Assembly: GCA_029261925.1 (NCBI GenBank)
Contig: JAJDAJ010000020.1
Coordinates: 1-64,000, forward strand
Length of the DNA stretch: 64,000 nucleotides
Direction of reading: 5' to 3'
From: Deltaproteobacteria bacterium
GTDB lineage: Bacteria > Myxococcota_A > UBA9160 > SZUA-336
Made by a program: the position numbers and the translations under genes. The notes beneath the pieces were generated by a model. It worked only from the letters and a program-made list of their open reading frames with translations, was not told the origin of the DNA and did no database searches. Every line of letters begins with the position of its first letter. Position 1 is the first letter of the stretch. Shown one piece after another: positions 1-64,000 of the stretch.

Positions 1-79
1 CGGCCAGAAACCGCTCTCGCCGGGTCCGCTTCCCCTTCCGGCTCCACGCCACCGACGCAAACGTCTGCTGATCGCTCAT
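1..79 (-). mobile_element. IS5-type transposase, 5' fragment cut by window edge
   Basis: The reverse strand from an ATG at 79 reads MSDQQTFASVAW followed by SRKGKRTRRERFLA before the window ends. This is the characteristic N-terminus of IS5-group DDE transposases, in which a QxTFA-W motif is followed by a basic KxxRRExFL stretch. Only 26 residues are visible, so intactness and the catalytic DDE residues cannot be judged. The terminal inverted repeat should lie between about 80 and 185 but could not be identified without the other end. This is the only insertion sequence coding region recognised in the window. Confidence 0.7.
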
Positions 80-173
80 GGCTCACCCCCCGGACTACTA
101 TTTAGCTCGTCCGGGGCGACCTGTGCAGAGGTTCCCTAGCCTGCGCGCCCGCGCGGGCAGGGGGCCCCGGGGA

Positions 174-179
174 TACGAT
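174..179 (+). promoter_or_regulatory. Putative -10 element for a leaderless esterase mRNA
   Basis: TACGAT lies exactly six bases before the chosen ATG at 186. Transcription would then begin at or next to the start codon. No convincing -35 hexamer is visible, and there is no Shine-Dalgarno sequence. The same spacing occurs before the genes at 11228 and 23634. Confidence 0.35.
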
Positions 180-185
180 GGCGCC

Positions 186-1091
186 ATGGCGAGCCGCGAG
201 TTCCACGAGGCCCTGAAGCACTTCCCCGACGACATCTCCGTGCCGGGCGATAGCCTGGAGCAGGTGCGCGCGAAGTTCGCGCGCGCGCACGGCCAGCCGC
301 CCGGGGACGACGTGCGCGTGGAGCACGCGGAGTACCGCGACGTGGGCGGCGAGTGGGTGCTGCCGACGGCGTTTCCGCAGGGCGACCGGGTGGTCCTGTT
401 CATCCACGGCGGCGCCTTCGTGGCCTCGCGCGCCGCTGACTACGTGTTCTGGGCCGCGTGGATCGCCCGCGCCGCCCGGGCGCGCGTGTTCGTGGTGGAC
501 TACCCGCTGGCGCCCGAGTCCCGCTTCCCGGCGCCGCTGGACGCCTGCGTCGACGCGTACCTGGGCCTGCTCGACGCGGGCGTCGCGCCGGGCCGGGTGG
601 CGTTCGCCGGCGACTCGTGCGGCGGCGGCATGGTGGTCACCACGCTGCTGCGGCTGCGCGACGCGGGGCAGCCGCTGCCCGCCTGCGGCGTCTCGCTGGG
701 AGGCTGGATGGACCTGGAGGCGAGCGGCGCCTCGGCGACCGATCCGGTCGGCCGCGATCCCTTCCTGGACCCTGCCTGGCTGCGGGAGCGGGCGCGGGAC
801 TACCTCGGCGCACACGACCCCCGCGATCCGTACGCCTCACCGATCCACGCGGACCTCGCCGGCCTGCCGCCGCTGCTGCTGCAGTACGGCCAGGTGGACC
901 GCTGCCGCGACGACGGCGTGCGCCTGGCGGCACGCGCGGGCCGCGACGGCGTCGCGGTCACGCTGGAGATCTGGCCCGAGATGATCCACGGCTTCCAGGG
1001 CATGAACGGCGCCTGCCCCGAGGCCGGGTGGTCGCTCCGGCACGTGGCCGGCTTCATCGGGCGCCACGTGCCGGAGTCGCCGGCGGCCTAG
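186..1091 (+). CDS. HSL-family alpha/beta hydrolase (esterase)
   Basis: This is a serine carboxylesterase of the hormone-sensitive-lipase/bacterial esterase family IV, likely cytoplasmic and acting on short or medium acyl esters. The oxyanion-hole motif HGGAF lies near residue 78 and the nucleophile elbow GDSCGG near residue 146. An Asp in the VDR segment and a His in the MIHGF motif complete the triad. At 301 residues it has the usual family length. The ATG at 186 was preferred to the in-frame ATG at 78, which would add a non-conserved basic leader and overlap the transposase start. The 3' end overlaps the convergent MAPEG gene by 4 bp. Confidence 0.85.
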   Translation: MASREFHEALKHFPDDISVPGDSLEQVRAKFARAHGQPPGDDVRVEHAEYRDVGGEWVLPTAFPQGDRVVLFIHGGAFVASRAADYVFWAAWIARAARARVFVVDYPLAPESRFPAPLDACVDAYLGLLDAGVAPGRVAFAGDSCGGGMVVTTLLRLRDAGQPLPACGVSLGGWMDLEASGASATDPVGRDPFLDPAWLRERARDYLGAHDPRDPYASPIHADLAGLPPLLLQYGQVDRCRDDGVRLAARAGRDGVAVTLEIWPEMIHGFQGMNGACPEAGWSLRHVAGFIGRHVPESPAA

Positions 1092-1471
1092 AAGAAGGTC
1101 AGGATCGCCCAGATCGAGGCGACCACGGTCACGAGCGTGGTGCCCCCTGCGCCCACCGCGCGCCCGACGCCCTCGAGCGTGTCGGCGCGCAGCCCCACGG
1201 CGTGGGCGACGCGCGAGATCAGCAGCACCGCACCCAGCGCGTGCAGGGCGATCAGGCCGACGCCGTTGAGCTCGAGCACCGCGATCAGGATCAGCGCCAT
1301 GGGCACCCACTCGGTCAGGTTCCCGTGCTTGCGCATGGCCAGTGCCAGATCCATGTCGTCGCCGTGCAGGATCGACACGCCGGAGGCGAGTCGCTTGCGG
1401 CCCACGTTGATCCCGAGCGCCACGCTCAGGATTCCGAGCGCGCCGGCGTACAGGGCAGTGATCTGGAGCAT
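1088..1471 (-). CDS. MAPEG-family membrane protein
   Basis: The product is a 127-residue integral membrane protein of the MAPEG family (membrane-associated proteins in eicosanoid and glutathione metabolism). It begins MLQITALYAG and has about four hydrophobic helices. The RKHGNLTEWVP segment near residue 45 corresponds to the conserved RxxxNxxE-P signature between helices 1 and 2. The start is fixed by AAGGAGAA a few bases upstream of the ATG. Bacterial members are often glutathione-transferase-like, but the substrate is unknown. It converges with the esterase and diverges from ada across a 117-bp spacer. Confidence 0.85.
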   Translation of the reverse strand: MLQITALYAGALGILSVALGINVGRKRLASGVSILHGDDMDLALAMRKHGNLTEWVPMALILIAVLELNGVGLIALHALGAVLLISRVAHAVGLRADTLEGVGRAVGAGGTTLVTVVASIWAILTFF

Positions 1472-1588
1472 CGCGTTCTCCTTGCGGGTTCGGGCCCGAT
1501 GATCCCACGGCCAGCCCCCGCTTGCCCGCCGGGATTCGGGCGCAGGATCCGGATGGTGCGCCCGCCGGAGCCGCGCCAGACTGGATCC

Positions 1589-2665
1589 ATGCGCCACCCC
1601 GACCCGGTCACCGTCGCTGCCCGCTGGCACGCCGTGAGCCGCCGCCAGGCGGACCCCGGCACCAGCTTCGTCTACGCGGTGCGCACCACGGGCGTGTACT
1701 GCCGGCCGTCGTGCGGCAGCCGCCGCCCGCTGCGCCGCAACGTCTGCTTCTTCGACTCACCCGCGCAGGCCGAGGCCGCGGGCTTCCGCGCCTGCCTGCG
1801 CTGCCGGCCCGAGGCTGAGGATCCGCTGGCGGCGCGCGTGCTGGCCACCTGCCGCCGGCTCGAGGCGACGCCCGGGCGCATCCCCACGCTGGCCGAGCTC
1901 GGGCGCGAGGCCGGCGTGAGCCCGGCCCACCTGCAGCGCGGCTTCAAGCGCCTGCTCGGCATCTCGCCGCACGCCTATGCCGACGCGCTGCGCGACGAGC
2001 GCCTGCGGGCGGGGCTGCGGAACGGCGACGACGTCGCGCGCGCGAGCTGGGCCAGCGGCTACGGCTCGAGCAGCCGCGTGTACGAGGGCGCGGCGGCGCG
2101 GCTCGGCATGACGCCCGGTGCCTACCGCTCCCGCGGGCGCGGCGAGCAGCTCTGGCAGGTGACCACGCGCTGTCCGCTCGGCTGGCTGCTGGTCGCGGCG
2201 ACCGCGCGCGGGATCTGTGCGGTGCGCGTGGGCGAGCGCGCGCGGACCCTGGTCGCCCAGCTGCGCGCCGAGCTGCCCCATGCGCGGATCACGCGCGGCG
2301 ACGCGGCACTGCGCGCCCAGGTCGAGACCCTCGTGCGCTGGCTGGGCGGGCAGGCGCCGCCGCCCGAGCTGCCCGAGGACGTGCGCGCCACCGCCTTCCA
2401 GCGCCGCGTGCGCGAGGCGATCCGCGCGATCCCGCCGGGCGAGACGGCGACCTATGCCGAGCTGGCGCGCCGCGTGGGCCGGCCCGGCGCAGCGCGCGCC
2501 GTGGCGCGGGTCTGCGCGACCAACCCCACACCGCTGCTGCTGCCGTGCCACCGCGTGGTGCCGGCGTCGCGGGGCCCCGGCGGCTATCGCCTCGGCCGCG
2601 CGCGCAAGCAGGCGCTGCTCGAGCTCGAGCTCGAGCGCGCGCGGCGCGACGGCGACGCGGACTGA
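1589..2665 (+). CDS. ada: Bifunctional DNA methylation-repair regulator Ada
   Basis: The 358-residue protein matches E. coli Ada almost position for position. The N-terminal zinc/methyl-phosphotriester domain has Cys38, Cys42, Cys69 and Cys72 in CRPSC and ACLRC. An AraC-type helix-turn-helix (about residues 85-180) follows, then a ribonuclease-H-like segment and the O6-alkylguanine-DNA methyltransferase domain. That domain has active-site PCHRVV (Cys320) and a downstream GGY-LGRARK segment. In the known family, methyl transfer to Cys38 turns Ada into an activator of its own regulon. An in-frame open stretch extends far upstream, but homology begins at this ATG. Confidence 0.95.
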   Translation: MRHPDPVTVAARWHAVSRRQADPGTSFVYAVRTTGVYCRPSCGSRRPLRRNVCFFDSPAQAEAAGFRACLRCRPEAEDPLAARVLATCRRLEATPGRIPTLAELGREAGVSPAHLQRGFKRLLGISPHAYADALRDERLRAGLRNGDDVARASWASGYGSSSRVYEGAAARLGMTPGAYRSRGRGEQLWQVTTRCPLGWLLVAATARGICAVRVGERARTLVAQLRAELPHARITRGDAALRAQVETLVRWLGGQAPPPELPEDVRATAFQRRVREAIRAIPPGETATYAELARRVGRPGAARAVARVCATNPTPLLLPCHRVVPASRGPGGYRLGRARKQALLELELERARRDGDAD

Positions 2666-2677
2666 GCCGGGGCTCAG
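2662..2677. terminator. Convergent stop-codon hairpin
   Basis: CTGAGC (2662-2667) and GCTCAG (2672-2677) form a 6-bp stem with a CGGG loop. The stem contains the stop codons of ada and of the convergent alcohol dehydrogenase. There is no U-tract, so this is a candidate bidirectional transcription barrier rather than a canonical intrinsic terminator. Confidence 0.35.
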
Positions 2678-3756
2678 CCGAAGCCGAGCACCGTGCGCGT
2701 GACCTCGCCCTCGCGCATGGCACGGAAGGCCTCGTTCACGTCCTCGAGCTTGCCACGTCGGGTGACCATCTCGTCGAGCTTGAGGCGCCCCTGCCGGTAC
2801 AGCTCGATGTAGGCCGGCATGTCGAGGCGGAAGCGATTGGAGCCCATGCGGCTGCCGATCAGCTTCTTCTCGCTGATGAAGTCCGCCGCGGGCAGGTCCA
2901 GGCGCGCCTCGGCGGGGAAGAAGCCGATCAGCACGGCGGTGCCCGCATCGCGGATCGAGGCGAACGCCTGCTCGGCCGTGGTCTTGTTGCCGATCGCCTC
3001 GAACGCGTAGTCCACGCCGCCCGGCACGATCTCGCGGATGCCCTCGACCGGATCCACGCGCGAGGCGTCCACACCGTGCGTGGCGCCGAACTGCTGCGCC
3101 GTCTCGAGCTTGCGCGGGGACAGGTCGACCGAGATGATCGTGGCGGCACCGGCGATCAGCGCGCCCTGCACCGCGGCCAGGCCCACGCCGCCCGCACCGA
3201 AGACGGCGACCGTGGAGCCGGCCTCGACGCGCGCCGTGCGCAGCGCGGCGCCGAGTCCGGTCAGGATCCCGCAGCCGATCAGCGCCAGAGAGTCGAGCGG
3301 AAGCTCGCGGTCCACCTTCAGCGTGGCCCGCTCCGCCACCAGCATCTGCTCGGCGAAGCTCGAGATGTTCGTGAACTGGTGGACCGGCTCGCCGCCCCGG
3401 CTCAGCCGCGGCGGCTGGTCCGGTGCCCGCACCGGACGCTGCGTGCACAGGTACGGATGACCGCGCAGGCACATCTCGCACGCGCCGCACCAGACCGAAG
3501 GGCAGATCACCACGTGATCCCCCCGACGCACGTAGTCCACACCGGGCCCGACGGCCTCCACCACGCCCGCGGCCTCGTGGCCCAGCACCATGGGCACGGG
3601 CACGTCGGGCAGGAAGCCCTCGGCGATGTGCGCGTCGCTGCCGCAGACGCCGCTGGCGGCCGTGCGCACCAGCACCTCGCCGGCCAGCGGCTCGTCGATG
3701 TCGAGCTCCTCGATGCGCAGCGGCGCGTGGGGCGCGTGGTAGACGGCGGCCTTCAC
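2674..3756 (-). CDS. Zinc-dependent alcohol dehydrogenase, MDR family
   Basis: The protein is a 360-residue NAD(P)-dependent medium-chain dehydrogenase. Catalytic-zinc ligands are in GVCGSD (Cys38) and GHE (His60). Structural-zinc cysteines lie in the CGACEMCLRGHPYLC segment, and the Rossmann motif GAGGVGLAA is near residue 190. A G-I-LTGLGAALRTA segment resembles class III and mycothiol/glutathione-linked alcohol dehydrogenases. The start is a GTG preceded by GGGAGAGC. The substrate is not determinable, with primary or secondary alcohols or formaldehyde adducts possible. It stands alone, converging on ada. Confidence 0.88.
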   Translation of the reverse strand: MKAAVYHAPHAPLRIEELDIDEPLAGEVLVRTAASGVCGSDAHIAEGFLPDVPVPMVLGHEAAGVVEAVGPGVDYVRRGDHVVICPSVWCGACEMCLRGHPYLCTQRPVRAPDQPPRLSRGGEPVHQFTNISSFAEQMLVAERATLKVDRELPLDSLALIGCGILTGLGAALRTARVEAGSTVAVFGAGGVGLAAVQGALIAGAATIISVDLSPRKLETAQQFGATHGVDASRVDPVEGIREIVPGGVDYAFEAIGNKTTAEQAFASIRDAGTAVLIGFFPAEARLDLPAADFISEKKLIGSRMGSNRFRLDMPAYIELYRQGRLKLDEMVTRRGKLEDVNEAFRAMREGEVTRTVLGFG

Positions 3757-3831
3757 TGAAGCTCTCCCGGCGGCAGGGTGCCGGGGCCCATCATGCCACG
3801 CGCCGGTCGCGCGCCGTGCCCTCGCAAGCTG

Positions 3832-5052
3832 CTAGGGCCCGGCGGGCTGCGGGGGTGCGTCGGACTCGACCTCGATGCGCACGTCGCGCTCGCGCTCGCG
3901 CGCGGGCGGCGGCTCGTCGGGGCGCGGACGCTCGCGCGCGCGGTCCAGGGCGATCAGCTGCTCCTGCTCGAGGCGCAGGCGCCGGTCGAGGCTCGCCTGC
4001 CCGAAGCTCAGGTCGCGCCACACGCGCCGCTCGCGGCCGTCGTCGCTGCGCGCCAGCACCTCGATCCGGTTGACCCCCGGTGCCAGCTCGACCAGCGCTC
4101 CGAAGCTTCCGTCGGGGCTGCGCACGACCTCACGCGCCGGCGCACCGGTCGTCAGGTTGCGCACCTCGAGCGCCTCGAGCGCGGCGAAGTCCACGGCCGC
4201 CAGCAGGCTGCTCAGGTCCGCGGGCCGGCGCACGGGGCGGAACTCGCCGCCCGTCGCCCGGGCGACGCCGACCGCGGCCTCCGGCTCCCGCGTGGCGCCG
4301 CGGCCGATCGCGAACACGTGCACGCGGATGTCGTGGCGCGCGAGCAGGCGCGCCGTGGCGATCGCGGCCTGCTCGGGCCGGCGCTCCGGCAGGGTGGGCT
4401 CGCCGTCGGTCAGCACCACCACGTGCCGTGTGGCGCCGGGGCGCGGGCGGCTCTCGGCGCTGCGCGAGCCGACCAGCTCGACGCCGGCCAGGCGCAGCCC
4501 GGCGCGCAGGTCCGTGCCGCCCTCGGGGCCGGCCGCCAGCAGCTGGGCCAGCGCGCGCCGCGTGCGCGCGAAGTCCGCGGTCAGCGGCGCCTCGAGCCAG
4601 GCGTGGTCGCCGCCGACCTGCGCGCCGGCAAAGCTGACCACGCCCACGCGCGTGGTACGCGGATCGAACTGATCCAGCAGCGCCTCGACCGCGGCCACCT
4701 CCGCCGCCAGGATGCTGCGCCGACCGGTGCGCCCGGTGTCGGGCAGCCGTGTCAGCCAGTCGTTGCTCCCGGGCCGGATGCCCGAGGACCCCGAGGTGCT
4801 GCCCGAGGTGTCGATCACGAAGATCAGGTCGAACAGGTCCAGCTCACCCGACGGCGCCAGGGCGCGGCCGGACACGTGTCCCAGCGGCGCGCGCTCGCCG
4901 GGCAGCTCGACCAGCGCGGCCGAGCGCACGTCCACGATCAGGTCGGCCGCCGGGGAGGCGGTCGCCAGCAGCAGGGCGAGCAGGGCGCCGGCACGCACGA
5001 GCACACCGGGTGGAACCGGCACCCCGGGCCGGGGTCGCGGCGCGACGGCCAT
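3832..5052 (-). CDS. Exported von Willebrand factor A-domain protein
   Basis: The 406-residue protein has a proline-rich basic start and a hydrophobic segment (residues 19-36) ending in an Ala-rich cleavage-like site, so it is probably secreted or periplasmic. A VWA domain follows with a perfect MIDAS, DTSGST at residues 81-86, plus downstream VVSFAG and LTDGE segments. A beta-rich domain (about 260-340) precedes a charged, proline- and arginine-rich tail with repeated RER and RPRP runs. VWA proteins bind divalent metal and mediate adhesion or complex assembly. The ligand is unknown. It ends a long minus-strand gene series. Confidence 0.75.
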   Translation of the reverse strand: MAVAPRPRPGVPVPPGVLVRAGALLALLLATASPAADLIVDVRSAALVELPGERAPLGHVSGRALAPSGELDLFDLIFVIDTSGSTSGSSGIRPGSNDWLTRLPDTGRTGRRSILAAEVAAVEALLDQFDPRTTRVGVVSFAGAQVGGDHAWLEAPLTADFARTRRALAQLLAAGPEGGTDLRAGLRLAGVELVGSRSAESRPRPGATRHVVVLTDGEPTLPERRPEQAAIATARLLARHDIRVHVFAIGRGATREPEAAVGVARATGGEFRPVRRPADLSSLLAAVDFAALEALEVRNLTTGAPAREVVRSPDGSFGALVELAPGVNRIEVLARSDDGRERRVWRDLSFGQASLDRRLRLEQEQLIALDRARERPRPDEPPPARERERDVRIEVESDAPPQPAGP

Positions 5053-5062
5053 GCGCGGCAGC

Positions 5063-5968
5063 TCAGGCCGCGCCGGTCCGCGCCCGGACGAAGGCACCGA
5101 CCGCGTCCACCGCGTGCGCGGCCTCGGGATAGGCGGGGCAGGCCAGCTGCCAGACATGCGGCATGTCGGGGTAGATCGAGAGCTCGGCCTCGACGCCGGC
5201 CTCGCGCGCGCGCTCGACCAGGCCGCGGGCGTCGTCGAGCAGGACCTCCACGTCGCCGACCTGGACCAGCAGCGGCGGCAGGCCCTTCCAGTCGGCCAGC
5301 AGCGGCGAGGCGCGCACGTCGGCCGGATCGGCACCCTGCAGGTACGTGGCCGCGGCCTCGTTCGCTCGCGCCAGCGAGAAGACCGTGTCGCGCTCCGCGT
5401 TGCTGCGATAGCTCGCCGCGCCCAGCCGCAGGTCGGTCCAGGGCGACAGGCCGACGCAGCCCGCGGGCAGCCGCAGCCCGCGGTCTCGCAGCTGCGCGCA
5501 GAGCGCCGCCGCCAGCCCGCCGCCCGCCGAGTCGCCGCCCACCACGCAGCGCTCCGGCGGCTCGCCGGCCTCGAGCGCACCGCGCCAGGCGGCGAGGGCA
5601 TCGTCGAGTGCGGCGGGAAAGGGATGCTCGGGCGCCAGCCGGTAGTCGACCAGGCACACGCGCACGCCCGTGCGCGCCGCGATCTGGGAGCCGTAGGAGC
5701 GCCACGAGCGCGCCGAGCCGAGCCGGTAGCCGCCGCCGTGGAAGTACAGCAGCAGCGGTGCCCCCGTCGTCCCGCGCGGCCGCAGCTCGATCGACGGCAC
5801 GCCTCCGGGCGCGCACTCGAGGGCGTCGACGCCCTCCGCCAGCGGCGCCGCCCCCAGCGACGCCTCGATGCCCGCGCGCTGCGCGTTCAGGTCGGCGGGC
5901 GGCGCGGGCCGGCCCGACGTCTCGCGCGCGATGCGCGCCTGGTGAGCGAGGAACGCGGCACTGGCCAC
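5063..5968 (-). CDS. HSL-family alpha/beta hydrolase (esterase)
   Basis: This is a 301-residue family IV esterase with oxyanion-hole motif YFHGGGY, nucleophile GDSAGGG, an Asp in the VQVGDVEVLLDD region and a His in the MPHVWQ segment near the C-terminus. The GTG at 5968 is the first plausible start. It lies 5 bp after the stop of the upstream amidohydrolase, so the two are probably co-transcribed and translationally coupled. The gene stops 10 bp before the VWA protein start. It is a paralogue of the esterase at 186 in family only. The substrate could be an ester intermediate of the neighbouring catabolic block. Confidence 0.85.
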   Translation of the reverse strand: MASAAFLAHQARIARETSGRPAPPADLNAQRAGIEASLGAAPLAEGVDALECAPGGVPSIELRPRGTTGAPLLLYFHGGGYRLGSARSWRSYGSQIAARTGVRVCLVDYRLAPEHPFPAALDDALAAWRGALEAGEPPERCVVGGDSAGGGLAAALCAQLRDRGLRLPAGCVGLSPWTDLRLGAASYRSNAERDTVFSLARANEAAATYLQGADPADVRASPLLADWKGLPPLLVQVGDVEVLLDDARGLVERAREAGVEAELSIYPDMPHVWQLACPAYPEAAHAVDAVGAFVRARTGAA

Positions 5969-5973
5969 GGAGC

Positions 5974-7152
5974 TCAGCTCATGTGGTAGACGCCGGCCGC
6001 GTTGTCGTGCAGGACCTTCGCCAGCACGTCGTCGGGCAGGCCCCCGAGCACGCGGGCGGCGTAGTCGCGCGGGTGCTCGGCGATCGACGCCGGGCCGGGC
6101 GACATCGACGTCGGGTGCGGGAAGTCGGTCTCGTAGAGCATGTTGTCGGGGTAGAGCTCGATCGCCTTCTGCACGCCGGACTCCTCGAACCAGAAGCAGG
6201 CGTAGATCTGGCGTCGGAAGTACTCGCTGGGCTTGAGCTCGTACTCCGGGTGCTCGGTCGGGACCCCGTTGTTCTCCCACTGCCAGTCGAGCGTCTCGAG
6301 CAGGCTCGGCACCCAGCCCGCGCCGCTCTCGACCGAGACGAACTTCAGCCGCGGGAAGCGATGGCAGTGGCCGCCCATGATCAGGTCGGTGACGCAGCGC
6401 GCGTTCTGGAAGAAGAGCATGGAGCTCATGCGCGCCAGGCCGGTGCGCGTGCCGATGCCCGCGGAGTTGGTCAGCAGGTCGGACACGTCGCCCGAGCCGA
6501 TGTGGAAGCTGATCGACAGCTCGCAGTCCTGTGCCGCGGCGAAGATCGGGTCCCAGTGCGGGTCGAGCAGGGTGGGCTCGCCGAAGGCCTCGGGCTCGCT
6601 GCCGAACAGGATGCCCTTGTGGCCGGTCTTCGCGGCGCGCTGCACCTCCTTGACGGACTCCTGAACGTCCCAGAACGGCAGCGCAGCCACCGGGATCAGC
6701 CGGTTCGCGTCGGCGCTCGACCAGTCGATCAGGAAGTCGTTGTAGGCGCGCACGCACTCGAGCATGAGCTCGGGCTGCTTGAGCCCCAGGAAGCGCCCGT
6801 TGCCGAAGCCGCCCACGTTCGGGTAGAGCACCTGCGCCCAGATGCTCTCGCGGTCCATGTACGCGAGCCGCGCGTGCGCGTCGTGCGCGGCGGGGATCGC
6901 GTCCTCGAGGGTCGGCGGGTGGTCCGGGAGCAGACCGTCGAACTCGGCCATCGCCGCGACGCCCGAGGCCTGGATCAGATCGTCGCCGATCGCCCAGTGG
7001 TCGATCCCGTCGCCGTTGGCGTTGCGGACCACGTGGGGGACCAGGTCGCCCCACTTGCTCGAGACGCGGGCCGTCCAGACGTCGGGCGGCTCCGAGACGT
7101 GCGTGTCGGTATCGATGACCTTGAAGCGTTCGAAAAGGCCGGGCGTGCTCAC
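5974..7152 (-). CDS. Metal-dependent amidohydrolase (amidohydrolase 2 family)
   Basis: This is a 392-residue TIM-barrel hydrolase or decarboxylase of the ACMSD/amidohydrolase_2 group. The N-terminal metal motif is DTDTHVSEP. A SFHIGSG His lies mid-protein and the YETDFPHPTS motif near residue 335 carries the catalytic Asp. Related proteins decarboxylate or hydrolyse aromatic or cyclic acids. The GTG start is well supported by GGAGGAG 6 bp upstream. It lies immediately upstream of the HSL esterase and downstream of the acyl-CoA dehydrogenase-like gene, all on one strand. It is a paralogue of the proteins at 10034 and 26206. Confidence 0.85.
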   Translation of the reverse strand: MSTPGLFERFKVIDTDTHVSEPPDVWTARVSSKWGDLVPHVVRNANGDGIDHWAIGDDLIQASGVAAMAEFDGLLPDHPPTLEDAIPAAHDAHARLAYMDRESIWAQVLYPNVGGFGNGRFLGLKQPELMLECVRAYNDFLIDWSSADANRLIPVAALPFWDVQESVKEVQRAAKTGHKGILFGSEPEAFGEPTLLDPHWDPIFAAAQDCELSISFHIGSGDVSDLLTNSAGIGTRTGLARMSSMLFFQNARCVTDLIMGGHCHRFPRLKFVSVESGAGWVPSLLETLDWQWENNGVPTEHPEYELKPSEYFRRQIYACFWFEESGVQKAIELYPDNMLYETDFPHPTSMSPGPASIAEHPRDYAARVLGGLPDDVLAKVLHDNAAGVYHMS

Positions 7153-7186
7153 GGGATCTCCTCCTGCTGCGGGTGCGTTCGCGGGC

Positions 7187-8314
7187 TCACGGCGCGTCCA
7201 GCGCCGACTCGGGCGCCTCGTCGACGAGCTGCTGTCCGAGCTCGAGCGCCGGGATCGTCCCGGTGATGTAGTGCTGGCTTCCAGCATGCGCGTCGCGGAA
7301 GCAGCGCGCCAGCGGGCCGGCTCGCAGCGCCGTGGTGCCGGCCAGCAGGTAGGCCTCGCGCACCACGTCGGCGCCGTCCTGGGTGGCGTGCGCGGTGGCC
7401 TGGCGCAGCCCGTGGACCAGACCCGGATCGGCCTTGCCCGTGCGGCCGGCCGCCTCCTCGGCGCGCGCGAAGCTCTCGCGCACCCAGGCCGCGGCGGATC
7501 GCGCGCGGCCCTCGAGCGTGCCCAGCGCCACCAGGAAGCGCTCGCTGCCGGCCAGCGTCGTGGCCGCACCCAGCCGCTGCTTGCGCCGCGCCAGCGCGGC
7601 CAGCTCGTCGAGGGCGCGCCGCACCACGCCGACCGCCCAGCCCGCGTGGCCCGCCGCGGTCACGGCCAGCACGCCGAGCTCGAAGGCCGGCCCGCCGCGC
7701 CGGCGCTGCGGCGCCAGCAGCGCGAAGGTGCCGCCGTCGGGCACGCGCACGTCGGCGGCCGCGTAGTCGAAGCTGCCCGTCGCGCACAGCCCGGCCACGT
7801 CCCAGTTGCCCAGGATCTCGACGCTCCCGGCGGGCAGGGTGCACATCACGATCTGCTGGGGATCGTCGGGATCCAGCACCGGGACCCCCACCCAGCTCGC
7901 ATGGGCGATGCCGCTGCCGAACGACCAGCGGCCCGAGACGCGCAGCCCGCCGGGCTCGCGCACCGCGCTGCAGTAGTTCGAGCCGCCGGCCACGCGCGGC
8001 ACGCCGCCGGCGAACATCCCGGCCACGAAGTCGTCGTCGAGGTAGGCGCCCAGGAACGAGGCCGTGACCGCGCTGGCCATCAGGCACCAGCCGGCGGAGC
8101 CGTCGGCGCGCGCCACCTCGGCGATCACGTCGATGCCGTCGGCCAGCGAGAGCCCGGCGCCCCCCAGCTCGGGCGGGGCCAGGGCGCCGTACAGGCCGGC
8201 GCGGCTCATGGCCTCGACCGTGGCAGCGGGCAGCGTGCGCGCCGCATCGCCCGCGGCCGCCGCGTTCGCATCGATGCTGCGGCGCAGGTCCCGCGCCGCC
8301 TCGAGCAGGCTCAT
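7187..8314 (-). CDS. Acyl-CoA dehydrogenase-fold flavoprotein, HsaA-like
   Basis: The 375-residue protein has the three-part acyl-CoA dehydrogenase fold. Its GWCLMASAVTASFLGAYL segment and shortened C-terminal helix bundle are typical of group D flavin monooxygenases such as HsaA and pigment-type hydroxylases, rather than beta-oxidation dehydrogenases. It also lacks the QxxGGxGY and YEGT catalytic region. It probably uses reduced FMN or FAD to hydroxylate a ring or acyl substrate, but a dehydrogenase role cannot be excluded. The ATG start lies 6 bp after the stop of the D-aminoacylase-like gene, indicating an operon. Confidence 0.72.
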   Translation of the reverse strand: MSLLEAARDLRRSIDANAAAAGDAARTLPAATVEAMSRAGLYGALAPPELGGAGLSLADGIDVIAEVARADGSAGWCLMASAVTASFLGAYLDDDFVAGMFAGGVPRVAGGSNYCSAVREPGGLRVSGRWSFGSGIAHASWVGVPVLDPDDPQQIVMCTLPAGSVEILGNWDVAGLCATGSFDYAAADVRVPDGGTFALLAPQRRRGGPAFELGVLAVTAAGHAGWAVGVVRRALDELAALARRKQRLGAATTLAGSERFLVALGTLEGRARSAAAWVRESFARAEEAAGRTGKADPGLVHGLRQATAHATQDGADVVREAYLLAGTTALRAGPLARCFRDAHAGSQHYITGTIPALELGQQLVDEAPESALDAP

Positions 8315-8319
8315 GCCCC

Positions 8320-10005
8320 TCAGATCTCCGGTCGCAGGATCTGGCCCGGGTACGCGCCGGTGGCCTCTCCGCCGCGCAGGATCACCTGGCCCCCGACGAC
8401 GCTGGCCAGGAAGCCGTCGGCGTGCTGCACCAGGCGATGCGCGCCGCCGGGCAGGTCGGAGACCACCTCGGGCAGGCGCGGCGCGACGCGCGCCGGGTCG
8501 AAGATGGTGATGTCGGCCGCGGCGCCCTCGTGCAGCACGCCCCGGTCCAGGCCCCAGGCGCGCGCCGGTTGCGAGGTGACCATGCGCACGGCCTCCTCGA
8601 GCGCGAAGGCCTGGCGCTCGCGCACCCAGTACGACAGCAGGTGCGTGGGGATCGACGAGTCCATGATCTGCGACACGTGCGCGCCCGAGTCCGAGAAGGT
8701 CACGATCGTGCGCGGGTGCTTCATCAGCGCCAGCACCTGCGCGGGATCCTCGTTGGCGAACGGCTGCAGGAAGAAGCGCTTGCCATCGCGCTCCAGCGCC
8801 AGGTCCAGGAAGGTCTCGTCGGGATCGCTCCGGCGCTCGCGCGCGATCTCGCTGATCGTCCGGTGCGGACCGACCGCATCGTCCATCAGGTACACGTAGT
8901 CCCAGTCGGGCCGGCGCGCCTCCGCACCGATCGCCGAGCCGTACGGACCGCTGCGCGCCACCTCGACCAGCTTCGCCCGCGTGGCCGGGTCTCGCAGCGC
9001 GGCGATCTGCTCGGCCAGCGGGCGCTTGCGCAGGTCGCTCCAGTGGGGAAGCGTGTCGAAGGGCAGGTGGGTCTCGAACGAGAGCACCACGTTGAAGGCC
9101 CGCGCGTGCACCATGGCGAACATGCGGCCGCCGGCGTCGGCGGTCCGCTCCAGCTCGCTGATCCAGGTCCGCCAGCCCTCGGGGTCGCGCCGGTTCGAGC
9201 CGGTGCCCCAGGTGATCGGCCGCCCGCTGGCGACCGCCAGGGCGCGCAGGCGCTCGAGGTACGCCGGGATCTGGTCGCCGGTGACGTCCTCGTTGGCCAG
9301 CTCGAACACGCCCGCGGACTCCTCCCGCATGACGTCCACGAGCGCGCAGACCTCCTCCCAGCTCGCCAGGCGGCTGGCCACGGGCCGGTCGTCGGAGGTC
9401 TGGTGGTTGCTGGTGCGCGACGTCGTGAAGCCCGCCGCCCCCGCGCGCAGCGCGTCGCGCAGCTCGGCGCGCATGGCCTTGACGTCGTCGTCGGTGGCCT
9501 CGGACTCGAACGCGCGCTCGCCCATGGCGTAGGTGCGCAGCGCGGAGTGCCCGATGCACGAGGCGTAGTTGATGCCCTTGGGCAGGGCTCGCAGCGTGTC
9601 GAGGTACTCGCGGAAGGTCTCGAAGCGCCAGTCGATGCCCTGGTCCATGGCGGCGGCGTCGATGTCCTCGGCGCGCTCCAGGTTGCGCACCACCAGCTCG
9701 CGGGAGCCCTCCCGCGACGGCGCCAGCGTGAAGCCGCAGTTGCCCATCACCACGCTGGTCACGCCGTGCCAGCACGAGCAGCTTCCCATGGGGTCCCAGA
9801 AGATCTGGGCGTCCATGTGCGTGTGCAGGTCCACGAAGCCGGGCGAGACCACGTGGCCCTCGGCGTCGATCTCCTGGTCGGCGCGCCCGCCCACCTGGCC
9901 GATCTCGACGATGCGGCCCCCCGCCACGGCGACGTCGGCGCGCAGCCGAGGCGCGCCGGTGCCGTCGATGACCGTGCCACCGCGGATGATCAGGTCGTGG
10001 GCCAT
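8320..10005 (-). CDS. N-acyl-D-amino-acid deacylase-like amidohydrolase
   Basis: The 561-residue protein belongs to the D-aminoacylase branch of the amidohydrolase superfamily. The N-terminal beta domain carries IIRGGTVIDGTGAP, followed by the metal motif DLHTHMD. A bridging region GNCGF, internal histidines in the TSNHQ and VHARAF segments, and SDSGAH with the catalytic Asp come next. The Cys in GNCGF matches the zinc-ligand cysteine known in D-aminoacylases. Such enzymes hydrolyse N-acyl amides, but many environmental members act on unknown cyclic amides. The ATG has a GGGGGAAG ribosome site. Confidence 0.85.
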   Translation of the reverse strand: MAHDLIIRGGTVIDGTGAPRLRADVAVAGGRIVEIGQVGGRADQEIDAEGHVVSPGFVDLHTHMDAQIFWDPMGSCSCWHGVTSVVMGNCGFTLAPSREGSRELVVRNLERAEDIDAAAMDQGIDWRFETFREYLDTLRALPKGINYASCIGHSALRTYAMGERAFESEATDDDVKAMRAELRDALRAGAAGFTTSRTSNHQTSDDRPVASRLASWEEVCALVDVMREESAGVFELANEDVTGDQIPAYLERLRALAVASGRPITWGTGSNRRDPEGWRTWISELERTADAGGRMFAMVHARAFNVVLSFETHLPFDTLPHWSDLRKRPLAEQIAALRDPATRAKLVEVARSGPYGSAIGAEARRPDWDYVYLMDDAVGPHRTISEIARERRSDPDETFLDLALERDGKRFFLQPFANEDPAQVLALMKHPRTIVTFSDSGAHVSQIMDSSIPTHLLSYWVRERQAFALEEAVRMVTSQPARAWGLDRGVLHEGAAADITIFDPARVAPRLPEVVSDLPGGAHRLVQHADGFLASVVGGQVILRGGEATGAYPGQILRPEI

Positions 10006-10033
10006 GGGTCTTCCCCCTTGCTCGCTGGAGCGC

Positions 10034-11173
10034 TCAGGATGCCGGCAGGCCGTACAGGCGCCGGGGATTGCGGTCGAGCACCTGCTCGGCCGCGCCGGCC
10101 GGGCCCCGCGCGAGGATCTCGAGCGTCTCGCGCACGGCGCCCGGGAAGTCGTGGTCGGTGTGCGGATAGTCCGACGCCCAGACGAGCGATTCGGTGCCGA
10201 GCTGGTCGATCACGCCGGGGGCGCACTCGTCGTCGGGATCCATGGAGATGAAGCACTGGCGGCGGAAGTACTCCGAAGGCTTCATGTGAAGGTCGAGCTT
10301 GTGACCCCAGGTGCCCGCATGGCCATCCATTCGCTCGATCCAGTAGGGCAGCCAGCCGCAGCCGCTCTCCAGGAACACGAAGTTCAGCCGCGGGTAGCGC
10401 TCGAGCACGCCGTCGAGCACGAGGCCCGCGCAGGCCGCCATCTGCTCGAAGGGGTGCGACATCAGGTGGTGGAGCACCGGGTTCTCGCTGCGCTCCCGGC
10501 CCAGCGTGGGCAGGTGGTCGGAGATGCCCTCGTGCACGGTGACCGGCACGCCCAGCGACTGCGCGCAGTCCCAGAACGGGTCGTAGGCGCGGCTCTGGAT
10601 GGTGCGCCCCGCGTACGGGTTGGGGCGCATGAACGCGCCGCGGAAGCCGTGCTCGTTCGTGCAGCGCTCGAGCTCGGCGATCGACGCGCCGACGTCGGCC
10701 AGCGGCAGCAGCGCGATGCCGACCAGGCGCTCGGGATCGGCGCGGCAGTAGTCCGCCAGCCAGTCGTTGTAGGCGCGGCAGAGCACGGTCTGCAGCTCGA
10801 CGTCGGGCACCTCGGCCAGGAAGAAGGCCATGGTCGGGTAGAGGAACGCCAGGTCCATCCCGTCGAGGTCCATGTCGTCCAGGCGCGCCTTGGCGTCCCA
10901 GCCGCCGGGCCGGAGCGTCTCGGGGTAGTCCCCCTCGTCGCCCGGACGCGTGGGGTCGGGCGCGGCGTCGTCGCTGGCCTGCGTGCTCAGCCGGCTGGCG
11001 GTGCGCATCAGCAGGGTGTCGTCGACGATGTAGCAGAACAGGCCGTTCTCGTCGGTCACCGGCCGGGGCAGGCGCGCGTGCCAGCGGCGCTCGGTGTACT
11101 CCTGCCACAGGCCGAGCGGCTCGATCACGTGGCCGTCGGCGTCGATCACGAAGGGCTTGGAGGGGCTGCTCAT
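10034..11173 (-). CDS. Metal-dependent amidohydrolase (amidohydrolase 2 family)
   Basis: This is a 379-residue TIM-barrel hydrolase closely related to the protein at 5974. It has DADGHVIEP at the N-terminus, VTVHEG mid-protein, LESGCGWLPYWIERMD, KPSEYFRRQ and the catalytic-Asp motif ASDYPHTDH near residue 335. This architecture is common for decarboxylases or hydrolases of aromatic and cyclic acids. It heads the minus-strand series, reading divergently from the molybdopterin oxidoreductase across 54 bp, so both may share a control region. The substrate is unknown. Confidence 0.85.
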   Translation of the reverse strand: MSSPSKPFVIDADGHVIEPLGLWQEYTERRWHARLPRPVTDENGLFCYIVDDTLLMRTASRLSTQASDDAAPDPTRPGDEGDYPETLRPGGWDAKARLDDMDLDGMDLAFLYPTMAFFLAEVPDVELQTVLCRAYNDWLADYCRADPERLVGIALLPLADVGASIAELERCTNEHGFRGAFMRPNPYAGRTIQSRAYDPFWDCAQSLGVPVTVHEGISDHLPTLGRERSENPVLHHLMSHPFEQMAACAGLVLDGVLERYPRLNFVFLESGCGWLPYWIERMDGHAGTWGHKLDLHMKPSEYFRRQCFISMDPDDECAPGVIDQLGTESLVWASDYPHTDHDFPGAVRETLEILARGPAGAAEQVLDRNPRRLYGLPAS

Positions 11174-11192
11174 GACAGGATTCTGACACGGA

Positions 11193-11221
11193 GTGACGGA
11201 AAAAGCCCGGCCCTGTAGAAT
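11193..11221 (+). promoter_or_regulatory. Sigma-70-type promoter, probably leaderless
   Basis: A -35 element GTGACG (11193-11198) is separated by 17 bp from a -10 element TAGAAT (11216-11221). The ATG of the molybdopterin oxidoreductase follows six bases later at 11228. Transcription would start at the initiation codon, and no Shine-Dalgarno sequence is present. The element lies in the 54-bp divergent spacer with the amidohydrolase at 10034. Confidence 0.5.
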
Positions 11222-11227
11222 GGCGAG

Positions 11228-13435
11228 ATGACGCAGGTTCACAGCTCCATCTGCCGCTTCTGCCATGCTCACTGCGGGATCCAGGTCGAGGTTGCCGACG
11301 GCCGCGCGGTGAAGGTGTACGGCGACAAGGACAACCCGGTCTACCACGGCTTCAGCTGCGCCAAGGGTCGCTCGCTGCCCGAGGTGCACGCTCACCCGGA
11401 CCGCCTGCTGCACTCGCAGGCGCGGCAGGCCGACGGCAGCTTCGCGCCGATCGCGAGCGGCCGGGCCATGGATGAGGTGGCCGCGCGCCTGCAGCGCATC
11501 GTCGCCGAGCACGGACCGCGCTCGGTCGCGCTGTACCTGGGCACGTACTCGTTCCCGTACGTGGCCAGCTCGCCGCTGGCGACCGCGTTCATGCACGCCA
11601 TCGGCTCGCGCATGATCTTCACCAGCGCCTCGATCGACCAGCCCGGCAAGCCGATCGCCAGCGCGCTGCACGGCCGCTGGCTCGCGGGCCCGTACCAGTT
11701 CGACGAGTGCGACGCCTGGATGCTGGTCGGCGTGAACCCGCTGGTCGCCATGTCCAACGGCATCCCGAACTCCAACCCCGCGCGCCGCCTGCACCGCGCG
11801 AAGCAGCGCGGCCTGAAGCTGATCGTGGTGGACCCGCGCCGCAGCGAGACCGCCGAGGCCGCTCACCTTCACCTGCAGCCGCGCCCGGGCGAGGACCCGA
11901 CGATCCTGGCCGGCATGCTGCGGCACGTGACGCGCGAGGGGCTGTACGACCGAGAGTTCAGCGCCGCGCACGTCGACGGCATCGAGACGCTGATCCAGGC
12001 GGTCGAGCCGTTCACGCCGGAGTACGTCGCGCGCCGTGCCGGCGTGCGCGCAGCCGACCTGATCGAGGCCGCGCGCATCTTCGCGACGTCGCCGCGCGCG
12101 GGCACCACGGCGGGCACCGGACCGAACATGGCGCCGCGCGGCACGCTGACCGAGTACCTGCTGCTCGCGCTGACCACGCTCAGCGGCCAGTGGCGCCGCG
12201 AGGGCGAGGAGTTCCCCAACCCGTTCGTCACGCTGCCCGACTACACGCCCATCGCGCAGTCCACCGGGCCCGGGCGCGCCTGGGGCTACGGCGAGCGGCT
12301 GCGCGTGCGGGGCCTGACCGACGCCGCCTCGGGCCTGTCGGCGGCCGCGCTGGCCGACGAGATCCTGCTGCCGGGCGACGGGCAGGTGAAGGCGCTGATC
12401 AACCTGGGCGGCAACCCGATGGCCGCCTGGCCCGACCAGCTGCGCACGCACCGCGCCATGCAGGAGCTCGATCTTCTGGTCTCGCTGGAGCCGAAGCTCT
12501 CGGCCACCGCGAAGCTCGCCGACTACGTGATCGCGCCGCGCCTCTCGCTCGAGGTGCCCGGCCTGAGCATGCCCAACGAGTCGCTCTGGCACTACGCCGT
12601 GGGCCTGGGCTACCCGGTGCCCTACGGCCAGTACACGCCGGCACTGGTCGAGCCGCCCGCGGGCTCCGACGTGGTCGAGGAGTGGCAGTTCTTCCACGGC
12701 GTGGCGCGGCGCATGGGGCTGAAGCTGACGATGCGGCTGCTCAACGCCTGGGGCCCGCAGGGCGTCACGCCCCGCGTGGTGGAGCTCGACATGGAGCACC
12801 CGCCCACGACCGACGAGCTGTTCGAGATGATCTGCGCCGACTCGCGCGTGCCGCTGTCCGAGGTCAAGCGTCACCCCCACGGGGCGCTCTTCCCGACCGA
12901 GCAGCCCGTGGTCGTGCAGCCGCCCGACGCCGCCACGGCGGGGCGCTTTGACGTCGCCAACGAGGTCATGCTGACCGAGCTCGGCGAGGTCGCCGGCGAG
13001 AAGCCCGACCACGAGCGCGCGCCCGACTTTCCGTTCCGGCTGATCAGCCGCCGCCTGCGCGACATCCTCAACTCCACCGGCCGCGACGTGCCCCGGCTGA
13101 CCCGCAAGGGCCGGCACAACGCCGCCTACATGAACCCGGCCGACCTCAAGGCGCTGGGCGTGGCCGACGGCGACGTGGTCGAGATCCGCTCGCCCCACGC
13201 GTCGATCCTGGGGATCGTCGCGGCGGCCCCCGACGTGCGCGAGGGCGTGATCTCGATGGCGCACGCCTTCGGCGATGCGCCCGAGCACGATCACGCGCTG
13301 CGCGAGCTGGGCAGCAACACGGGCCGTCTGGTCCCGGTGGATCGGGAGTACGATCCCTACAGCGGCATGCCGCGCATGAGCGCGATCCAGGTCGCGGTGC
13401 GGCCCGCGGAGGCACCTGCCGCGCGGGCCGGCTGA
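11228..13435 (+). CDS. Molybdopterin-dependent oxidoreductase, DMSO reductase family
   Basis: The 735-residue catalytic subunit binds a bis-molybdopterin guanine dinucleotide cofactor. A [4Fe-4S] cluster is indicated by Cys9, Cys12, Cys16 and Cys44 (CRFCHAHC and FSCAKG). The molybdopterin core and a C-terminal molydopterin-dinucleotide binding domain (about 590-725, with SRRLRDILNSTGRD and MNPADLKALG) follow. The presumed molybdenum-ligand region, SASIDQPGK near residue 137, contains no Cys or Sec. No twin-arginine signal is visible and no electron-transfer subunit is adjacent, so a cytoplasmic single-subunit enzyme is likely. Oxidation or hydroxylation of a catabolic substrate is inferred from context. 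Confidence 0.85.
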   Translation: MTQVHSSICRFCHAHCGIQVEVADGRAVKVYGDKDNPVYHGFSCAKGRSLPEVHAHPDRLLHSQARQADGSFAPIASGRAMDEVAARLQRIVAEHGPRSVALYLGTYSFPYVASSPLATAFMHAIGSRMIFTSASIDQPGKPIASALHGRWLAGPYQFDECDAWMLVGVNPLVAMSNGIPNSNPARRLHRAKQRGLKLIVVDPRRSETAEAAHLHLQPRPGEDPTILAGMLRHVTREGLYDREFSAAHVDGIETLIQAVEPFTPEYVARRAGVRAADLIEAARIFATSPRAGTTAGTGPNMAPRGTLTEYLLLALTTLSGQWRREGEEFPNPFVTLPDYTPIAQSTGPGRAWGYGERLRVRGLTDAASGLSAAALADEILLPGDGQVKALINLGGNPMAAWPDQLRTHRAMQELDLLVSLEPKLSATAKLADYVIAPRLSLEVPGLSMPNESLWHYAVGLGYPVPYGQYTPALVEPPAGSDVVEEWQFFHGVARRMGLKLTMRLLNAWGPQGVTPRVVELDMEHPPTTDELFEMICADSRVPLSEVKRHPHGALFPTEQPVVVQPPDAATAGRFDVANEVMLTELGEVAGEKPDHERAPDFPFRLISRRLRDILNSTGRDVPRLTRKGRHNAAYMNPADLKALGVADGDVVEIRSPHASILGIVAAAPDVREGVISMAHAFGDAPEHDHALRELGSNTGRLVPVDREYDPYSGMPRMSAIQVAVRPAEAPAARAG

Positions 13436-13444
13436 GGAGGGCTC

Positions 13445-15121
13445 ATGGCGCTCGAGATCGCGATCCGCGGCGGCACGCTGATCGACGGCAGCGGGGCGCC
13501 CGCGCGGCGCGCCGACCTGGGCATCGCGAACGGGCGCGTGGTCGAGATCGACGCGCGGGTGACCGCCGCGCGCGAGATCGACGCGTCGGGCCGCCTGGTC
13601 ACACCCGGCTTCATCGACCTGCACACGCACTACGACCCGCAGGTGCTCTGGGACCCCGAGCTCACGCCCTCGAGCTGGCACGGCGTGACCGCCGTGGTCG
13701 CGGGCAACTGCGGCTACAGCATCGCGCCCAACCGACCCGAGGGCCGCGGCACGCTGCTGCGCACGCTCGACAAGGTCGAGGACATGCGCCTGGCCACGCT
13801 GGAGCAGGGCATCGAGTGGGACTTCGAGAGCTACGGCGAGTACCTCGAGCGCATCGAGCGCGGCGGCACCGCCATCGGCTTCGGGGGCTTCGTGGGCCAC
13901 ACGGCCGTGCGCATCTGCGTGATGGGCCAGGACGCCTACGAGCGCGAGGCGACCGGCGCCGAGATCGCGCAGATGCAGGAGCTGGTGGCCGACTCGATCC
14001 GCGCCGGCGCGCTGGGCTTCTCGACCGACCGGGCCGGCTACCACATCGGGGACGGCGGCCGCCCCGTGCCCTCGATCGCCGCCAGCCAGGCCGAGACCGA
14101 GGCGCTGCTGCAGGTGACCGCGCGCATCGGGCAGGGCATCGCGCACGTGGCACCGGGCGAGGACTCGAGCTGGCTGTACGACTTCCAGCCGCGGCTGGGG
14201 CGCACGCTCAACTGGTCGTCGATCCTGCAGTTCCCGCCCGAGCTCGGCCGCGACCACGACGCGCAGCTGGCGCGGCAGGAGCGCGCGCACGCCGCCGGCA
14301 TGGACATCTGGGCGCAGGTCACCTGCCGGCCGATCGTGCAGCAGATCTCGATGGCCGAGCCGACGCCGTTCTACCAGATGCCCGCGTTCGCGCCCTTCGT
14401 GGCGGCCGACCCCGCCGGGCGCCGGCGCTTGTACGCGGACGCGCAGTGGCGCGCACGCGTCTGGGCGGAGTTCCAGGGTGGGGCACGCGTCCATCCGCGC
14501 TGGGACACCTTCCTCGTCAGCGAGTCCGACGCCCACCCCGGGCTCTGCGGGCGCTCCGTGGCCGCCATCGCCGCCGAGCGCGGCGGCACCCCCTTCGACG
14601 CGATCTGCGCCGTGGCGCTCGACGACGACCTGGCCACCCGCTTCGAGGTCACCTTCGCCAACGACGACGAGGACGCCGTGCGCCGGCTGCTGCTGGGCGA
14701 CGGCTGCATCATGGGGCTGTCCGACGCGGGAGCGCACGTGGGCCAGATCTGCGACGCCGTGATGCCCACGGACTTCCTGGCGCGCTGGGTCCGCGACCGC
14801 GAGCTGATGCCCGTCGAGCGCGGCATCCACAAGCTCACCGGCGAGATCGGCGCGGTGCTCGGGCTGGAGCGCGGAACGCTGCGGCCCGGCGCGCCGGCCG
14901 ACGTGCTGGTGCTGGACTGGAATGCGCTGGACCCGGGGCCGATCCGCCGCGTTCACGACATGCCCGCGGACGGCGATCGCCTGGTCGCGGACGCCCCGGC
15001 CGGCATCGACTGGGCGCTGGTCAACGGCGTGCCCATCCGCGCCGGGGGCAAACCCTGCACCCGCGAGCTCGAGCGCCTGCCCGGCGGCGTGCTGCGCAGC
15101 CGCCCGGATGGCCCGAGCTAG
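13445..15121 (+). CDS. N-acyl-D-amino-acid deacylase-like amidohydrolase
   Basis: The 558-residue protein is a second D-aminoacylase-type amidohydrolase. It has IAIRGGTLIDGSGAP at the start, metal motif DLHTHYD, zinc-Cys motif GNCGYS, a His in GFVGHTA and SDAGAH with the catalytic Asp near residue 425. The ATG follows GAGGAGGG and lies 9 bp after the molybdopterin oxidoreductase stop, so the two are one transcription unit. Pairing of a molybdoenzyme with cyclic-amide hydrolases suggests sequential oxidation and ring opening of a heterocycle, but this is inference. Confidence 0.87.
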   Translation: MALEIAIRGGTLIDGSGAPARRADLGIANGRVVEIDARVTAAREIDASGRLVTPGFIDLHTHYDPQVLWDPELTPSSWHGVTAVVAGNCGYSIAPNRPEGRGTLLRTLDKVEDMRLATLEQGIEWDFESYGEYLERIERGGTAIGFGGFVGHTAVRICVMGQDAYEREATGAEIAQMQELVADSIRAGALGFSTDRAGYHIGDGGRPVPSIAASQAETEALLQVTARIGQGIAHVAPGEDSSWLYDFQPRLGRTLNWSSILQFPPELGRDHDAQLARQERAHAAGMDIWAQVTCRPIVQQISMAEPTPFYQMPAFAPFVAADPAGRRRLYADAQWRARVWAEFQGGARVHPRWDTFLVSESDAHPGLCGRSVAAIAAERGGTPFDAICAVALDDDLATRFEVTFANDDEDAVRRLLLGDGCIMGLSDAGAHVGQICDAVMPTDFLARWVRDRELMPVERGIHKLTGEIGAVLGLERGTLRPGAPADVLVLDWNALDPGPIRRVHDMPADGDRLVADAPAGIDWALVNGVPIRAGGKPCTRELERLPGGVLRSRPDGPS

Positions 15122-15256
15122 CCCTAGCCGCAGGCGGGAGGCCGCGGCCGGGTGCACCCCCGACCGGGGCGCCGATCGCGCCGGGAAGCGAGGCCCGGTG
15201 CTTGATCTGTCGAGCAGGAGACCGATACTCGAGGCCATGCCACGCGACGGAAAGCG

Positions 15257-16330
15257 ATGCCGGCGCGTACCTGGCTTCCCCGCGCTCCCGGGCCCTGCGT
15301 GACGCCCCCCGCGGCCAGCCGTACGCCCGAGCTGCACGACGGCAAGCGATGGGTGGAGATCCTCGCCCGCTACGGGGTACCCGATCCGAGGCGAAGTCTG
15401 GTCGAGCTGCTGCTCTCCGCGCTGCCGTTCCTCGCGCTCTGGGCGCTGATGCTGTTCTGCCTGGAGCGCTTCGGCTACTGGGCGTGCCTGCCCCTGGCCC
15501 TGCCCGCGGCGGCCTTCCTGGTGCGCCTCTTCCTGATCCAGCACGACTGCGGACACGGCTCGTTCTTCCGCGGGCGCGCGGCCAACGACCGCCTGGGCCG
15601 GATCATCGGCGTGCTCACGCTGACGCCCTACGGGTACTGGCGACGCGCCCACGCCATCCACCACGCCACGACCGGCCACCTCGACCGGCGCGGCATCGGC
15701 GACGTGACGCTGCTCACCGTGGAGGAGTACCGGGCCCTGCCGCCCTGGAAGCGCCTGGGCTACCGGCTGTCGCGGGACCCGGTCGTGCTGCTCGGGCTCG
15801 GGCCACTGTTCCTGTTCGTGCTGAAGTACCGCCTGCCGGTGGGCCTGATGCGTGACGGCAAGGAGGTCTGGATCAGCGCGATGTCGACCAACCTCGCCAT
15901 CGCCGCGGTGGTGGTCGGCATGAGCCTGCTGGTGGGCATCCGGGAATTCCTGCTGATCCAGCTCCCGATCACGCTGCTCGCCGGCTCGATCGGGGTCTGG
16001 CTGTTCTACGTGCAGCACCAGTTCGAGGACGCCTACTGGGCGCGGCAGGGCGGCTGGAGCTTCCACGCGGCCGCCCTGCAGGGGGCCACCCACTACGATC
16101 TGCCGGGCGTGCTGCGCTGGCTCACGGCCAATATCGGGGTGCACCATGTGCACCACCTGGCGAGCCGGATTCCCAGCTACCGGCTGCGGGAGTCCCTCGC
16201 CGACCACCCCGAGCTGCGCGACGTGGGCCGTCTGACGCTGCTGGAGAGCGTGAGGTGCTTCCGCCTCGCGCTCTGGGATGAGGAGGCCAGCCGGCTGGTC
16301 GCGTTCCGCGAGCTCCGCGCGCGGGGCTGA
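15257..16330 (+). CDS. Membrane fatty acid desaturase
   Basis: The 357-residue integral membrane di-iron desaturase has the three histidine boxes HDCGH (96-100), HAIHH (132-136) and HHVHH (near residue 295), with transmembrane pairs between them. The HDCGHGSFF and QHQFEDAYWA segments are typical of acyl-lipid delta-12/omega-6-type bacterial desaturases. It would introduce double bonds into membrane lipid acyl chains using molecular oxygen. A GTG at 15299, fourteen codons downstream, is an alternative start and removes a leader with no obvious conservation. The gene converges on rnr. Confidence 0.88.
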   Translation: MPARTWLPRAPGPCVTPPAASRTPELHDGKRWVEILARYGVPDPRRSLVELLLSALPFLALWALMLFCLERFGYWACLPLALPAAAFLVRLFLIQHDCGHGSFFRGRAANDRLGRIIGVLTLTPYGYWRRAHAIHHATTGHLDRRGIGDVTLLTVEEYRALPPWKRLGYRLSRDPVVLLGLGPLFLFVLKYRLPVGLMRDGKEVWISAMSTNLAIAAVVVGMSLLVGIREFLLIQLPITLLAGSIGVWLFYVQHQFEDAYWARQGGWSFHAAALQGATHYDLPGVLRWLTANIGVHHVHHLASRIPSYRLRESLADHPELRDVGRLTLLESVRCFRLALWDEEASRLVAFRELRARG

Positions 16331-16337
16331 GTACCGG

Positions 16338-18758
16338 CTAGTCGCGCCGCCTGCGCGGGCGCCTGCGCCGCCGCCCGGGCTTCTCGTCGGGAGCCTTGCC
16401 TCCCGGCCCGGCGCCCGTCTTGCCCCGGGGCTTCCCGGCCCCGGTACTCGTCTTGCCCCGGGGCTTCCCGCCGGCCCCGGTACTCGTCTTGCCCCGGGGC
16501 TTCTCGCTGGCCCGGGTGCTCGTCTTGCGCCGGGGCTTGCCGCCGGCCTTGCGCGGGCGTCCGGGGCGGGATCGCGTCGTGCGATCGGCCGGCTCGAAGT
16601 CGATGCGCCGCTGCTCCATGTCCACGCGGACCACACGCACCCGCAGCGGCGCCGCCAGCTGGTAGACCTGCTTGCTGCGGGCACCCACCAGGCGGTGCCC
16701 GGGGGCGTCGAGCTCGTAGTAGTCGTTCTCGAGCGCCGTCACGTGCACCAGGCCCTCCACGAAGACGTCGCGGAGCTGCACGAAGACCCCGAAGCCCATG
16801 ACGCCCGTGATCACCCCGTCGAACTCCTCGCCGACCCGGTCGAGCATGAACTCGCACTTGAGCCACGCGATCGCGTCGCGCGTGGCCTCGTCGGCGCGCT
16901 TCTCCGTCATCGAGCAGTGCTGCCCGAGGCGCTCCATGTCGCGGCGCGAGTAAGGGAAGCTGCCGGCCTTGCCGCCCCCGATCGCGTGCTTGATGGCCCG
17001 GTGCACGAGCAGGTCCGGGTAGCGCCGGATCGGCGACGTGAAGTGGACGTACTGGTCGAGCGCGAGGCCGAAGTGGCCCTGGTTCTCGGGCTGGTACGCC
17101 GCGCGCGACATCGAGCGGAGCAGGATCGTCTCGACCAGCGTCTCGTACGGCCCGCCGCGGATGCGCTCGAGCACGCGGGCGAAGTGCGCGGGCTCGGCCT
17201 GCTTGACCCGGGGGAAGCGCACGTCCAGGGTCCCGAGGAAGGCCTTGAGCTCCTCGAGCTTCTCGGGCGGAGGCCGGTCGTGCACCCGGTAGAGCGTCGG
17301 CAGCCGGTTCCGCCCCAGGAAGCGCGCCGCGGACACGTTGGCCGCGATCATGCACTCCTCGATGATCCGGTGCGCGTCGTTGCGCTCGTAGCTGCTGATC
17401 GACTCGATGCGGCGATCCTCGCCCAGCTCGACGTAGGCCTCGGGGAGCTCGAAGTCGATCGCGCCACGACGGCGCCGCTGTGCGAGCAGCGCCCGATACA
17501 CGCCGTCGAGGTCCTCTAGGTGCGGCAGCAGCCGCGCGTGCTTGCGGCGCAGCTTCGCGTCGCCGCCGAAGAGCATCGCCGCGACCTCCTCGTAGGTCAG
17601 CCGCGCCCGGGAGCGCATCACACCCTCGTAGAAGCGCGAGCGCGAGATCTTGCCGTCGCGGTCGATGCGCATCTCGCAGACCATGCAGAGCCGGTCGACC
17701 ATCTCCTTGAGCGAGCAGAGCCCGTTCGAGAGCACCTCGGGGAGCATGGGGAGCACGCGGCGCGTGAAGTAGACCGACGTGCCGCGACTGCGGGCCTCGT
17801 CGTCGAGCGCCGAGCCACGCTCGACGTAATGCGCCACGTCCGCGATGGCCACGTAGAGCCGCCAGCCCGAGGGCGTGCTCTCGCAGTACACGGCGTCGTC
17901 GAAGTCGCGCGCGTCGGCGCCGTCGATCGTGACCAGCGGCAGGTCCCGCAGGTCCTCGCGCCCGCGCTTCGCGCCCTCGGGAACCTCCTCGCCGACGCGC
18001 CGCAGCTCCGCCTCCACGGCCCCGGGCCAGTCGGTGGGAAGCCCGTGGGCGTGGATCGCGATCTCGATCTCGATGCCGGGTGCGTCTGGCTGGCCCAGGC
18101 GCCGCACGATCTTCGCGATCGGCTGCGTCTGCCGGGTCGGCTGGGCCGTGATCTCGGCCAGGACCACCTCCCCGGGCCGGGCGGCTCCGGCCGCGTCGGC
18201 GGGCACCACCAGGCGGTGGGTGATCCGCGGGTTCTCGGGCACCACGAAGCCGACGCCGCGCTCCTGCAGGTACTTGCCCACGACCGACGTCGTGTTCCGC
18301 TCGAGCACCTCGACGAGCACGCCCTCGGGCCGTCCGCGCGCGTCGTGCCCGCGAACGCGGACCGCGACCCGGTCCCCGTGGATCAGCTCCCGCATGTAGC
18401 GGGACGACAGGTACACGTCCTCGGCCTCGTCCTGATCGGGCACCACGAACCCGAACCCGTCCCGGTGCGCGGTCACGACCCCCGTGACCACCGCGATCCG
18501 GTCGACCAGGCAGTAGCCCTGCCGGCGGTTTCGCAGCACCTCGCCGTCGCGCACCATGGCCTCGAGCCGGGCGGCGAGGGCGCCGCGCTCGTCCCGATCG
18601 AGGCCGAACGCCTCGACCAGCTCGGGCAGCGGCACCGGAACACCGCGCTCCTCCAGGAAGCTCCGGATGAACGTGCGGCTCGGCACCGGATGCGCGTACT
18701 TCCGTGCCTCCGCCTTCGCCTCGGGATCCCCGCGCTCCCAGCCCCGCTTCCTCGCCAT
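16338..18758 (-). CDS. rnr: Ribonuclease R
   Basis: The 806-residue 3'-5' exoribonuclease has an N-terminal helical segment, cold-shock OB domains (about 70-220), the RNB catalytic domain with DGADARDFDDAVY (metal-binding aspartates) and the HFTSPIRRYPDLLVHR motif. An S1 domain (about 645-725) follows. The C-terminus is a lysine/arginine-rich tail of about 85 residues containing 12-residue repeats. The known role is degradation of structured RNA in quality control and cold adaptation. The ATG at 18758 gives the expected N-terminus, although upstream sequence stays open in frame. Confidence 0.95.
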   Translation of the reverse strand: MARKRGWERGDPEAKAEARKYAHPVPSRTFIRSFLEERGVPVPLPELVEAFGLDRDERGALAARLEAMVRDGEVLRNRRQGYCLVDRIAVVTGVVTAHRDGFGFVVPDQDEAEDVYLSSRYMRELIHGDRVAVRVRGHDARGRPEGVLVEVLERNTTSVVGKYLQERGVGFVVPENPRITHRLVVPADAAGAARPGEVVLAEITAQPTRQTQPIAKIVRRLGQPDAPGIEIEIAIHAHGLPTDWPGAVEAELRRVGEEVPEGAKRGREDLRDLPLVTIDGADARDFDDAVYCESTPSGWRLYVAIADVAHYVERGSALDDEARSRGTSVYFTRRVLPMLPEVLSNGLCSLKEMVDRLCMVCEMRIDRDGKISRSRFYEGVMRSRARLTYEEVAAMLFGGDAKLRRKHARLLPHLEDLDGVYRALLAQRRRRGAIDFELPEAYVELGEDRRIESISSYERNDAHRIIEECMIAANVSAARFLGRNRLPTLYRVHDRPPPEKLEELKAFLGTLDVRFPRVKQAEPAHFARVLERIRGGPYETLVETILLRSMSRAAYQPENQGHFGLALDQYVHFTSPIRRYPDLLVHRAIKHAIGGGKAGSFPYSRRDMERLGQHCSMTEKRADEATRDAIAWLKCEFMLDRVGEEFDGVITGVMGFGVFVQLRDVFVEGLVHVTALENDYYELDAPGHRLVGARSKQVYQLAAPLRVRVVRVDMEQRRIDFEPADRTTRSRPGRPRKAGGKPRRKTSTRASEKPRGKTSTGAGGKPRGKTSTGAGKPRGKTGAGPGGKAPDEKPGRRRRRPRRRRD
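16401..16548 (-). repeat. 33/36-bp tandem repeats coding the RNase R basic tail
   Basis: About four imperfect copies of a 36-bp unit (one of them 33 bp) encode KTSTGAGGKPRG-like blocks. The two central copies are nearly identical at the DNA level, and the outer copies have diverged to RASEKPRR-like and GAGPGGKAP blocks. The repeat is in frame and lengthens a disordered cationic tail. Copy-number variation between strains is likely. Confidence 0.75.
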
Positions 18759-18903
18759 GCGGGCAGGGTAGTCGGTGCCCCGCCGCGGGGCGAACGGCGC
18801 GCCGCGCGCCGGCCGGCCCGGGATGACGCAGGTGCCGCAGTGGTGGATCGAGCAGATCGCGAAGCACCGCGCCGGGGAGTTCGGCAGCTGAGCCGCCCCG
18901 CTC

Positions 18904-19890
18904 TCAGAGCTCGACCAGCTCCGCGAAGCGTCGCATCTGCCCGGTGAAGTCGCCGGGCCCGAAGTCGGGCTCGCTGGCCCAGAAGCGCAGGGCGAAGTGC
19001 TCGACGCCCGCGGCGGCGTACGCGTCGAGGTCGGCGCGCACCTCGTCGTCGCGCCCGGCGAAGCGCGGCCGGCCGGCGTCGGTCGAGGGTACGGGCGGCG
19101 CGTAGCCAAACTCGTCGGGTACCTCCAGGCCCTCGTAGCCCTGCTGCGCGGGCAGCCGCTCGTCGCCGCGCAGCACGCGCGTCAGCGGGCAGCTGTAGGA
19201 GAACGCGAAGCCGTCGACCCGGTCGCGCAGCGCCAGGATGCGCTCACGGCCCGCCGCGTAGGCCTCGGGCGTCGGGTACAGCGGGTGCCAGCCGTCGCCC
19301 CGCCGGGCGGCGCGCCGGAACGCCCGCGGCCCGTTGCCCCCGACCCAGATCGGCACGCCGCCGGGCTGCAGCGGTGCGGGAGCGAAGTGCACGTCGCGGA
19401 ACTGCACGTGCTTGCCCTCGAACGAGCAGGCCCCCTCGGAGCGCCAGAGCACGCGCATGGCGTCGATGTACTCGTCGGTGGCCGCACCGCGGGCGTCGTA
19501 GTCGGGCGCACCCAGCGCCTCGAACTCGCCGCGGATGTAGCCGGTGCCCACGGCCAGGGTCAGCCGTCCCCCCGAGAGGCGGTCCGCACTCATCGCCATC
19601 TTCGCGACCAGCACCGGGTTGCGATAGGGCGCCACCAGCACGTCGGTCCCGAAGCGGATGCGGCGCGTGGCGCCCAGGCCCACCGCGCAGCAGGTCAGCG
19701 GCTCGAGCCAGGGGGCCCCGGAGACGTGCACCGCGTAGTCGGGGATCACCACGTGGTCCGGGAACCAGACGTGCGCGTAGCCCAGGTCCTCGGCGGCCTG
19801 GGCCAGGTCGCGCACCACGGGCCCATCGGCCCAGCTGCCGTAGGAGGGAACGACCACGCCGTAGCTCGCCACGCCGCCAGGTTCGCACAT
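18904..19890 (-). CDS. Luciferase-like (LLM) F420-dependent oxidoreductase
   Basis: This is a 328-residue TIM-barrel oxidoreductase of the bacterial luciferase-like superfamily. It has HVWFPDHV near residue 40, RIRFGTDVLVAPYRNPVLVAKMAMSAD-type barrel segments, VGTGYIRGEFEALG and GGVPIWVGGNG, which form the typical flavin/F420 binding face. The ATG is preceded by GGGGAGCG. Close homologues are usually annotated as F420-dependent. It lies divergently 83 bp from a related LLM gene. The substrate is unknown. Confidence 0.82.
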   Translation of the reverse strand: MCEPGGVASYGVVVPSYGSWADGPVVRDLAQAAEDLGYAHVWFPDHVVIPDYAVHVSGAPWLEPLTCCAVGLGATRRIRFGTDVLVAPYRNPVLVAKMAMSADRLSGGRLTLAVGTGYIRGEFEALGAPDYDARGAATDEYIDAMRVLWRSEGACSFEGKHVQFRDVHFAPAPLQPGGVPIWVGGNGPRAFRRAARRGDGWHPLYPTPEAYAAGRERILALRDRVDGFAFSYSCPLTRVLRGDERLPAQQGYEGLEVPDEFGYAPPVPSTDAGRPRFAGRDDEVRADLDAYAAAGVEHFALRFWASEPDFGPGDFTGQMRRFAELVEL

Positions 19891-19937
19891 CGCTCCCCGG
19901 CACGCGTGTCCGGTACGGGCGCGGCAGCCGCGCGTAG

Positions 19938-19943
19938 TAGAAT
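19938..19943 (+). promoter_or_regulatory. Putative -10 element TAGAAT
   Basis: TAGAAT lies 30 bp before the ATG of the second LLM gene, within the divergent spacer. A good -35 hexamer is not evident at 16-18 bp. Here a short leader with AGGGAGG precedes the start, unlike the leaderless cases. Confidence 0.35.
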
Positions 19944-19973
19944 GCGCGACGCACCCAGGGAGGCCCGCCTGAA

Positions 19974-20933
19974 ATGAGCTCGCTCGAGTCCGTCACGCCC
20001 GCGCTGTCGATCCACCTGATGAGCTTCTCCGCGACCAATCCGGGGCGGGGCGGCTGGCAGCCGCTGCTGGACCGGGCCCGCGCCGCCGACGCCGCCGGGA
20101 TCGACCGGCTGGTCGTCTCGGACCACGTGGTCTTCGGTGAGAACCTGGGCGCCTACGCCGACCCCGAGATCGGCGGAATCGAGGGCGGGCAGCAGCCGAC
20201 CGGACCCGACGGACACTGGCTCGAGCCGCTGACCACGCTCTCGGTCCTGGCCGGAAGCACCTCGCACGCGCGCCTGCAGACGGGCATCCTGCTCGCCGCG
20301 CTGCGCCGCCCCGTCGTGCTCGCCAAGACCCTGGCCACGCTCGACGTGCTCTCGCAGGGGCGCGTCGACCTGGGCGTGGGTGTGGGCTGGCAGCGCGAGG
20401 AGTACGAGGCCGCCGGCCTGCCGTTCGAGGGCCGCGGCAAGCTGCTCGATCACTCGCTCGAGGTCTGCCAGACGTTCTGGCGCGAGCAGAGCGCGAGCCA
20501 CCGCTCGGAGCGGCTGGAGTTCGAGAACATCCACTGCATGCCCAAGCCCCTGCAGCCCGGCGGCGTGCCGATCTGGGTCAGCGGACGGCTCAACCGCAAC
20601 GTGCTGCGGCGCATCGTGCGCTTCGGCAGCGGCTGGATCCCGTGGGGCAACGACGCGCGCGACCCGGCCGCCGGGCTCGCCCAGGTGCGCGAGGCCATGG
20701 AGGCCGCGGGCCGCGACATGAAGGGCTTCCAGACCACCGCGGGCCTGCGGATCCGCAAGGACGCGAGCGGCGCGGTCGACGTCGAGCAGACGCTCGAGCC
20801 GGTGCCCGCCCTGGTCGAGGCCGGCATCACCGACTTCCAGATCACGCAGCTGCCCGTGCCCGACGCTGCCGACGCGGCGCGCGACGCCTGGTCGGCCTTC
20901 GTCGAGGCGTTCCGCAAGCGGGTGGGGCGCTGA
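19974..20933 (+). CDS. Luciferase-like (LLM) oxidoreductase, TIGR03619-like
   Basis: The 319-residue LLM-class flavin/F420 oxidoreductase has RLVVSDHVVFGENL near residue 45, LAGSTSHARLQTGILLAALRRPVVLAKTLATLD, VGVGWQREEYEAAGLPFEGRG and QPGGVPIWVSGR. The QREEYEA-G-PFEGRG segment is characteristic of the subfamily often annotated as F420-dependent. It begins a plus-strand run through an unknown HxD protein and an acyl-CoA synthetase, with 16- and 22-bp gaps. The spacing implies an operon, so it may reduce or oxidise an acyl substrate handled by these genes. Confidence 0.85.
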   Translation: MSSLESVTPALSIHLMSFSATNPGRGGWQPLLDRARAADAAGIDRLVVSDHVVFGENLGAYADPEIGGIEGGQQPTGPDGHWLEPLTTLSVLAGSTSHARLQTGILLAALRRPVVLAKTLATLDVLSQGRVDLGVGVGWQREEYEAAGLPFEGRGKLLDHSLEVCQTFWREQSASHRSERLEFENIHCMPKPLQPGGVPIWVSGRLNRNVLRRIVRFGSGWIPWGNDARDPAAGLAQVREAMEAAGRDMKGFQTTAGLRIRKDASGAVDVEQTLEPVPALVEAGITDFQITQLPVPDAADAARDAWSAFVEAFRKRVGR

Positions 20934-20949
20934 GCCGACCGCAGCGGCG

Positions 20950-21987
20950 ATGATCCCGCGCCCGCCCGTCTCGCTCGACCCCGCGTTCGACGATCCGCGC
21001 AGCATCCATGCGCTCCTCGACGCGCAGGCTCCCTACGCGATGCTCCAGGCACGCGGCCAGGTCATGGCCAGCGACCTGGAGCAGGCCGCGATCACCGGGG
21101 CCCCGATCCGCGACGAGATGATCGACGCGGCGCGCGGCGATGCGCGCGCCAGCCTGCGCCTGAGCGCGACGTTCCGCGGCTACTGGGCCAGCGCCGACGC
21201 CGGGCCCGACGCCGCCATCGAGTCCCTGTTCGAGCACCCTCGCTTCCTCGACGCGGCGCGGCGCCTGCACGGGGGCGCCGCGGTCGTGCGCCCGACCGAG
21301 ATCTACGCCCACGTCATCGTGCCCCACCGCCAGCACGCGCCGGGCGCCCACGTGGACCTGCCGAGCTTCCGCGGCATCGGCCGCCGCGAGCTGCCGGTCT
21401 GGCTGCTGGTGACCATGCGCCGCTCGGGACTGTTCGAGCGCTGGCGCATCCCGGTGGCGACCGCGGTCTGCTGGCTCTACCGCGGGCCCGGCGGCACGTT
21501 CACGTACTGGCCGGAGGGACCCGACGCGCCGCCGCGCAGCACCGCCCACCCGTTCGACAACACGGCGATCGTCGGCGAGAACGACAGCATGTTCCACCGT
21601 GGCGACCCGGTCGGCGCCGGCGACCGCGAGATCCCGCCCGGCCTCAGCGTGCGCTCGACGCTGGGACCGGACCCCGCCCGCCCCGACCGCTGGCAGGTGC
21701 GCGAGGGCGAGCGCGTGCTGGCGGAGTACGCGCGCGACGAGGTGCGCTTCGCGCTCTCGTGGAGCGCACAGGTCTTCCGCGACGCCGCACAGGAGCGGGT
21801 GGCGCGCGAGCACGCCGACGATCTCGATCTCGAGACGGTGATCGGCGGCTTCCTCGGCGATCTCGAGCGGCGCGGAACGCCGGTCGAGCGACCTCACGAC
21901 CCACTGCACGATCCGGACTGGATTGCCCTGCTGGGTCGCACCTACCGCATGGTCCCCCGGCTCGACCCGCTCGCCGCGCGGGCCTGA
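20950..21987 (+). CDS. Unknown protein with HxD...H (possible Fe(II)/2OG-type fold)
   Basis: No family was recognised with confidence in this 345-residue protein. The central region contains His134-x-Asp136 (GAHVDLP), followed about 80 residues later by His216 (SMFHRG). This spacing is compatible with the iron facial triad of cupin or 2-oxoglutarate dioxygenase folds. Surrounding beta-rich segments (YAHVIVPHRQH, VWLLVTM, TAVCWLYRG) fit a double-stranded beta-helix. There are no membrane segments or signal peptide. It lies 16 bp after the LLM gene and 22 bp before the acyl-CoA synthetase. The dioxygenase idea rests only on residue pattern. Confidence 0.5.
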   Translation: MIPRPPVSLDPAFDDPRSIHALLDAQAPYAMLQARGQVMASDLEQAAITGAPIRDEMIDAARGDARASLRLSATFRGYWASADAGPDAAIESLFEHPRFLDAARRLHGGAAVVRPTEIYAHVIVPHRQHAPGAHVDLPSFRGIGRRELPVWLLVTMRRSGLFERWRIPVATAVCWLYRGPGGTFTYWPEGPDAPPRSTAHPFDNTAIVGENDSMFHRGDPVGAGDREIPPGLSVRSTLGPDPARPDRWQVREGERVLAEYARDEVRFALSWSAQVFRDAAQERVAREHADDLDLETVIGGFLGDLERRGTPVERPHDPLHDPDWIALLGRTYRMVPRLDPLAARA

Positions 21988-22009
21988 GCGGGGTTCAGGA
22001 GCCGAGCCC

Positions 22010-23599
22010 TTGACCGAGCTGCCCTCCCTCGAGGTCCCCGAGCACGCCAACTTCGCGACGGACTGCATCGACCGCATCGCCGCCGAGGCGCCCGACCGCA
22101 CGGCGATCCTGTGGACCGACGCGGCCGGCGAGCGACGCCGCGAGATCAGCTTTGCCGAGCTCGCGGAGCTGAGCCGCCGCGTGGCCGCGGGCCTGACGGG
22201 CCTGGGCTTCGAGCCGGGAGATCGCGTCAAGCTGGTGATCGGTCGCGAGCCCGCCTGGTGGATCTGTGCGGTGGCGATGATGCGTGCGGGGATCGTCTGG
22301 GTGCCGGGCACGACGCTGCTCACGCCGAAGGACTACGACATGCGCATCGAGCGGGCGGGGATCCGCGGCGTGATCGCCGACCCCGCCAACGCGGCGAAGG
22401 TCGACGAGGTGCGCGACCGGCACCCGGACCTGCGCGCGTTCATCGTCAGCGAGGGGGAGCGCGACGGCTGGCTGCCGCTCGACGCGCTGCTGGCCCACGA
22501 GCCGGCCAGCGGGTCCGCGCGCACGCGCTCCGACGCGGCCTGCGTGCTGTACTTCACCTCGGGCACCACGGGCTACCCGAAGATGGTGGTCCACACGAAC
22601 GCCTCGTACCCGATCGGCCACCGCATGACCGGCGCCTGGTGGCTGGGCCTGGGTCCCGGCGAGCTGCACTGGAACCTGTCGGACACCGGCTGGGCCAAGG
22701 CCGCCTGGGCCAGCCTGTTCGGGCCCTGGACCGCGGGGGCGGGCGTGTTCGTGCAGGAGGCCGCGCCGCGCTTCGACGCCGCGGCCACGCTCGACACGCT
22801 GCGGCGCTTCCCGATCGACTCCTTCTGCGGCCCGCCGACGGCATTCCGGCAGCTGATCGCCCTGCCGGAGCTGGCCAGCGACCCGCCCGCGAACCTGAAA
22901 AGGGTGCAGGCCGCCGGCGAGCCGCTGAACCCCGAGGTCTGGGAGGGCTGGAAGCGCGCCACCGGGATCGAGATCTGCGAGGGCTACGGGCAGACCGAGA
23001 CCACGCTGCTGGTCTGCAACCATCCGAGCTTCCCGGTCCGCCCCGGCTCGATGGGCAAGGTCGCCCCCGGTGTCGACGTCGAGGTGATCGGCGACGATCT
23101 CCAGCCCGTGCCCGACGGCAGCGAGGGCGAGATCGCCGTGCGCGTGAAGCCCGCGCGACCGGTCGGCCTGTTCGCAGGCTACGAGTCCAACCCCGAGGAG
23201 AACGCGGCCAAGTTCCGCGGCGACTGGTACCTGACCGGGGACCGCGGACTGCGCGACGCCGACGGCTACTTCTGGTTCATCGGCCGCGGCGACGACGTGA
23301 TCCTGTCTGCTGGCTATCGCATCGGCCCCTTCGAGGTCGAGAGCGCGCTGATCGAGCACCCGGCCGTGCTCGAGGCCGCAGCGGTCGGCATGCCGGACCC
23401 GGAGCGCTACCAGATCGTGAAGGCGTTCGTGATCCTGCACGAGGGCTTCGAGCCCGGAGACGCCCTGGTCGGCGAGCTCCAGGACCACGTGAAGCGCACG
23501 ACCGCGCCCTACAAGTATCCGCGGCAGATCGAGTTCGTGCGCGAGCTGCCCAAGACGATCAGCGGCAAGATCCGCCGCGTCGAGCTGCGCGGCGGCTGA
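22010..23599 (+). CDS. Medium-chain acyl-CoA synthetase (AMP-forming)
   Basis: The 529-residue ANL-superfamily ligase activates a carboxylic acid to its CoA thioester through an acyl-adenylate. Motifs are YFTSGTTGYPKMVVHT (P-loop, near residue 182), GWAKAAW, GYGQTETT, YLTGDRG and the C-terminal lysine region KTISGKIRR. The GWAKAAWASLFGPW segment is typical of the ACSM medium-chain and benzoate-type group. A TTG at 22010 is the best start, having CAGGAG eight bases upstream. The longer in-frame extension would overlap the previous gene. It probably feeds acids into the acyl-CoA enzymes elsewhere in the window. Confidence 0.88.
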   Translation: MTELPSLEVPEHANFATDCIDRIAAEAPDRTAILWTDAAGERRREISFAELAELSRRVAAGLTGLGFEPGDRVKLVIGREPAWWICAVAMMRAGIVWVPGTTLLTPKDYDMRIERAGIRGVIADPANAAKVDEVRDRHPDLRAFIVSEGERDGWLPLDALLAHEPASGSARTRSDAACVLYFTSGTTGYPKMVVHTNASYPIGHRMTGAWWLGLGPGELHWNLSDTGWAKAAWASLFGPWTAGAGVFVQEAAPRFDAAATLDTLRRFPIDSFCGPPTAFRQLIALPELASDPPANLKRVQAAGEPLNPEVWEGWKRATGIEICEGYGQTETTLLVCNHPSFPVRPGSMGKVAPGVDVEVIGDDLQPVPDGSEGEIAVRVKPARPVGLFAGYESNPEENAAKFRGDWYLTGDRGLRDADGYFWFIGRGDDVILSAGYRIGPFEVESALIEHPAVLEAAAVGMPDPERYQIVKAFVILHEGFEPGDALVGELQDHVKRTTAPYKYPRQIEFVRELPKTISGKIRRVELRGG

Positions 23600-23621
23600 G
23601 CACCCGCGCGCGGGGATCGAG

Positions 23622-23627
23622 TAGAAT
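23622..23627 (+). promoter_or_regulatory. Putative -10 element for leaderless RidA-like gene
   Basis: TAGAAT is followed by six bases and then the ATG at 23634. The same hexamer and spacing occur at 11216-11228. No clear -35 element or Shine-Dalgarno sequence is present. Confidence 0.4.
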
Positions 23628-23633
23628 CGGCGC

Positions 23634-24002
23634 ATGCCGCGCCGCGTCTTCGAGCCCCATCCCGGAATGTCCCAGGCCGCCCGCTCCGGCAACGTGATCT
23701 GCCTGGCGGGCCAGGTCGGCTTCGACGAGGGCGGCGAGCTGGTCGGCACCGACGCCGCTGCCCAGTCCGAGCAGATCTTCCGCAACATCGAGCGTCTGCT
23801 GGCGAAGGCCGGTGGCAGCCTCGACGACGTGATCCGCCTGACCTGCTTCCTGACCGACGCCGACCAGTTCCCGGCCTACGCCGAGGTGAAGCAGCGCTGG
23901 TTCCCCGGGGAGGCGCCCGCCAGCACCAGCGTGATCGTGACCGCGCTGCTCGACCCGCGACTGCTGCTCGAGGTCGAGGCGATCGCCGTGGTCGAGCCCT
24001 GA
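23634..24002 (+). CDS. RidA/YjgF/UK114-family protein
   Basis: The 122-residue single-domain protein of the Rid superfamily likely forms trimers. It has GNVICLAGQVGFD, AAQSEQIFRNIERLLAKAGGSLDDVIRLTCFLTD and VTALLDPRLLLEVEAIAVV. The arginine that makes RidA an imine/enamine deaminase (in ARLPKD of E. coli) aligns to Leu here, so it belongs to another Rid subfamily whose activity is uncertain. The gene lies 34 bp after the acyl-CoA synthetase and 16 bp before the VOC gene, and appears to have its own promoter. Confidence 0.85.
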   Translation: MPRRVFEPHPGMSQAARSGNVICLAGQVGFDEGGELVGTDAAAQSEQIFRNIERLLAKAGGSLDDVIRLTCFLTDADQFPAYAEVKQRWFPGEAPASTSVIVTALLDPRLLLEVEAIAVVEP

Positions 24003-24018
24003 GTCCCGAGGTCCCGCC

Positions 24019-24453
24019 GTGGAAGCCCTGACCACGAGCCACCTGATCGTCTACGTGACCGACACCGACGCCACGCTCGACTTCTGGTGCAAGGGCCTCG
24101 GCGGCGAGCTCGAGCAGGACGAGGAGCTCGCGGCGCCCGCTCTCGACGCCATGTTCGGGCGCGCCGGCGTGCGGATCCGCGACACCTTCATCCGCATCGG
24201 CGGCGTGCGACTGCACACCATCCAGACGCTCGACGCGCCGTACTCCGGCCCCGGCCCGGTGAAGCGCCAGCCGGGCGTCGAGGGCCTCTCGTTCCTGGTG
24301 CCCGACCTCGAGGCCGCCCACGCGCGCGCCGAGGCGGCCGGCCAGCAGCCGACGCCGATCTACGCCTTCGACGAGATCGAGCGCCCCGTGCGCATGTTCT
24401 TCCTGGACGACCCCGACGGCATCCGCGTCGAGATGATGCAGTACACCCGCTGA
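24019..24453 (+). CDS. VOC (glyoxalase/dioxygenase)-family protein
   Basis: The 144-residue protein has paired beta-alpha-beta-beta-beta modules. SHLIVYVTDTDATLDFWCKGLGGELEQDEE opens the first, and VEGLSFLVPDLEAAHARAEAAG opens the second. The module ends in MFFLDDPDGIRVEMMQYT, with a His and a Glu at usual metal-ligand positions. Members include glyoxalases, extradiol dioxygenases and methylmalonyl-CoA epimerases. None is specifically indicated. A GTG start 16 bp after the RidA-like stop suggests cotranscription. Confidence 0.85.
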   Translation: MEALTTSHLIVYVTDTDATLDFWCKGLGGELEQDEELAAPALDAMFGRAGVRIRDTFIRIGGVRLHTIQTLDAPYSGPGPVKRQPGVEGLSFLVPDLEAAHARAEAAGQQPTPIYAFDEIERPVRMFFLDDPDGIRVEMMQYTR

Positions 24454-24462
24454 TCCAGGAAG

Positions 24463-24481
24463 CTGGAGCGGATGGCTCCAG
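24463..24481. terminator. Hairpin between convergent genes
   Basis: CTGGAGC (24463-24469) and GCTCCAG (24475-24481) are perfectly complementary with a GGATG loop. They sit in the 49-bp gap between the VOC stop and the convergent thiolase-fold gene. There is no U-tract, so it is a probable bidirectional terminator or barrier. Confidence 0.45.
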
Positions 24482-24502
24482 TGTCACACGAGACATGCGT
24501 GC

Positions 24503-25654
24503 TCAGGCGTCGCCCAGGACCATCCCGCCGCGCCCGCTGCCGACCAGCACGTGCTGCGCCCCCGGGACCTGGTTGGCGGCCGTCCCGCGCACCTGGCGCA
24601 CGCCCTCGAGCACGTTGTTCATGCCGTGGATGTAGGCCTCGCCGAGCAGTCCGCCATGGGGATTGACCGGGAGCTGCCCGCCGAGCTCGATGTTGCCGTC
24701 GGCGATGAAGTCCCGCGCCTCGCCGCGCCCGCAGAAGCCGAAACCCTCGAGCTGCATGAAGACGATCGGGCTGAAGTTCTCGTAGAACGTGGCCACGTCG
24801 ATGTCGCGGGGCCCCAGCCCGGTGGCCTTCCAGAGCCGGTCGGCCGCGGAGACGCACTCGGCGAACTCCGCGTGGTCCTCGAGGTAGTAGTTGAACATCA
24901 CGTGACCGTTCATCAGGTGGCTGTCCACCACGCCCGCGATGCGCGCGGGCGTCGAGTCGAGGTCCCGTGCCCGCTCGGCGCTGGTGACGACCAGCGCGAC
25001 GCCACCGTCGCTCTCCTGGCAGCAGTCCAGCAGGCGCAGGATCGGCTCGACGATCCAGCGCGAGCGCTGGTGGTCCTCGAGCGTGATCGGGCGCTGGTAG
25101 AACCAGGCGTTCGGGTTGGTGGCCGCGTGCTTGCGGGCGACCACGCTGTAGCGCCCGAAGTCGGCGTTGGTCAGGCCGTAGGCGTCCATGTAGCGCTGGA
25201 AGGTCAGCGCGTAGATCTTCGCTGGGGTGTCCAGGCCGAAGGGCAGGTACCAGCTCCAGCCGGGTGCGGCGGCCTGCTGCTGCGGCTGGCCGAAGCGCCG
25301 CCCCGAGCGCTCGTTGAAGGCGCGCCAGATCAGGACGTTGCGCGCCGCCCCGCTGGTCACCGCGGCCGCGGCCTGCAGGATCGTGCTGTTGGCGCCGGCG
25401 CCACCGTGCGGCGTGCGCGACCAGTAGCCGATCTCGGGAATACCCAGCGCACGCATCAGCAGCAGCTCGTCGCTGGTGTCCTGCACGAAGGTGATCATGC
25501 CGTCGATGTCGGCCGGCCGGAGGCCGGCGTCGGCGTTCGCGGCGCGGGACGCCTCGGCCGCGAGCTGCAGCTCGCTGCGGCCCGAGTCCTTCGAGAACTC
25601 GGTCTGCCCGATTCCCACGACGGCGGCCTGATCGGCGGTCGAGCGCACGCTCAC
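24503..25654 (-). CDS. Thiolase-fold protein, Ltp2-like (aldolase type)
   Basis: The 383-residue protein has the SCP2-thiolase fold but lacks the nucleophilic cysteine. The usual CxSG motif region reads HGGAGANSTILQAA, and the second catalytic Cys region reads VGSGRGGMVLG. NPHGGLLGEAYIHG, typical of Ltp2-type proteins, is retained. In Actinobacteria, Ltp2 with a DUF35 partner is a retro-aldolase that releases short acyl-CoA from steroid side chains. The GTG start at 25654 overlaps the upstream DUF35 stop by 4 bp, so the two subunits are coupled. An aldol-cleavage role is inferred. A lipid-transfer role is the alternative. Confidence 0.8.
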   Translation of the reverse strand: MSVRSTADQAAVVGIGQTEFSKDSGRSELQLAAEASRAANADAGLRPADIDGMITFVQDTSDELLLMRALGIPEIGYWSRTPHGGAGANSTILQAAAAVTSGAARNVLIWRAFNERSGRRFGQPQQQAAAPGWSWYLPFGLDTPAKIYALTFQRYMDAYGLTNADFGRYSVVARKHAATNPNAWFYQRPITLEDHQRSRWIVEPILRLLDCCQESDGGVALVVTSAERARDLDSTPARIAGVVDSHLMNGHVMFNYYLEDHAEFAECVSAADRLWKATGLGPRDIDVATFYENFSPIVFMQLEGFGFCGRGEARDFIADGNIELGGQLPVNPHGGLLGEAYIHGMNNVLEGVRQVRGTAANQVPGAQHVLVGSGRGGMVLGDA

Positions 25655-26055
25655 GCCCCCCCTGCGGCCAGCGCGCGGAACTGCGGCAGGGTCACGCCGT
25701 CGTGATCGACGAAGGTCAGCTCCACCTCGAGCCCGTGATGCACGGCGTCGAGCGGGGTCTCGACCAGGTTGGACACCAGACGCACGCCCTCGGCGAGGTC
25801 GAGCAGGACCACGATGCGCGGCCCGGCGTCGGCCTCGGTCGGATGCCGGGAGACGATCCAGCTGTAGACCCGCGCGCGCCCCGAGGCCTCCTGGGTCTCC
25901 CAGTCCAGCGACGAGCACGACGGGCACATGGGGGAGGGCGGCTGCCGCAGCTGCTTGCAGGCGGCACAGCGCTGCAGCAGCAGCTTGCCCCGGGCGACGC
26001 CGTCCCAGAAGTAGCGATCGTCGGCGTCGGGCCTGGGCGGGATGACCTGCGGCAT
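25651..26055 (-). CDS. DUF35 OB-fold/zinc-ribbon protein, ChsH2-C-like
   Basis: The 134-residue protein has an N-terminal helix, a rubredoxin-like zinc ribbon (Cys30, Cys33, Cys44 and Cys47 in CAAC and CPSC) and a C-terminal OB fold. This is the DUF35 architecture that partners thiolase-fold proteins. The ATG at 26055 has GGAGGT upstream. It is translationally coupled to the Ltp2-like gene. In known complexes the DUF35 unit supplies acyl-CoA binding and docks onto the aldolase. It reads divergently from the amidohydrolase at 26206 across 150 bp. Confidence 0.85.
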   Translation of the reverse strand: MPQVIPPRPDADDRYFWDGVARGKLLLQRCAACKQLRQPPSPMCPSCSSLDWETQEASGRARVYSWIVSRHPTEADAGPRIVVLLDLAEGVRLVSNLVETPLDAVHHGLEVELTFVDHDGVTLPQFRALAAGGA

Positions 26056-26205
26056 GCGTGAGACCTCCGGTGCCTCGAGAGGACTCGCCCCGGGGCGCTT
26101 CCCGACGCTTTCTACCACGGGTCACGTACACTTCTCAGGAGCCCTGCGCGGTCTGCCCTGCCGCGTACCGCGGAGCGCACCGCAACTCACGGACGAGGAG
26201 GATCC

Positions 26206-27273
26206 ATGGCCGGAACCCGACGTCTCTTCTCCGCGGACTCCCACTGCGTGATCACCAGCGAGCAGGTGAAGCGGAACCTCGCGACCCGGCTGCACGCCGA
26301 CTGGGACCAGGGCATGGCGCGCTTCGACGCGCAGCAGTCGGAGCTGCGCGCCGGCCAGAAGCTGGCGCTCGAGGACTTCGTCGACCTCGAGGCGGCCCGG
26401 CACCCCGGCTACTTCGACTCCACGGAGCGCCTGAAGGCGATGGACGCCGACGGCGTCGAGTGCGAGGTGATGTACTCGGAGTTCGACTTCACCAGCAAGG
26501 TCTACCACGTGGGCGAGCACTGGCGGGAGTGCGCCACCGCGTACAACGACACGCTCCACGACTTCGCCTCGATCGCACCGCAGCGGATCCTGATCACGTA
26601 CCAGCTGCCGCTGATCGACATCGACTACGCGGTGGCGGAGGTCCACCGGCTCGCCGGGCTCGGCGCGCGCTCGATCCAGATCCCGAACTTTCCGAGCGAG
26701 CACGACATGCCCGACTACCACGACGCGCGCTACGAGCCGCTCTGGCGCGCGTTCGAGGAGACGGGCGTCGTGGTCGCCAACCACCTCACCGTGAAGGACT
26801 CGCTCTACGACGTCTTCCGCCGCGACCCGACGCCGCAGAAGGGCATCTTCACGGCGATGCCCGCCTTCGCGATCGCCGAGACGCTGCAGTGGTACATCCT
26901 CACCGGGATCCTCGAGCGCCATCCCGGCCTGCGCGTCGTCTTCGTGGAGCCGGGGCTGTTCTGGCTGCCCGGCTTCATCCGCTACCTCGACAGCCGCATG
27001 CACCATCACTACGACTTCCCGGGCGTCAAGGAGCTGCCCTCCACGTACTTCCGCAACCAGATGGCGGTGACCTTCGTCAGCGAGCCCGAGGGCGTGGAGC
27101 AGAGACACGCGATCGGGATCGACAGCGTGCTCTGGTCCACGGACTTCCCGCACCCGGTGTGCAACTGGCCCGACGCGGGCGGGAAGATCATGAAGCAGTT
27201 CCAGGGCGTGCCGGAGGGCGAGATCGAGGCGATCACCTGGGCCAACGGCGCCCGCATGTACGGCATCGAGTAG
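26206..27273 (+). CDS. Metal-dependent amidohydrolase (amidohydrolase 2 family)
   Basis: This is a 355-residue TIM-barrel hydrolase with SADSHCVI at the N-terminus, VVVANHLT mid-protein, FVEPGLFWLPGFIRYLDSRM, YFRNQMAVTFV and the catalytic STDFPHPV near residue 310. It is the third paralogue in the window, and its first metal motif is DSH-C instead of DxH-V. The start is set by GAGGAGGATCC before the ATG. It is followed 15 bp later by the tandem CaiB-type CoA-transferase, suggesting a CoA-linked catabolic unit. Confidence 0.85.
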   Translation: MAGTRRLFSADSHCVITSEQVKRNLATRLHADWDQGMARFDAQQSELRAGQKLALEDFVDLEAARHPGYFDSTERLKAMDADGVECEVMYSEFDFTSKVYHVGEHWRECATAYNDTLHDFASIAPQRILITYQLPLIDIDYAVAEVHRLAGLGARSIQIPNFPSEHDMPDYHDARYEPLWRAFEETGVVVANHLTVKDSLYDVFRRDPTPQKGIFTAMPAFAIAETLQWYILTGILERHPGLRVVFVEPGLFWLPGFIRYLDSRMHHHYDFPGVKELPSTYFRNQMAVTFVSEPEGVEQRHAIGIDSVLWSTDFPHPVCNWPDAGGKIMKQFQGVPEGEIEAITWANGARMYGIE

Positions 27274-27288
27274 GCGCGGGGAGCGGAG

Positions 27289-29760
27289 ATGGCGGGCGTT
27301 CTCGACGGCATCCGGGTGCTGGACCTCTCGCGGGGGATCTCGGGCCCCATGGTCACGATGCTGCTCGCCGATCACGGCGCGGCGGTGACGCGCATCGAGT
27401 CGCCGCACGGCGATCCCTTCGCCGGCCAGCTCGGCTACCACGTGTGGAACCGCGGCAAGCGCAGCGCCGTGCTCGACCTGAAGGATGCCGCCGACCGCGA
27501 CGCCTTCCTCGCCCTGGCCGGGCGGGCCGACGTGCTCGTCGAGTCCTTCCGGCCGGGCGTCACCGCGCGCCTCGGCATCGATCACGCGACCCTGGCCGCG
27601 CGCAATCCGCGGCTGATCTACTGCTCGATCACGGGCTACGGTCGCGACAACCAGCACTCCGACCGGCCGGGTCACGACGCCCTGGTGGCCGCGCGGGTCG
27701 GGCTGCACTGGGAGCAGCGCGGCTGGGCCGGCGGCTCCGCCCCGCGGCTGGCGGGCCACGAGGGCACGATGCCCGGCCTCGAGATCCCGCAGGAGGAGAC
27801 CCAGGGTGCGCCGCGCGAGGGACCCCTGTTCCCGGCGTCGCGCTTCCCGAGCCTGGGCGCTTGCTACGCCGCGACCGTGGGCATCAGCGCGGCGCTGCGC
27901 GCCCGCGAGGTCACCGGGCGCGGGCAGTGGGTCGAGACCTCCCTGCTCCAGGGCGCGCTGGCAGCGGGCGTGATGGCGTACGGGATGGCCGAGCACTGGG
28001 AGGCACCCGGGTTCATGACCTGGGTGGGCGACAGCCGCGCCCCGAAGGGACTGTTCGAGTGCGCGGACGGGCGCTGGGTGCACTGCTGGCCGCCCAATCC
28101 GCGCTTCGTGCTCGCGGCCGGCGCGGGCGACGAGCTGGATCCGCACCCCGACCTGCGCGTGCGCGAGGATCCGGCCCGAATCGGTCTCGGGCCCGAGGAG
28201 ATGGTGGTCCTGCACCACTACTGGGAGCCGATGGCAGCCACCTTCCGGAAGCACAGCGCCGATGCCTGGACCGAGGCCGGCGCGCGGGCGGGCGTGTGCA
28301 TCCAGAAGATCTGCACGCCCGAGGAGGCCATGGCCGACCCGCTGCTCCACGACGACGGCTGCGTCGCGCGCATGGACTCGGCGCTGGGTCCGATCCACGG
28401 TGTGGGTATCGCCTACCGCCTCGCGACGAGCCCCGGCCAGGTCGGCGCCGCCGCCCCGCAGCCCGGCCAGCACACCGACGAGATCTGGGCCGAGGCCGCG
28501 GCCACCCCGCACGGAGCCCCCGCGCGGCCGGGCAGCGGCGCGCAGCTGGCCCGGGGCCCGCTGGACGGGATCCGCGTGCTGGACTTCGGGCTCGCGGTCG
28601 CCGGACCGTACGGGACGCAGGTGCTCGGCGATATGGGCGCCACGGTCCTCAAGATCAACGCCAAGCACGACTGGTACTGGCACCAGAACCAGATCGCCAT
28701 GTGCTGCAACCGCGGCAAGCGGAGCATCGCCATCGACCTCAAGCACGAGGGTGCCGGGTCCGTGGTGCGCCGGCTGATCGAGTCCGCCGACGTGCTCATG
28801 CACAACATGCGCTATCCGGCTGCGGTCAAGCTCGGCATCGACTACCAGAGCCTGCGCGAGCACTTCCCGCGACTCGTCTACTGCCACACGCGCGGCTTCG
28901 AGCACGGGCCACGCGAGCAGCTCCCGGGCAACGACCAGACGGGCGCGTGCCTGGCGGGCATCGAGTGGGAGGACGGCGGCTGCGGACGCGGCGGCCGGCC
29001 GCTCTGGTCGCTGACCAACATGGGCGACACCGGCAACGGCTTCCTGGCCGCGATCGCGATCTGCCAGGCACTGTACGAGCGCGAGAAGACCGGGAAGGGG
29101 CAGTGGGTGGAGACCGCGATCGTCAACGCCCAGCTGCTGAACACCTCCTACGCGCCGGCGCGCGCGGACGGCACCGGGTTCGAGCGGCCCCGGCTCGACG
29201 CCATGCAGACGGGGCTCAGTGCGGGCGTGCGCATCTATCCGACCGCCGACGGCTGGCTCTGCCTGTCGCTGATCACCGACGCGCACTGGCACGCGCTCGG
29301 TCAGGCGCTCGGCGAGACCGGGCTCGCACCGGGCGGCCGCTGGGCCGACGCGGCGTCACGCGCCGCCGACGATGCCGCGCTGTGCAGCCGGATCGAGCAG
29401 GCGCTGGCGTCGCGCGGCGCCGCCGACCTGCAGCGCGAGCTCGACGCGGCCGGCGTTCCCTGCGAGGTCTCCTCGGAGCGCGCGGGCGCCGACATCTGGA
29501 ACGACACCGAGGCCCTCGAGCGCCAGTGGGTCGTGCGCTACGCGCACCCGACGGTCGGGGAGCTGGGCCAGATCGGCCTGGCCTGCTCGTTCTCGGACAC
29601 GCCGGGCGGCCACCAGGGGCGGCCGTTCATCGTCGGCGAGCACAGCCGCGAGATCCTCGCCGAGCTGGGCTACACGCCCGGCGAGGTCGCGAGCCTGATG
29701 GAGTCCGGAGCAGTCGGAGACGAGAGCGTGGACCCGACGCGCAGCGCGGGCCGCGGCTAG
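27289..29760 (+). CDS. Tandem CaiB/BaiF family III CoA-transferase fusion
   Basis: The 823-residue protein contains two complete CaiB/BaiF domains, about residues 1-400 and 420-800. Each opens with LDGIRVLD and contains a GRGQWVET or GKGQWVET signature. Single-domain members are about 400 residues and act as interlocked dimers. The second half keeps the catalytic aspartate (Asp580 in MGDTGNGF). The matching position in the first half (RFPSLGACY near residue 187) lacks it, so one half may be structural. Family members move CoA between acyl-CoAs and free acids or racemise 2-methylacyl-CoAs. The partner substrate is unknown. Confidence 0.9.
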   Translation: MAGVLDGIRVLDLSRGISGPMVTMLLADHGAAVTRIESPHGDPFAGQLGYHVWNRGKRSAVLDLKDAADRDAFLALAGRADVLVESFRPGVTARLGIDHATLAARNPRLIYCSITGYGRDNQHSDRPGHDALVAARVGLHWEQRGWAGGSAPRLAGHEGTMPGLEIPQEETQGAPREGPLFPASRFPSLGACYAATVGISAALRAREVTGRGQWVETSLLQGALAAGVMAYGMAEHWEAPGFMTWVGDSRAPKGLFECADGRWVHCWPPNPRFVLAAGAGDELDPHPDLRVREDPARIGLGPEEMVVLHHYWEPMAATFRKHSADAWTEAGARAGVCIQKICTPEEAMADPLLHDDGCVARMDSALGPIHGVGIAYRLATSPGQVGAAAPQPGQHTDEIWAEAAATPHGAPARPGSGAQLARGPLDGIRVLDFGLAVAGPYGTQVLGDMGATVLKINAKHDWYWHQNQIAMCCNRGKRSIAIDLKHEGAGSVVRRLIESADVLMHNMRYPAAVKLGIDYQSLREHFPRLVYCHTRGFEHGPREQLPGNDQTGACLAGIEWEDGGCGRGGRPLWSLTNMGDTGNGFLAAIAICQALYEREKTGKGQWVETAIVNAQLLNTSYAPARADGTGFERPRLDAMQTGLSAGVRIYPTADGWLCLSLITDAHWHALGQALGETGLAPGGRWADAASRAADDAALCSRIEQALASRGAADLQRELDAAGVPCEVSSERAGADIWNDTEALERQWVVRYAHPTVGELGQIGLACSFSDTPGGHQGRPFIVGEHSREILAELGYTPGEVASLMESGAVGDESVDPTRSAGRG

Positions 29761-29886
29761 CAGGCTGCTGAAGAACCCGCCACGCGGCGGCCCCGGCCCG
29801 ATGTCCGCGTTGCGCCGGTCCGGGTCCCGCGGATCTCTCCGGAGAGCGGCCCCCCGGCCTCCGGCGACCCGCCTTCGGACGGGGTC

Positions 29887-30231
29887 CTACGGTAGCGCCT
29901 CTTCGCGAAGCTCCTCGGCACGGATGGCCAGGCGCTCCGACTCCTCGGCCATCGCCGCGGCGCGCATCGCCTGACGCCCGCGGGACAGGAGCTCCTCACC
30001 GCGCCGCCGGCGCTCGCGGCCGTCCTTGACCAGCGCCTTGCCGCGGTCGATGTCGCCATCGGCATCATCGACGATCTGCTGGCCCTGATTCATGAGACGG
30101 CGTCCCTCCTCGGCAGTGAGACGGTTGGCCGGGTTGAGGAACACGTCCGGTAGCTTCGGCATCGAGCTGCAGCCCATCAGGGCCGCACCCAGGACCAGCA
30201 GGGGGAGTGAGCGCGTCCAGGCGCGGCTCAC
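29887..30231 (-). CDS. Small lipoprotein with charged helical repeat region
   Basis: The 114-residue protein has a signal peptide ending in lipobox LMGC (Cys21), then SSMPKLPDVFLNPANRLTAEEG and a long Arg/Glu-rich helix with likely coiled-coil character. It should be anchored in the inner or outer membrane. The GTG start overlaps the stop of the upstream 95-residue coiled-coil gene by 4 bp, so they are coupled. Function is unknown. The pair resembles envelope-stress helper proteins. Confidence 0.7.
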   Translation of the reverse strand: MSRAWTRSLPLLVLGAALMGCSSMPKLPDVFLNPANRLTAEEGRRLMNQGQQIVDDADGDIDRGKALVKDGRERRRRGEELLSRGRQAMRAAAMAEESERLAIRAEELREEALP

Positions 30232-30515
30232 GCCTTGAACCTCGCGAAGAAGCCCTTCGCGGACTGCGAGAGATCGCCCCAGGCCTTCTCCGCATCGTCC
30301 TTGAGACCCTCCCAGGCGTCCTCGCCCGCCTCCGAGAGCCGTGCGAGCTTCGCCTTGGCCGCGTCGATCTTCTTCTCGAGGATGCCCATCTGCTCCTCGG
30401 TCTCGAGCCGGACATCTGCCGCGCTGCCCTTCGCGCGGGCGCGGGCCTGGTCGAGCCTGGCCTTCTGCTCGTCGATCTGAGCCGACAGCTTCTGCTGGTA
30501 GGCCTCCTTGCTCAT
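30228..30515 (-). CDS. Small coiled-coil protein
   Basis: The 95-residue soluble protein is almost wholly helical. It begins MSKEAYQQKLSAQIDEQKAR and continues with heptad-like KIDAAKAKLARLSEAGEDAW, ending DLSQSAKGFFARFKA. Similar short proteins occur near stress or membrane genes in proteobacteria, but no function is established. The start has GAAGGGAA upstream. It precedes and overlaps the lipoprotein gene, and lies 92 bp downstream of the diadenylate cyclase gene. Confidence 0.7.
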   Translation of the reverse strand: MSKEAYQQKLSAQIDEQKARLDQARARAKGSAADVRLETEEQMGILEKKIDAAKAKLARLSEAGEDAWEGLKDDAEKAWGDLSQSAKGFFARFKA

Positions 30516-30607
30516 GTCGTTCCCTTCTCTCGTGTTGTTCGCCCGTTCAAACCCCGGGCGCGCCGGATCCGTCACGGGGTCGGCTGGATGGATGGAGCGG
30601 AAGACCC

Positions 30608-31795
30608 TCACTCCGGTCCACCGCTCCCGCCCCCTGCCGATGCGAGCGAGAGGCGGACGCTCGGCGGCTCGACCTGGAGGAGCTCCAGCCGGGGAGGATG
30701 TCTGACGTCCGACGCCCGGATCTGGAAGGTCCGGCGGCCCAGGGCGGTGATCGCGCCGTCGAGGACCACCACCACCCTGCTGCCCGCGGACCGGTAAAAC
30801 GAGCGCCGCTCGCCCCGGAAGGACAGCGACACGTGGGAGGGCTCGACGGAACGCAGCTTCAGGTCGTCGGGGAGGTTCACGACCTCGACCGGGACGTCGA
30901 GCGAGCGATCGACCATCACGGACCCGGCGGAGAAGAAGAACCACAGGCCGCCGACCACGGCACCCGCGAGCGCCGCATCGGTCCAGTGCGCGCGGAGCAC
31001 CTCCAGCAGCGACTGTCCGACGTCGGATGCGTGTCGCGAGGTCCAGATCGCGGAGAGCAGCGGCTTCAGCTCGGCCACACGCTCCAGCGTGCGCAGGTGA
31101 CCGTCGCGCACCACGCTGATGTGACCGGTCTCCTCCGAGACGACCAGGCAGGTCGCGTCGCAGCGCTCGGCGAGGCCCAGGGCCGCGCTGTGCCGCGTGC
31201 CGCGATCGTCGAGCTGCTCGAAGTCCTGCGAGAGCGGCAGGTGGACCCCGAAGTGCGAGATACGCGAGTCCTGCAGCACCACCGCGCCGTCGTGACCGGG
31301 TGAGCTCGGGTCGAACAGGCTCTCGAGCAGGGGACGACTCAGGATCGCGTCGGCGAGAATCCCGCCGTCGACGTGTCGGTCCAGCGGGTCGTCGCCCGGG
31401 ATCACCAGCAGCGCGCCGATCCGCGCGCGCGACAGGTTGCTCAGACACTCGACGATGCTGTCGAGCGAGCCGCGCACGGGGGGCGCGGGAGGCGGCCGGC
31501 GCAGCACCCAGGCAGCCACGCGCTCGAACAGCTGCCGCAGCTCCTGCTGGAAGATCACGACGACGATGATCAGGAACACCGCCAGCGAGCCCTCGAACAG
31601 CCCGGTCAGCAGCGTGAGATCCAGCGCCCGCGCGGCGACGTAGACAGCGGCGAAGACGAGCAGCCCGATCGCCACGAATCCCGCCTGCGTGGAGCGCAGC
31701 CAGACCAGCAGCGCCGCCGCGAGCAGCGACACCAGGACGATGTCCAGGACCTCGGTCCAGCGCAGCTCCGGCCAGAGCTGGATCAGTCCGTCCAT
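30608..31795 (-). CDS. Diadenylate cyclase CdaA fused to a YbbR (CdaR-like) domain
   Basis: The 395-residue enzyme should make cyclic di-AMP from ATP. Three N-terminal transmembrane helices (about 15-35, 38-58 and 65-83) precede the DAC domain with GHDGAVV (DGA 169-171) and DRGTRHSAALG. The usual RHR motif reads RHS at 201-203. A fourth helix (275-293) leads to a single YbbR-like beta domain (about 298-385), containing VPVEVVNLPDDLKL and VEPSHVSLSFRGE. In Firmicutes, CdaA and the YbbR-repeat regulator CdaR are separate adjacent genes. Here they are one polypeptide. The ATG is the first in frame. Confidence 0.87.
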   Translation of the reverse strand: MDGLIQLWPELRWTEVLDIVLVSLLAAALLVWLRSTQAGFVAIGLLVFAAVYVAARALDLTLLTGLFEGSLAVFLIIVVVIFQQELRQLFERVAAWVLRRPPPAPPVRGSLDSIVECLSNLSRARIGALLVIPGDDPLDRHVDGGILADAILSRPLLESLFDPSSPGHDGAVVLQDSRISHFGVHLPLSQDFEQLDDRGTRHSAALGLAERCDATCLVVSEETGHISVVRDGHLRTLERVAELKPLLSAIWTSRHASDVGQSLLEVLRAHWTDAALAGAVVGGLWFFFSAGSVMVDRSLDVPVEVVNLPDDLKLRSVEPSHVSLSFRGERRSFYRSAGSRVVVVLDGAITALGRRTFQIRASDVRHPPRLELLQVEPPSVRLSLASAGGGSGGPE

Positions 31796-32039
31796 GGTCG
31801 GTCCCCGCGCGCGGATCGGGTTGCCAGACTCGTCATGCGTCCAGCAACCCCGGAAACGAGCGCCGGGTCACAGGCCCGGGGCGGCAGGGAGGCCGCGTAC
31901 GGCGATAATGGAGGGAGACCCCGGGAGCCGGGGGCCGGATCGACGGCCCCCGCGGTCTCGCCCCGGGCAGAGAGTCCCGCCAGATCGACTGCCTCGCGGT
32001 GACGCTCCGTGCCCTGCCGGGGTTCTGCCAGGGAGTGCA
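31796..32039. other. Divergent intergenic region, cdaA-like / ECF sigma
   Basis: This 244-bp spacer separates divergent genes. GATAAT at 31904-31909 is a possible -10 element for the sigma operon, without a clear -35. No reliable ECF-type GGAAC/CGTC pair with proper spacing was found. No coding potential is convincing. Confidence 0.4.
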
Positions 32040-32642
32040 GTGGACAGCGAGGAAGAAGGGGAACACGGTCACGCCGGGATCGGAGCGGCAGAGCGCCGGC
32101 TCGTGCGGCGCGTCCAGGCGGAGCTGCCCCACGGGACGCAGGCCTTCCGCGAGCTCGTGGACGCCTACACGCCGCTGGTCTACGGCCGGGCCCTGCGCCT
32201 GCTGGCCTCACCCCACGACGCGGAGGAGGTCGTGCAGGACGTCTTCCTGCGCGTGTTCCGCTCGATCGAGCGCTTCCGCTTCGAGCGGCCTCTCTCGCAC
32301 TGGATCCAGACCATCACGACCAACGCGGCGCGCAACTTCCTGCGCGGCCGATACCGCGACGAGCGCAAACGCGCCGCGCTGGCGGCCTCCGCAGAGGGGC
32401 AGCTCGCGCGGCCGTCGAGCGACGGATCCGATCCGATCGGCTCGCGGGCCCTGGAGCGTGCGATGGAGACCCTCGAGCCGGGCACCCGGATCGCGATCGC
32501 GCTGCGCTACGTCGAGGAGCTCGGATACCCCGAGATTGCCCGGGAGCTGGGGATGAAGGAGTCGGCGGTGAAGATGCGCGTGCGACGGGGGATCGAGCGG
32601 CTCCGGCGGGCGATGGAGGAGCACACCGATGAGCCGGAATAG
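32040..32642 (+). CDS. ECF-type RNA polymerase sigma factor
   Basis: The 200-residue sigma-70-family protein contains region 2 (ELVDAYTPLVYGRALRLLASPHDAEEVVQDVFLRVF, about residues 40-75) and region 4 (LEPGTRIAIALRYVEELGYPEIARELGMKESAVKMRVRRG, about 145-185), with no region 3. The GTG start is preceded by AGGGAG five bases upstream, and a longer in-frame extension has no homology. The stop overlaps the next gene by 14 bp. The operon content suggests control of membrane or osmotic functions. Confidence 0.9.
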   Translation: MDSEEEGEHGHAGIGAAERRLVRRVQAELPHGTQAFRELVDAYTPLVYGRALRLLASPHDAEEVVQDVFLRVFRSIERFRFERPLSHWIQTITTNAARNFLRGRYRDERKRAALAASAEGQLARPSSDGSDPIGSRALERAMETLEPGTRIAIALRYVEELGYPEIARELGMKESAVKMRVRRGIERLRRAMEEHTDEPE

Positions 32643-32886
32643 CACGCGAGCACCGGCGTGGAACGAGGACGGGGTTCGATCCATGTTCGCGCCGCTCCGG
32701 GCACGCGAGGCCGCGCCTCCTCCCGACCTGCGCGAGCGCACCCTCGACCACCTCGAGATCGCCATCACCGCACGAGATCTGGTCGAGCTCGGGACCATCG
32801 TGATGGTCGTCGAGTTCCTCGGACCGGTCCTCGACCTCCTGGCCTTCACACTCGGGCTCGACGGGCAGGGAGGCAGCGTTGAATAG
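32629..32886 (+). CDS. Small single-helix protein, possible anti-sigma partner
   Basis: The 85-residue protein has a polar N-terminus (about 45 residues, including LRERTLDHLEIAITARDLVE) and one hydrophobic segment, GTIVMVVEFLGPVLDLLAFTL. It starts inside the 3' end of the ECF sigma gene and overlaps the next gene by 8 bp. Position and topology match membrane anti-sigma factors, but no zinc-anti-sigma HxxxCxxC motif is present. The anti-sigma idea rests on context only. Confidence 0.6.
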   Translation: MSRNSTRAPAWNEDGVRSMFAPLRAREAAPPPDLRERTLDHLEIAITARDLVELGTIVMVVEFLGPVLDLLAFTLGLDGQGGSVE

Positions 32887-33736
32887 CCTGTTCGACTCGG
32901 AAGCCCTCAGGGAGATCGTCGTCTCCGCGCTCTCGGAGCTCGGCACGGACCTGGTGGTCTTCGTCCCCAGGCTTCTCGGCGCGCTGCTGATCCTGCTGAT
33001 CGGCTGGGTGGTGGCACGTGTGGCGCAGGCGGTCGCCGCCGGGATACTGAGCCGCGCCGGGCTCGACGCCGCGGGCGAGCGGCTCGGCGTGGACAGCACG
33101 CTGCGCGGCTCCGGCATCGAGGCGCGCCCGTCGATGCTGATCGCGCGCCTGCTGTTCTGGCTGCTGATGCTCACGTTCCTGCTGTCGGCGGTCGAGACCC
33201 TGGGGCTGAGCGCGGTCACGATGACGATCGATCGCCTGATCGGCTACCTGCCGAACGTGATCGCCGCCGCCCTGATCGTCCTGGTCGGGCTGCTGACCGG
33301 TCGCTTCGCCGGGAACCTGGTCTCGTCGGCCGCCGCCGCGGCCCAGCTCCCCTACGCGCGGCACCTCGGCAGCGCGGCCCGGGCAGCGATCGGGATCGCC
33401 GTGATCGTCCTCTCGCTCGAGCAGCTCGGGGTCGACGCGGGCATCCTGATGTGGACCGTGATCACGCTGCTGGCGGCGGGGTCGCTGGGCCTCGGCCTGT
33501 CGTTCGCGCTGGGCTCTCGTGAGGTCGTGGGGTCGATCATCGCCGGCTACTACCTGCGCAAGAGCCTGCGCGAGGGGGGTACCGTCGTCGTGGACGGCCG
33601 TGAGGGGGTCCTGCAGCGGGTGGGGCCGATCGATACCGTGTTCCGCGGGGAGGAGCGTTCGTGGAGCGTTCCCAACGCCATCCTTCTGAGGACCATCGTC
33701 GATCGCCTGCCGCAGGCGGGGGGAGAAGCAGCGTGA
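32879..33736 (+). CDS. MscS-like small-conductance channel protein
   Basis: The 285-residue inner-membrane protein has about five hydrophobic helices (22-50, 87-108, 120-142, 165-183 and 187-212). The last is the Gly/Ala-rich pore-like helix AAGSLGLGLSFALGSREVVGSIIAGYYL. It is followed by a short MscS beta domain, EGGTVVVDGREGVLQRVGPIDTVF and SWSVPNAILLRTIVD. It lacks the large cytoplasmic alpha-beta vestibule of E. coli MscS. Membrane-tension or solute sensing is inferred. TTG with GGGAGG upstream is the start, placing it in the ECF sigma operon. Confidence 0.82.
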   Translation: MNSLFDSEALREIVVSALSELGTDLVVFVPRLLGALLILLIGWVVARVAQAVAAGILSRAGLDAAGERLGVDSTLRGSGIEARPSMLIARLLFWLLMLTFLLSAVETLGLSAVTMTIDRLIGYLPNVIAAALIVLVGLLTGRFAGNLVSSAAAAAQLPYARHLGSAARAAIGIAVIVLSLEQLGVDAGILMWTVITLLAAGSLGLGLSFALGSREVVGSIIAGYYLRKSLREGGTVVVDGREGVLQRVGPIDTVFRGEERSWSVPNAILLRTIVDRLPQAGGEAA

Positions 33737-34137
33737 CCGAGCCACCGACCGGGCCGACCCGGAGCGATTCGCCGGAGTTTTCGACGCAGCCCGCTGGTGT
33801 GGGGGATCGCCTCGCGAGCTGGTCCCGCGTCGTGCTCGACCGCACGCGCGCCGGCGCGGCCGGCGTCCGGGCACTCGCCGAGGAGGGTGCACGGCGCGGC
33901 CGCTCCGCGGCCGGCGAGGCGCGGGAGCGCCAGGAGGCGTTCCGCCTGCGCCGCGAGCGCGCGCGCTGCTGCCGCGACATCGGCTCCCTGGTCGCGGCGC
34001 GACCGGCGGGCCTGGCGGCCTCGACCCTGAAGCAGGAGAGCCCTGGAGCCTCGACGCTCCTCGAGCGGGTCGCCGCGATCGATGCGCGACTCGCGGACCT
34101 CGACGCGGGATCGGTCGCTGGCGACGGGAACGCCTGA
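33733..34137 (+). CDS. Hypothetical Arg/Ala-rich protein of the ECF operon
   Basis: This 134-residue soluble protein has a helical, Arg- and Ala-rich centre (GARRGRSAAGEARERQEAFRLRRERARCC) and no signal or membrane segment. Its GTG overlaps the MscS-like stop by 4 bp, so it is translationally coupled. No domain was recognised. Confidence 0.6.
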   Translation: MTEPPTGPTRSDSPEFSTQPAGVGDRLASWSRVVLDRTRAGAAGVRALAEEGARRGRSAAGEARERQEAFRLRRERARCCRDIGSLVAARPAGLAASTLKQESPGASTLLERVAAIDARLADLDAGSVAGDGNA

Positions 34138-34149
34138 GGGCAGACTCAG
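34134..34149. terminator. Convergent stop-codon hairpin
   Basis: CTGAG (34134-34138) and CTCAG (34145-34149) pair across a six-base loop and contain the stop codons of the two convergent genes. No U-tract is present, so support is weak. Confidence 0.3.
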
Positions 34150-35261
34150 CCCCGCAGCTCCCCCAGCTTGACCACGCGCGCGGGCATCTCCTTGGGGGGA
34201 TCGGTCGCGCCCACGTAGCGACCGAGCATGCCGCCCTGGTCGTGGCGGCAGGTGTCGAGCCAGTTCGGATAGGCCGCTCCGGGATCCTCGTGTGCCACGA
34301 CGATGCGCACCGAGCCGTCGGGCTCGTGGTGCGCGTTGAAGTTGTTGACGCAGATCCGGAAGAAGCGATGGTCGAGCGACTCCATCCAGTAGTTCGAGAT
34401 CTGCAGGTTCCAGTACTCGCAGTCCGGGATGTCGGTCAGGTGGACCAGCAGGGCCTCGTCGGGCGCGAGCTTCCAGTAGCTCTGGTAGTAGGAGATGTTC
34501 GGGTCGCCGCCGGCCGCCTGTAGCACGGCCTGGTCGTGCAGGGGCAGGGCGTTGAGCGTGCTGTGGCGGTACGTCTCCATCCAGTCGATGCCCAGGCCGG
34601 CAGTCGCCTCGACGAATCCCGTCGCGAGCTGCAGCTGGGTCTCGAACGCGGCCGGATCGAGCGTGTTGTCCGGGCGCTCGGGATTGAGGCACTCGATCTC
34701 GAGGCGCGCGATCTCCTCGGTCTGCTTGTCGCCGAAGGTCTGGCGCACGACGATGATGCGCGAGTCGTCGGTCATGGGGAGCCAGTTGCCCGGCTGCGGC
34801 TCGCGGCTGACGTGGATCTCGAAGCGGCCGTCGTCCCCGAACGTCATCTGCGTCGAGTCCAGCTCGCCCGTGCTCGCCATCCCGCCGGCGTCGCCCTTGC
34901 CGGCCTTCATGCCCAGGCTGAACCAGCGCACGCTCCCGCGCGTGCCGCTGATGCGGTACTCGAAGCGGGGATCGATGATGCAGTTCTGGTAGAAGTTGTC
35001 CGGGTTGTCGTTGAGGACCTTCTTGGTCTCGTCGGCCATGCGGTAGAAGGCCGGGTACTGCGGATCCGCGTAGTCCACCGACCCCTCGAGGCCCGCGCGC
35101 AGCAGGCGCGTCAGGTAGCGGTAGCCCAGCGCCTGGTTCTGCACGTCGTGAGGCGTCTCCGCGCGGCGCACCAGCTCGCCGAGGGCCTTGAGCCGGTCGC
35201 AGAAGTCGTTCCACGCGCTGCCGTCCAGGATTCGCTGCTCGGCGCGACTGTCGGGGGCCAT
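34146..35261 (-). CDS. DUF1214-domain protein
   Basis: The 371-residue soluble protein carries a C-terminal beta-rich region, DCEYWNLQISNYWMESLDHRFF, then VNNFNAHHEPDGSVRIVVAHEDPG and NWLDTCRHDQGGMLGRYVG, typical of DUF1214. The N-terminal half is helical (RYLTRLLRAGLEGSVDYADPQYPAFYRM). The start is set by GGAGGATGCG before ATG. Many Binatota and myxobacterial genomes carry copies near lipid or steroid genes, but the biochemical role is unknown. Confidence 0.72.
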   Translation of the reverse strand: MAPDSRAEQRILDGSAWNDFCDRLKALGELVRRAETPHDVQNQALGYRYLTRLLRAGLEGSVDYADPQYPAFYRMADETKKVLNDNPDNFYQNCIIDPRFEYRISGTRGSVRWFSLGMKAGKGDAGGMASTGELDSTQMTFGDDGRFEIHVSREPQPGNWLPMTDDSRIIVVRQTFGDKQTEEIARLEIECLNPERPDNTLDPAAFETQLQLATGFVEATAGLGIDWMETYRHSTLNALPLHDQAVLQAAGGDPNISYYQSYWKLAPDEALLVHLTDIPDCEYWNLQISNYWMESLDHRFFRICVNNFNAHHEPDGSVRIVVAHEDPGAAYPNWLDTCRHDQGGMLGRYVGATDPPKEMPARVVKLGELRG

Positions 35262-35382
35262 CGCATCCTCCTCGCTCGCCGGCGCCCGATCGCGCCGCGC
35301 CCCCCACGCTCCCCGATCCCGCCGGTGCTGTCCAGCGTCCCGCGCCGGGCTCCGAAGCGGGCTGCTAGGATCGGTCGCCGAG

Positions 35383-36867
35383 ATGGCCGCCGGAAACGCC
35401 CCGACCCGCCCCGTCCCGCTGCGCGAGGTCGCGCACTGGGACCTCGAGGCTGACGTGGTCATCGTCGGCTACGGCTCCGCTGGCGCTTCTGCGGCGATCG
35501 AGGCCGCGGCGGCGGGCGCGAGCGTGCTCATCCTGGAGGTCGCCTCGGGCAGCGGCGGCACCAGCGCGATGGCCGGCGGCGACATCTACCTGGGCGGCGG
35601 CGGAGGCACCCCGGCGCAGCGCCGGGCCGGCTTCGAGGACCGCACCGAGGACTTCCAGCGCTACATGATGCTGGCCGGCGGTCCCGACGCCGACGCGGAG
35701 CGCGTGCGCCTGTACGCGGACAGCGCGCTCGACCACTTCCGCTGGCTGACCGAGCAGGGCATCCCGTACCGCGACACCTACCTGCCCGGCAAGCGCATGG
35801 CGCCGGGCACCGGGGACTGCCTGATCTGGTCGGGCAGCGAGGACGCCTGGCCGTTCAACGTCGAGGCCCGACCCTGCCCGCGCGGGCACCTGCCCGAGGT
35901 CGTCGGCGAGATGGGGGGCAGGGTGCTGGTCGAGACCCTGGCCCGCCGCGCCGAGGCGCTGGGCGCGCGCCCGTACTTCGACGCGCGCGCCAGCGCGCTG
36001 GTCGCCGACGAGGCCGGAGCCGTGCACGGGGTCGCGGCGCAGATCGACGGCGAGTGGCGCCGGGTGCGCGCCCGCGGTGGCGTGATCCTGTGCGCCGGTG
36101 GCTTCGTGCTCAACGCCGACATGCTGCGCCGCTACGCGCCGCAGGTCGCGCGCCTGGCCGACGACCCGCTCAGTGCGGGGTACGACGACGGCAGCGGCAT
36201 CCGCATGGCGCAGGGCGTCGGCGCCGCGGCCATCCACATGGACGAGCTCTTCACGACGCTGCCCTTCTATCCACCCGAGTCGCACGTCAAGGGCATCCTG
36301 GTCAACGAGCGCGGCCAGCGCTTCATCAACGAGGACGCCTACCCGGGGCGCGTGGCGATCCACTGCCTGCGCCAGGTCGGCGATCGCATCTACCTGCTGG
36401 TCGACGACGCGATCTTCGAGCAGCCCACCGAGCTCTCGCGCATCGAGATCGCCGCGGTCGGGGGCAGCTGGGAGGAGATCGAGCGCGAGCTGGGCATGGT
36501 CGAGGGCACGCTCGTATCGACCGTGGCCGTGCACAACCGCCACGCCGCCCGGGGCGAGGACCCGCTGTTCCACAAGACCGCCAAGTGGCTCAAGTCGCTC
36601 GACGAGCCGCCCTTCGCCGCGCTGGCCTGCCACATCGGCCAGGCGTACTACCCCTTCTTCACCCTGGGCGGACTGCACACGCGGCCGACGGGCGAGGTGC
36701 TCGGCGTGGACGACGCCGTGATTGCCGGCCTGTATGCCGCCGGGCGCACGGCGTGCGGGCTGCCGCGCTCGGCCGAGGGCTACAGCTCGGGGATGTCGCT
36801 GGGCGACTGCACGTTCTTCGGCCGCCTGGCGGGTCGAAGCGCCGCGGGCGCAGCGCCGGGGGGCTGA
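35383..36867 (+). CDS. FAD-dependent oxidoreductase, KstD/fumarate reductase type
   Basis: The 494-residue flavoprotein has a dinucleotide-binding motif VVIVGYGSAGASAAIEAAAAGASVLILE (residues 24-51), a GGTSAMAGG flavin-loop, VNERGQRFINEDAY in the substrate domain and a C-terminal GGLHTRPTGEVL and GYSSGMSLGDCTFFGRLAG. This layout is shared by 3-ketosteroid delta-1-dehydrogenases and flavocytochrome fumarate reductases. Substrate is not determinable. A TAGGAT hexamer 11 bp before the ATG may be its -10 element. It is a paralogue of the protein at 42021. Confidence 0.87.
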   Translation: MAAGNAPTRPVPLREVAHWDLEADVVIVGYGSAGASAAIEAAAAGASVLILEVASGSGGTSAMAGGDIYLGGGGGTPAQRRAGFEDRTEDFQRYMMLAGGPDADAERVRLYADSALDHFRWLTEQGIPYRDTYLPGKRMAPGTGDCLIWSGSEDAWPFNVEARPCPRGHLPEVVGEMGGRVLVETLARRAEALGARPYFDARASALVADEAGAVHGVAAQIDGEWRRVRARGGVILCAGGFVLNADMLRRYAPQVARLADDPLSAGYDDGSGIRMAQGVGAAAIHMDELFTTLPFYPPESHVKGILVNERGQRFINEDAYPGRVAIHCLRQVGDRIYLLVDDAIFEQPTELSRIEIAAVGGSWEEIERELGMVEGTLVSTVAVHNRHAARGEDPLFHKTAKWLKSLDEPPFAALACHIGQAYYPFFTLGGLHTRPTGEVLGVDDAVIAGLYAAGRTACGLPRSAEGYSSGMSLGDCTFFGRLAGRSAAGAAPGG

Positions 36868-36995
36868 GATCGGCCCGCGGGACCCCGGGCGCACGGGCGC
36901 GTGCGAGCTGCCGTCGCCACGGGGAGCCACAGCGTCTCTGGTAGGGTGCCGGGATCGCCGCGCGCCGCGCGCAGCGCGACCAGGAAGGGGATCCC

Positions 36996-37805
36996 ATGAG
37001 CCAGTCGAGCCCGCACGACGAGCGCGCCCTCGACGTCCTGTCCACCCTGATGGGATCCGCGCAGGCCGCTCGCGACCTGTCCGGGAGCCTCGGGAGCCGC
37101 GGTGCGCACGGCCAGCTCGGCCATCACTGGGGCTTCGGCGCCATCTGGGGCCGCACCGAGCTCTCGCGGCGCGATCGCAGCCTGGCCGTGATCTCCTTCC
37201 AGATCGCGCACGAGCGCAACACGGAGCTGCGCTTCCACATCAACGGCGGGCTCAATCACGGCCTGAGCATCGAGGAGATCGACGAGACGATCGTCCAGAT
37301 CTCCACCTACGGAGGCGCGGCCCTCGGGGTCGCCGCCATGAACGTCATGAGCGCGGTGGTGGCCGGGCGAGAGGGGACCGACACGCGGCACACGCCGCCC
37401 GCTCCCCTGGAGCCCAAGGACCCGGCCAAGCGACGGGCCGACGGGCTCGACGTGCTCGGGACCCTGCTGGGCCACCTGCCGCTGAGCCGGGAGCAGCTCG
37501 AGGCGAGCATCCTCGCAGAGGGCTTCATGGGTGAGCTGGTCCTCGACTGGGCCTTCGGCGACGTCTGGTCCCGACCGCAGCTCTCGCGCCGCGACCGCAG
37601 CTTCGTGGTGATCTCTGCGCTGGCCGCGCTGAGCCACCAGCACGAGCTCGAGATCCACCTGCAGGGCGCGCTCAATCACGGCGTCACTCGCACCGAGATC
37701 GAGGAGATCATGATCACGCTGGCGCTCTACGGTGGATTCCCGCTCGCGATCGATGGCCTGAGGCTGGCACGCCAGGTCTTCGAGCGCGCCGACGCTCCCG
37801 CCTAG
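36996..37805 (+). CDS. Two-domain carboxymuconolactone decarboxylase (CMD)-like protein
   Basis: The 269-residue protein holds two CMD/AhpD-fold domains, about 10-125 and 145-265. Each has a LSRRDRS(L/F)xVIS signature, a His-rich helix and a GGLNHG or GALNHG-(I/V)xxxEI(E/D)E segment. It contains no cysteine at all, so it cannot act as an AhpD-type disulfide reductase and is closer to PcaC-type lyases. An AGGAAGGGG site precedes the ATG. It lies directly upstream of the UGA-containing AhpD-like gene. Confidence 0.85.
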   Translation: MSQSSPHDERALDVLSTLMGSAQAARDLSGSLGSRGAHGQLGHHWGFGAIWGRTELSRRDRSLAVISFQIAHERNTELRFHINGGLNHGLSIEEIDETIVQISTYGGAALGVAAMNVMSAVVAGREGTDTRHTPPAPLEPKDPAKRRADGLDVLGTLLGHLPLSREQLEASILAEGFMGELVLDWAFGDVWSRPQLSRRDRSFVVISALAALSHQHELEIHLQGALNHGVTRTEIEEIMITLALYGGFPLAIDGLRLARQVFERADAPA

Positions 37806-37859
37806 CAGGCTGCGGCGACCCGCGCGTCGCGGCAGCACGCGGGGTCGCCGGGGCTGGCG

Positions 37860-37865
37860 TACAAT
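37860..37865 (+). promoter_or_regulatory. Putative -10 element TACAAT
   Basis: TACAAT lies 36 bp upstream of the AhpD-like selenoprotein-candidate ATG. A CGGAGG ribosome-binding site follows it at 37891-37896. No clear -35 hexamer is present. Confidence 0.35.
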
Positions 37866-37901
37866 CGAGGCCCGCTCCCCCGGAGCGCGGACGGAGGCCC
37901 C

Positions 37902-38405
37902 ATGTCACGCATCGATCTGCCCCCGGGCGACGCCGACGAGACCGAGCGCCTGTTCAGCATGGCGCCCCACGTGAGCCAGGCCGCGGCCGGGCTGTCGTGG
38001 ACGGTGTACGACCACAGCCGGCTGCCGGTGCGCCTGCGCGAGCTGATGCGCATGCGCATCGCGCAGATCAACGACTGCCACGTCTGACTGGACACCCGGG
38101 CGGCGCAGTTGGCGCCCCACGATCTGTCCGAGGAGCTCTACGCGGGCGTTGCCGACTGGGCGACGCACCCCGGCTACAGCGACGCCGAGCGCATCGCGAT
38201 CGAGTACGCCGAGAAGTTCGCGGTGGACCACAAGAAGCTCGACGACGCCTTCTTCGCGCGCATGCGCGAGCACTACACCGACGAGCAGATCATGGAGATC
38301 TCCGTCTGCGTCGGCACCTGGCTGGCGCTGGGCCGCATCACCATGGTGATGGACGTCGACGTCTCCTGCCCGATCCGCCTGCCGCTCGAGGATCACGCGG
38401 AGTGA
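37902..38405 (+). CDS. AhpD/CMD-like selenoprotein candidate (UGA at 38085-38087)
   Basis: This 167-residue frame is interrupted once, at codon 62, by UGA and then continues in perfect homology to the family. The region reads LRELMRMRIAQINDCHV, UGA, LDTRAAQ, so a CxxC redox motif would be Cys59-His-Val-Sec62. Downstream, SEELYAGVADWATHPGYSDAERIAIEYAEKF matches ordinary CMD proteins. A hairpin at 38099-38118 has bacterial SECIS geometry. With Sec inserted it should be a thiol/selenol peroxidase-like or disulfide reductase protein. Without Sec it would be a 61-residue truncation. A nonsense mutation of Cys (TGC or TGT to TGA) is the alternative. Selenium genes lie outside the window. Confidence 0.8.
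38099..38118 (+). promoter_or_regulatory. Putative bacterial SECIS hairpin
   Basis: The stem begins 11 nt after the UGA. GG (38099-38100), a bulged C, and GGCGC (38102-38106) pair with GCGCC (38112-38116) and CC (38117-38118). The apical loop is AGUUG, with G in the second position and GU adjacent to it. E. coli SelB recognises a small hairpin at this distance, with a 5'-side bulge and a GU-containing loop. The fold is by eye. Confidence 0.65.
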
Positions 38406-38434
38406 GCCGCGGGACACCAGCCTTCCAGAGCGGC

Positions 38435-39079
38435 CTAGGGCTGCAGGCGCTCGACGCGCCAGCCGGCGGCGCTGCGGCTCCAGAGCGCGCGGTCGTGGAC
38501 GCGGGCGGGCCGGCTCACCCAGAGCTCGACGCGCTCGGCCGCCAGCACGTAGCCGCCCCAGCGATCGGGGCGCGGCACCTCGCCGGCCGGACCGCCGGCG
38601 CCGCCGAAGCGCTGCTCGACCGCCGCGAGCTTCTCGAGCAGCGCGGCGCGGCTCGCGATCGGCCGGCTCTGGTCACTGGCGCGCGCGGCCAGCCGTGCGT
38701 CGAGCGGACGCGAGGCGAAGTAGGCGTCGGAGTCCGCGTCGGCGGTGGGCTCGATCGCGCCCTCGACCCGCGCCTGCCGTCCGGGACCCGGCCAGTAGAA
38801 GACCGCGGCCGCACGCGGCCGGGCCGCCAGCTCGCGCCCCTTGCGACTGCTGCGATCGGTGTAGAAGACGAGCGCGCCGCGCGCCACGTCGATCTCCTTG
38901 CACAGCACCATGCGCACGGAGGGCGTGCCGTCGGCGTCGGCGGTCGCCAGCGCGATCGCGTGCGGATTCGGCTGCTGCGCGGCGGCGAACGCCTCGTCGA
39001 GCCAGCGCTTCAGGATCGGCAGCGGATCGCCGGGCAGGGGATCGCGCGCCAGCCAGGCGTCGGGGAGGGGGTCGGGCAC
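38435..39079 (-). CDS. pdxH: Pyridoxamine 5'-phosphate oxidase
   Basis: The 214-residue FMN enzyme oxidises pyridoxamine or pyridoxine phosphate to pyridoxal phosphate. Signatures include MVLCKEIDVARGALVFYTDRSSRKGRELAARPRAAAVFYW, PLDARLAARASDQSRPI and the C-terminal WGGYVLAAERVELW and RVHDRALW, ending in WRVERLQP. A GTG at 39079 gives the usual family length and lies 14 bp after the upstream stop. It completes a short minus-strand series of three genes. Confidence 0.93.
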   Translation of the reverse strand: MPDPLPDAWLARDPLPGDPLPILKRWLDEAFAAAQQPNPHAIALATADADGTPSVRMVLCKEIDVARGALVFYTDRSSRKGRELAARPRAAAVFYWPGPGRQARVEGAIEPTADADSDAYFASRPLDARLAARASDQSRPIASRAALLEKLAAVEQRFGGAGGPAGEVPRPDRWGGYVLAAERVELWVSRPARVHDRALWSRSAAGWRVERLQP

Positions 39080-39093
39080 CGGATCCGCGCCCG

Positions 39094-39519
39094 TCAGCCC
39101 GCGCTTCCGATCAGCTCGGGCCGGCCCGTCATGCCGGCGAACAGCAGGATCGCACCGAGCAGCAGCGCCGCGATCGCGTAGACGGTGATCGGCCCCGGGC
39201 GCGTGAGCGCCGTGATCAGGCGCAGGAACGGGGCCGGCCATGCGATCAGCACCAGCCCCTCGAGCGCGCTGATCCAGCCCAGCAGGCTGACCGTCACGGC
39301 GAGCGGATCGGTCCAGAGGTCGTGGATGATCGTCAGCGTCGCGCCCAGCGCGAAGGCGAGCACCCCCGTGATCGAGACCAGCGCCGGGGAGCCCGCGAGC
39401 TCGTCCAGCACGCCGCGCCAGCGCGCGGGCGCGGCGAGCAGCGAGATCCCCCCGGCCAGTGCGTAGACGCCGAACGCGGTCGCCAGCGAGAGCGTCAGGG
39501 CCGAGGTCGTGGTCAGCAC
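39094..39519 (-). CDS. Four-helix integral membrane protein, unknown
   Basis: This 141-residue protein is predominantly hydrophobic, with segments near 8-28, 48-65, 75-98 and 110-132. No motif was recognised. The GTG start lies 15 bp after the stop of the next upstream gene and the stop is 14 bp before pdxH, so cotranscription is likely. Confidence 0.65.
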   Translation of the reverse strand: MLTTTSALTLSLATAFGVYALAGGISLLAAPARWRGVLDELAGSPALVSITGVLAFALGATLTIIHDLWTDPLAVTVSLLGWISALEGLVLIAWPAPFLRLITALTRPGPITVYAIAALLLGAILLFAGMTGRPELIGSAG

Positions 39520-39534
39520 GCGACGTCGCCGGGC

Positions 39535-39966
39535 TCAGGGAGCGACCGGACGCGGATCGAGCCGCACGGGCTTGATCGGCGCCCAGAGCAGCATGGTGCG
39601 TCCGACGTAGTACCCGGCACCGTCCCCCTTGCCCATCAGGCGGGTCATGCGCTCGACGGCCTCGCGCGTCTGCACGGGCACGGCCGTGAACGGCTCGGGA
39701 TCGCCGTCCCGGATCAGCTCCACCTCCGGGTTGGCCTGCACGCGGCGGTACCAGCCCCGGAACCAGTGGCCCGACTCCACCCAGAGCTGGCCGTCGTCCT
39801 CGTGCAGGCTCAGCACCCGGTCCTGCGGCTCCCCGTCCGCGTCGTACGTGCGCAGGGTCGCGGTCGATCCCGCACGCGGCTGGAAGTAGCCGATGGCCGC
39901 GTCCAGGGCGAGCCCCAGGACGACGTACACGCCGAGCACGATCGCCAGGATGCGCACGACCTTCAT
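39535..39966 (-). CDS. Membrane-anchored DUF385/DDN-like flavin-fold protein
   Basis: The 143-residue protein has an N-terminal transmembrane helix (MKVVRILAIVLGVYVVLGLAL). A split-barrel-like domain follows, including LWVESGHWFRGWYRRVQANPEVEL. That pattern resembles deazaflavin-dependent nitroreductase/DUF385 proteins. Cofactor contacts cannot be verified by eye. With several LLM proteins nearby an F420-linked role is possible but unproven. Confidence 0.6.
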   Translation of the reverse strand: MKVVRILAIVLGVYVVLGLALDAAIGYFQPRAGSTATLRTYDADGEPQDRVLSLHEDDGQLWVESGHWFRGWYRRVQANPEVELIRDGDPEPFTAVPVQTREAVERMTRLMGKGDGAGYYVGRTMLLWAPIKPVRLDPRPVAP

Positions 39967-40179
39967 CCGACACCTCCCGCGGCTCCCGTCAGCGCGGGAG
40001 CGGCTTCGCCCGCATGATAGGCCGCGTCGCGCAGCGTCGGGGCGCGGCGAGGTGCCCGGTCCCCGCGGGGCAGGTTCGGAGCCCCCGGCTCCGAGACGGG
40101 CGTCGCAACCCGACGTGGGGCCCGCCCCGCGGCCGCACCGGGCCCGCCGGGTGGCACGGCGCTTGCTCCGGACCCGGGT

Positions 40180-41127
40180 ATGAACGACGTGGACCGGCGC
40201 GCCGCGCGCCCGCGCATCGAGGCCGCCGTGCGACACGCTCACGCCAGCGCCGCCCGGGTCACCGGCGACGGCCGGGCCGCGCAGTACATCCCCGAGCTGG
40301 CCAAGGCGGATCCGGGCCTGCTGGGCATCGCCGTGCACCCGCTGGACGACGAGCCCGTCCTGGCGGGCGACGTCGACGTGCCGTTCACCCTGCAGAGCGT
40401 CTCGAAGGTCCTCGCGCTGGCGCTGGTGCTGCGCCTCGAGAATGACACCTGGCTCGACGGCCTGGCGGTCGAGCCCAGCGGCGATGCCTTCCACTCGATC
40501 GTGCGCCTCGAGGAGGAGGCGGGCCGTCCGCGGAACCCGCTGATCAACGCCGGGGCCATCGCCGTCACCAGCCGGCTGCCCGGTGCGACGTCCCGGCAGA
40601 AGAGCCGGGCCTTCACCGAGTACCTGCGCGAGCTCGACGCGCGGCCCGCGTACCGCCTGGACCGCGACGTGTACCGCTCCGAGGCGCGCACCGGCGCGCG
40701 CAACCGGGCGCTCGCGCACTTCATGAACCACCACGGCCTCGTGGACGATCCGGACGTGGCCGTGGACGCGTACTTCCGGCAGTGCGCGACCACCATCTCG
40801 GCGCGGGAGCTCTCCGGGGCCGCGCTCTTCCTGGCCGGCCGGGGCACGGACCCGCGCTCCGGGCGCAGCTTCCTCGCCCGCGAGCAGACGCGCTCGGTCC
40901 TGGCGATCATGGCCATGTGCGGCCTGTACGACGAGGTCGGCCGCTTCGCGGTCCGCGTCGGGCTGCCGGCCAAGAGCGGCGTGAGCGGCTGCATCCTCGC
41001 GGTCGTGCCGGGCTCGATGACGATCGCGGTCTTCTCCCCGGGCCTGGGCGCCGAGGGCAACAGCGTCGCGGGCATGCGTGCGCTCGAGGTGCTCTCGAAC
41101 GATCTGGAGCTCTCGCTGTTCGACTGA
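40180..41127 (+). CDS. glsA: Glutaminase A
   Basis: The 315-residue serine-dependent beta-lactamase-fold glutaminase converts glutamine to glutamate and ammonia. Signatures are YIPELAKADP, FTLQSVSKV (catalytic SxxK near residue 71), EPSGDAFHSIVRLE, NPLINAGAIAV and the C-terminal GVSGCILAVVPGSMTIAVFSPGL with GNSVAG. Length and motifs match bacterial GlsA throughout. The first ATG is used, although no strong ribosome site is visible. Confidence 0.95.
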   Translation: MNDVDRRAARPRIEAAVRHAHASAARVTGDGRAAQYIPELAKADPGLLGIAVHPLDDEPVLAGDVDVPFTLQSVSKVLALALVLRLENDTWLDGLAVEPSGDAFHSIVRLEEEAGRPRNPLINAGAIAVTSRLPGATSRQKSRAFTEYLRELDARPAYRLDRDVYRSEARTGARNRALAHFMNHHGLVDDPDVAVDAYFRQCATTISARELSGAALFLAGRGTDPRSGRSFLAREQTRSVLAIMAMCGLYDEVGRFAVRVGLPAKSGVSGCILAVVPGSMTIAVFSPGLGAEGNSVAGMRALEVLSNDLELSLFD

Positions 41128-41202
41128 TCCGCTCGCCCTCCGCGTGAAGGTCGGCCCCTGGCGTGATACAGAGGGGGCCCCGGACGGGATGGGAGTGGAC
41201 GC

Positions 41203-42024
41203 ATGGCGGGCTCGATCCGTTACGAGTGCAGCGAGCAGATCGCGACGATCACGCTCGACAACCCCGACGCGCGCAACGCGTTCGACTACCCGATGACGCA
41301 GGAGCTGCGGCGGCTCTGGAGCGAGATCGCGCGCGACCCGGAGGTCCGCTGCGTGATCGTCACGGGAGCCGGCGACCGCGCATTCTGCACCGGCTGGGAC
41401 ATCTCGTCGACCGCCTCGGGCGAGAGCCAGAAGTTCGCGAAGGTCGCGCGCAGGGAGGCCCCCTACAGCCAGATCACCGCGGTGCAGAACCGCTGCTGGA
41501 CGCCGGTGATCACGGCGGTCAACGGGCAGTGCAACGGGGGCGGCCTGCACTTCCTGGCCGACACCGACATGGCCATCGCGTCGGAGAGCGCCACGTTCCT
41601 CGACACGCACTGCCAGAACGGCCTGGCCGCGACGCTGGAGATGGCCGGCCTGGCGCGGCGCATCCCGCTCGACGCGGTGTTCCGGCTGATCTACCTGGGC
41701 TCCGTCGAGCGCATGAGCGCGGCCGAGGCCCACCGCATCGGCCTGGTCGGCGAGGTCGTGCCGCACGAGCGGCTGATGGACCGCGCCCGCGAGCTCGCCG
41801 CGATCGTCTGCCGCTGGTCGCCGACCGCGCTCGCGCGCTCCAAGCAGGCGATCTGGGAGAGCCTGGACCACGGCCTCGAGCCCGGGCTCGACGTGGCCTA
41901 CCGGCAGCTCGAGATCCACGCCGACCACCCCGACCAGACCGAGGGACCGACCGCGTTCTTCGAGAAGCGCGAGCCGCGCTGGGCGCCGTACGCTGCCGAG
42001 GGGACCGGGCAGGGCGAGCCGTGA
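41203..42024 (+). CDS. Crotonase-family protein with altered catalytic residues
   Basis: The 273-residue protein has the enoyl-CoA hydratase/isomerase fold, including the oxyanion-hole segment ITAVNGQCNGGGLHFLADTDMAIAS. Compared with the canonical GGGxELAMxCD and FGxPEI motifs, both hydratase glutamates align to His (GGGLH and FLDTHCQ). It is therefore unlikely to hydrate enoyl-CoA by the standard mechanism. Hydrolase, isomerase or C-C cleavage chemistry is possible. It is coupled by a 4-bp overlap to the KstD-like gene downstream. Confidence 0.85.
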   Translation: MAGSIRYECSEQIATITLDNPDARNAFDYPMTQELRRLWSEIARDPEVRCVIVTGAGDRAFCTGWDISSTASGESQKFAKVARREAPYSQITAVQNRCWTPVITAVNGQCNGGGLHFLADTDMAIASESATFLDTHCQNGLAATLEMAGLARRIPLDAVFRLIYLGSVERMSAAEAHRIGLVGEVVPHERLMDRARELAAIVCRWSPTALARSKQAIWESLDHGLEPGLDVAYRQLEIHADHPDQTEGPTAFFEKREPRWAPYAAEGTGQGEP

Positions 42025-43517
42025 GCTCCGGGCACGCGGCCGCGCGACCGGTGCTCGCGTCCTCCGTGGACGCGTGGCACGACGAGGCCGACGTGATCGT
42101 GGTCGGATACGGCGGCGCGGGCGCCTGCGCCGCGATCGAGGCCGCGCGCGGCGGTGCGCGCACGCTGGTGCTGGAGCGCGCGAGCGGCGGGGGCGGGACC
42201 ACGGCCATGTCCGCCGGCCACCTCTACCTGGGCGGCGGCACGCGCGTCCAGAAAGCTTGCGGCTACGAGGATTCTGCCGAGAACCTCCTGCGATACTTGA
42301 ATTTCTCGGCCGACGACCCCGACCCGGAGAAGTTCCGCCGGTACGCCGAGGGCAGCGTCGCGCACTTCGACTGGCTGGTGAGCCTGGGCGTGCCGTTCCG
42401 GGACTCGATTCACGAGGGCCGCACGTCGATGCAGCAGAGCGACGAGTGCCTGCTCTGGTCGGGCAACGAGAAGTCGTGGCCGCATCGCGAGGTCGCCACA
42501 CCGGCCCCGCGCGGGCACAAGGTGGCCGCGGAGGGAGAGGGCGGCCCCCTGCTCTTCGCGCGGCTGCACGAGGCCGCGCTCGCCGCCGGAGCACGCGTGC
42601 AGTACGACACCCGCGCGCTCACGCTGGCCGTGGACGCATCGGGGGCGGTCTGCGGCGTCATCGCGCGCCGGGACGGCGAGACGCGCGCGCTCCGCGCCCG
42701 GCGCGGCGTGGTGCTGTGCACGGGCGGCTTCGCCATGAACCCGGAGATGTTCGCGCGCCACGTGCCGCGCCTGGCGGGCCGCGTGACCCCGATCGGCAGC
42801 CCGTACGACGATGGCTCGGGGCTGCGCATGGGAATGGGCGCTCGCGGCGCCGCCCTGCACATGGCCGACTACCACATCACGCTGCCGTTCTACCCGCCCG
42901 CCGGGCTGACCTTCGGCATCCTGGTCAACGCACAGGGGCAGCGCTTCGTGGGCGAGGACGCGTACCACGGGCGGATCGGCGAGGAGGCCAGCCTGCAGCC
43001 GGGCGGCGTCGTCTACCTGATCGCGGACGAGCGCTGCTTCGGTCGCCCGGAGATCGATGGCTTCGAGATCGCCGCGGTCGAGGAGAGCATCGCCGACCTC
43101 GAGTCCGCGCTGGAGCTGCCCGCCGGGATGCTCCAGCACACGGTGGAGTTCTACAACCGCGGCGCGCGCGAGGGCCGCGATCCGCTGTTCCGCAAGCAGG
43201 CGGCCTGGCTGCGCCCGCTGGAGCAGGGGCCGTTCGCGGCGCTGGACTGCTCGCTGGGCCGGGCACCGTACATGGCGTTCACGCTCGGCGGCCTGTGGAC
43301 CCGGCCCACCGGCGAGGTGCTGACCGAGGACGGCGAGGAGATTCCGGGGCTGTACGCCGCCGGCCGCGCGAGCTGCGGCATCGCGCGCTCGGCCTCCGGC
43401 TACGCCAGCGGCACGTGCATCGGCGACGCCACCTTCTTCGGCCGGCTCGCGGGCGGCGCCGCGGCCCGCCGCACGGACACTGACGTATCATCGACGTCCC
43501 CAGGAGGTGACCCGTGA
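42021..43517 (+). CDS. FAD-dependent oxidoreductase, KstD/fumarate reductase type
   Basis: This 498-residue flavoprotein is a paralogue of the one at 35383. It has VIVVGYGGAGACAAIEAARGGARTLVLE, GGTTAMSAGHLYLGGGT, VNAQGQRFVGEDAYHGR and GYASGTCIGDATFFGRLAG. Its GTG start overlaps the crotonase-like stop by 4 bp (GTGA), giving translational coupling. Crotonase, flavoprotein and SDR in order suggest dehydrogenation and transformation of one cyclic acyl-CoA or ketone. The substrate remains unknown. Confidence 0.87.
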   Translation: MSSGHAAARPVLASSVDAWHDEADVIVVGYGGAGACAAIEAARGGARTLVLERASGGGGTTAMSAGHLYLGGGTRVQKACGYEDSAENLLRYLNFSADDPDPEKFRRYAEGSVAHFDWLVSLGVPFRDSIHEGRTSMQQSDECLLWSGNEKSWPHREVATPAPRGHKVAAEGEGGPLLFARLHEAALAAGARVQYDTRALTLAVDASGAVCGVIARRDGETRALRARRGVVLCTGGFAMNPEMFARHVPRLAGRVTPIGSPYDDGSGLRMGMGARGAALHMADYHITLPFYPPAGLTFGILVNAQGQRFVGEDAYHGRIGEEASLQPGGVVYLIADERCFGRPEIDGFEIAAVEESIADLESALELPAGMLQHTVEFYNRGAREGRDPLFRKQAAWLRPLEQGPFAALDCSLGRAPYMAFTLGGLWTRPTGEVLTEDGEEIPGLYAAGRASCGIARSASGYASGTCIGDATFFGRLAGGAAARRTDTDVSSTSPGGDP

Positions 43518-43575
43518 GTCCGCGACCGCACGACACGCACCCGGAGGGCCTGCGCCGGGCCGAGGAGAGCGCCTG

Positions 43576-44355
43576 ATGGCGCGAGGCAGGGATCTCTTCG
43601 ACCTGGGTGGCAAGGTCGCGATCGTCACCGGTGCGACCAAGGGCCTCGGGCGCTCGATGGCCCGCGGCCTCGCGGGCGCCGGCGCCACGGTGGTGGTGAC
43701 CGGCCGCCGCCAGCCGGCCTGCGAGGCGGCCGCGGCCGAGCTGGCCGCCGAGGGCGGCGGCAAGCTGCTCGGAATCGCCTGCCACATGGGCGACTGGGAG
43801 CAGATCGAGGCGCTGGTCGCGCGCGTCCGCGACGAGCTGGGCCGGATCGACGTGCTGATCAACAACGCGGGCATCAACCCGGCGTCCGTGCCACTGACCG
43901 AGGTCACCACCGAGTACTGGGACAAGGTCTACGGCGTCAACCTCAAGGGACCGATGCGCCTGGCCGCGCGGGTGGCGCCGCTGATGGCCGAGCGCGGCGG
44001 GGGCAGCATCATCAACGTGACGACGGCCGGCGCCTACTTCGGCGGCGCCGGCGTGGGCGTGTACACCTCGTGCAAGGCGGCCCTGGTCAACCTGACCAAG
44101 ACCATGGCCGTCGAGTGGGCGTCGCAGGGCGTGCGCGTGAACTCGATCGCGCCCGGGCCCTTCATGTCCGAGATGATGGAGGGCGCCGAGCGCGGGCAGC
44201 CCGGGTACCAGAAGGGGGCCGCCTCCGCGACGCTGCTCAAGCGGATCGCGGACTGCGACGAGATCATCGGCACGGCCCTGTACCTGGCGAGCGACGCCTC
44301 GTCCTTCCTCACCGGCGAGGACATCAAGCTCACCGGGGGCATGCAGCTCGTGTGA
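43576..44355 (+). CDS. Short-chain dehydrogenase/reductase (SDR)
   Basis: The 259-residue classical SDR has TGATKGLG cofactor-binding motif (near residue 18), NNAG, an NVTTAGAY segment and the catalytic YTSCK (Tyr-x-x-x-Lys). C-terminal TGEDIKLTGGMQLV is typical. The ATG at 43576 follows GAGGAGAG. An upstream in-frame TTG- or GTG-type extension of 23 residues has no homology. It lies 58 bp after the flavoprotein and probably belongs to the same transcript. It likely uses NAD(P)H on a hydroxy or keto substrate. Confidence 0.9.
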   Translation: MARGRDLFDLGGKVAIVTGATKGLGRSMARGLAGAGATVVVTGRRQPACEAAAAELAAEGGGKLLGIACHMGDWEQIEALVARVRDELGRIDVLINNAGINPASVPLTEVTTEYWDKVYGVNLKGPMRLAARVAPLMAERGGGSIINVTTAGAYFGGAGVGVYTSCKAALVNLTKTMAVEWASQGVRVNSIAPGPFMSEMMEGAERGQPGYQKGAASATLLKRIADCDEIIGTALYLASDASSFLTGEDIKLTGGMQLV

Positions 44356-44414
44356 ATCCATGCAGTGGGTCTTACCCACTTGAAAAGTGGGCAAGACCCA
44401 CTAGATTCATGGAC
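44353..44414 (+). promoter_or_regulatory. Palindromic promoter-operator of the toxin-antitoxin-like pair
   Basis: An 18-bp inverted repeat with one mismatch, AGTGGGTCTTACCCACTT (44364-44381) against 44385-44402, is separated by GAA. Outer TGAATC (44353-44358) and GATTCA (44404-44409) extend the dyad. The -35 hexamer TTGAAA (44380-44385) sits in the dyad centre and the -10 TAGATT (44402-44407) at its right edge, 16 bp apart. A repressor on the dyad would block transcription. The local A+T content is higher than in flanking genes. It could also form a terminator hairpin after the SDR. Confidence 0.6.
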
Positions 44415-44918
44415 ATGGCCTCCCTGGCGCGACGGCCCGACGGTCGCATCGAGATCCGCGAGACCGTGAGCACCCCGAAGGGCCCGCGCTCCCGGACCCT
44501 CGCGGGCTTCCGCGGCGTGCTGACGCCCGACGTCCTGGCACGCGCCGGGGGACGCGCCACCCAGCCCTTCGATGCGGAGGCCGTGGCGGCCCGGGCACAC
44601 GAGCTCGGCGTGCCGGTGAGCGGGCAGGGCGCCAGCTCCGCGGCCACGCAGCTCCTGGGCCTGCTGCGCCGGGGCGCCGCCCTCGACCCCGTGCTGGCCG
44701 GCGCCCTGCGGGAGGCGCTGGCGGACGTGAGTGCCCGGGAGCCCCCCGCGCAGCTGGCCGAGGTGATCGAGTGGGTGGGGGCCAGCGACCGCGAGCGGGG
44801 CGAGGCGCTGCGCGGCCTGCTGCGCGTGTCCGACCGGATCGTCGCGTCGCGGCCGGCCGGGCGCCAGCGGCGGCGACGGCGCTTCCCGCGCTTCGACTCG
44901 CGCGACCGGGCGGCCTGA
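44409..44918 (+). CDS. Putative antitoxin/partner of nucleotidyltransferase
   Basis: The 169-residue protein begins MDMASLARRPDGRIEIRETV, with a TPKGPRSRTLAGFRG segment, then a helical, Ala-rich middle and a strongly basic tail (GRQRRRRRFPRFDSRD). An ATG at 44415 is an equally good start and would be leaderless from the TAGATT promoter. No confident family assignment was made. Its stop overlaps the start of the nucleotidyltransferase gene in TGATG, and the pair has a palindromic promoter. Both are hallmarks of toxin-antitoxin or abortive-infection modules. Confidence 0.6.
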   Translation: MDMASLARRPDGRIEIRETVSTPKGPRSRTLAGFRGVLTPDVLARAGGRATQPFDAEAVAARAHELGVPVSGQGASSAATQLLGLLRRGAALDPVLAGALREALADVSAREPPAQLAEVIEWVGASDRERGEALRGLLRVSDRIVASRPAGRQRRRRRFPRFDSRDRAA

Positions 44919-45472
44919 TGCCGGGCGCGCCGCTGCTCGACGAGAAGATCCTCGCGATCCAGCGGATCCTCGACCAGGAGGCGGTCCCGCACGCGTTCGG
45001 CGGCGCTCTCGCGCTGGCCTACTACGCGACCCCGCGCGGCACCATCGACATCGACGTGAACGTCTTCGTCGAGCCCGAGCAGGGCCCGGCCGTGCTCGAC
45101 CTGCTGGCCTCCATCGGTCCGGACCGGGCCACGGCCGCCGAGCGCCGGCGCCTGGCGACGTCCGGACAGCTGCGCCTGTTCTGGGACCGCACGCCGCTGG
45201 ACCTGTTCTTCTCGTACGACCCGCTGCACGATGCCTGCCTGCGGCGCCGCCGCAGCGTTCCGTTCGGCGGCAACAGCCTGCGCATCCTCAGCGCCGAGGA
45301 CCTGGCCGTCTTCAAGGTCCTGTTCGACCGCGACAAGGACTGGCGCGACCTCGAGGAGCTGCTCTTCGCCCAGGGCGAGGCCTTCGACGCGGCGTACGCG
45401 CTGGGCTGGCTGTCCCGGATCCTCGAGGATGGCGATCAGCGCCTGCGGCAGTTCCGGGAGCTCCTGGCCTGA
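44918..45472 (+). CDS. Nucleotidyltransferase-fold protein (AbiEii/MNT-like)
   Basis: The 184-residue protein has HAFGGALALAYYATPRGTIDIDVNVFV (residues 20-45), the GG...DxD pattern of minimal nucleotidyltransferases such as AbiEii toxins and MNT antitoxins. A third acidic position is plausible in TPLDLFFSYD. The C-terminal helices contain SAEDLAVFKVLFDRDKDWRDLEEL, common in AbiEii-like proteins. It would transfer a nucleotide to RNA or protein. It is translationally coupled to the upstream gene. Which member is toxin cannot be told from sequence. Confidence 0.72.
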   Translation: MPGAPLLDEKILAIQRILDQEAVPHAFGGALALAYYATPRGTIDIDVNVFVEPEQGPAVLDLLASIGPDRATAAERRRLATSGQLRLFWDRTPLDLFFSYDPLHDACLRRRRSVPFGGNSLRILSAEDLAVFKVLFDRDKDWRDLEELLFAQGEAFDAAYALGWLSRILEDGDQRLRQFRELLA

Positions 45473-45657
45473 CCCGGGCAGGGAATCCGGGCCTCGTCAT
45501 GATTTAACATAATCAGACTTATCAGAAGCAATGGAGCCGGCCCGGGGCGCCCCGGCGGTCCCCGCGTTCCTGGCTGGACAAGCCGCCCCCCAGAGCCGAC
45601 CCTCCGCCCGCCCCGCAAGGCTCGGACCGTGCCGCAGCCCGCCGGGCCGGAGCTCCC
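45473..45657. other. Intergenic region upstream of trkA
   Basis: The 185-bp spacer has an A+T-rich patch at 45499-45532. It contains CATAAT (45508-45513), TTAACA (45504-45509) and two copies of ATCAGA (45512-45517 and 45521-45526) spaced by nine bases. This is the likely trkA promoter, but no -35/-10 pair with correct spacing is decisive. The rest is GC-rich and appears noncoding. Confidence 0.4.
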
Positions 45658-47025
45658 ATGCACGCCAAGCGGTACGTCGTGATGGGCGCCGGCGAGGTCG
45701 GCAGCTACCTCGCCCGGACGCTCTCGGCCGAGGGCCACGAGGTGGTCCTGATCGACAGCGACCCCGCCAAGCGCCAGGTCGTGGAGGAGCAGCTCGACGC
45801 CAGCTTCGTGCTGGGCAACGGCACGCACATGCAGACGCTCGAGGCCGCCGAGGCCGGTGCCTGCGAGCTCTTCATCGCCGTGAGCTCCTCCGATGAGGCC
45901 AACCTGGCGGCGTCGCTCCTGGCCAAGCGCGCCGGCGCGGGCCGCACCGTCGTGCGGCTGGCCACGTCGGAGGACGTGACCCGCTACGGCCGGACCTACG
46001 AGCAGGCCTTCCAGGCCGATCTGCTGCTGTCCACGCAGCTGCTCACCACGACGCGGATCCTCAACCACGTGCTCGGCTACAACACGCTCGAGATCGAGTA
46101 CCTGGCCGGCGGCGCCCTGCAGGTGCGCCGGATCCACGTCGAGCCCGGGTCGGTGCTGCACCGCCAGCGGCTCGCCGACGTGGAGCTGCCGCGCGACAGC
46201 CTGGTGCTGGCCTTCATCTCGGGAAACCGGGTGGTCGTCCCCACGGGCTCCGATCGCGCGCAGCCGGGTGACGACGCCCTGGTGCTGGCCACCACCGAGG
46301 CCATCGACGAGGTCGAGCGCCGCGTCAGCCGCCACGCCCGGCGCCTGGGCCTGGTGGTGCTGGCCGGTGGCGGGGACACCGCCCACGCCGTGGCCGCGAG
46401 CCTGCGCCACGACGTGCGCACGCTGCGCATCATCGAGTCGAATCTGGGTCGCGCCGAGGAGCTGGCGGCGGCCTTCCCGGACTACGAGATCGTGCACGCC
46501 GACGCGACCGACATGTCGGCGCTGGCGGCCCAGGGCGTGGGCAGCGCGCAGTCGTTCATCGCGCTGACGGGCCACGACGAGGCCAACCTGATGGCCTGCC
46601 TGCTCGCGCAGGAGCTGGGTGCGCGCCAGCTCACCGCGCTGGTGCAGAAGAGCGAGACCTCCACGCTCTGGCACAAGGTCGGCCTGCTCGACATCGTGTC
46701 GCCGCGGCTGCTCGCCGGCGAGCGCATCCGCAGCTACATCGACAGCGGCTACGAGGGGCGCATCATCTCGTTCGAGAACGGCGCCGCGCAGTTCGTGCAG
46801 CGGCGCGTCGAGCAGCACAGCCCGACCGCCGGGAGCCAGCTCGCCGACGTGCAGATCCCCCAGGGGCTGATCGTGGCCGCCGTCCTGCGCGGGGGCCGCG
46901 CCGTGATCCCGCGCGGCGACCAGCGGCTGCAGGTCGGCGACGACGTGATCCTGTTCGTCCACGAGTCCGAGGCGAAGCTCGCTCACCTCCTCTTTCCCGG
47001 CAGGGACGACGCCCCCGGGGCCTGA
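45658..47025 (+). CDS. trkA: Trk potassium uptake regulatory subunit TrkA
   Basis: The 455-residue cytoplasmic protein has two RCK modules. The first nucleotide-binding motif is VVMGAGEVGSYLARTLSAEGHEVVLIDSD (residues 4-32), with the second repeat starting near residue 230 (LVVLAGGGDTAHAVAASL). Each is followed by an RCK_C domain. It binds NAD(H) or ATP and gates TrkH. RCK_C domains are known c-di-AMP receptors in some bacteria, which is relevant to the diadenylate cyclase in this window. The start has GGAG upstream. trkH follows 5 bp later. Confidence 0.93.
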   Translation: MHAKRYVVMGAGEVGSYLARTLSAEGHEVVLIDSDPAKRQVVEEQLDASFVLGNGTHMQTLEAAEAGACELFIAVSSSDEANLAASLLAKRAGAGRTVVRLATSEDVTRYGRTYEQAFQADLLLSTQLLTTTRILNHVLGYNTLEIEYLAGGALQVRRIHVEPGSVLHRQRLADVELPRDSLVLAFISGNRVVVPTGSDRAQPGDDALVLATTEAIDEVERRVSRHARRLGLVVLAGGGDTAHAVAASLRHDVRTLRIIESNLGRAEELAAAFPDYEIVHADATDMSALAAQGVGSAQSFIALTGHDEANLMACLLAQELGARQLTALVQKSETSTLWHKVGLLDIVSPRLLAGERIRSYIDSGYEGRIISFENGAAQFVQRRVEQHSPTAGSQLADVQIPQGLIVAAVLRGGRAVIPRGDQRLQVGDDVILFVHESEAKLAHLLFPGRDDAPGA

Positions 47026-47030
47026 CGGCC

Positions 47031-48473
47031 ATGAATCGCGGCCGCGTCCTGCACATCCTGGGGCTCCTGCTGCTCGTGCTCGCCGGCGCGCAGCTGCTGC
47101 CCCTGCTCTGGTGCCTGACCCCCGCGACCGCCGCCTCGGCGCCCGGATTCGCGACCGGCGTCGCGGCGACCGCCCTGCTGGGCGCGGTGTTCCGGTGGCT
47201 CGGCGATCGCGAGGGCGAGCTGTACCGCCGCGACGGGGTGCTGATCGTGGTCGGCGCCTGGGTACTGGCCTCGCTCAGCGGCGCGATCCCCTACCTGGTC
47301 ACCGGCGCGATCCCCGACCCGGTGGACGCGCTGTTCGAGTCCGCCTCGGGGTTCACCACGACCGGGGCCTCGATCCTCACCGACATCGAGGCGCTCCCGC
47401 GGCCGCTGCTGTTCTGGCGCAGCTTCACGCAGTGGCTCGGGGGCATCGGCATCGTGGTGCTCTTCGTCGCCCTGCTGTCCGAGCTCGGGCCCGGCGCGCG
47501 CTTCCTGTTCAAGCTCGAGGTACCCGGGCCGAAGGCCGAGATCCTGCACCCGCGCGTGCAGGAGACGGCCGCGGCACTGGCGCGCATCTACGGCGTGCTG
47601 ACCCTGCTGCAGATCGCGGTGCTGCTCGTGCTCGGCCTCGACCTCTTCGACGCCGTCACCCACACCTTCTCGACGGTCTCGACGGGGGGCTTCTCGCCGC
47701 ACGCCGACTCCGTGGGGCACTTCGGTTCCGCCGTGCAGCTGACGATCGTGCTGTTCATGCTGGCCGCCGGCATCAACTTCTCGCTGTACCACACGCTGCT
47801 CCGGCGTCGCGATCCGCGCGTGCTGCGCGACGTGGAGCTGCGCGTTTACCTGGTGCTCGTGATCGCGGCCAGCGTGGTGGTCGCGCTCGACCTGCTGTTT
47901 GCCGATCGGGGCGCCGGCGTGGCCGTCGCGATCGACGCGCTGTTCGCGGTCGTCTCGGTCATCACGACCACCGGCTTCGCGACCGCGGACTTCGCCACCT
48001 GGCCCGGGCTGGCGCAGGCGGTACTGCTCGCGCTGATGCTCGCGGGCGGCTGTGCCGGCTCGACGGCCGGCGGCGCCAAGATCGTTCGCGTGCTGATCGC
48101 CTGGCGGGCCGCGATGCGCGAGGTGCGGCTGACCTTCAACCCGGCTTCGGTGATCGCCGTCGTGGTGGGCCGCGACGTCGTGCCCGAGTCCTCGGTGCGC
48201 AGCGTCGTGGCGCTCCTGGTGCTCTGGATGCTGGCGTGGGGTGCGGGCGCCCTGGCGCTGAGCGTGGGCGACCCCGACATCGCAACGGCGGCCAGCGCGT
48301 CGATCGCGACCCTGTCGAACGTCGGTCCGGGCCTGGGCCTGGTCGGCCCGTACGGCGGCTTCGCCTTCTTCGCACCGTGGCAGAAGTGCGTGATCGTCGG
48401 GCTGATGTGGCTCGGGCGCCTGGAGTTCTTCGCCCTGCTCGCCCTGCTCCAGCCGCGCTTCTGGCGCGCCTGA
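47031..48473 (+). CDS. trkH: Trk potassium channel subunit TrkH
   Basis: The 480-residue polytopic membrane protein of the SKT superfamily has four P-loop-containing repeats with selectivity-filter-like sequences: [34 protein letters not shown] and [11 protein letters not shown]. The [15 protein letters not shown] segment matches the flexible intramembrane loop of TrkH. It is length-typical and co-transcribed with trkA. The pair mediates Na+/H+-linked or channel-like K+ uptake. Confidence 0.95.
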
Positions 48474-48489
48474 GAGCGCCGCCTCCGGC

Positions 48490-49110
48490 TCAGAGCAGGA
48501 CCAGCAGACCCAGCGCGGCCCCGGCCCCGATCCAGCCGTTGCGCCGCAGCGCATCGGGCGTGAGGCCCGCGAAGCTCCCTGCGTTGGACGCGCCCGCGTA
48601 GCTGCTCCGGATCACCGGGATCTCGGTGGTGCTGGCGAAGACCGCGAAGCCGAAGGCACCGCAGACCAGCGCGACGCGGCCCGGGGTCTCGAGCGGGAGC
48701 GCCAGCGCGAGCCCGAGCACCAGCGCCCAGTGCGCCAGGTTGCCGCCGATGCCCATGCCGCGGAACGCCGCGACGCTGCCGCGCTCCATGTCGAACTCGA
48801 ACAGCGGGAACACGCTGCGAAGCGAGCGCGTCGGCGCGATGCCGCCCGACAGCCGCGCGCCCGCGAAGTGCCCCCACTCATGCGCCAGGAACGTCAGGGC
48901 GGCACCCACCAGCAGCCCGTCGAGCAGCGAGAGCAGCGCCGCCAGACGCAGACCGGTGGCGCCGTACCAGGCATCGGCGGCGGCCCAGAGCGAGAGCGCG
49001 GCCAGCGCGAGCGCCAGGTCGCGCAGGCCGAGCTGCCAGACCGGTGCGCCGTCGGCCGCTGCCGCGGGCGCGGCCGTGTCGCCCGTCCCCTGCTCGTTGT
49101 CGGGCGTCAT
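48490..49110 (-). CDS. Membrane zinc metallopeptidase, M50-like
   Basis: The 206-residue membrane protein has about five hydrophobic helices and the zinc-binding motif HEWGH at residues 77-81, within a helix as in site-2-type M50 peptidases. A second conserved region GMGIGGNLAHW may line the active site, but the typical NPDG motif is absent. It may process or sense membrane proteins. Its ATG overlaps the upstream ThDP-enzyme stop by 4 bp, which is curious given the unrelated functions. Confidence 0.7.
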   Translation of the reverse strand: MTPDNEQGTGDTAAPAAAADGAPVWQLGLRDLALALAALSLWAAADAWYGATGLRLAALLSLLDGLLVGAALTFLAHEWGHFAGARLSGGIAPTRSLRSVFPLFEFDMERGSVAAFRGMGIGGNLAHWALVLGLALALPLETPGRVALVCGAFGFAVFASTTEIPVIRSSYAGASNAGSFAGLTPDALRRNGWIGAGAALGLLVLL

Positions 49111-50873
49111 CGCGGTGCCGCGTTCAGCGGAGAGGTGACCTGCTGGAAGGTCTGGCTGAGGGACGTGACCACGTCGATCACCGTGGGCAGCGAGGAGCGC
49201 GCGGCCTCCTCGAGCGCCGGCCGGAGCTCGGCCGGCTTCTCGACGCGGACGCCCGCGCAGCCCATCGCGCGCGCGATCGCCGCATGGTCGAACTCGCGGA
49301 AGTCGCAGGCGATGTTGCGATCGCCCTGCCCGTGCTTCACCCAGCCGAGCGCCGCGTTGTTGAAGACCACGACCGTGATCGGCAGCTCCTCCTCGAGGGC
49401 CGTCATCAGGCCGTTCATGCCGATGGCGAAGCCGCCGTCGCCGCAGACCGCGACCGCCGGCCGGCCGGGCGCCACCACCTTCGCGGCCAGCGCTGCCGGG
49501 ATCGCGTACCCCATCGCGCCCACGCCCGCCGGCTGCAGGAAGCCCCCGGCGATCCGCGTCTGGTAGTAGTGCGTCATGAACAGGCGGTTCTCGCCGGCGT
49601 CACAGGTCAGCGTCGCGTCGGGCGGAAGGGCCTCGTGCAGCTCGCGGATGATGCGCTGCGGCAGGATCGGCGCGGCGTCGGAGCGATACTCGGGCACGTC
49701 GAAGAAGCCATGCTTGCCGCGCGCGGTCTGCAGTGCGGCGCTGCGCCGGGAGCGATCGTCCACCGACACCAGACCGGGGGCCCGCAGCTCCCCGGCGAGC
49801 TGCTCGAGGACCTGCGCCGCGTCGCCCAGGATCGCCTGCGCCACGGGGTAGGTCCAGGCCGCGTTGCGCGGCTCCACCTCGATCTGGATCAGCGTCTGGC
49901 GGCGCGGGTCGAGCAGCTGCGGGTTCTCGAAGGCCGTGTCGGTCGGCGCCAGCTTCGAGCCGACGGCCAGCACGACGTCGGCCTCGCCGATCACGGCGTT
50001 CGCCAGCGCCGTGCCGAAGTTCCCGTACGTGCCCAGCGCCAGCTCGTGCGTCTCGGGGAAGGTCCCCTTGCCCGCGGCGCTGGTCGCGACGGGCGCACCC
50101 AGGGCCTCGGCCACCGCGCGCAGCTCCTCGTACGCCCGGGCGATCCGCACTCCGTTGCCGGAGATGATCACCGGTCGCTCGGCCGCCGCCAGGCTGCGCG
50201 CCGCCTGCGCCACGGCGTCGGCGTCGGCGCGCGCGACGCGGGGCGACAGGTACGACCCGGTCGCGTACAGCGCCGGTCGGCTCTGCGGGCCGACGCGGCC
50301 GCGAAGCGCGCTGCTGTGATACAGGACCGCGACCGGACCGGGCTCCCCCGCGAGCGCGTGCTTGATGCCCAGCTGCGTGCACTGCACGGCCTGCTCGGGG
50401 CTGGTGGCCACGAAGACCGCCTTGGTGAACCCGCCGAAGGCCTGCGGCGCGTTCCAGGTGCCGTACTCGCCGGTGCCCGCCTGGTAAGGACCGTGATGGG
50501 AGAACGGCGCGTTGTCGCTCAGGTCCGCCAGCAGGAGCATCGGACTGCTGGCCATGTGGCCCTCGATCGCGCCGAGGCTCGAGTGCACCATGAACGCGCC
50601 CTGCCCGATCGCCACGCCCGGACGCCCGGTGAGCCGCCCGTAGACCTCCGCCATCACGCCTGCGCGCGACTCCTCGCGCACGAGCACGGTGCGGATCGTG
50701 GAGGCGTGATCGTACAGCGCGTCGAAGATGCGCCCGGTGAGACCCCCGGGCATGCCGAAGACGTGATCGATGCCGGCCTGCTCGAGCACCGTGACGATAC
50801 CCTCGCCGGGGGAGACCTCGCGGTCCAGGAGCAGCTCTGCCATCGCGTCGTCCCGTCCTCGACTGTTCGCCAT
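49107..50873 (-). CDS. Thiamine diphosphate-dependent enzyme (acetolactate synthase-like)
   Basis: The 588-residue ThDP enzyme has the N-terminal Pyr domain with catalytic Glu in VREESRAGVMAEVYGRLTGRPGV. A central dehydrogenase-like domain follows, then the C-terminal PP domain with GDGGFAIGMNGLMTALEEELPITVVVFNN (GDG...NN ThDP/Mg motif). It resembles acetolactate synthase and benzoylformate decarboxylase relatives, but no regulatory subunit is adjacent. The reaction is therefore uncertain. An ATG at 50843 (MAELLLDRE) is an alternative start. Confidence 0.83.
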   Translation of the reverse strand: MANSRGRDDAMAELLLDREVSPGEGIVTVLEQAGIDHVFGMPGGLTGRIFDALYDHASTIRTVLVREESRAGVMAEVYGRLTGRPGVAIGQGAFMVHSSLGAIEGHMASSPMLLLADLSDNAPFSHHGPYQAGTGEYGTWNAPQAFGGFTKAVFVATSPEQAVQCTQLGIKHALAGEPGPVAVLYHSSALRGRVGPQSRPALYATGSYLSPRVARADADAVAQAARSLAAAERPVIISGNGVRIARAYEELRAVAEALGAPVATSAAGKGTFPETHELALGTYGNFGTALANAVIGEADVVLAVGSKLAPTDTAFENPQLLDPRRQTLIQIEVEPRNAAWTYPVAQAILGDAAQVLEQLAGELRAPGLVSVDDRSRRSAALQTARGKHGFFDVPEYRSDAAPILPQRIIRELHEALPPDATLTCDAGENRLFMTHYYQTRIAGGFLQPAGVGAMGYAIPAALAAKVVAPGRPAVAVCGDGGFAIGMNGLMTALEEELPITVVVFNNAALGWVKHGQGDRNIACDFREFDHAAIARAMGCAGVRVEKPAELRPALEEAARSSLPTVIDVVTSLSQTFQQVTSPLNAAPR

Positions 50874-50993
50874 CAGCCCTCACGGCCAGCGCGGCCTCCG
50901 CGCCCGACCGCCGGCGAGCGTACCACGGGTCCCACCCCGGCTCGCATCCCGCTGCGGGCCAGCGCATCATGGGGCCCCACCGAGGAGATCGTC

Positions 50994-52040
50994 CTGGGCC
51001 TCGTCAACCGACAGATCGCGCTCGCGGCCTACCCCGAGGGCACGCCCCGCCCGTCGGACTTCGCGCTGCGGGAGGCGCCGCTGCCCGGGCCCGAGCGGGG
51101 TCAGCTGCTGTGCCGCACGCTCTACCTCTCGCTGGATCCGTACATGCGCGTGCCGATCCTGCCGCCGGAAAGCCACGTGCCGCGCGGGGGCGCCGGCCTC
51201 TCGCCCGGCGACCTGATGCTCGGCGGCGCCGTCAGCGAGGTGATCGAGTCGCGGCATCCCGGCTGGGCACCCGGCGACATCGTCGAGGGGCGGACCGGCT
51301 GGCAGACGCACCTGATCAGCGATGGCCAGGGCCTGCGTCGCGTCGATCCGGAGCTCGCACCGATCTCGACCGCGCTCGGAGTGCTCGGCATGCCGGGCTT
51401 CACGGCCTGGGTGGGACTGGAGCGCATCGGTCGCCCGCAGCCGGGCGAGACCGTCGTCGTCTCGGCGGCGTCGGGCGCGGTCGGCTCCCTGGTCGGACAG
51501 CTCGCGCGCCTGGGGGGCTGCCGCGCCGTCGGGATCGCCGGGGCCCGGAGCAAGTGCGTGTACGTGCGCGGCGAGCTCGGCTTCGACGCCTGCGTCAGCT
51601 ACCGGGCCGGGCAGCTCGCCGCCGACCTCGCCGCCGCCTGTCCCGAGGGGATCGACGTGTACTTCGACAACGTGGGCGGCGACGTGCTCGAGGCCGTGGT
51701 GCCGCAGCTCAATCCGTTCGCGCGCGTGGCGGTCTGCGGCCGCATCTCGCACCTGAACGAGCAGGCGCCGCCCGCGGGGCCCGACCGGCTCGGCGAGCTG
51801 CTGGGCGAGATCCTCACCCGGCGGCTGACGATCCAGGGCTTCACGCAGGGCGACTTCGCGGGCGCCTTCGACGACTTCCTGGCGCGCGTCGGCCCACTCG
51901 TGCGCTCCGGGGAGATCCGGTACCGCGAGGACGTGGTCGAGGGCCTCGAGAACGCCCCGGCGGCGTTCGGGCGCCTGTTCGAGGGCACGAACTTCGGCAA
52001 GCTCCTGGTGCACGTGGCCGACCCCGGCACCGCCCGCTGA
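50994..52040 (+). CDS. NADP-dependent MDR oxidoreductase (alkenal/prostaglandin reductase type)
   Basis: The 348-residue enzyme belongs to the zinc-free medium-chain reductases that reduce double bonds of alkenals or curcumin-like ketones. It has NRQIALAAYPEGTPRPSDF, YLSLDPYMRVPI, the Rossmann motif SAASGAVGSLVGQLARLGGCRAVGIAG and YFDNVGGDVLEAVVPQLNPFARVAVCGRIS. Homology begins at NRQIAL, but no ATG, GTG or TTG lies in frame close upstream. A CTG at 50994 with GAGGAG seven bases before it is the best start. Confidence 0.83.
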   Translation: MGLVNRQIALAAYPEGTPRPSDFALREAPLPGPERGQLLCRTLYLSLDPYMRVPILPPESHVPRGGAGLSPGDLMLGGAVSEVIESRHPGWAPGDIVEGRTGWQTHLISDGQGLRRVDPELAPISTALGVLGMPGFTAWVGLERIGRPQPGETVVVSAASGAVGSLVGQLARLGGCRAVGIAGARSKCVYVRGELGFDACVSYRAGQLAADLAAACPEGIDVYFDNVGGDVLEAVVPQLNPFARVAVCGRISHLNEQAPPAGPDRLGELLGEILTRRLTIQGFTQGDFAGAFDDFLARVGPLVRSGEIRYREDVVEGLENAPAAFGRLFEGTNFGKLLVHVADPGTAR

Positions 52041-52080
52041 GGCGAGCGCGCCGCGCGGGGGTTTGGAACCCTACCCCGCC

Positions 52081-53214
52081 GTGAGCGCCCTGCCCCGGAC
52101 CCTGCTGGTGCCCAGCGCGCGACTCGCGCGCCGCACCCCGGCGCAGGTGAGCCGCGAGCTGCGCGAGCTGCTGCGCGGCGGCGCGCCGTTCGAGATCGGC
52201 GGCAGCGCCCGCAGCAGCCCGGCACGGCTGCTGGCGCGCTACCCGGCCCGGGCGAAGCTCTCGCTCTTCGACACCACGTTCTACCTGTCGGCACCGCGGC
52301 AGAATCCCGACCTGCGCTTCTGCGTCAGCTACGTGGTGCAGCCGCGCGCGCGCGGCGGTGGGCCCGCGGTCTTCGCCCGCATCTTCTACAAGGACGTGTC
52401 GCTGCTCTGGCGCTCCGCGTCGCACTACCTGAATCAGCCGTGGGGCAAGTGGATCGGCAAGGGCGCGGTGCGCAGCACCGAGCAGGACGGCTACATCGTC
52501 GAGAGCTCGGCCGAGGAGACCACGGACCTGCCGCTGGAGATCCAGACCGCCCTGGAGCTGTACAACCAGGGCGCGCAGCGCGTTCCCACCGACCACGTGG
52601 CGGTCGAGCGGGTGCTACGCCGGGGACCCGAGGGCCGGATCGAGCCCTACCGGGACTTCAGCGGACCGCGCGAGCGCGCAGCAGCCCGCCGCGGGGGCCG
52701 CATCAACGGCGGACGACCGGTCGCGCGCTTCACGCGCCGGGGCGACCCGGGCTCGCTGCGCTTCGCGCGCGGCTACGAGCCGGACCTGCGCGACGGTGTG
52801 GTCGAGCGCGCCGTCACCACCAGCCGCCTGTACGGCGGGCGCGTGCGTCGCTTCCGCATCCTGTCGACCAACCAGCGCATCCAGTACATGTTCTTCGCCG
52901 GACGCCGGCAGGTCTGGATCGGACCGCCGCAGGCCACCACGACGGAGCTGATGAGCTTCGGAGTGCGCACGGTCGACGTGCGCTGCGACGAGTGGCTGTG
53001 CATCCCCGCGTTCGAGTACCACTTCATCGACGAGAGCCTCGACCCCCCTGCCCTGCACAGCCAGATCCCCGAGGGCTTCGCCGGGGAGCCCAGCGAGGTG
53101 GACCCGATCCGGGCCGACGCCTCGGCCTGGCTGGAGCGCCTGCCGGTGGTGCGGGACTTTCGCCGCGAGATTCTCGGCAGACGCCGCAACTCCCCGGGCC
53201 GCCGGCGGTTGTGA
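52081..53214 (+). CDS. Hypothetical protein
   Basis: The 377-residue soluble protein has no recognised domain. It contains [21 protein letters not shown], a [28 protein letters not shown] segment and [26 protein letters not shown], followed by [17 protein letters not shown]. No signal peptide or membrane helix is evident. The GTG at 52081 is chosen. A TTG at 52063 is possible. Codon use matches neighbours. The name-worthy function is unknown. Confidence 0.65.
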
Positions 53215-53272
53215 CCCGTTGACCCCGGGGCCGTGGGGTGGTCCACTGTCCCGCGGGCACACGAGGAGGGCG

Positions 53273-54280
53273 ATGGGGATGCGCAAGCTTGTTCTGGGGA
53301 TGGGGCTGGGAATCGGGCTTCTGGCCGGGCTCTCGCTGCTGGGGGCGAGCCAGGCCGAGGCGGCGGTCACCATGAGCGGCGACGAGTGCGGCCCGGAGGC
53401 GCCCTGCGTCTTCGAGTGCTTGCAGGTATGGAGCGACACCGTCCAGGCCTGCATCGCCGCCGGAGAGCCCCGTGCGGCCTGCTGGTCGCGCGGTCAGATG
53501 GCACGTGAGATCTGCGTGCTGGAGCGCTGCGAGCCGGGTCCGCGCTGCGAGAAGCGCTGCGCCTGGCGCGCCCAGCACCTGTTCTGGCGCTGTCTGGAGT
53601 CCGGCCAGCCGCGCGAGGTCTGCGTGGAGCACGCGGGCTCGGCGCTGCGCACCTGCATCGCTCGCTACTGCGAGCCCTGCGCGTGTCCGAGGATCTACGC
53701 GCCGGTCTGCGGTGCCGACGGCATGACCTACCCGAACGCCTGCGAGGCCCGCTGCGCCGGCGTCGACATCGCGCACGAGGGCGAGTGCCGCGAGGACATG
53801 TGCCGCTCCAACAAGGACTGCGCGGACGGCGAGGTCTGCCACCCGCGACAGCACGAGTGCATGCCCGAGTGCTCGATCGCCTGCCTGGTGCCCGATCCGG
53901 TCTGCGGCGTGGACGGCAACACGTACGTCTGCGGTGTGGAGGACGCGTTCTGCCACGGCGTGGACGTGGCCCATCCGGGGCCCTGCCGCGAGCCCTGCTT
54001 CTGCCCGCAGATCTATGACCCGGTCTGCGGTGCGGACGGCAGCACCTACGGGAACGCCTGCGAGGCGCGCTGCGCCGGCGTGGAGATCACGCACGACGGC
54101 GAGTGCGGCCTCTGCGCGCAGCTCGGTGTCCCGTCGGAGGTCTGCCCCCTGATCCTCTGCGCCCCCGAGGGCGGGGACCCGGTGTGCGGAAGCGACGGCG
54201 CGACCTACCCGAACGCCTGCATGGCGTGCTGCGGCGCCGGAGTCGAGGTCGCGCACGAGGGCGAGTGCGCGCCCCGCTAG
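53273..54280 (+). CDS. Secreted Kazal-repeat protein
   Basis: The 335-residue protein has a signal peptide (residues 1-31, cleavage near AEAA), an N-terminal Cys-rich region (36-133) and about four Kazal-like domains (136-172, 200-238, 242-278 and 295-332). The hallmark CxxxYxPVCGxDGxTYxNxC pattern appears at 136 and 242. These two copies share near-identical DNA, indicating recent duplication. Kazal domains inhibit serine proteases. The second domain reads [12 protein letters not shown]. The ATG at 53273 with GAGGAGG upstream is preferred. Confidence 0.87.
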
Positions 54281-54368
54281 GGAGCCACCGCCGACTGCAC
54301 GAGCAGTGTGACGATCCCCGGGGCGGCGCCCGCGCCGTCCCGGGGATCCTGGCCACACGGGAGCGGGC

Positions 54369-55415
54369 TTGCGCGTCTACCTGACGCTCGACTTCCGGAA
54401 CGACCCCGCGCGGCGGCGCCCCTGGCGCGAGTTCTGGGAGGACGGCCTCTGGCTGCTCTGCGAGGCCGAGGCCATGGGCTTCGACGGCGTGCTCGTGCAG
54501 GAGCACTTCTTCCAGCCCGACGGCTACGGCCCGTCGATCACCGCCTTCCTGACGCTGCTGGCGGAGCGCACGCGGCGCGTGCGCATCGGTTCCTACCTGC
54601 ACATCCTGCCGCTGCACCACCCCGCGCGCCTGGCCCAGGAGTGCGCGGTGCTCGACCACCTCAGCGAGGGCCGACTCGACGTGACCGTGGGGCTCGGGCA
54701 CAGCCTGGCGGAGTACCGCGCCTTCGGCGTCGACCCGCGGCGGCGGCCCTCGCGCATGGAGGAGGGCCTGCAGCTGCTCAGGCTCGCCTGGACCGAGCAC
54801 CCGTTCAGCTTCCGCGGTGCCCACTACGCGGTCGACAACCTCGAGGTACGGCCCGAGCCGCTCCAGCAGCCCCATCCCCCGCTCTGGGTCGGCGTCACGA
54901 GTGCGGCTGCCGCGGAGCGCGCGGGGCGCCACGGCACACACCTGGCCGCCGCCTCGACCGAGCCCGAGGTGTACCGCGCCTATCGCGACGGCCTGGCGAG
55001 CGGCGGCCACGACCCCGCCGCGGCGCGCGTCTCGGGCACGCTCACCCTGACCGCGACGCGCGAGGATCCCGAGCGCGTCTGGCAGCGCAACCGCCGGCTT
55101 TACTTCGACCGCTGGGATTTCTACCGGCGCATCCGCGAGGAGCTCGGCGATCCCGCCCTGGCGGTCGCCGCGTCCCGCAACGGCGAGACGAGCCGCGAGG
55201 CGGCCCCGAGCCCCGAGACCTACCGCGGCAACGAGCTGATCGGCGAGCCCGCGGTGCTGCTGGCCGCGCTCGAGCCGCTGGCGCGCGACCTCGGCTGGAC
55301 CGACTTCGTGCTCAACGGCCCGGCCTCGGGCATCGACTGGCGCGGCGAGGGCCACGCCAGCGTGAAGCTCTTCGCGGAGCAGGTCCTGCCCGTGCTGAAG
55401 GGCTGGACGCCCTGA
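54369..55415 (+). CDS. Luciferase-like (LLM) oxidoreductase
   Basis: The 348-residue LLM-class monooxygenase or reductase has GFDGVLVQEHFFQPDGYGPS near residue 37, RIGSYLHILPLHHPARLAQECAVLDHLSEGRLDVTVGLGH and PLWVGVTSAAAAERAGRHG. The QEHFF...PS segment is typical of flavin-dependent rather than clear F420 members. The start is a TTG without a strong ribosome site, and the gene lies 88 bp after the Kazal gene. It is the third LLM paralogue in the window, with unknown substrate. Confidence 0.82.
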   Translation: MRVYLTLDFRNDPARRRPWREFWEDGLWLLCEAEAMGFDGVLVQEHFFQPDGYGPSITAFLTLLAERTRRVRIGSYLHILPLHHPARLAQECAVLDHLSEGRLDVTVGLGHSLAEYRAFGVDPRRRPSRMEEGLQLLRLAWTEHPFSFRGAHYAVDNLEVRPEPLQQPHPPLWVGVTSAAAAERAGRHGTHLAAASTEPEVYRAYRDGLASGGHDPAAARVSGTLTLTATREDPERVWQRNRRLYFDRWDFYRRIREELGDPALAVAASRNGETSREAAPSPETYRGNELIGEPAVLLAALEPLARDLGWTDFVLNGPASGIDWRGEGHASVKLFAEQVLPVLKGWTP

Positions 55416-55436
55416 GCCAGCCTCCGGGCTGGCCTG

Positions 55437-55796
55437 CTAGCGCAGCCAGCCGGGCGGCACGTCGGCCCGGCGAGCCTCGTGCTGGAGCGCGCCGAGCTCG
55501 TCCTCGAGCGCCTCGGCCTGCTCCTCGTAGCGCTCGATCTGGCGCTCGAGGCTCTCCTCGCGCGCCGAGACCGAGCGGTCGAACGAGGCCGGGAGCGACC
55601 AGATCTCCTCGCGCTTGCGCTCGATGCTCGCCTCGAGCTGCTCGATGCGCTGCTCGAGCGAGCGCGCCTCGGCACGCCACTGCGCCTCGGTCCGACCACC
55701 GCGCCGCTCGGCCCCGTCGCCGGGATCGAGCTCGATGGACAGGTCACACGCGGCGAGCAGCGCCGCAGCCAGGATCAGCCAGCGAAGTCCGTGCAT
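55437..55796 (-). CDS. Coiled-coil lipoprotein
   Basis: The 119-residue protein has a signal sequence with lipobox LAAC (Cys17), an acidic Pro/Gly-poor linker and a long coiled coil (about 40-110) rich in Glu, Arg and Leu (ARSLEQRIEQLEASIERKREE). It is probably a small membrane-anchored structural lipoprotein. The function is unknown. It lies 93 bp downstream of the next minus-strand gene. Confidence 0.7.
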   Translation of the reverse strand: MHGLRWLILAAALLAACDLSIELDPGDGAERRGGRTEAQWRAEARSLEQRIEQLEASIERKREEIWSLPASFDRSVSAREESLERQIERYEEQAEALEDELGALQHEARRADVPPGWLR

Positions 55797-55888
55797 GCCG
55801 GGCGTTTCGGCCGCCGCCCGCGCGGTCCTGAGCGTGGCGAGCCCTTCGGCTGCGGTGCACGTGCGTCACCCGACGACGCGCGCGCGTC

Positions 55889-56356
55889 TCAGGGCGCCAC
55901 GGAGTCGGGCCGCTCGAAGCCGGCCGGTCGGTAGACCCCGACGCAGAGATTCTCGTGCATGCCGTGGCCGATCTCCCCGCTGTCGAGCTCGAAGCGACAC
56001 AGGGTCTCGTTGAGGCCGACCCACGGCGCGCGCGCCCCGGGCGTGCTCATGTCATGCACCACGCCCTCGACCTTCAGCGGGCCCTGGTAGACCCCGTGGC
56101 CCCACTCGCCGTCGTAGCGATAGCCCGAGCCCGCGAACAGGTACAGCGTGCGCAGGGGAATGCTCGTGGCCCGGATCTCCTGGCCCGAGGGGTGGGTCAG
56201 GCGCGTCACCGCGCGCTCGATCTCGCGGGTGCCCGACCGGTAGGTGATGTCGATCTCGGCGTGACCGAGCGCCTCGACCCCCTTGTCGACGCCGAGGTTC
56301 CAGACGCGAGCCGCCTCCTCGACGATCCGGTTGCCATCGCCGTCCTCATCGACCAT
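55889..56356 (-). CDS. Hypothetical beta-rich protein (possible DUF7064-like C-terminus)
   Basis: The 155-residue soluble protein has repeated short beta strands and a conserved-looking YLFAGSGYRYDGEWGHGVYQGPLKVEGVVHD segment. This recalls the C-terminal part of CrtC/DUF7064-type lipocalin-like proteins. Those are much longer (over 300 residues), so this is either a short relative or a truncated copy. No upstream coding remnant is visible within 75 bp before the divergent carboxylase gene. Confidence 0.55.
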   Translation of the reverse strand: MVDEDGDGNRIVEEAARVWNLGVDKGVEALGHAEIDITYRSGTREIERAVTRLTHPSGQEIRATSIPLRTLYLFAGSGYRYDGEWGHGVYQGPLKVEGVVHDMSTPGARAPWVGLNETLCRFELDSGEIGHGMHENLCVGVYRPAGFERPDSVAP

Positions 56357-56430
56357 GAGCCGCCTGCGGCCACTACCCGCACATGCGAGCCAGCCCCCGC
56401 TGGCCTATCGTTGCCCGGCCCCCGCAGACC

Positions 56431-58029
56431 ATGCCCGTGCTGCAATCCTCCATCGAATCCGGCAGCGAGGCCTGCCGGGCCAATCGAGAGGCCTATCAGG
56501 CCCTGCTCGCGACGCTGCGCGCTCGCCAGGCTCACGTGGTGGACGGGGGTCGCGAGCGCGCCATCGAGCGGCATCGATCCCGGGGCAAGTACCTGCCGCG
56601 CGAGCGCATCGACATGGTCGTCGACGCCGGCACGCCGTTCCTGGAGCTCTCCACGCTGGCCGGCTTCGGTCAGTACGACGACGAGGTCCCCGGGGCGGCC
56701 ATCGTCACCGGGATCGGCATCGTCGCCGGGGTGCCGTGCATGTTCATCGCGAACGACGCCACGGTGAAGGGCGGCACGCTGCTGCCCGCCTCGATCAAGA
56801 AGCACGTGCGCGCCCAGCAGATCGCCGAGGAGAACCGCCTGCCGACGATCTACCTCGTCGACAGCGGCGGCGCATTCCTGCCGCTGCAGGACGAGGTGTT
56901 CCCCGACAAGGACCACTTCGGCGGCACCTTCTGGCGCCAGGCCCGGATGTCCGCGGCGGGGCTGCCGCAGCTCTCGGTCGTGCTCGGCGGCTGCACGGCG
57001 GGCGGCGCGTACGTGCCCGCGCTCAGCGACGAGGTCGTGATCGTCAAGGGCATCGGCCGCATCTTCCTCGGGGGACCCCCGATCGTGAAGGCCGCGCTCG
57101 GCGAGGTCATCGACGCCGAGAGCCTGGGGGGCGCCGAGCTGCACACCTTCGAGTCCGGCGTGGCCGACCACATCGCGTACGACGAGCCCGAGGCCTACGG
57201 CATCCTGCGCGACATCGTGGCGGGCCTGAACCAGCCCGGCATCGCGGCACCGCCCCACGCGCCGGGCCCTCCCCTGCTGCCTCCCGAGAGCATCGGCGCC
57301 GTGATCCCCCACGACGCGCGCGTGCCCTTCGACGTGCGCGAGGTGATCGCGCGGCTGGTAGACGGCTCGGAGCTCCAGGAGTTCAAGCCGCGCTGGGGCG
57401 AGTCGCTGGTCACCGGAACCGCGCGCCTGCACGGCTACCCGGTCGGGATCGTGGCCAACAACGGCATCATCTTCGCCGAGTCCGCGCTCAAGGCCACACA
57501 GTTCATCGAGATGTGCGGCCAGCGGCGCGTCCCCCTGCTCTTCCTGCAGAACACCTCGGGCTACATGGTCGGGCGCGACTCCGAGATCGCCGGCATCGCG
57601 AAGCACGGCGCGAAGATGGTCAGCGCCGTGGCGAACGCCAGCGTGCCGAAGCTGACGGTCCTGGTCGGCGGCTCGTACGGCGCGGGCAACTACGGAATGT
57701 GCGGCCGCGGCTTCCAGCCGCGCTTCCTGTTCGCCTGGCCGAACTCGCGCATCGCCACGATGAGCGCCCAGACGGCCCAGACCGTGCTGGTCGACGTGCG
57801 CCGCGGCGGCCTCGACGCCGGCAGCGTCGACGAGGCCGAGATCGAGGCGCTGCGCCGCGAGGTCGGTGAGCAGTACGAGCGGCAGAGCGATCCCTACTAC
57901 GCGACCTCGCGCATCTGGGACGACGGCCTGATCGAGCCCGGGCAGACCCGCGACGTGCTCGGACTCTGCCTCGCACTGGCGGCCCGGGCGCCCGGCACCC
58001 CGGGACCCTTCCGCGTGTTCCGGATGTGA
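56431..58029 (+). CDS. Acyl-CoA carboxylase beta subunit (MccB/AtuC type)
   Basis: The 532-residue carboxyltransferase has the paired oxyanion-hole GG motifs FLVDSGGAFLPLQ-type and GGCTAGGAYVPALSDE (near 187), plus SYGAGNYGMCGRGFQPRF in the second half. Length and motifs fit 3-methylcrotonyl- or geranyl-CoA carboxylase beta. The segment FGGTFWRQARMSA differs from the FGRIFYNQ common to both. The alpha subunit follows 10 bp later. Leucine/isovalerate or acyclic-terpenoid degradation is implied. No hydratase or HMG-CoA lyase is adjacent. Confidence 0.9.
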   Translation: MPVLQSSIESGSEACRANREAYQALLATLRARQAHVVDGGRERAIERHRSRGKYLPRERIDMVVDAGTPFLELSTLAGFGQYDDEVPGAAIVTGIGIVAGVPCMFIANDATVKGGTLLPASIKKHVRAQQIAEENRLPTIYLVDSGGAFLPLQDEVFPDKDHFGGTFWRQARMSAAGLPQLSVVLGGCTAGGAYVPALSDEVVIVKGIGRIFLGGPPIVKAALGEVIDAESLGGAELHTFESGVADHIAYDEPEAYGILRDIVAGLNQPGIAAPPHAPGPPLLPPESIGAVIPHDARVPFDVREVIARLVDGSELQEFKPRWGESLVTGTARLHGYPVGIVANNGIIFAESALKATQFIEMCGQRRVPLLFLQNTSGYMVGRDSEIAGIAKHGAKMVSAVANASVPKLTVLVGGSYGAGNYGMCGRGFQPRFLFAWPNSRIATMSAQTAQTVLVDVRRGGLDAGSVDEAEIEALRREVGEQYERQSDPYYATSRIWDDGLIEPGQTRDVLGLCLALAARAPGTPGPFRVFRM

Positions 58030-58039
58030 GGGGGCCCGC

Positions 58040-60064
58040 GTGTTCCGCCGCGTCCTGATCGCCAACCGCGCCGAGATCGCCCTGCGCGTGATGCGTACCT
58101 GCGCGCGGCTCGGCGTGGAGACCGTGGCGGTTCACTCGGCGGCGGACGCCGACGCGCTGCACGCGCGCTCGGCCGACCGCGCGCTCGCGCTGGCCGGCGA
58201 GCGCCCGGGCGAGGGCTACCTCGACGTCGAGCAGCTGGTCGCGGCCGCGCGCAGCAGCGGCGCCGACGCCCTGCACCCGGGCTACGGCTTCCTCTCGGAG
58301 AGCCCCACGCTCGCACGCGCCTGCGAGGCCGCCGGCATCGTCTTCGTGGGCCCGCACGTCGAGGCGCTGCGGCGCATGGGCTCGAAGATCGAGGCGCGAC
58401 GCATCGCGGCGGCGCACGGGGTACCGGTGGTGCCCGGATACGATGGCGATGCCCAGGACGACGCGACGCTGAGCGCGGCCGCCCGCGAGATCGGCTTCCC
58501 GGTGATGATCAAGGCCAGCGCGGGCGGCGGGGGGCGCGGTATCCGCATCGTCGAGGACCCCGCGGCCCTCGAGCGCGCCTGCGCGCAGGCGCGCAGCGAG
58601 GCCGAGCGCGCCTTCGGCGACGGCAGCCTGATCGTGGAGCGCTACGTGCGCCGGCCGCGCCACGTCGAGGTGCAGCTGGCCGGCGACCGCCACGGTCAGC
58701 TGCTGCACCTCTTCGAGCGCGACTGCTCCGTGCAGCGTCGCCACCAGAAGCTGGTCGAGGAGGCGCCGGCGCCCGGCCTCGACCCCGGCCTGCGCGAGCG
58801 CCTGCTCGCGGCTGCACTGAAGCTCGGCCGCGCGATCGGCTACGACTCGGTCGGCACGGTCGAGTTCGTGCTCGACGCCGCCGCCGGCGAGGCCTTCTTC
58901 TGCGAGATGAACACGCGGCTGCAGGTCGAGCACCCGACCACCGAGCACGTGACCGGCCTGGACCTCGTCGAGCTGCAGCTGCGCGCGGCCGCAGGCGAGC
59001 CGCTCGGGCTCACCCAGGACGACGTGCGCCTGCAGGGCTGGGCGATCGAGGTGCGGCTCAACGCCGAGGACCCGTCGCGCGGCTTCGCGCCGCGCACCGG
59101 TCGGATCGCGCGCGTGGACTGGCCCACCGAGCCCAACCGCACCGGAACCTCCGCGCCGGTGCGCGTCGACACCGGCTTCGAGAGCGGCAGCGAGATCAGC
59201 GCCCACTACGACTCGCTGGTCGCGAAGCTGATCACCTCGGGGGCGACGCGCGAGCAGGCGCTGGGGCGCATGCGCGAGGCGCTCGACGACACCCTGCTGA
59301 TCGGGCCCGGGACCAATGCCGGGCTGCTGCGCGCGCTCGTGGCGCACCCCGCCTTCGTCGCGGGCGAGCTGACGACCGGATTCCTAGAGCAGCACCTCGC
59401 GGATGGCTTCGAAGCCGCTGATTCCGGAGAGCTTCCGGATCACGCCGTGGCCGCACTGGCCTGCCTGGCGCCGGAGCCCGGCGGCGCCGACCCCGGTCCG
59501 TGGGGCGGGCTCGGGGCCTGGCGCCTGCTCGAGCCGGCAGGTGCTCCCGCGCGCCAGCCCGTGTACCTGGAGCGCGGCCGCGAGCGCTTCGAGCTGCACC
59601 GCGTCGGTGAGACCGCCATCGACGCCGGCGACGGGCCGGTCGCGGCGAGCGCGCGCTGGCTGGACGCACGCTGGCTCCAGGTCGAGCACGCGGGCGGCCG
59701 CGAGCGCATCCGCGCGGGTCGCAGCGGGGACCAGGTGTCGCTGATCCGCGACGGGCGCCGCTCCACGTGGCGCCGGGTACCGGCCGAGCGCGCGTGGCGT
59801 GAGCGCGAGGCCGGGGCGGGCGCGCTCGCCGGGGCGATCGCCGCGCCCTTCCCCGGTCAGATCGTCGAGCTGCGCACCAAGCCGGGCGAGCGCGTCGCCG
59901 CGGGCGACGTGCTGGTCGTGCTCGAGGCCATGAAGATGCACCACGATCTGGCGGCGACCGGCGCCGGCGTGGTCGCTGGTGTTCACTGCACCCCGGGCCA
60001 GGCGGTGGCCGCGGGCGAGGTCCTGGTGACCTTCGAGGCCGCCGAGCCCGAGGCGAGCCAATGA
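58040..60064 (+). CDS. Acyl-CoA carboxylase alpha subunit (biotin carboxylase + BCCP)
   Basis: The 674-residue protein has a biotin-carboxylase domain (residues 1-445) with GSKIEARRIAAAHGVPVVPG, KASAGGGGRGIRIV ATP-grasp loop and EMNTRLQVEHPTTE. A central BT-type linker follows, then a C-terminal biotinyl domain with EAMKM (lysine near 634). It supplies carboxybiotin to the beta subunit. The GTG start follows the beta-subunit stop by 10 bp, and the stop overlaps the next gene by 4 bp (ATGA). Confidence 0.94.
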   Translation: MFRRVLIANRAEIALRVMRTCARLGVETVAVHSAADADALHARSADRALALAGERPGEGYLDVEQLVAAARSSGADALHPGYGFLSESPTLARACEAAGIVFVGPHVEALRRMGSKIEARRIAAAHGVPVVPGYDGDAQDDATLSAAAREIGFPVMIKASAGGGGRGIRIVEDPAALERACAQARSEAERAFGDGSLIVERYVRRPRHVEVQLAGDRHGQLLHLFERDCSVQRRHQKLVEEAPAPGLDPGLRERLLAAALKLGRAIGYDSVGTVEFVLDAAAGEAFFCEMNTRLQVEHPTTEHVTGLDLVELQLRAAAGEPLGLTQDDVRLQGWAIEVRLNAEDPSRGFAPRTGRIARVDWPTEPNRTGTSAPVRVDTGFESGSEISAHYDSLVAKLITSGATREQALGRMREALDDTLLIGPGTNAGLLRALVAHPAFVAGELTTGFLEQHLADGFEAADSGELPDHAVAALACLAPEPGGADPGPWGGLGAWRLLEPAGAPARQPVYLERGRERFELHRVGETAIDAGDGPVAASARWLDARWLQVEHAGGRERIRAGRSGDQVSLIRDGRRSTWRRVPAERAWREREAGAGALAGAIAAPFPGQIVELRTKPGERVAAGDVLVVLEAMKMHHDLAATGAGVVAGVHCTPGQAVAAGEVLVTFEAAEPEASQ

Positions 60065-61197
60065 GGTCACCCTATCTCGACGAGGATCTCGAGGCGCTGC
60101 AGCGTCAGACCCTGAGCTGGGTGGCGGCCGAGGTCGTGCCGCAGGCCCCCGGGTGGGAGCGCGAGGGCAGCGTGCCGCGCGAGATCCTGCTGCAGATGGG
60201 CGAGCTGGGCTTCCTGGGCCTGCGCGCTCCGGCGAGCCACGGCGGCCTGGAGCGTGGCGCGCTCTGGTCGGCCGTGTTCTCCGAGGCGCTCGCGAGCTCC
60301 ACCTTCGGCGGCTTCGAGGTGACGGTGCTCGTGCACACGGACATGGCGTCGCCGCACCTGATCCACTCCGGAACGCCGGAGCAGCACGCGCGCTGGCTCG
60401 ACGCCGTGATCCAGGGCCGCGTGCGGACGGCGATCGCGGTCAGCGAGCCGGCGGCGGGCTCGGACGTCGCGGGCATGCGAACGGCGGCGCGCCGCGACGG
60501 CGGCGACTGGGTGATCGACGGCTCCAAGCTCTTCATCACCAACGGCATCTCGGCCGACCTGCTGATCGTGGCCGCGCGCACCAACCCCGACGACCCGCGG
60601 GGCCTGTCCATGTTCCTGGTGGAGAAGGACGCGCCGGGACTCAGCGTGTCGCGCAAGCTCGACAAGCACGGCTGGCTCAGCTCCGACACCGCCGAGCTGG
60701 CCTTCGACGGCTGCCGGGTCGGGGCCGACGCGCTGCTGGGCACCGAGCACCGCGGCTTCTACGAGATCATGCGGAACTTCCAGAACGAGCGTCTGGTCCT
60801 GTCGGGCATGGCGGTGGGCGCCTCGCAGAAGGCCCTGGAGCTGACGTACGCCTGGACGCGGGAGCGCCGCGCCTTCGGCGGCGTGCTCTACGATCAGCAG
60901 ACGATCCGCCAGCGCCTGGCGATGCTGCAGGCGCGCGTCGATGCCGCGCGACTGCTGCTGTACCACAGCGGCTGGCTGATGGAGCGCGGCGTGGACGCCA
61001 CCCGCGAGGTCTCCGAGCTCAAGGCGCTCTCGTGCGAGCTGGCCAACGAGGTCATGTACGACTGCGTGCAGTTCCACGGCGGCGTGGGTTACATGCGCGA
61101 GTCCGCGATCGAGCGCATGTCGCGCGACGCCAGGGTGCTCTCGATCGGGGGCGGCGCGACCGAGGTCATGCTCGAGGAAGTCTCCAAACGCTTGTGA
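60061..61197 (+). CDS. Acyl-CoA dehydrogenase
   Basis: The 378-residue flavoenzyme has ISEP-type substrate/FAD segment (AVSEPAAGSDVAGMRTAA), ITNGISADLLIVAARTN and QFHGGVGYMRESAIERMSRDARVLSIGGGATEVM. At the usual catalytic YEGT position the sequence is GGGA, so the general base probably lies elsewhere, as in isovaleryl-CoA dehydrogenase-like enzymes. Coupled to the carboxylase alpha subunit by an ATGA overlap, it likely provides the enoyl-CoA that the carboxylase uses. Confidence 0.9.
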   Translation: MRSPYLDEDLEALQRQTLSWVAAEVVPQAPGWEREGSVPREILLQMGELGFLGLRAPASHGGLERGALWSAVFSEALASSTFGGFEVTVLVHTDMASPHLIHSGTPEQHARWLDAVIQGRVRTAIAVSEPAAGSDVAGMRTAARRDGGDWVIDGSKLFITNGISADLLIVAARTNPDDPRGLSMFLVEKDAPGLSVSRKLDKHGWLSSDTAELAFDGCRVGADALLGTEHRGFYEIMRNFQNERLVLSGMAVGASQKALELTYAWTRERRAFGGVLYDQQTIRQRLAMLQARVDAARLLLYHSGWLMERGVDATREVSELKALSCELANEVMYDCVQFHGGVGYMRESAIERMSRDARVLSIGGGATEVMLEEVSKRL

Positions 61198-61317
61198 GGC
61201 CCGGGAGAGGCGAGCCTCCACGGCCTCCTCCCTCCGGCGGTCCTCGGCGTGCGTGAGCACGCCTGCGGGCGCCTCCGGTCCGGGGGCCGCGGATTCTCGC
61301 CTCTCCCGGGCCTCACA
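61193..61317. repeat. Large inverted repeat with nested hairpin
   Basis: Perfect 22-bp inverted arms lie at 61193-61214 and 61296-61317, with an 81-bp spacer. Inside, GGCGTGC (61246-61252) and GCACGCC (61257-61263) form a perfect 7-bp hairpin around GTGA. The left arm includes the stop codon of the acyl-CoA dehydrogenase. No U-tract is present. This is a strong RNA or cruciform fold candidate or a small mobile repeat. Confidence 0.7.
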
Positions 61318-61432
61318 CAGACCGCGGTGGGGCGGGATGGCTCGCTTCGCTTGCCATGGCTTCGCCTGGTGATGGCTGGCTGGCTGCTGGCTGGCCTGGG
61401 GTGCGGCTCGCTTGGCTTGCCGCTTGGGGTTG
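61318..61432. other. Noncoding low-complexity gap with direct repeats
   Basis: A GGCT-rich stretch (61373-61396) lies between two near-identical 17-bp copies, GGCTCGCTTCGCTTGCC (61339-61355) and GGCTCGCTTGGCTTGCC (61405-61421). It forms the 3' flank of the YfgM-like gene and lacks convincing coding potential. Confidence 0.5.
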
Positions 61433-62206
61433 TCAGTCGGTCGGGGGTGGGTCGGCCGCGGTGGACTGGACGTCGATGGCGGCTTCGAGGAAGGCTCTCT
61501 CGCGGAGGATCTGGGGGGACCGGCCCAGGTCGGTCTGGAGGGCGATGGCGCGGTCGAGGGCTCGCAGGGCGGCGGTCGGGTCGCCGAGGCGGGTGTGGAC
61601 CTGGGAGGCGGCGATCCACAGCAGGGCGCGCGCGGGGTAGCTCTCGAGCTGGGCGCCCTGCTCGTACAGGGTGGCGGCTTCCTGCGGGCGGTCGAGCTCC
61701 TCGAGCACCCAGCCGCGCAGACGCAGTGCCTGGCCCTTGCGCGGATCGCTGTCGGGCAGCTCGCCCACGAGCGCCTGGAGACGCGCGTCGGCGGCGTCGA
61801 GCTGGGCGAGATCGGCCTCGAGCTGCGCGGCGCGCAGGCGGGCATCGCGCCCGAGCGGTCCACTGTGCTCGGCGGCGAAGGTCTCCATCCGCGAGAGCGC
61901 GGCCTCGCGCGCGCGGCGCGCCTGGTCGGCGTTGGCGGGCTCGGCCGGCAACGCATCCTGGCGGCTCCCGCCCAGCCCGGCCGCGAGGTCCGCCTCAATC
62001 GCGGCCAGCTCGGCGGCCGTCTCGGCGCGAGCCGATCGGCGGGACTCGTACACGCCCGCCGCGGCCACGCCCAGCAGCAGGAGCACGGCCGCCGCGATGC
62101 CCAGCGGCTTGCGGTGCTCCGCCACCCACGCCAGGCCGTCCTGGATCGTGGCATCGAGACCCGTGGCCCGGGCCTCCGTGTCGCCGTGTGGTCGCGTCGT
62201 GGTCAT
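61433..62206 (-). CDS. YfgM-like membrane-anchored TPR protein
   Basis: The 257-residue protein has a short cytoplasmic N-terminus, one transmembrane helix (about 35-51, KPLGIAAAVLLLLGVAAAGVY) and an extracytoplasmic helical domain with TPR repeats (RAREAALSRMETFAAEH, RALLWIAASQVHTRLGDPTAALRALDRAIAL). Its place next to der, 24 bp downstream, matches the yfgM-(bamB)-der arrangement of proteobacteria, although bamB is absent here. It may act with the Sec translocon or chaperones. Confidence 0.83.
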   Translation of the reverse strand: MTTTRPHGDTEARATGLDATIQDGLAWVAEHRKPLGIAAAVLLLLGVAAAGVYESRRSARAETAAELAAIEADLAAGLGGSRQDALPAEPANADQARRAREAALSRMETFAAEHSGPLGRDARLRAAQLEADLAQLDAADARLQALVGELPDSDPRKGQALRLRGWVLEELDRPQEAATLYEQGAQLESYPARALLWIAASQVHTRLGDPTAALRALDRAIALQTDLGRSPQILRERAFLEAAIDVQSTAADPPPTD

Positions 62207-62230
62207 CGGATCCCCCGCAGCGCGCGGATA

Positions 62231-63565
62231 CTAGCCCGCCCGCGGAGCGTCGTCGCCCCGCCCCCGGCCGCGGGCGCGCAGACGGATCCGGACGGGCGCG
62301 GACGCCAGCGCGTAGCGCTTCCGGAAGAAGCCCTCGAGGTAGCGGCGGTAGTTGCGCGAGACCAGGTCGGGGTCGTTCACGAAGACCAGCAGCGTGAAGG
62401 GCCGGCTCGCGATCTGGGTGCAGTAGAACAGCTGGGCGCGGCGGCGCCCCTGCGAGGGCGGCGCATTGCGGCGCACGGCCTCCTCCAGTGCACGGTTGAG
62501 CTCGGCGGTCGGCACGCGCACGTCGAGGCTGTCGAGCAGGCGGAGCGCGCGCGGGAGCAGCTTGCCGACGCCCGCACCGGTCGTGGCGCTGATCCGCATC
62601 ACCACCGGGTCGCGCACGAATCCCAGCCGGCGCTCGAGCTCGCGCTCGACCCGCGCCACGTGGGTCGGGCCCGAGATGCGATCCCACTTGTTGAGCACCA
62701 GCACCAGCGGCCGCCCGCGATCGAGCGCCAGTCGCGCCACACGGGCATCCTGCTCGGTGGCGCCCTCCGAGGCGTCGAGCAGCAGCAGGGCAAGATCGGC
62801 GCGCTCGATCGAGCGCAGCGCCATCAGCGCGCTGCCCCGCTCCAGGCGCTCGGACCTGCGGCCGGCGCGGCGCAGGCCCGCGGTGTCGATCAGCACGACC
62901 TCGCGCTCGCCGACCACGAGCCGGGCGTCGGTCGCGTCGCGGGTCGTGCCGGGCTCGTCCGCGACGATGTTGCGTTCCTCGCCGAGCAGCTGGTTGAGCA
63001 GCGACGACTTGCCGACGTTGGGCCGGCCGATGATCGCCAGCCGCGGGGTCGGGTCCTCGCGGTCACCGGGCGCGGCCTCCTCGGGCAGCCGCTCGGCGAT
63101 CGCGATCTCGACGTCGCGCAGCCCGATGCGGTGCTCGGCGGAGACGGGCAGCAGCTCCTCGAAGCCCAGCGCGTGGAACTCGCCTGCCAGGGCCTCGGCG
63201 CGCGGGTGGTCGGCCTTGTTCGCCACCACGATGACCTGGCGCGAAGCGCGGCGCAGCAGGTCGGCGATCAAGCGGTCGTCGGGGAGCAGCCCCGCGCGCG
63301 CGTCCACCACGAAGACGATCACGGCAGCGTCCTCGATCACGCGCGCGACCTGGGCGCGGATCGCCGCCAGGATGCCCTGCTCGGCGTCCGGCTCGAGCCC
63401 CCCGGTGTCGACCAGGAGCACCGAGCGGCCCTCGATGCGCGCGGTCTCGACCACGCGGTCGCGCGTGACCCCGGGGCGGTCCTCGACCAGTGAGCGCGTC
63501 TGCCGCAGCAGCCGGTTGAACAGGGTCGACTTGCCGACGTTGGCGCGGCCGATCACCGCGACCAT
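62231..63565 (-). CDS. der: Ribosome-associated GTPase Der (EngA)
   Basis: This double-GTPase acts in 50S ribosome assembly. Two Walker A motifs appear, GRANVGKS near residue 7 and GRPNVGKS near residue 175, each with DTGG or DTAG switch II and NKAD or NKWD. A C-terminal KH-like domain (RRNAPPSQGRRRAQLFYCTQIASRPFTLLVFVNDP) follows. The start at 63565 (MVAVIGR) gives 444 residues, typical for Der. An upstream ATG at 63646 adds 27 unconserved residues and overlaps the divergent gene's ATG. Confidence 0.95.
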   Translation of the reverse strand: MVAVIGRANVGKSTLFNRLLRQTRSLVEDRPGVTRDRVVETARIEGRSVLLVDTGGLEPDAEQGILAAIRAQVARVIEDAAVIVFVVDARAGLLPDDRLIADLLRRASRQVIVVANKADHPRAEALAGEFHALGFEELLPVSAEHRIGLRDVEIAIAERLPEEAAPGDREDPTPRLAIIGRPNVGKSSLLNQLLGEERNIVADEPGTTRDATDARLVVGEREVVLIDTAGLRRAGRRSERLERGSALMALRSIERADLALLLLDASEGATEQDARVARLALDRGRPLVLVLNKWDRISGPTHVARVERELERRLGFVRDPVVMRISATTGAGVGKLLPRALRLLDSLDVRVPTAELNRALEEAVRRNAPPSQGRRRAQLFYCTQIASRPFTLLVFVNDPDLVSRNYRRYLEGFFRKRYALASAPVRIRLRARGRGRGDDAPRAG

Positions 63566-63644
63566 GGGAAGTGCGGGCTCCTGATTGACAGGTGCCTGCT
63601 CGCCGCCGATGCTGGCGGCCGGGGTGCTCTCGGAGGGATCGCCC

Positions 63645-64000
63645 ATGGCTCGTCGACTCTCTCGCGCTCGGTGCACGGCCGCGCGCCCCGCGGCGCGCCG
63701 GCTGTGCGGCGTCGGGCTCGGGATCGCGCTGCTGGCCGCTGCCGCCGGCGCGCGCGCTGATGCTACACAGCTCTGCCGCGCTTTCACGACGCTGGCCCTG
63801 GCGCCGACCGACGTCGCCCTGGCACCGGTGATCGCCACGCGCGACCTCGCCCACGGCCTGAGCGCCGCACCCGGCGACCCGCTCTGGGCTCGGGTGGCCC
63901 TGGCACCCCCCGGCTGGCTCTGGCTGAACGGGCTCCAGGTGCTCGGCGGCATGACGCGCAGCCTCGGGGGCCTCTGGGACCTGGTCCCCGGCCTGCTGCG
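63645..64000 (+). CDS. Exported hypothetical protein, 5' part (runs off window)
   Basis: The frame is open for 118 codons to the window end. It begins MARRLSRARCTAARP, followed by a hydrophobic run (GVGLGIALLAAAAGARA) that looks like a signal peptide. The mature part reads LCRAFTTLALAPTDVALAPVI, then PPGWLWLNGLQVLGG. A GGAGGGA site lies 7 bp before the ATG. No family was recognised. The ATG overlaps the alternative der start on the other strand. Confidence 0.6.
   Translation, partial: MARRLSRARCTAARPAARRLCGVGLGIALLAAAAGARADATQLCRAFTTLALAPTDVALAPVIATRDLAHGLSAAPGDPLWARVALAPPGWLWLNGLQVLGGMTRSLGGLWDLVPGLL

Follow-up and report, generated by a model that had tools for sequence, protein, structure and literature searches.

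CdaA-YbbR fusion proteins form a widespread and apparently unstudied branch of diadenylate cyclase-type enzymes

A single gene in the stretch of DNA analysed here (the window: 64,000 nucleotides, positions 1 to 64,000 of contig JAJDAJ010000020.1, assembly GCA_029261925.1, from a Deltaproteobacteria bacterium) encodes a CdaA-type membrane region and DAC domain followed by a fourth transmembrane helix and a YbbR domain, placing the counterparts of CdaA and CdaR in one chain. Its relatives have an active-site signature of their own and constitute a widespread, apparently unstudied branch of diadenylate cyclase-type enzymes. We consider it probable (roughly 60%) that the protein is a one-piece CdaA-CdaR: an active c-di-AMP synthase that is gated by a periplasmic YbbR domain, is uncoupled from GlmM and serves cation and osmotic homeostasis. 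The gene, its parts and its nearest neighbours are located as follows.

30608..31795 (-): CdaA-YbbR fusion gene (three transmembrane helices, DAC, fourth transmembrane helix, YbbR), 395 aa
31538..31768 (-): CdaA_N membrane region, residues 10-86 (Pfam CdaA_N, E 8.7e-7)
31097..31450 (-): DAC domain, residues 116-233 (Pfam DAC, E 8e-34; same coordinates in the genome profile search)
31283..31294 (-): HDGA catalytic motif, residues 168-171, with Gly167 before it (fused-clade signature)
31187..31195 (-): R-H-S, residues R201-H202-S203, where RHR is expected
31127..31138 (-): SEET motif, residues 220-223; SEER/SEEK in most of the fused clade
30932..30985 (-): fourth transmembrane helix, residues 271-288 (AlphaFold2 model)
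30623..30916 (-): YbbR domain, residues 294-391 (5hqh, E 3e-5; Z 10.5; tail profile matches stand-alone CdaR)
30228..30515 (-): sll1863-family stress response protein, next gene downstream (NCBIfam NF052504, E 2.1e-24)
32070..32642 (+): ECF sigma factor, divergent neighbour
32879..33736 (+): mechanosensitive-channel-type membrane protein, divergent neighbour (Pfam MS_channel_1st_1, E 1.7e-21)

The fusion gene has an ATG start and a single open frame. Its N-terminal region scored 29.5 bits against a Pfam CdaA_N cut-off of 23.8, was found in 51 of 51 family members, and was modelled by AlphaFold2 with helices at residues 13-35, 39-57 and 61-81. The DAC domain (PF02457) was likewise over threshold (116.2 bits, cut-off 27), phmmer matched CdaA structures to the protein over residues 15-251, and residues 102-256 of the AlphaFold2 model (mean pLDDT 86.8, pTM 0.62) aligned with the DAC domains of CdaA and CdaM at a Z of about 25 (VIA-align). 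The protein thus resembles CdaA (DacA; TIGR00159 / PF19293 + PF02457) in its three-helix CdaA_N region, its DAC fold, HDGA, the Arg and His of RHR, and SEE. Unlike CdaA, it falls below the TIGR00159 cut-off, belongs to a separate clade, has a Gly before HDGA and RHS in place of RHR, carries a fourth transmembrane helix with a fused YbbR domain, and has no GlmM gene next door. CdaS, CdaM, DisA and DacZ have the DAC domain in common with it and give weaker matches; their N-terminal regions differ from that of the window protein.

On the window protein alone, Pfam YbbR (PF07949) gave no match. A profile of the 51-member family matched the YbbR domain of Listeria Lmo2119 (5hqh) over profile positions 296-393, as well as a second solved YbbR domain (2l3u, E 1.6e-4), and 30 of the 51 members matched Pfam YbbR individually, as did the paralogue of the window gene on contig C110. 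Moreover, a profile of the C-terminal part of the fusion matched the stand-alone CdaR encoded next to canonical cdaA, including the CdaR of the same genome (L001, E 1.5e-9). In the model a beta-rich domain occupies residues 294-386, and residues 294-391 aligned with the YbbR domains 5hqh and 3lyw (VIA-align, Z 10.5 as listed). The first-pass annotation, which had proposed a CdaA-type membrane and DAC region followed by another helix and one YbbR-like domain and had named the C-terminal match to YbbR profiles as its check, is therefore borne out by Pfam, profile and model. The tail is like CdaR in having one transmembrane helix and then a YbbR domain of the same fold, and unlike it in not being a separate protein and in having one YbbR domain. 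If, as in CdaA, three transmembrane helices precede a cytoplasmic DAC domain, the fourth would leave YbbR on the periplasmic side, like that of CdaR, an extracytoplasmic location predicted from the number of helices. This architecture fits the idea, also raised at first pass, that the protein is a candidate self-regulated sensor, with a YbbR/CdaR-type domain beyond its fourth helix.

DAC domains were gathered from a scan of named genomes (57 loci), from searches of 17 of those genomes and of 59 genomes, and from fetched stretches, yielding 128 distinct domains, of which 126, from many phyla, were analysed after L096 and L097 had been set aside. The latter two, from Syntrophaceae, are of another DAC type of about 293 aa, without HDG and with GSRHIAAAG (RHI, the last Arg absent). 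We defined a canonical class by [LIM]HDG with RHR (n=40, none fused) and a fused class by Gly before HDG (n=86). In an unrooted tree the 40 and the 86 were separated by one branch with an SH-aLRT of 100, which was retained when columns 167, 203 and 223 were removed. A one-frame fusion with YbbR was found in 79 of the 86 distinct fused-class sequences. The other seven comprise L063 and L158, at contig ends, and five short proteins, of which L052 and L057 stop before YbbR. The remaining three (L140, L145 and L161) are RHS-type proteins from the same family as the window's genome that end just after the fourth helix; downstream of them no YbbR was found in any frame, nor any remnant, so the domain appears dispensable in some members. 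No separate YbbR gene was found near the short relatives L052, L054, L057, L140, L145 and L161. Fusions from Syntrophaceae and Smithellaceae are about 90 residues longer (~485 aa), with a tail that perhaps holds a second YbbR domain.

These data bear on whether the fusion is real. The source is a metagenome-assembled genome (MAG; 5.5 Mb, 95.3% complete) with 5.07% estimated contamination, a point that would speak for two genes having been joined by misassembly or a frameshift. We give that explanation practically no credence, since the same single frame recurs in 79 of 86 distinct sequences from many assemblies, including that of a named strain, Desulfuromusa kysingii DSM 7343. The frameshift in relatives that the annotation had named as a refutation was not seen, and the architecture that it proposed seeking in other phyla is present in many.

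The fused class often accompanies a canonical enzyme. Both kinds occurred together in 10 of 17 genomes searched for DACs, and among 59 genomes (the source MAG and 58 relatives) DACs were found in 57, many with exactly two: one strong canonical match and one weaker, typically in an open reading frame of about 400 aa. Only a fused-class DAC was seen in three genomes (G006, G012 and G017, two of them named Elusimicrobia), and in all three a DHH gene lies just downstream of it. The source MAG has four DAC genes, one canonical and three fusions (RHS in the window, RHA on C110, RHT on C19). The canonical cluster, on C75, reads tilS, ftsH, cdaA (RHR), cdaR, glmM (tilS, ftsH and glmM named by eye); it holds the same two functions as the fusion, but in two genes plus glmM, whereas fused loci have neither. 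The three fusions are not together in the tree: that on C19 groups with L053 and MAGs of the same family (starred support 99), that on C110 with Myxococcota-labelled MAGs (starred support 96), and the window gene, without starred support, lies close to RHS proteins from MAGs labelled Binatia and Deltaproteobacteria. TIGR00159 has a cut-off of 188.8 bits; the canonical protein scored 233.2 bits, the window protein 171.3 and its paralogues 158.2 and 139.2, so that by NCBIfam none of the three fusions is a TIGR00159 CdaA; and as the DAC profile score is reached although RHR is absent, the window protein is best filed as a DAC-domain protein rather than a proven cyclase. Searches of this MAG found no c-di-AMP riboswitch (RF00379) and no DHH-family match at E 1e-3 (no GdpP/NrnA-type protein and no RecJ; 13 of 14 control genomes match), and one 7TM-HD (PgpH-type) match, on C104.

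RHS in place of RHR was read correctly at first pass (residues 201-203). Across the fused class, H168, D169, G170, R201, H202, S220, E221 and E222 are invariant in 86 of 86 sequences, and Gly167 precedes HDGA in every one. Residue 203 is Arg in all 40 canonical domains, and A (47), T (22), S (13) or R (4) in the 86; residue 223 is Thr in 34 of 40 canonical domains, and R (73), K (9), T (3) or G (1) in the fused class. Residue 185 is His in 76 of 86, and residue 200, before RH, is T in 66 and L in 20. Because D, R, H and SEE never vary across the class, RHS is a clade signature, and simple decay of the motif is not favoured; to judge from these sequences, the small residue at 203 is better explained by an active-site design particular to the clade than by a defect. 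The suggestion that RHS might mean altered activity consequently holds in part: the last Arg is indeed absent, but this is not peculiar to one gene, a small residue being the rule of the clade (82/86). In the literature searched we found no mutants of the last Arg of RHR alone. An Arg within the GXRHRXA motif of Leptospira CdaA, numbered R203 in that protein, is essential, and changing the whole motif from RHR to AAA abolished c-di-AMP synthesis in the DisA-type DacA Rv3586 and in CdaS, according to the sections consulted of PMC3328451 and PMC4568413, respectively.

When residues 203 and 223 are taken as a pair, 78 fused-class sequences combine a small residue with Arg or Lys, four have Arg with Arg or Lys, and four have a small residue with Thr or Gly. 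The double charge (RHR with SEER/SEEK) occurs in Planctomycetota and in a Patescibacteria MAG, and the tree shows three changes for R203 and five for R/K223. One hypothesis is that position 223 acquired a positive charge first and position 203 lost its own afterwards, a relocation suggested by the alignment and a few evolutionary events. Such compensation is not general, because four members, namely the window protein, D. kysingii (L056), L039 and L042, have no Arg or Lys at either position. The pair S203 and T223 is confined to the window protein (1/86), which also sits on a long branch (0.83 in the DAC tree) and is accompanied in the MAG by three other DACs. These features might point to a copy with little or no cyclase activity, retained to bind nucleotide or to dimerise as a regulator of either the canonical CdaA or the two paralogues. 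We think this unlikely: its catalytic D, R, H and SEE are intact, as are its transmembrane and YbbR regions, T223 is also found in canonical enzymes, and D. kysingii has A203 with T223.

A further alternative is that the clade is active with a product other than, or besides, c-di-AMP, such as a linear or mixed dinucleotide. It is raised by the rewiring of phosphate-side residues (RH[AST], SEER/K, and Leu before RH in 20/86), and by the clustering of class-specific changes round the nucleotide (167, 185, 200, 203 and 223). S. aureus DacA has a Thr in front of RHR that contacts the phosphates, and a Tyr stacked on adenine; by alignment these would correspond to residues 200 and 185, the latter being the putative adenine-stacking Tyr position of the Listeria enzyme too. 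HDG, R, H and SEE are nevertheless all kept, and the DHH gene that adjoins some members is of the kind acting on c-di-AMP or pApA, which makes a different product improbable. An active c-di-AMP synthase is the reading we retain for the clade, on three grounds: the remaining catalytic residues do not vary, the genomes with only fused-class DACs have DHH genes, and the neighbours described below fit such a role. The argument from fused-only genomes is a weak one, since these genomes may be incomplete and the DAC of G017 (L057) is without YbbR.

The two classes also differ in their gene neighbours. A separate YbbR frame accompanies 44 of 45 canonical loci and none of 114 fused loci (loci, not distinct sequences), and a GlmM gene 41 of 45 and none of 114; these absences are the more telling because most canonical loci reach only 1.5 kb on each side and fused ones often extend further. 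Genes for MgtE, CorA, CNNM/CorC or DHH adjoin, on the same strand, 19 of 86 fused-class DACs and 0 of 40 canonical ones (Fisher p 4e-4, with stop-to-stop frames within 150 bases counted, families picked after their recurrence had been seen and sequences treated as independent), leaving 67 of the 86 without any such neighbour. The family identities come from Pfam on one or two representatives each. In 12 of the 19 a transporter lies directly beside the cyclase: MgtE in L020, L037, L044, L061, L062 and L067 (records named Myxococcota or Deltaproteobacteria, Omnitrophota and Planctomycetota), CorA in L036, L041 and L065, and CNNM in L031, L035 and L159, with a CorA gene preceding CNNM in L031. 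In the other seven (L022, L024, L026, L030, L050, L052 and L057) a DHH gene is directly downstream, followed by a CNNM gene in L026, L030 and L050; in L026, Pfam finds a TrkA_C (RCK_C) domain in the CNNM protein. Among PDB entries, the DHH neighbour is related to Rv2837c, to NrnA and to a 'phosphodiesterase acting on cyclic dinucleotides'; its best NCBIfam match is a Mn-dependent pyrophosphatase model, far below cut-off.

Published work connects several of these families to c-di-AMP. As reported in the sections consulted of PMC8844918, B. subtilis MgtE is bound by c-di-AMP, whose level varies with Mg2+ in osmoadaptation, and RCK_C (TrkA_C) is a domain often bound by the nucleotide. For Borrelia turicatae, the part consulted of PMC8316131 reports a cdaA mutant with a missense mutation in MgtE, and it also cites c-di-AMP-MgtE binding. 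The neighbours of the fused class suggest that c-di-AMP and magnesium transport are linked in a dedicated way outside Firmicutes, which the named strain D. kysingii makes testable.

Adjacency of cdaA and cdaR in 44 of 45 canonical loci makes fusion an easy step, and the fused protein might then be merely a second housekeeping CdaA-CdaR, joined by chance and with no special role. That account is quite improbable, as the fused clade occurs together with canonical CdaA in 10 of 17 genomes, shows an active-site signature and neighbours of its own, and never has GlmM at its loci. More tentatively, we entertain a stronger proposal in which the clade would make up a second class of membrane diadenylate cyclase with a function of its own, apart from the CdaA-CdaR-GlmM module that is coupled to the cell wall: a one-protein transmembrane receptor-cyclase for Mg2+/K+ homeostasis. 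Its RHR charge would have moved to the SEET position through RHR+SEER/SEEK intermediates, and some members, the window's included, would since have lost the second charge.

For the one-piece CdaA-CdaR that we favour, a mechanism can be sketched in which catalysis, product, ligand, topology, sensing and physiological role are inferred from the observed architecture, clade, conservation and gene neighbours. Three N-terminal helices and a cytoplasmic DAC domain would lead through the fourth helix into a periplasmic YbbR domain; a head-to-head pair of DAC domains would condense ATP to c-di-AMP; and YbbR would read an envelope or ionic cue and gate the DAC arrangement through the fourth helix. The protein's clade is marked by an active-site signature of its own: Gly before HDGA, a small residue at the end of RHR and, though not in the window member, Arg or Lys for the Thr of SEET. 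In most genomes examined it accompanies canonical CdaA-CdaR-GlmM, and its role is most likely in cation and osmotic homeostasis.

We found no description of a CdaA-YbbR fusion in the literature searched, though a review of DAC architectures (Galperin 2023, 'All DACs in a row') may list it; nor is it described in the sections consulted of PMC6368335, PMC8573169, PMC8316131, PMC9259658, PMC3814617 and PMC6398277. What sets the protein apart from known systems is the fusion of known partners, the distinct active-site signature and the other gene partners. In 2021 the control of CdaA by CdaR was described as unclear (in the part consulted of PMC8573169), and a single chain fixes both the stoichiometry and the contact of the two, so that the complex is open to study as one protein. 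In addition, the clade calls into question RHR as the diagnostic motif of diadenylate cyclases: searches or annotations that require it would overlook or misjudge a widespread group.

Other genes recur near fused cyclases. GlgB-type branching-enzyme genes (alpha-amylase family) occur in L011, L015, L016, L022, L023, L045 and L062, at several of these loci immediately before the cyclase or a short way after it, and perhaps hint at trehalose or glycogen metabolism. A gene of metallo-beta-lactamase fold follows the cyclase by about 10-15 bp in L043 (3691-4653) and L051 (3493-4431) and could encode a phosphodiesterase. A rubrerythrin-like gene and an NtrC-type regulator (by eye) are conserved near the ~485-aa Syntrophaceae/Smithellaceae fusions (L033, L036, L038, L039, L041, L047, L059, L065 and L066).

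In the window itself, the sll1863-family gene starts about 90 bp after the fusion stop, on the same strand, and is a possible operon partner. Downstream of it lies a small predicted lipoprotein (by eye; 29887-30231, minus strand) with no family match, and these three minus-strand genes could form one operon. The divergent mechanosensitive-channel-type gene scored 62.6 bits against NCBIfam msc, under the cut-off of 100. Some 14 kb from the fusion, a TrkA-type K+ uptake regulator with two TrkA_C matches (45658-47025, plus strand) is followed by a TrkH-like membrane protein (by eye; 47031-48473, plus strand). The window's neighbours are suggestive of ion and osmotic physiology, and are only loosely of the transporter kind seen in the clade.

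Follow-up and report, generated by a model that had tools for sequence, protein, structure and literature searches.

The window, i.e., the whole stretch of 64,000 nucleotides analysed here, carries on its plus strand (37902-38405) a gene for a predicted selenoprotein of the CMD/AhpD fold, 167 amino acids long with selenocysteine (U) as residue 62. The frame from 37902 to 38402, read directly from the sequence, encodes 167 residues and contains a single in-frame UGA (codon 62, 38085-38087) and no other internal stop; an earlier note on this DNA had described the frame as open except for this codon, and its coordinates and content hold. A Shine-Dalgarno-like GGAGG (37893-37897, plus strand, likewise read directly) lies 4 nt 5' of the ATG at 37902, and the gene ends with an ordinary stop that is also a UGA (38403-38405), this codon apparently having a dual role in the host genome. 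A second CMD-family gene on the same strand (36996-37805), with two CMD stretches (102 bits) and a frame free of internal stops, lies upstream and ends 96 nt short of this gene. Directly downstream, a pyridoxamine 5'-phosphate oxidase gene is encoded convergently on the minus strand (38435-39973); its start is probably over-extended because the domain begins only near residue 325. Neither neighbour is common to the orthologue loci described below, and no gene neighbourhood is shared among these loci. Long ORFs also overlap the gene in other frames (37905-38417 on the minus strand and 37997-39181 on the plus strand, the latter without a match in a Pfam search), which is likely an effect of high GC.

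The window protein passes the gathering cut-off of the Pfam CMD family (PF02627; 35.7 bits vs. a cut-off of 23), and the match (residues 22-104) crosses the UGA, i.e., homology is present on both sides of this codon, as had been claimed. Within the sequence IND-Cys59-H-V-UGA-LDTRAAQ, the UGA occupies the second redox position of a CxxC-type motif in a family with Cys homologues, and the alignment supports this placement, which the earlier note had also proposed. The first residue of the resulting CxxU motif, Cys59 (38076-38078), is invariant in 34 of 34 aligned sequences. The cysteine expected opposite codon 62 was found in distant homologues (L027/L063, L037, L039, L058, and relatives in the PDB), whereas the closest relatives all have UGA. 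An AlphaFold2 model (pLDDT 84.6, pTM 0.80; residues 155-167 unreliable) predicts an all-helical AhpD-like fold, for which the best PDB match is 2gmy (E 4.8e-6) and the closest folds are Atu0492 and PA0269. Glu47 (38040-38042), invariant in the seven-orthologue alignment, is aligned with the Glu of PA0269 and, more generally, with the Glu that AhpD-fold proteins conserve 12 residues ahead of their first Cys. A third cysteine, Cys156 (38367-38369; VSCP motif), is conserved without exception in the seven orthologues; it falls within the C-terminal tail, which is modelled with low confidence.

In AhpD, a His positioned four residues beyond the second Cys serves as a proton relay. At this position, which is His in AhpD-type structures, the window protein and nearly all of its relatives have Arg (Arg66, i.e., U+4; 38097-38099). 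Thus, with respect to the classical pattern Glu-x11-CxxC-xxx-His, Glu47 and C59-x-x-U62 are in register, but Arg66 stands where His is expected. Of the earlier assignment to an "AhpD/CMD-family", the CMD part therefore stands, whereas classical AhpD does not: because Arg66 replaces the relay His, the family is, judging from sequence, CMD/"peroxidase-related" rather than classical AhpD, and TIGR00778 (AhpD core) is matched below its cut-off (22 vs. 27.8 bits). The nearest NCBIfam model is NF053654 (GroundWater_YciW, "YciW-related (seleno)protein"), which is matched across the Sec position and by all 34 aligned sequences; nonetheless, the score of 73.6 bits vs. an equivalog cut-off of 310 places the window protein outside that family. 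With 25.2 bits vs. a cut-off of 81.8, it is also outside the TIGR01926 peroxidase-related enzyme model as curated. Since it falls below every NCBIfam cut-off, its subfamily seems to be uncurated. Among structurally characterised relatives, the AhpD-like proteins PA0269 and Atu0492 (2ijc, 7xw1, 2gmy) share the fold (TM 0.69-0.74 by query length) and have Glu and CxxC in register but differ in carrying Cys for Sec62 and His for Arg66. Mycobacterium tuberculosis AhpD (1knc, 1gu9) belongs to the same superfamily and has a CxxC catalytic pair, but it is a weak fold match (E 0.5-1) and its relay His is not conserved in the window protein. The debrominase Bmp8 (6ohi) shares the CMD fold and matches in sequence over the redox region at 18-19% identity, a comparison that provides no evidence of dehalogenation for the window protein.

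AhpD-like selenoproteins with a CxxU motif (COG2128 YciW/TIGR01926) were described from the Sargasso Sea, GOS, and later data, and such AhpD-like/CMD-like proteins have been known from marine metagenomes since 2005 and are included in recent catalogues (PMC1088965, PMC2398784, PMC9312934, PMC13188914); the window protein is therefore a new representative of a selenoprotein type that has already been described. Like them, it combines a CMD/AhpD fold, CxxU, a putative bacterial SECIS directly after the UGA, and Cys homologues. It shares with the CMD-like selenoproteins both the Pfam family (PF02627, over cut-off) and the CxxU motif, the likeness to the published example, MBW1767730.1, resting on the description of family and motif (PMC9312934, PMC13188914).

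Six further distinct orthologues, 52-77% identical to the window protein (L021, 77%; L022, 71%; L024, 69%; L023 and L032, 66% each; L033, 52%), were found in other metagenome-assembled genomes among the host's relatives and in the GTDB contig collection; a search of IMG/VR returned no relative. Two of the orthologue records carry the label Myxococcota or Myxococcales; a full-text search of a partial literature collection returned no paper joining selenoproteins, selenocysteine, and Myxococcota. All seven orthologues, the window gene included, have UGA at the same codon (Cys, UAA, or UAG in none) and run in frame to their ends. Nonsynonymous distances before and after the UGA are similar (e.g., 0.165 and 0.165 for the window gene vs. 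L021 and 0.197 and 0.211 vs. L023), and dN is well below dS in nearly every orthologue pair, as estimated by NG86, a crude method, with synonymous distances that are partly saturated. Decayed downstream frames, which had been named as a possible objection, were found in none of the UGA-containing relatives; their frames are intact and, from the dN/dS pattern, constrained. Despite the limits of the method, a decaying frame downstream of the UGA can be regarded as excluded by these sequence comparisons.

The earlier note had suggested searching the genome for selA, selB, selC, and selD, and all four are present: tRNA-Sec (58 bits, over the Rfam cut-off; identified by ARAGORN as tRNA-SeC with anticodon TCA), selB (285 bits, or 310 with its C-terminal part), selA (499 bits), and selD (256 bits), the last three over their curated cut-offs. 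It should be noted that each of these genes could in principle be foreign because the host assembly is fragmented (111 contigs), has an estimated contamination of 5%, and carries the sel genes on contigs other than that of the window. However, the orthologue and selA occur together in a genome of the same genus, and selA exceeds its cut-off in all seven orthologue genomes. The window gene, selA, selB, and several window genes terminate with UGA, and no internal UGA occurs in the frames of selA, selB, and several other window genes. UGA is thus an ordinary stop in this genome as well and is not globally reassigned.

A putative SECIS hairpin (38099-38118, plus strand) starts 11 bases after the UGA. 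Its core stem (38102-38106 with 38112-38116) is extended by flanking pairs, contains a bulged C at 38101, and closes a loop, AGUUG (38107-38111), whose apical G (38108) is separated from the UGA by 20 nt. RNAfold of 38085-38125 recovered the hairpin with the 5' bulge and the G in the second loop position, as described in the earlier note, with an MFE of -14.4 kcal/mol. Although the fold is thus present, its energy alone is ordinary at this high GC content (z -0.51, with 58 of 200 shuffles folding at least equally well), as is that of a longer piece around it (z -0.89), and an Rfam search at the hairpin gave no SECIS match. The published bSECIS model specifies a loop of 3-9 nt, an upper stem of 4-16 bp, G in one of the first two loop positions, a UGA-to-loop distance of 16-37 nt, and an MFE at or below -7.5 (PMC13188914). 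The window hairpin lies within these ranges, with a 5-nt loop, a 5-bp core stem plus flanking pairs, G in second position, a spacing of 19 nt, and -14.4 kcal/mol. It is judged to be real because of comparison across species, not because of single-sequence energy.

This comparison was extended by a phylum-wide search with a profile of the orthologues, which yielded many more distant CMD genes (about 30-40% identical). In many of them a single stop interrupts the frame, and it is invariably UGA. Within the set L025-L062, such UGA-containing CMD genes number at least 23 distinct ones, most of them from the host's class, with the UGA at the same CxxU position in all 23 extracted. The host genome itself contains two such paralogues, L061 (contig C89, 20215-20253, minus strand) and L062 (contig C50, 87024-87062, plus strand), and one Cys paralogue (contig C103). 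Both L061 and L062 have one in-frame UGA at CxxU and a perfect 7-bp hairpin with the loop GGC or GGG, and on this basis they are probable further selenoproteins. A covariance model of the hairpin had strong matches in the host genome only to the three UGA-containing CMD genes, all of which belong to its training set; further matches (E 0.017 and worse, those on the minus strand not individually re-oriented) are unsupported.

Over the seven orthologues, 92% of the stem cells are paired, and the window copy keeps five of seven pairs in strict register, its bulged C38101 allowing the lower stem to pair in a shifted way. Stem covariation was 0.340 vs. 0.180 (sd 0.033), a value reached by none of 500 shuffles and far from attained in any slid register, and resampling of synonymous codons gave a mean of 33.9 pairs vs. 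the 45 of 49 observed, which none of 5000 trials reached; because the seven orthologues are related, both controls overstate independence. At column 18, which in each of the seven sequences is the synonymous third position of an Ala codon, G, C, and U all occur; in six of the seven sequences the base there pairs with column 32, a second codon position. In the 23 distinct distant UGA paralogues, 160 of 161 cells are paired in the same register (null mean 111; none of 3000 trials), the hairpin being a textbook one of seven pairs whose three-base loop begins with GG. The loop G occupies the same column in both groups, separated from the UGA by 20 bases. In the joint alignment, covariation is 0.565 vs. 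0.168 (none of 500), and both sides have changed at five of the seven pairs. In contrast, four Cys homologues, including L039 and the host's Cys paralogue, keep only one to four of the seven pairs. Thus, the SECIS-like fold looked for in alignments is conserved by compensatory change and absent in these Cys homologues. Folding a longer piece suggested an outer stem as well, pairing columns 5-10 with columns 40-45 (counted from the UGA), but it was unconserved in the register tested; in that test the inner stem had slid by one column and the outer pairing may be misplaced by one position, and this result is weak either way.

The evidence that the in-frame UGA is almost certainly decoded as selenocysteine, all of it read from genomes, is that this codon and the frame beyond it are both conserved, that the hairpin covaries, and that the Sec machinery is present. 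It is very probable that the gene encodes a full-length CMD/AhpD-fold selenoprotein of 167 residues, in which SelB and the hairpin recode codon 62 and Cys59 and Sec62 form a redox pair. SelB loaded with Sec-tRNA(Sec, UCA) would bind the hairpin starting 11 bases after the UGA, codon 62 would be recoded, and the Cys59-His-Val-Sec62 pair would lie near the end of the helix that also carries Glu47. In a reaction of the peroxidase or disulfide-reductase type, the attack would likely come from the Sec62 selenolate, with the thiol of Cys59 resolving the intermediate. We infer the actual insertion of Sec and the substrate, as well as the roles of Sec62 and Cys59, the latter from the family.

Other readings of the UGA have to be weighed against this one. 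Given that the window comes from a draft assembly and that the relatives are metagenome-assembled genomes, one might suspect that the UGA arose through faulty sequencing or assembly, or that it is a lone nonsense mutation, in what would be a pseudogene; however, a UGA at the identical codon in seven independent genomes, never UAA or UAG, together with purifying selection on the downstream frame at 52-77% identity, leaves this reading a negligible probability, and the seven orthologues refute it. Insertion of Cys or Trp by a canonical tRNA, or global reassignment of UGA, would likewise leave the frame intact. Such decoding is nonetheless very improbable in a host that ends selA, selB, and the window gene itself with UGA and possesses tRNA-Sec and the full Sec pathway; moreover, it needs no hairpin, whereas the hairpin is kept by covariation and is absent in Cys homologues.

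Termination at UGA competes with Sec insertion during Sec decoding, and it is therefore conceivable that the codon acts as a selenium-dependent switch yielding a 61-residue product with a role of its own under selenium scarcity. This, too, is highly unlikely: the short form would be missing Sec62 along with roughly two thirds of the fold, and the alignment shows no extra constraint on residues 1-61 vs. the rest.

Within the preferred reading, i.e., Sec insertion at codon 62, the seven orthologues might represent a Sec-only CMD subfamily with chemistry unlike that of AhpD, combining Cys59-Sec62 with Arg66 instead of the relay His and with the invariant Cys156 of a flexible C-terminal tail, which would perhaps resolve a selenenyl intermediate. 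The genomes searched contain no member of this subfamily with Cys at the site, but the proposal is tentative and rather doubtful. Standard annotation would probably label the window gene as truncated or as a pseudogene, and the case therefore corrects how no fewer than seven genomes are read; the correction also covers about two dozen CMD paralogues with UGA from the same phylum, most of the at least 23 genes found being likely annotated as truncated. It also provides an exceptionally clear natural experiment on bacterial SECIS elements, in which two CMD subfamilies about 35% identical share one hairpin geometry, with stem register and loop G kept under opposing coding constraints, alongside four Cys homologues without the hairpin. 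The 34-sequence tree has poor resolution, its long branches joining one another, and we therefore put no number on exchanges between Sec and Cys. In this tree, the Cys sequence L039 nests inside the UGA clade and retains a degraded hairpin, which suggests replacement of Sec by Cys.
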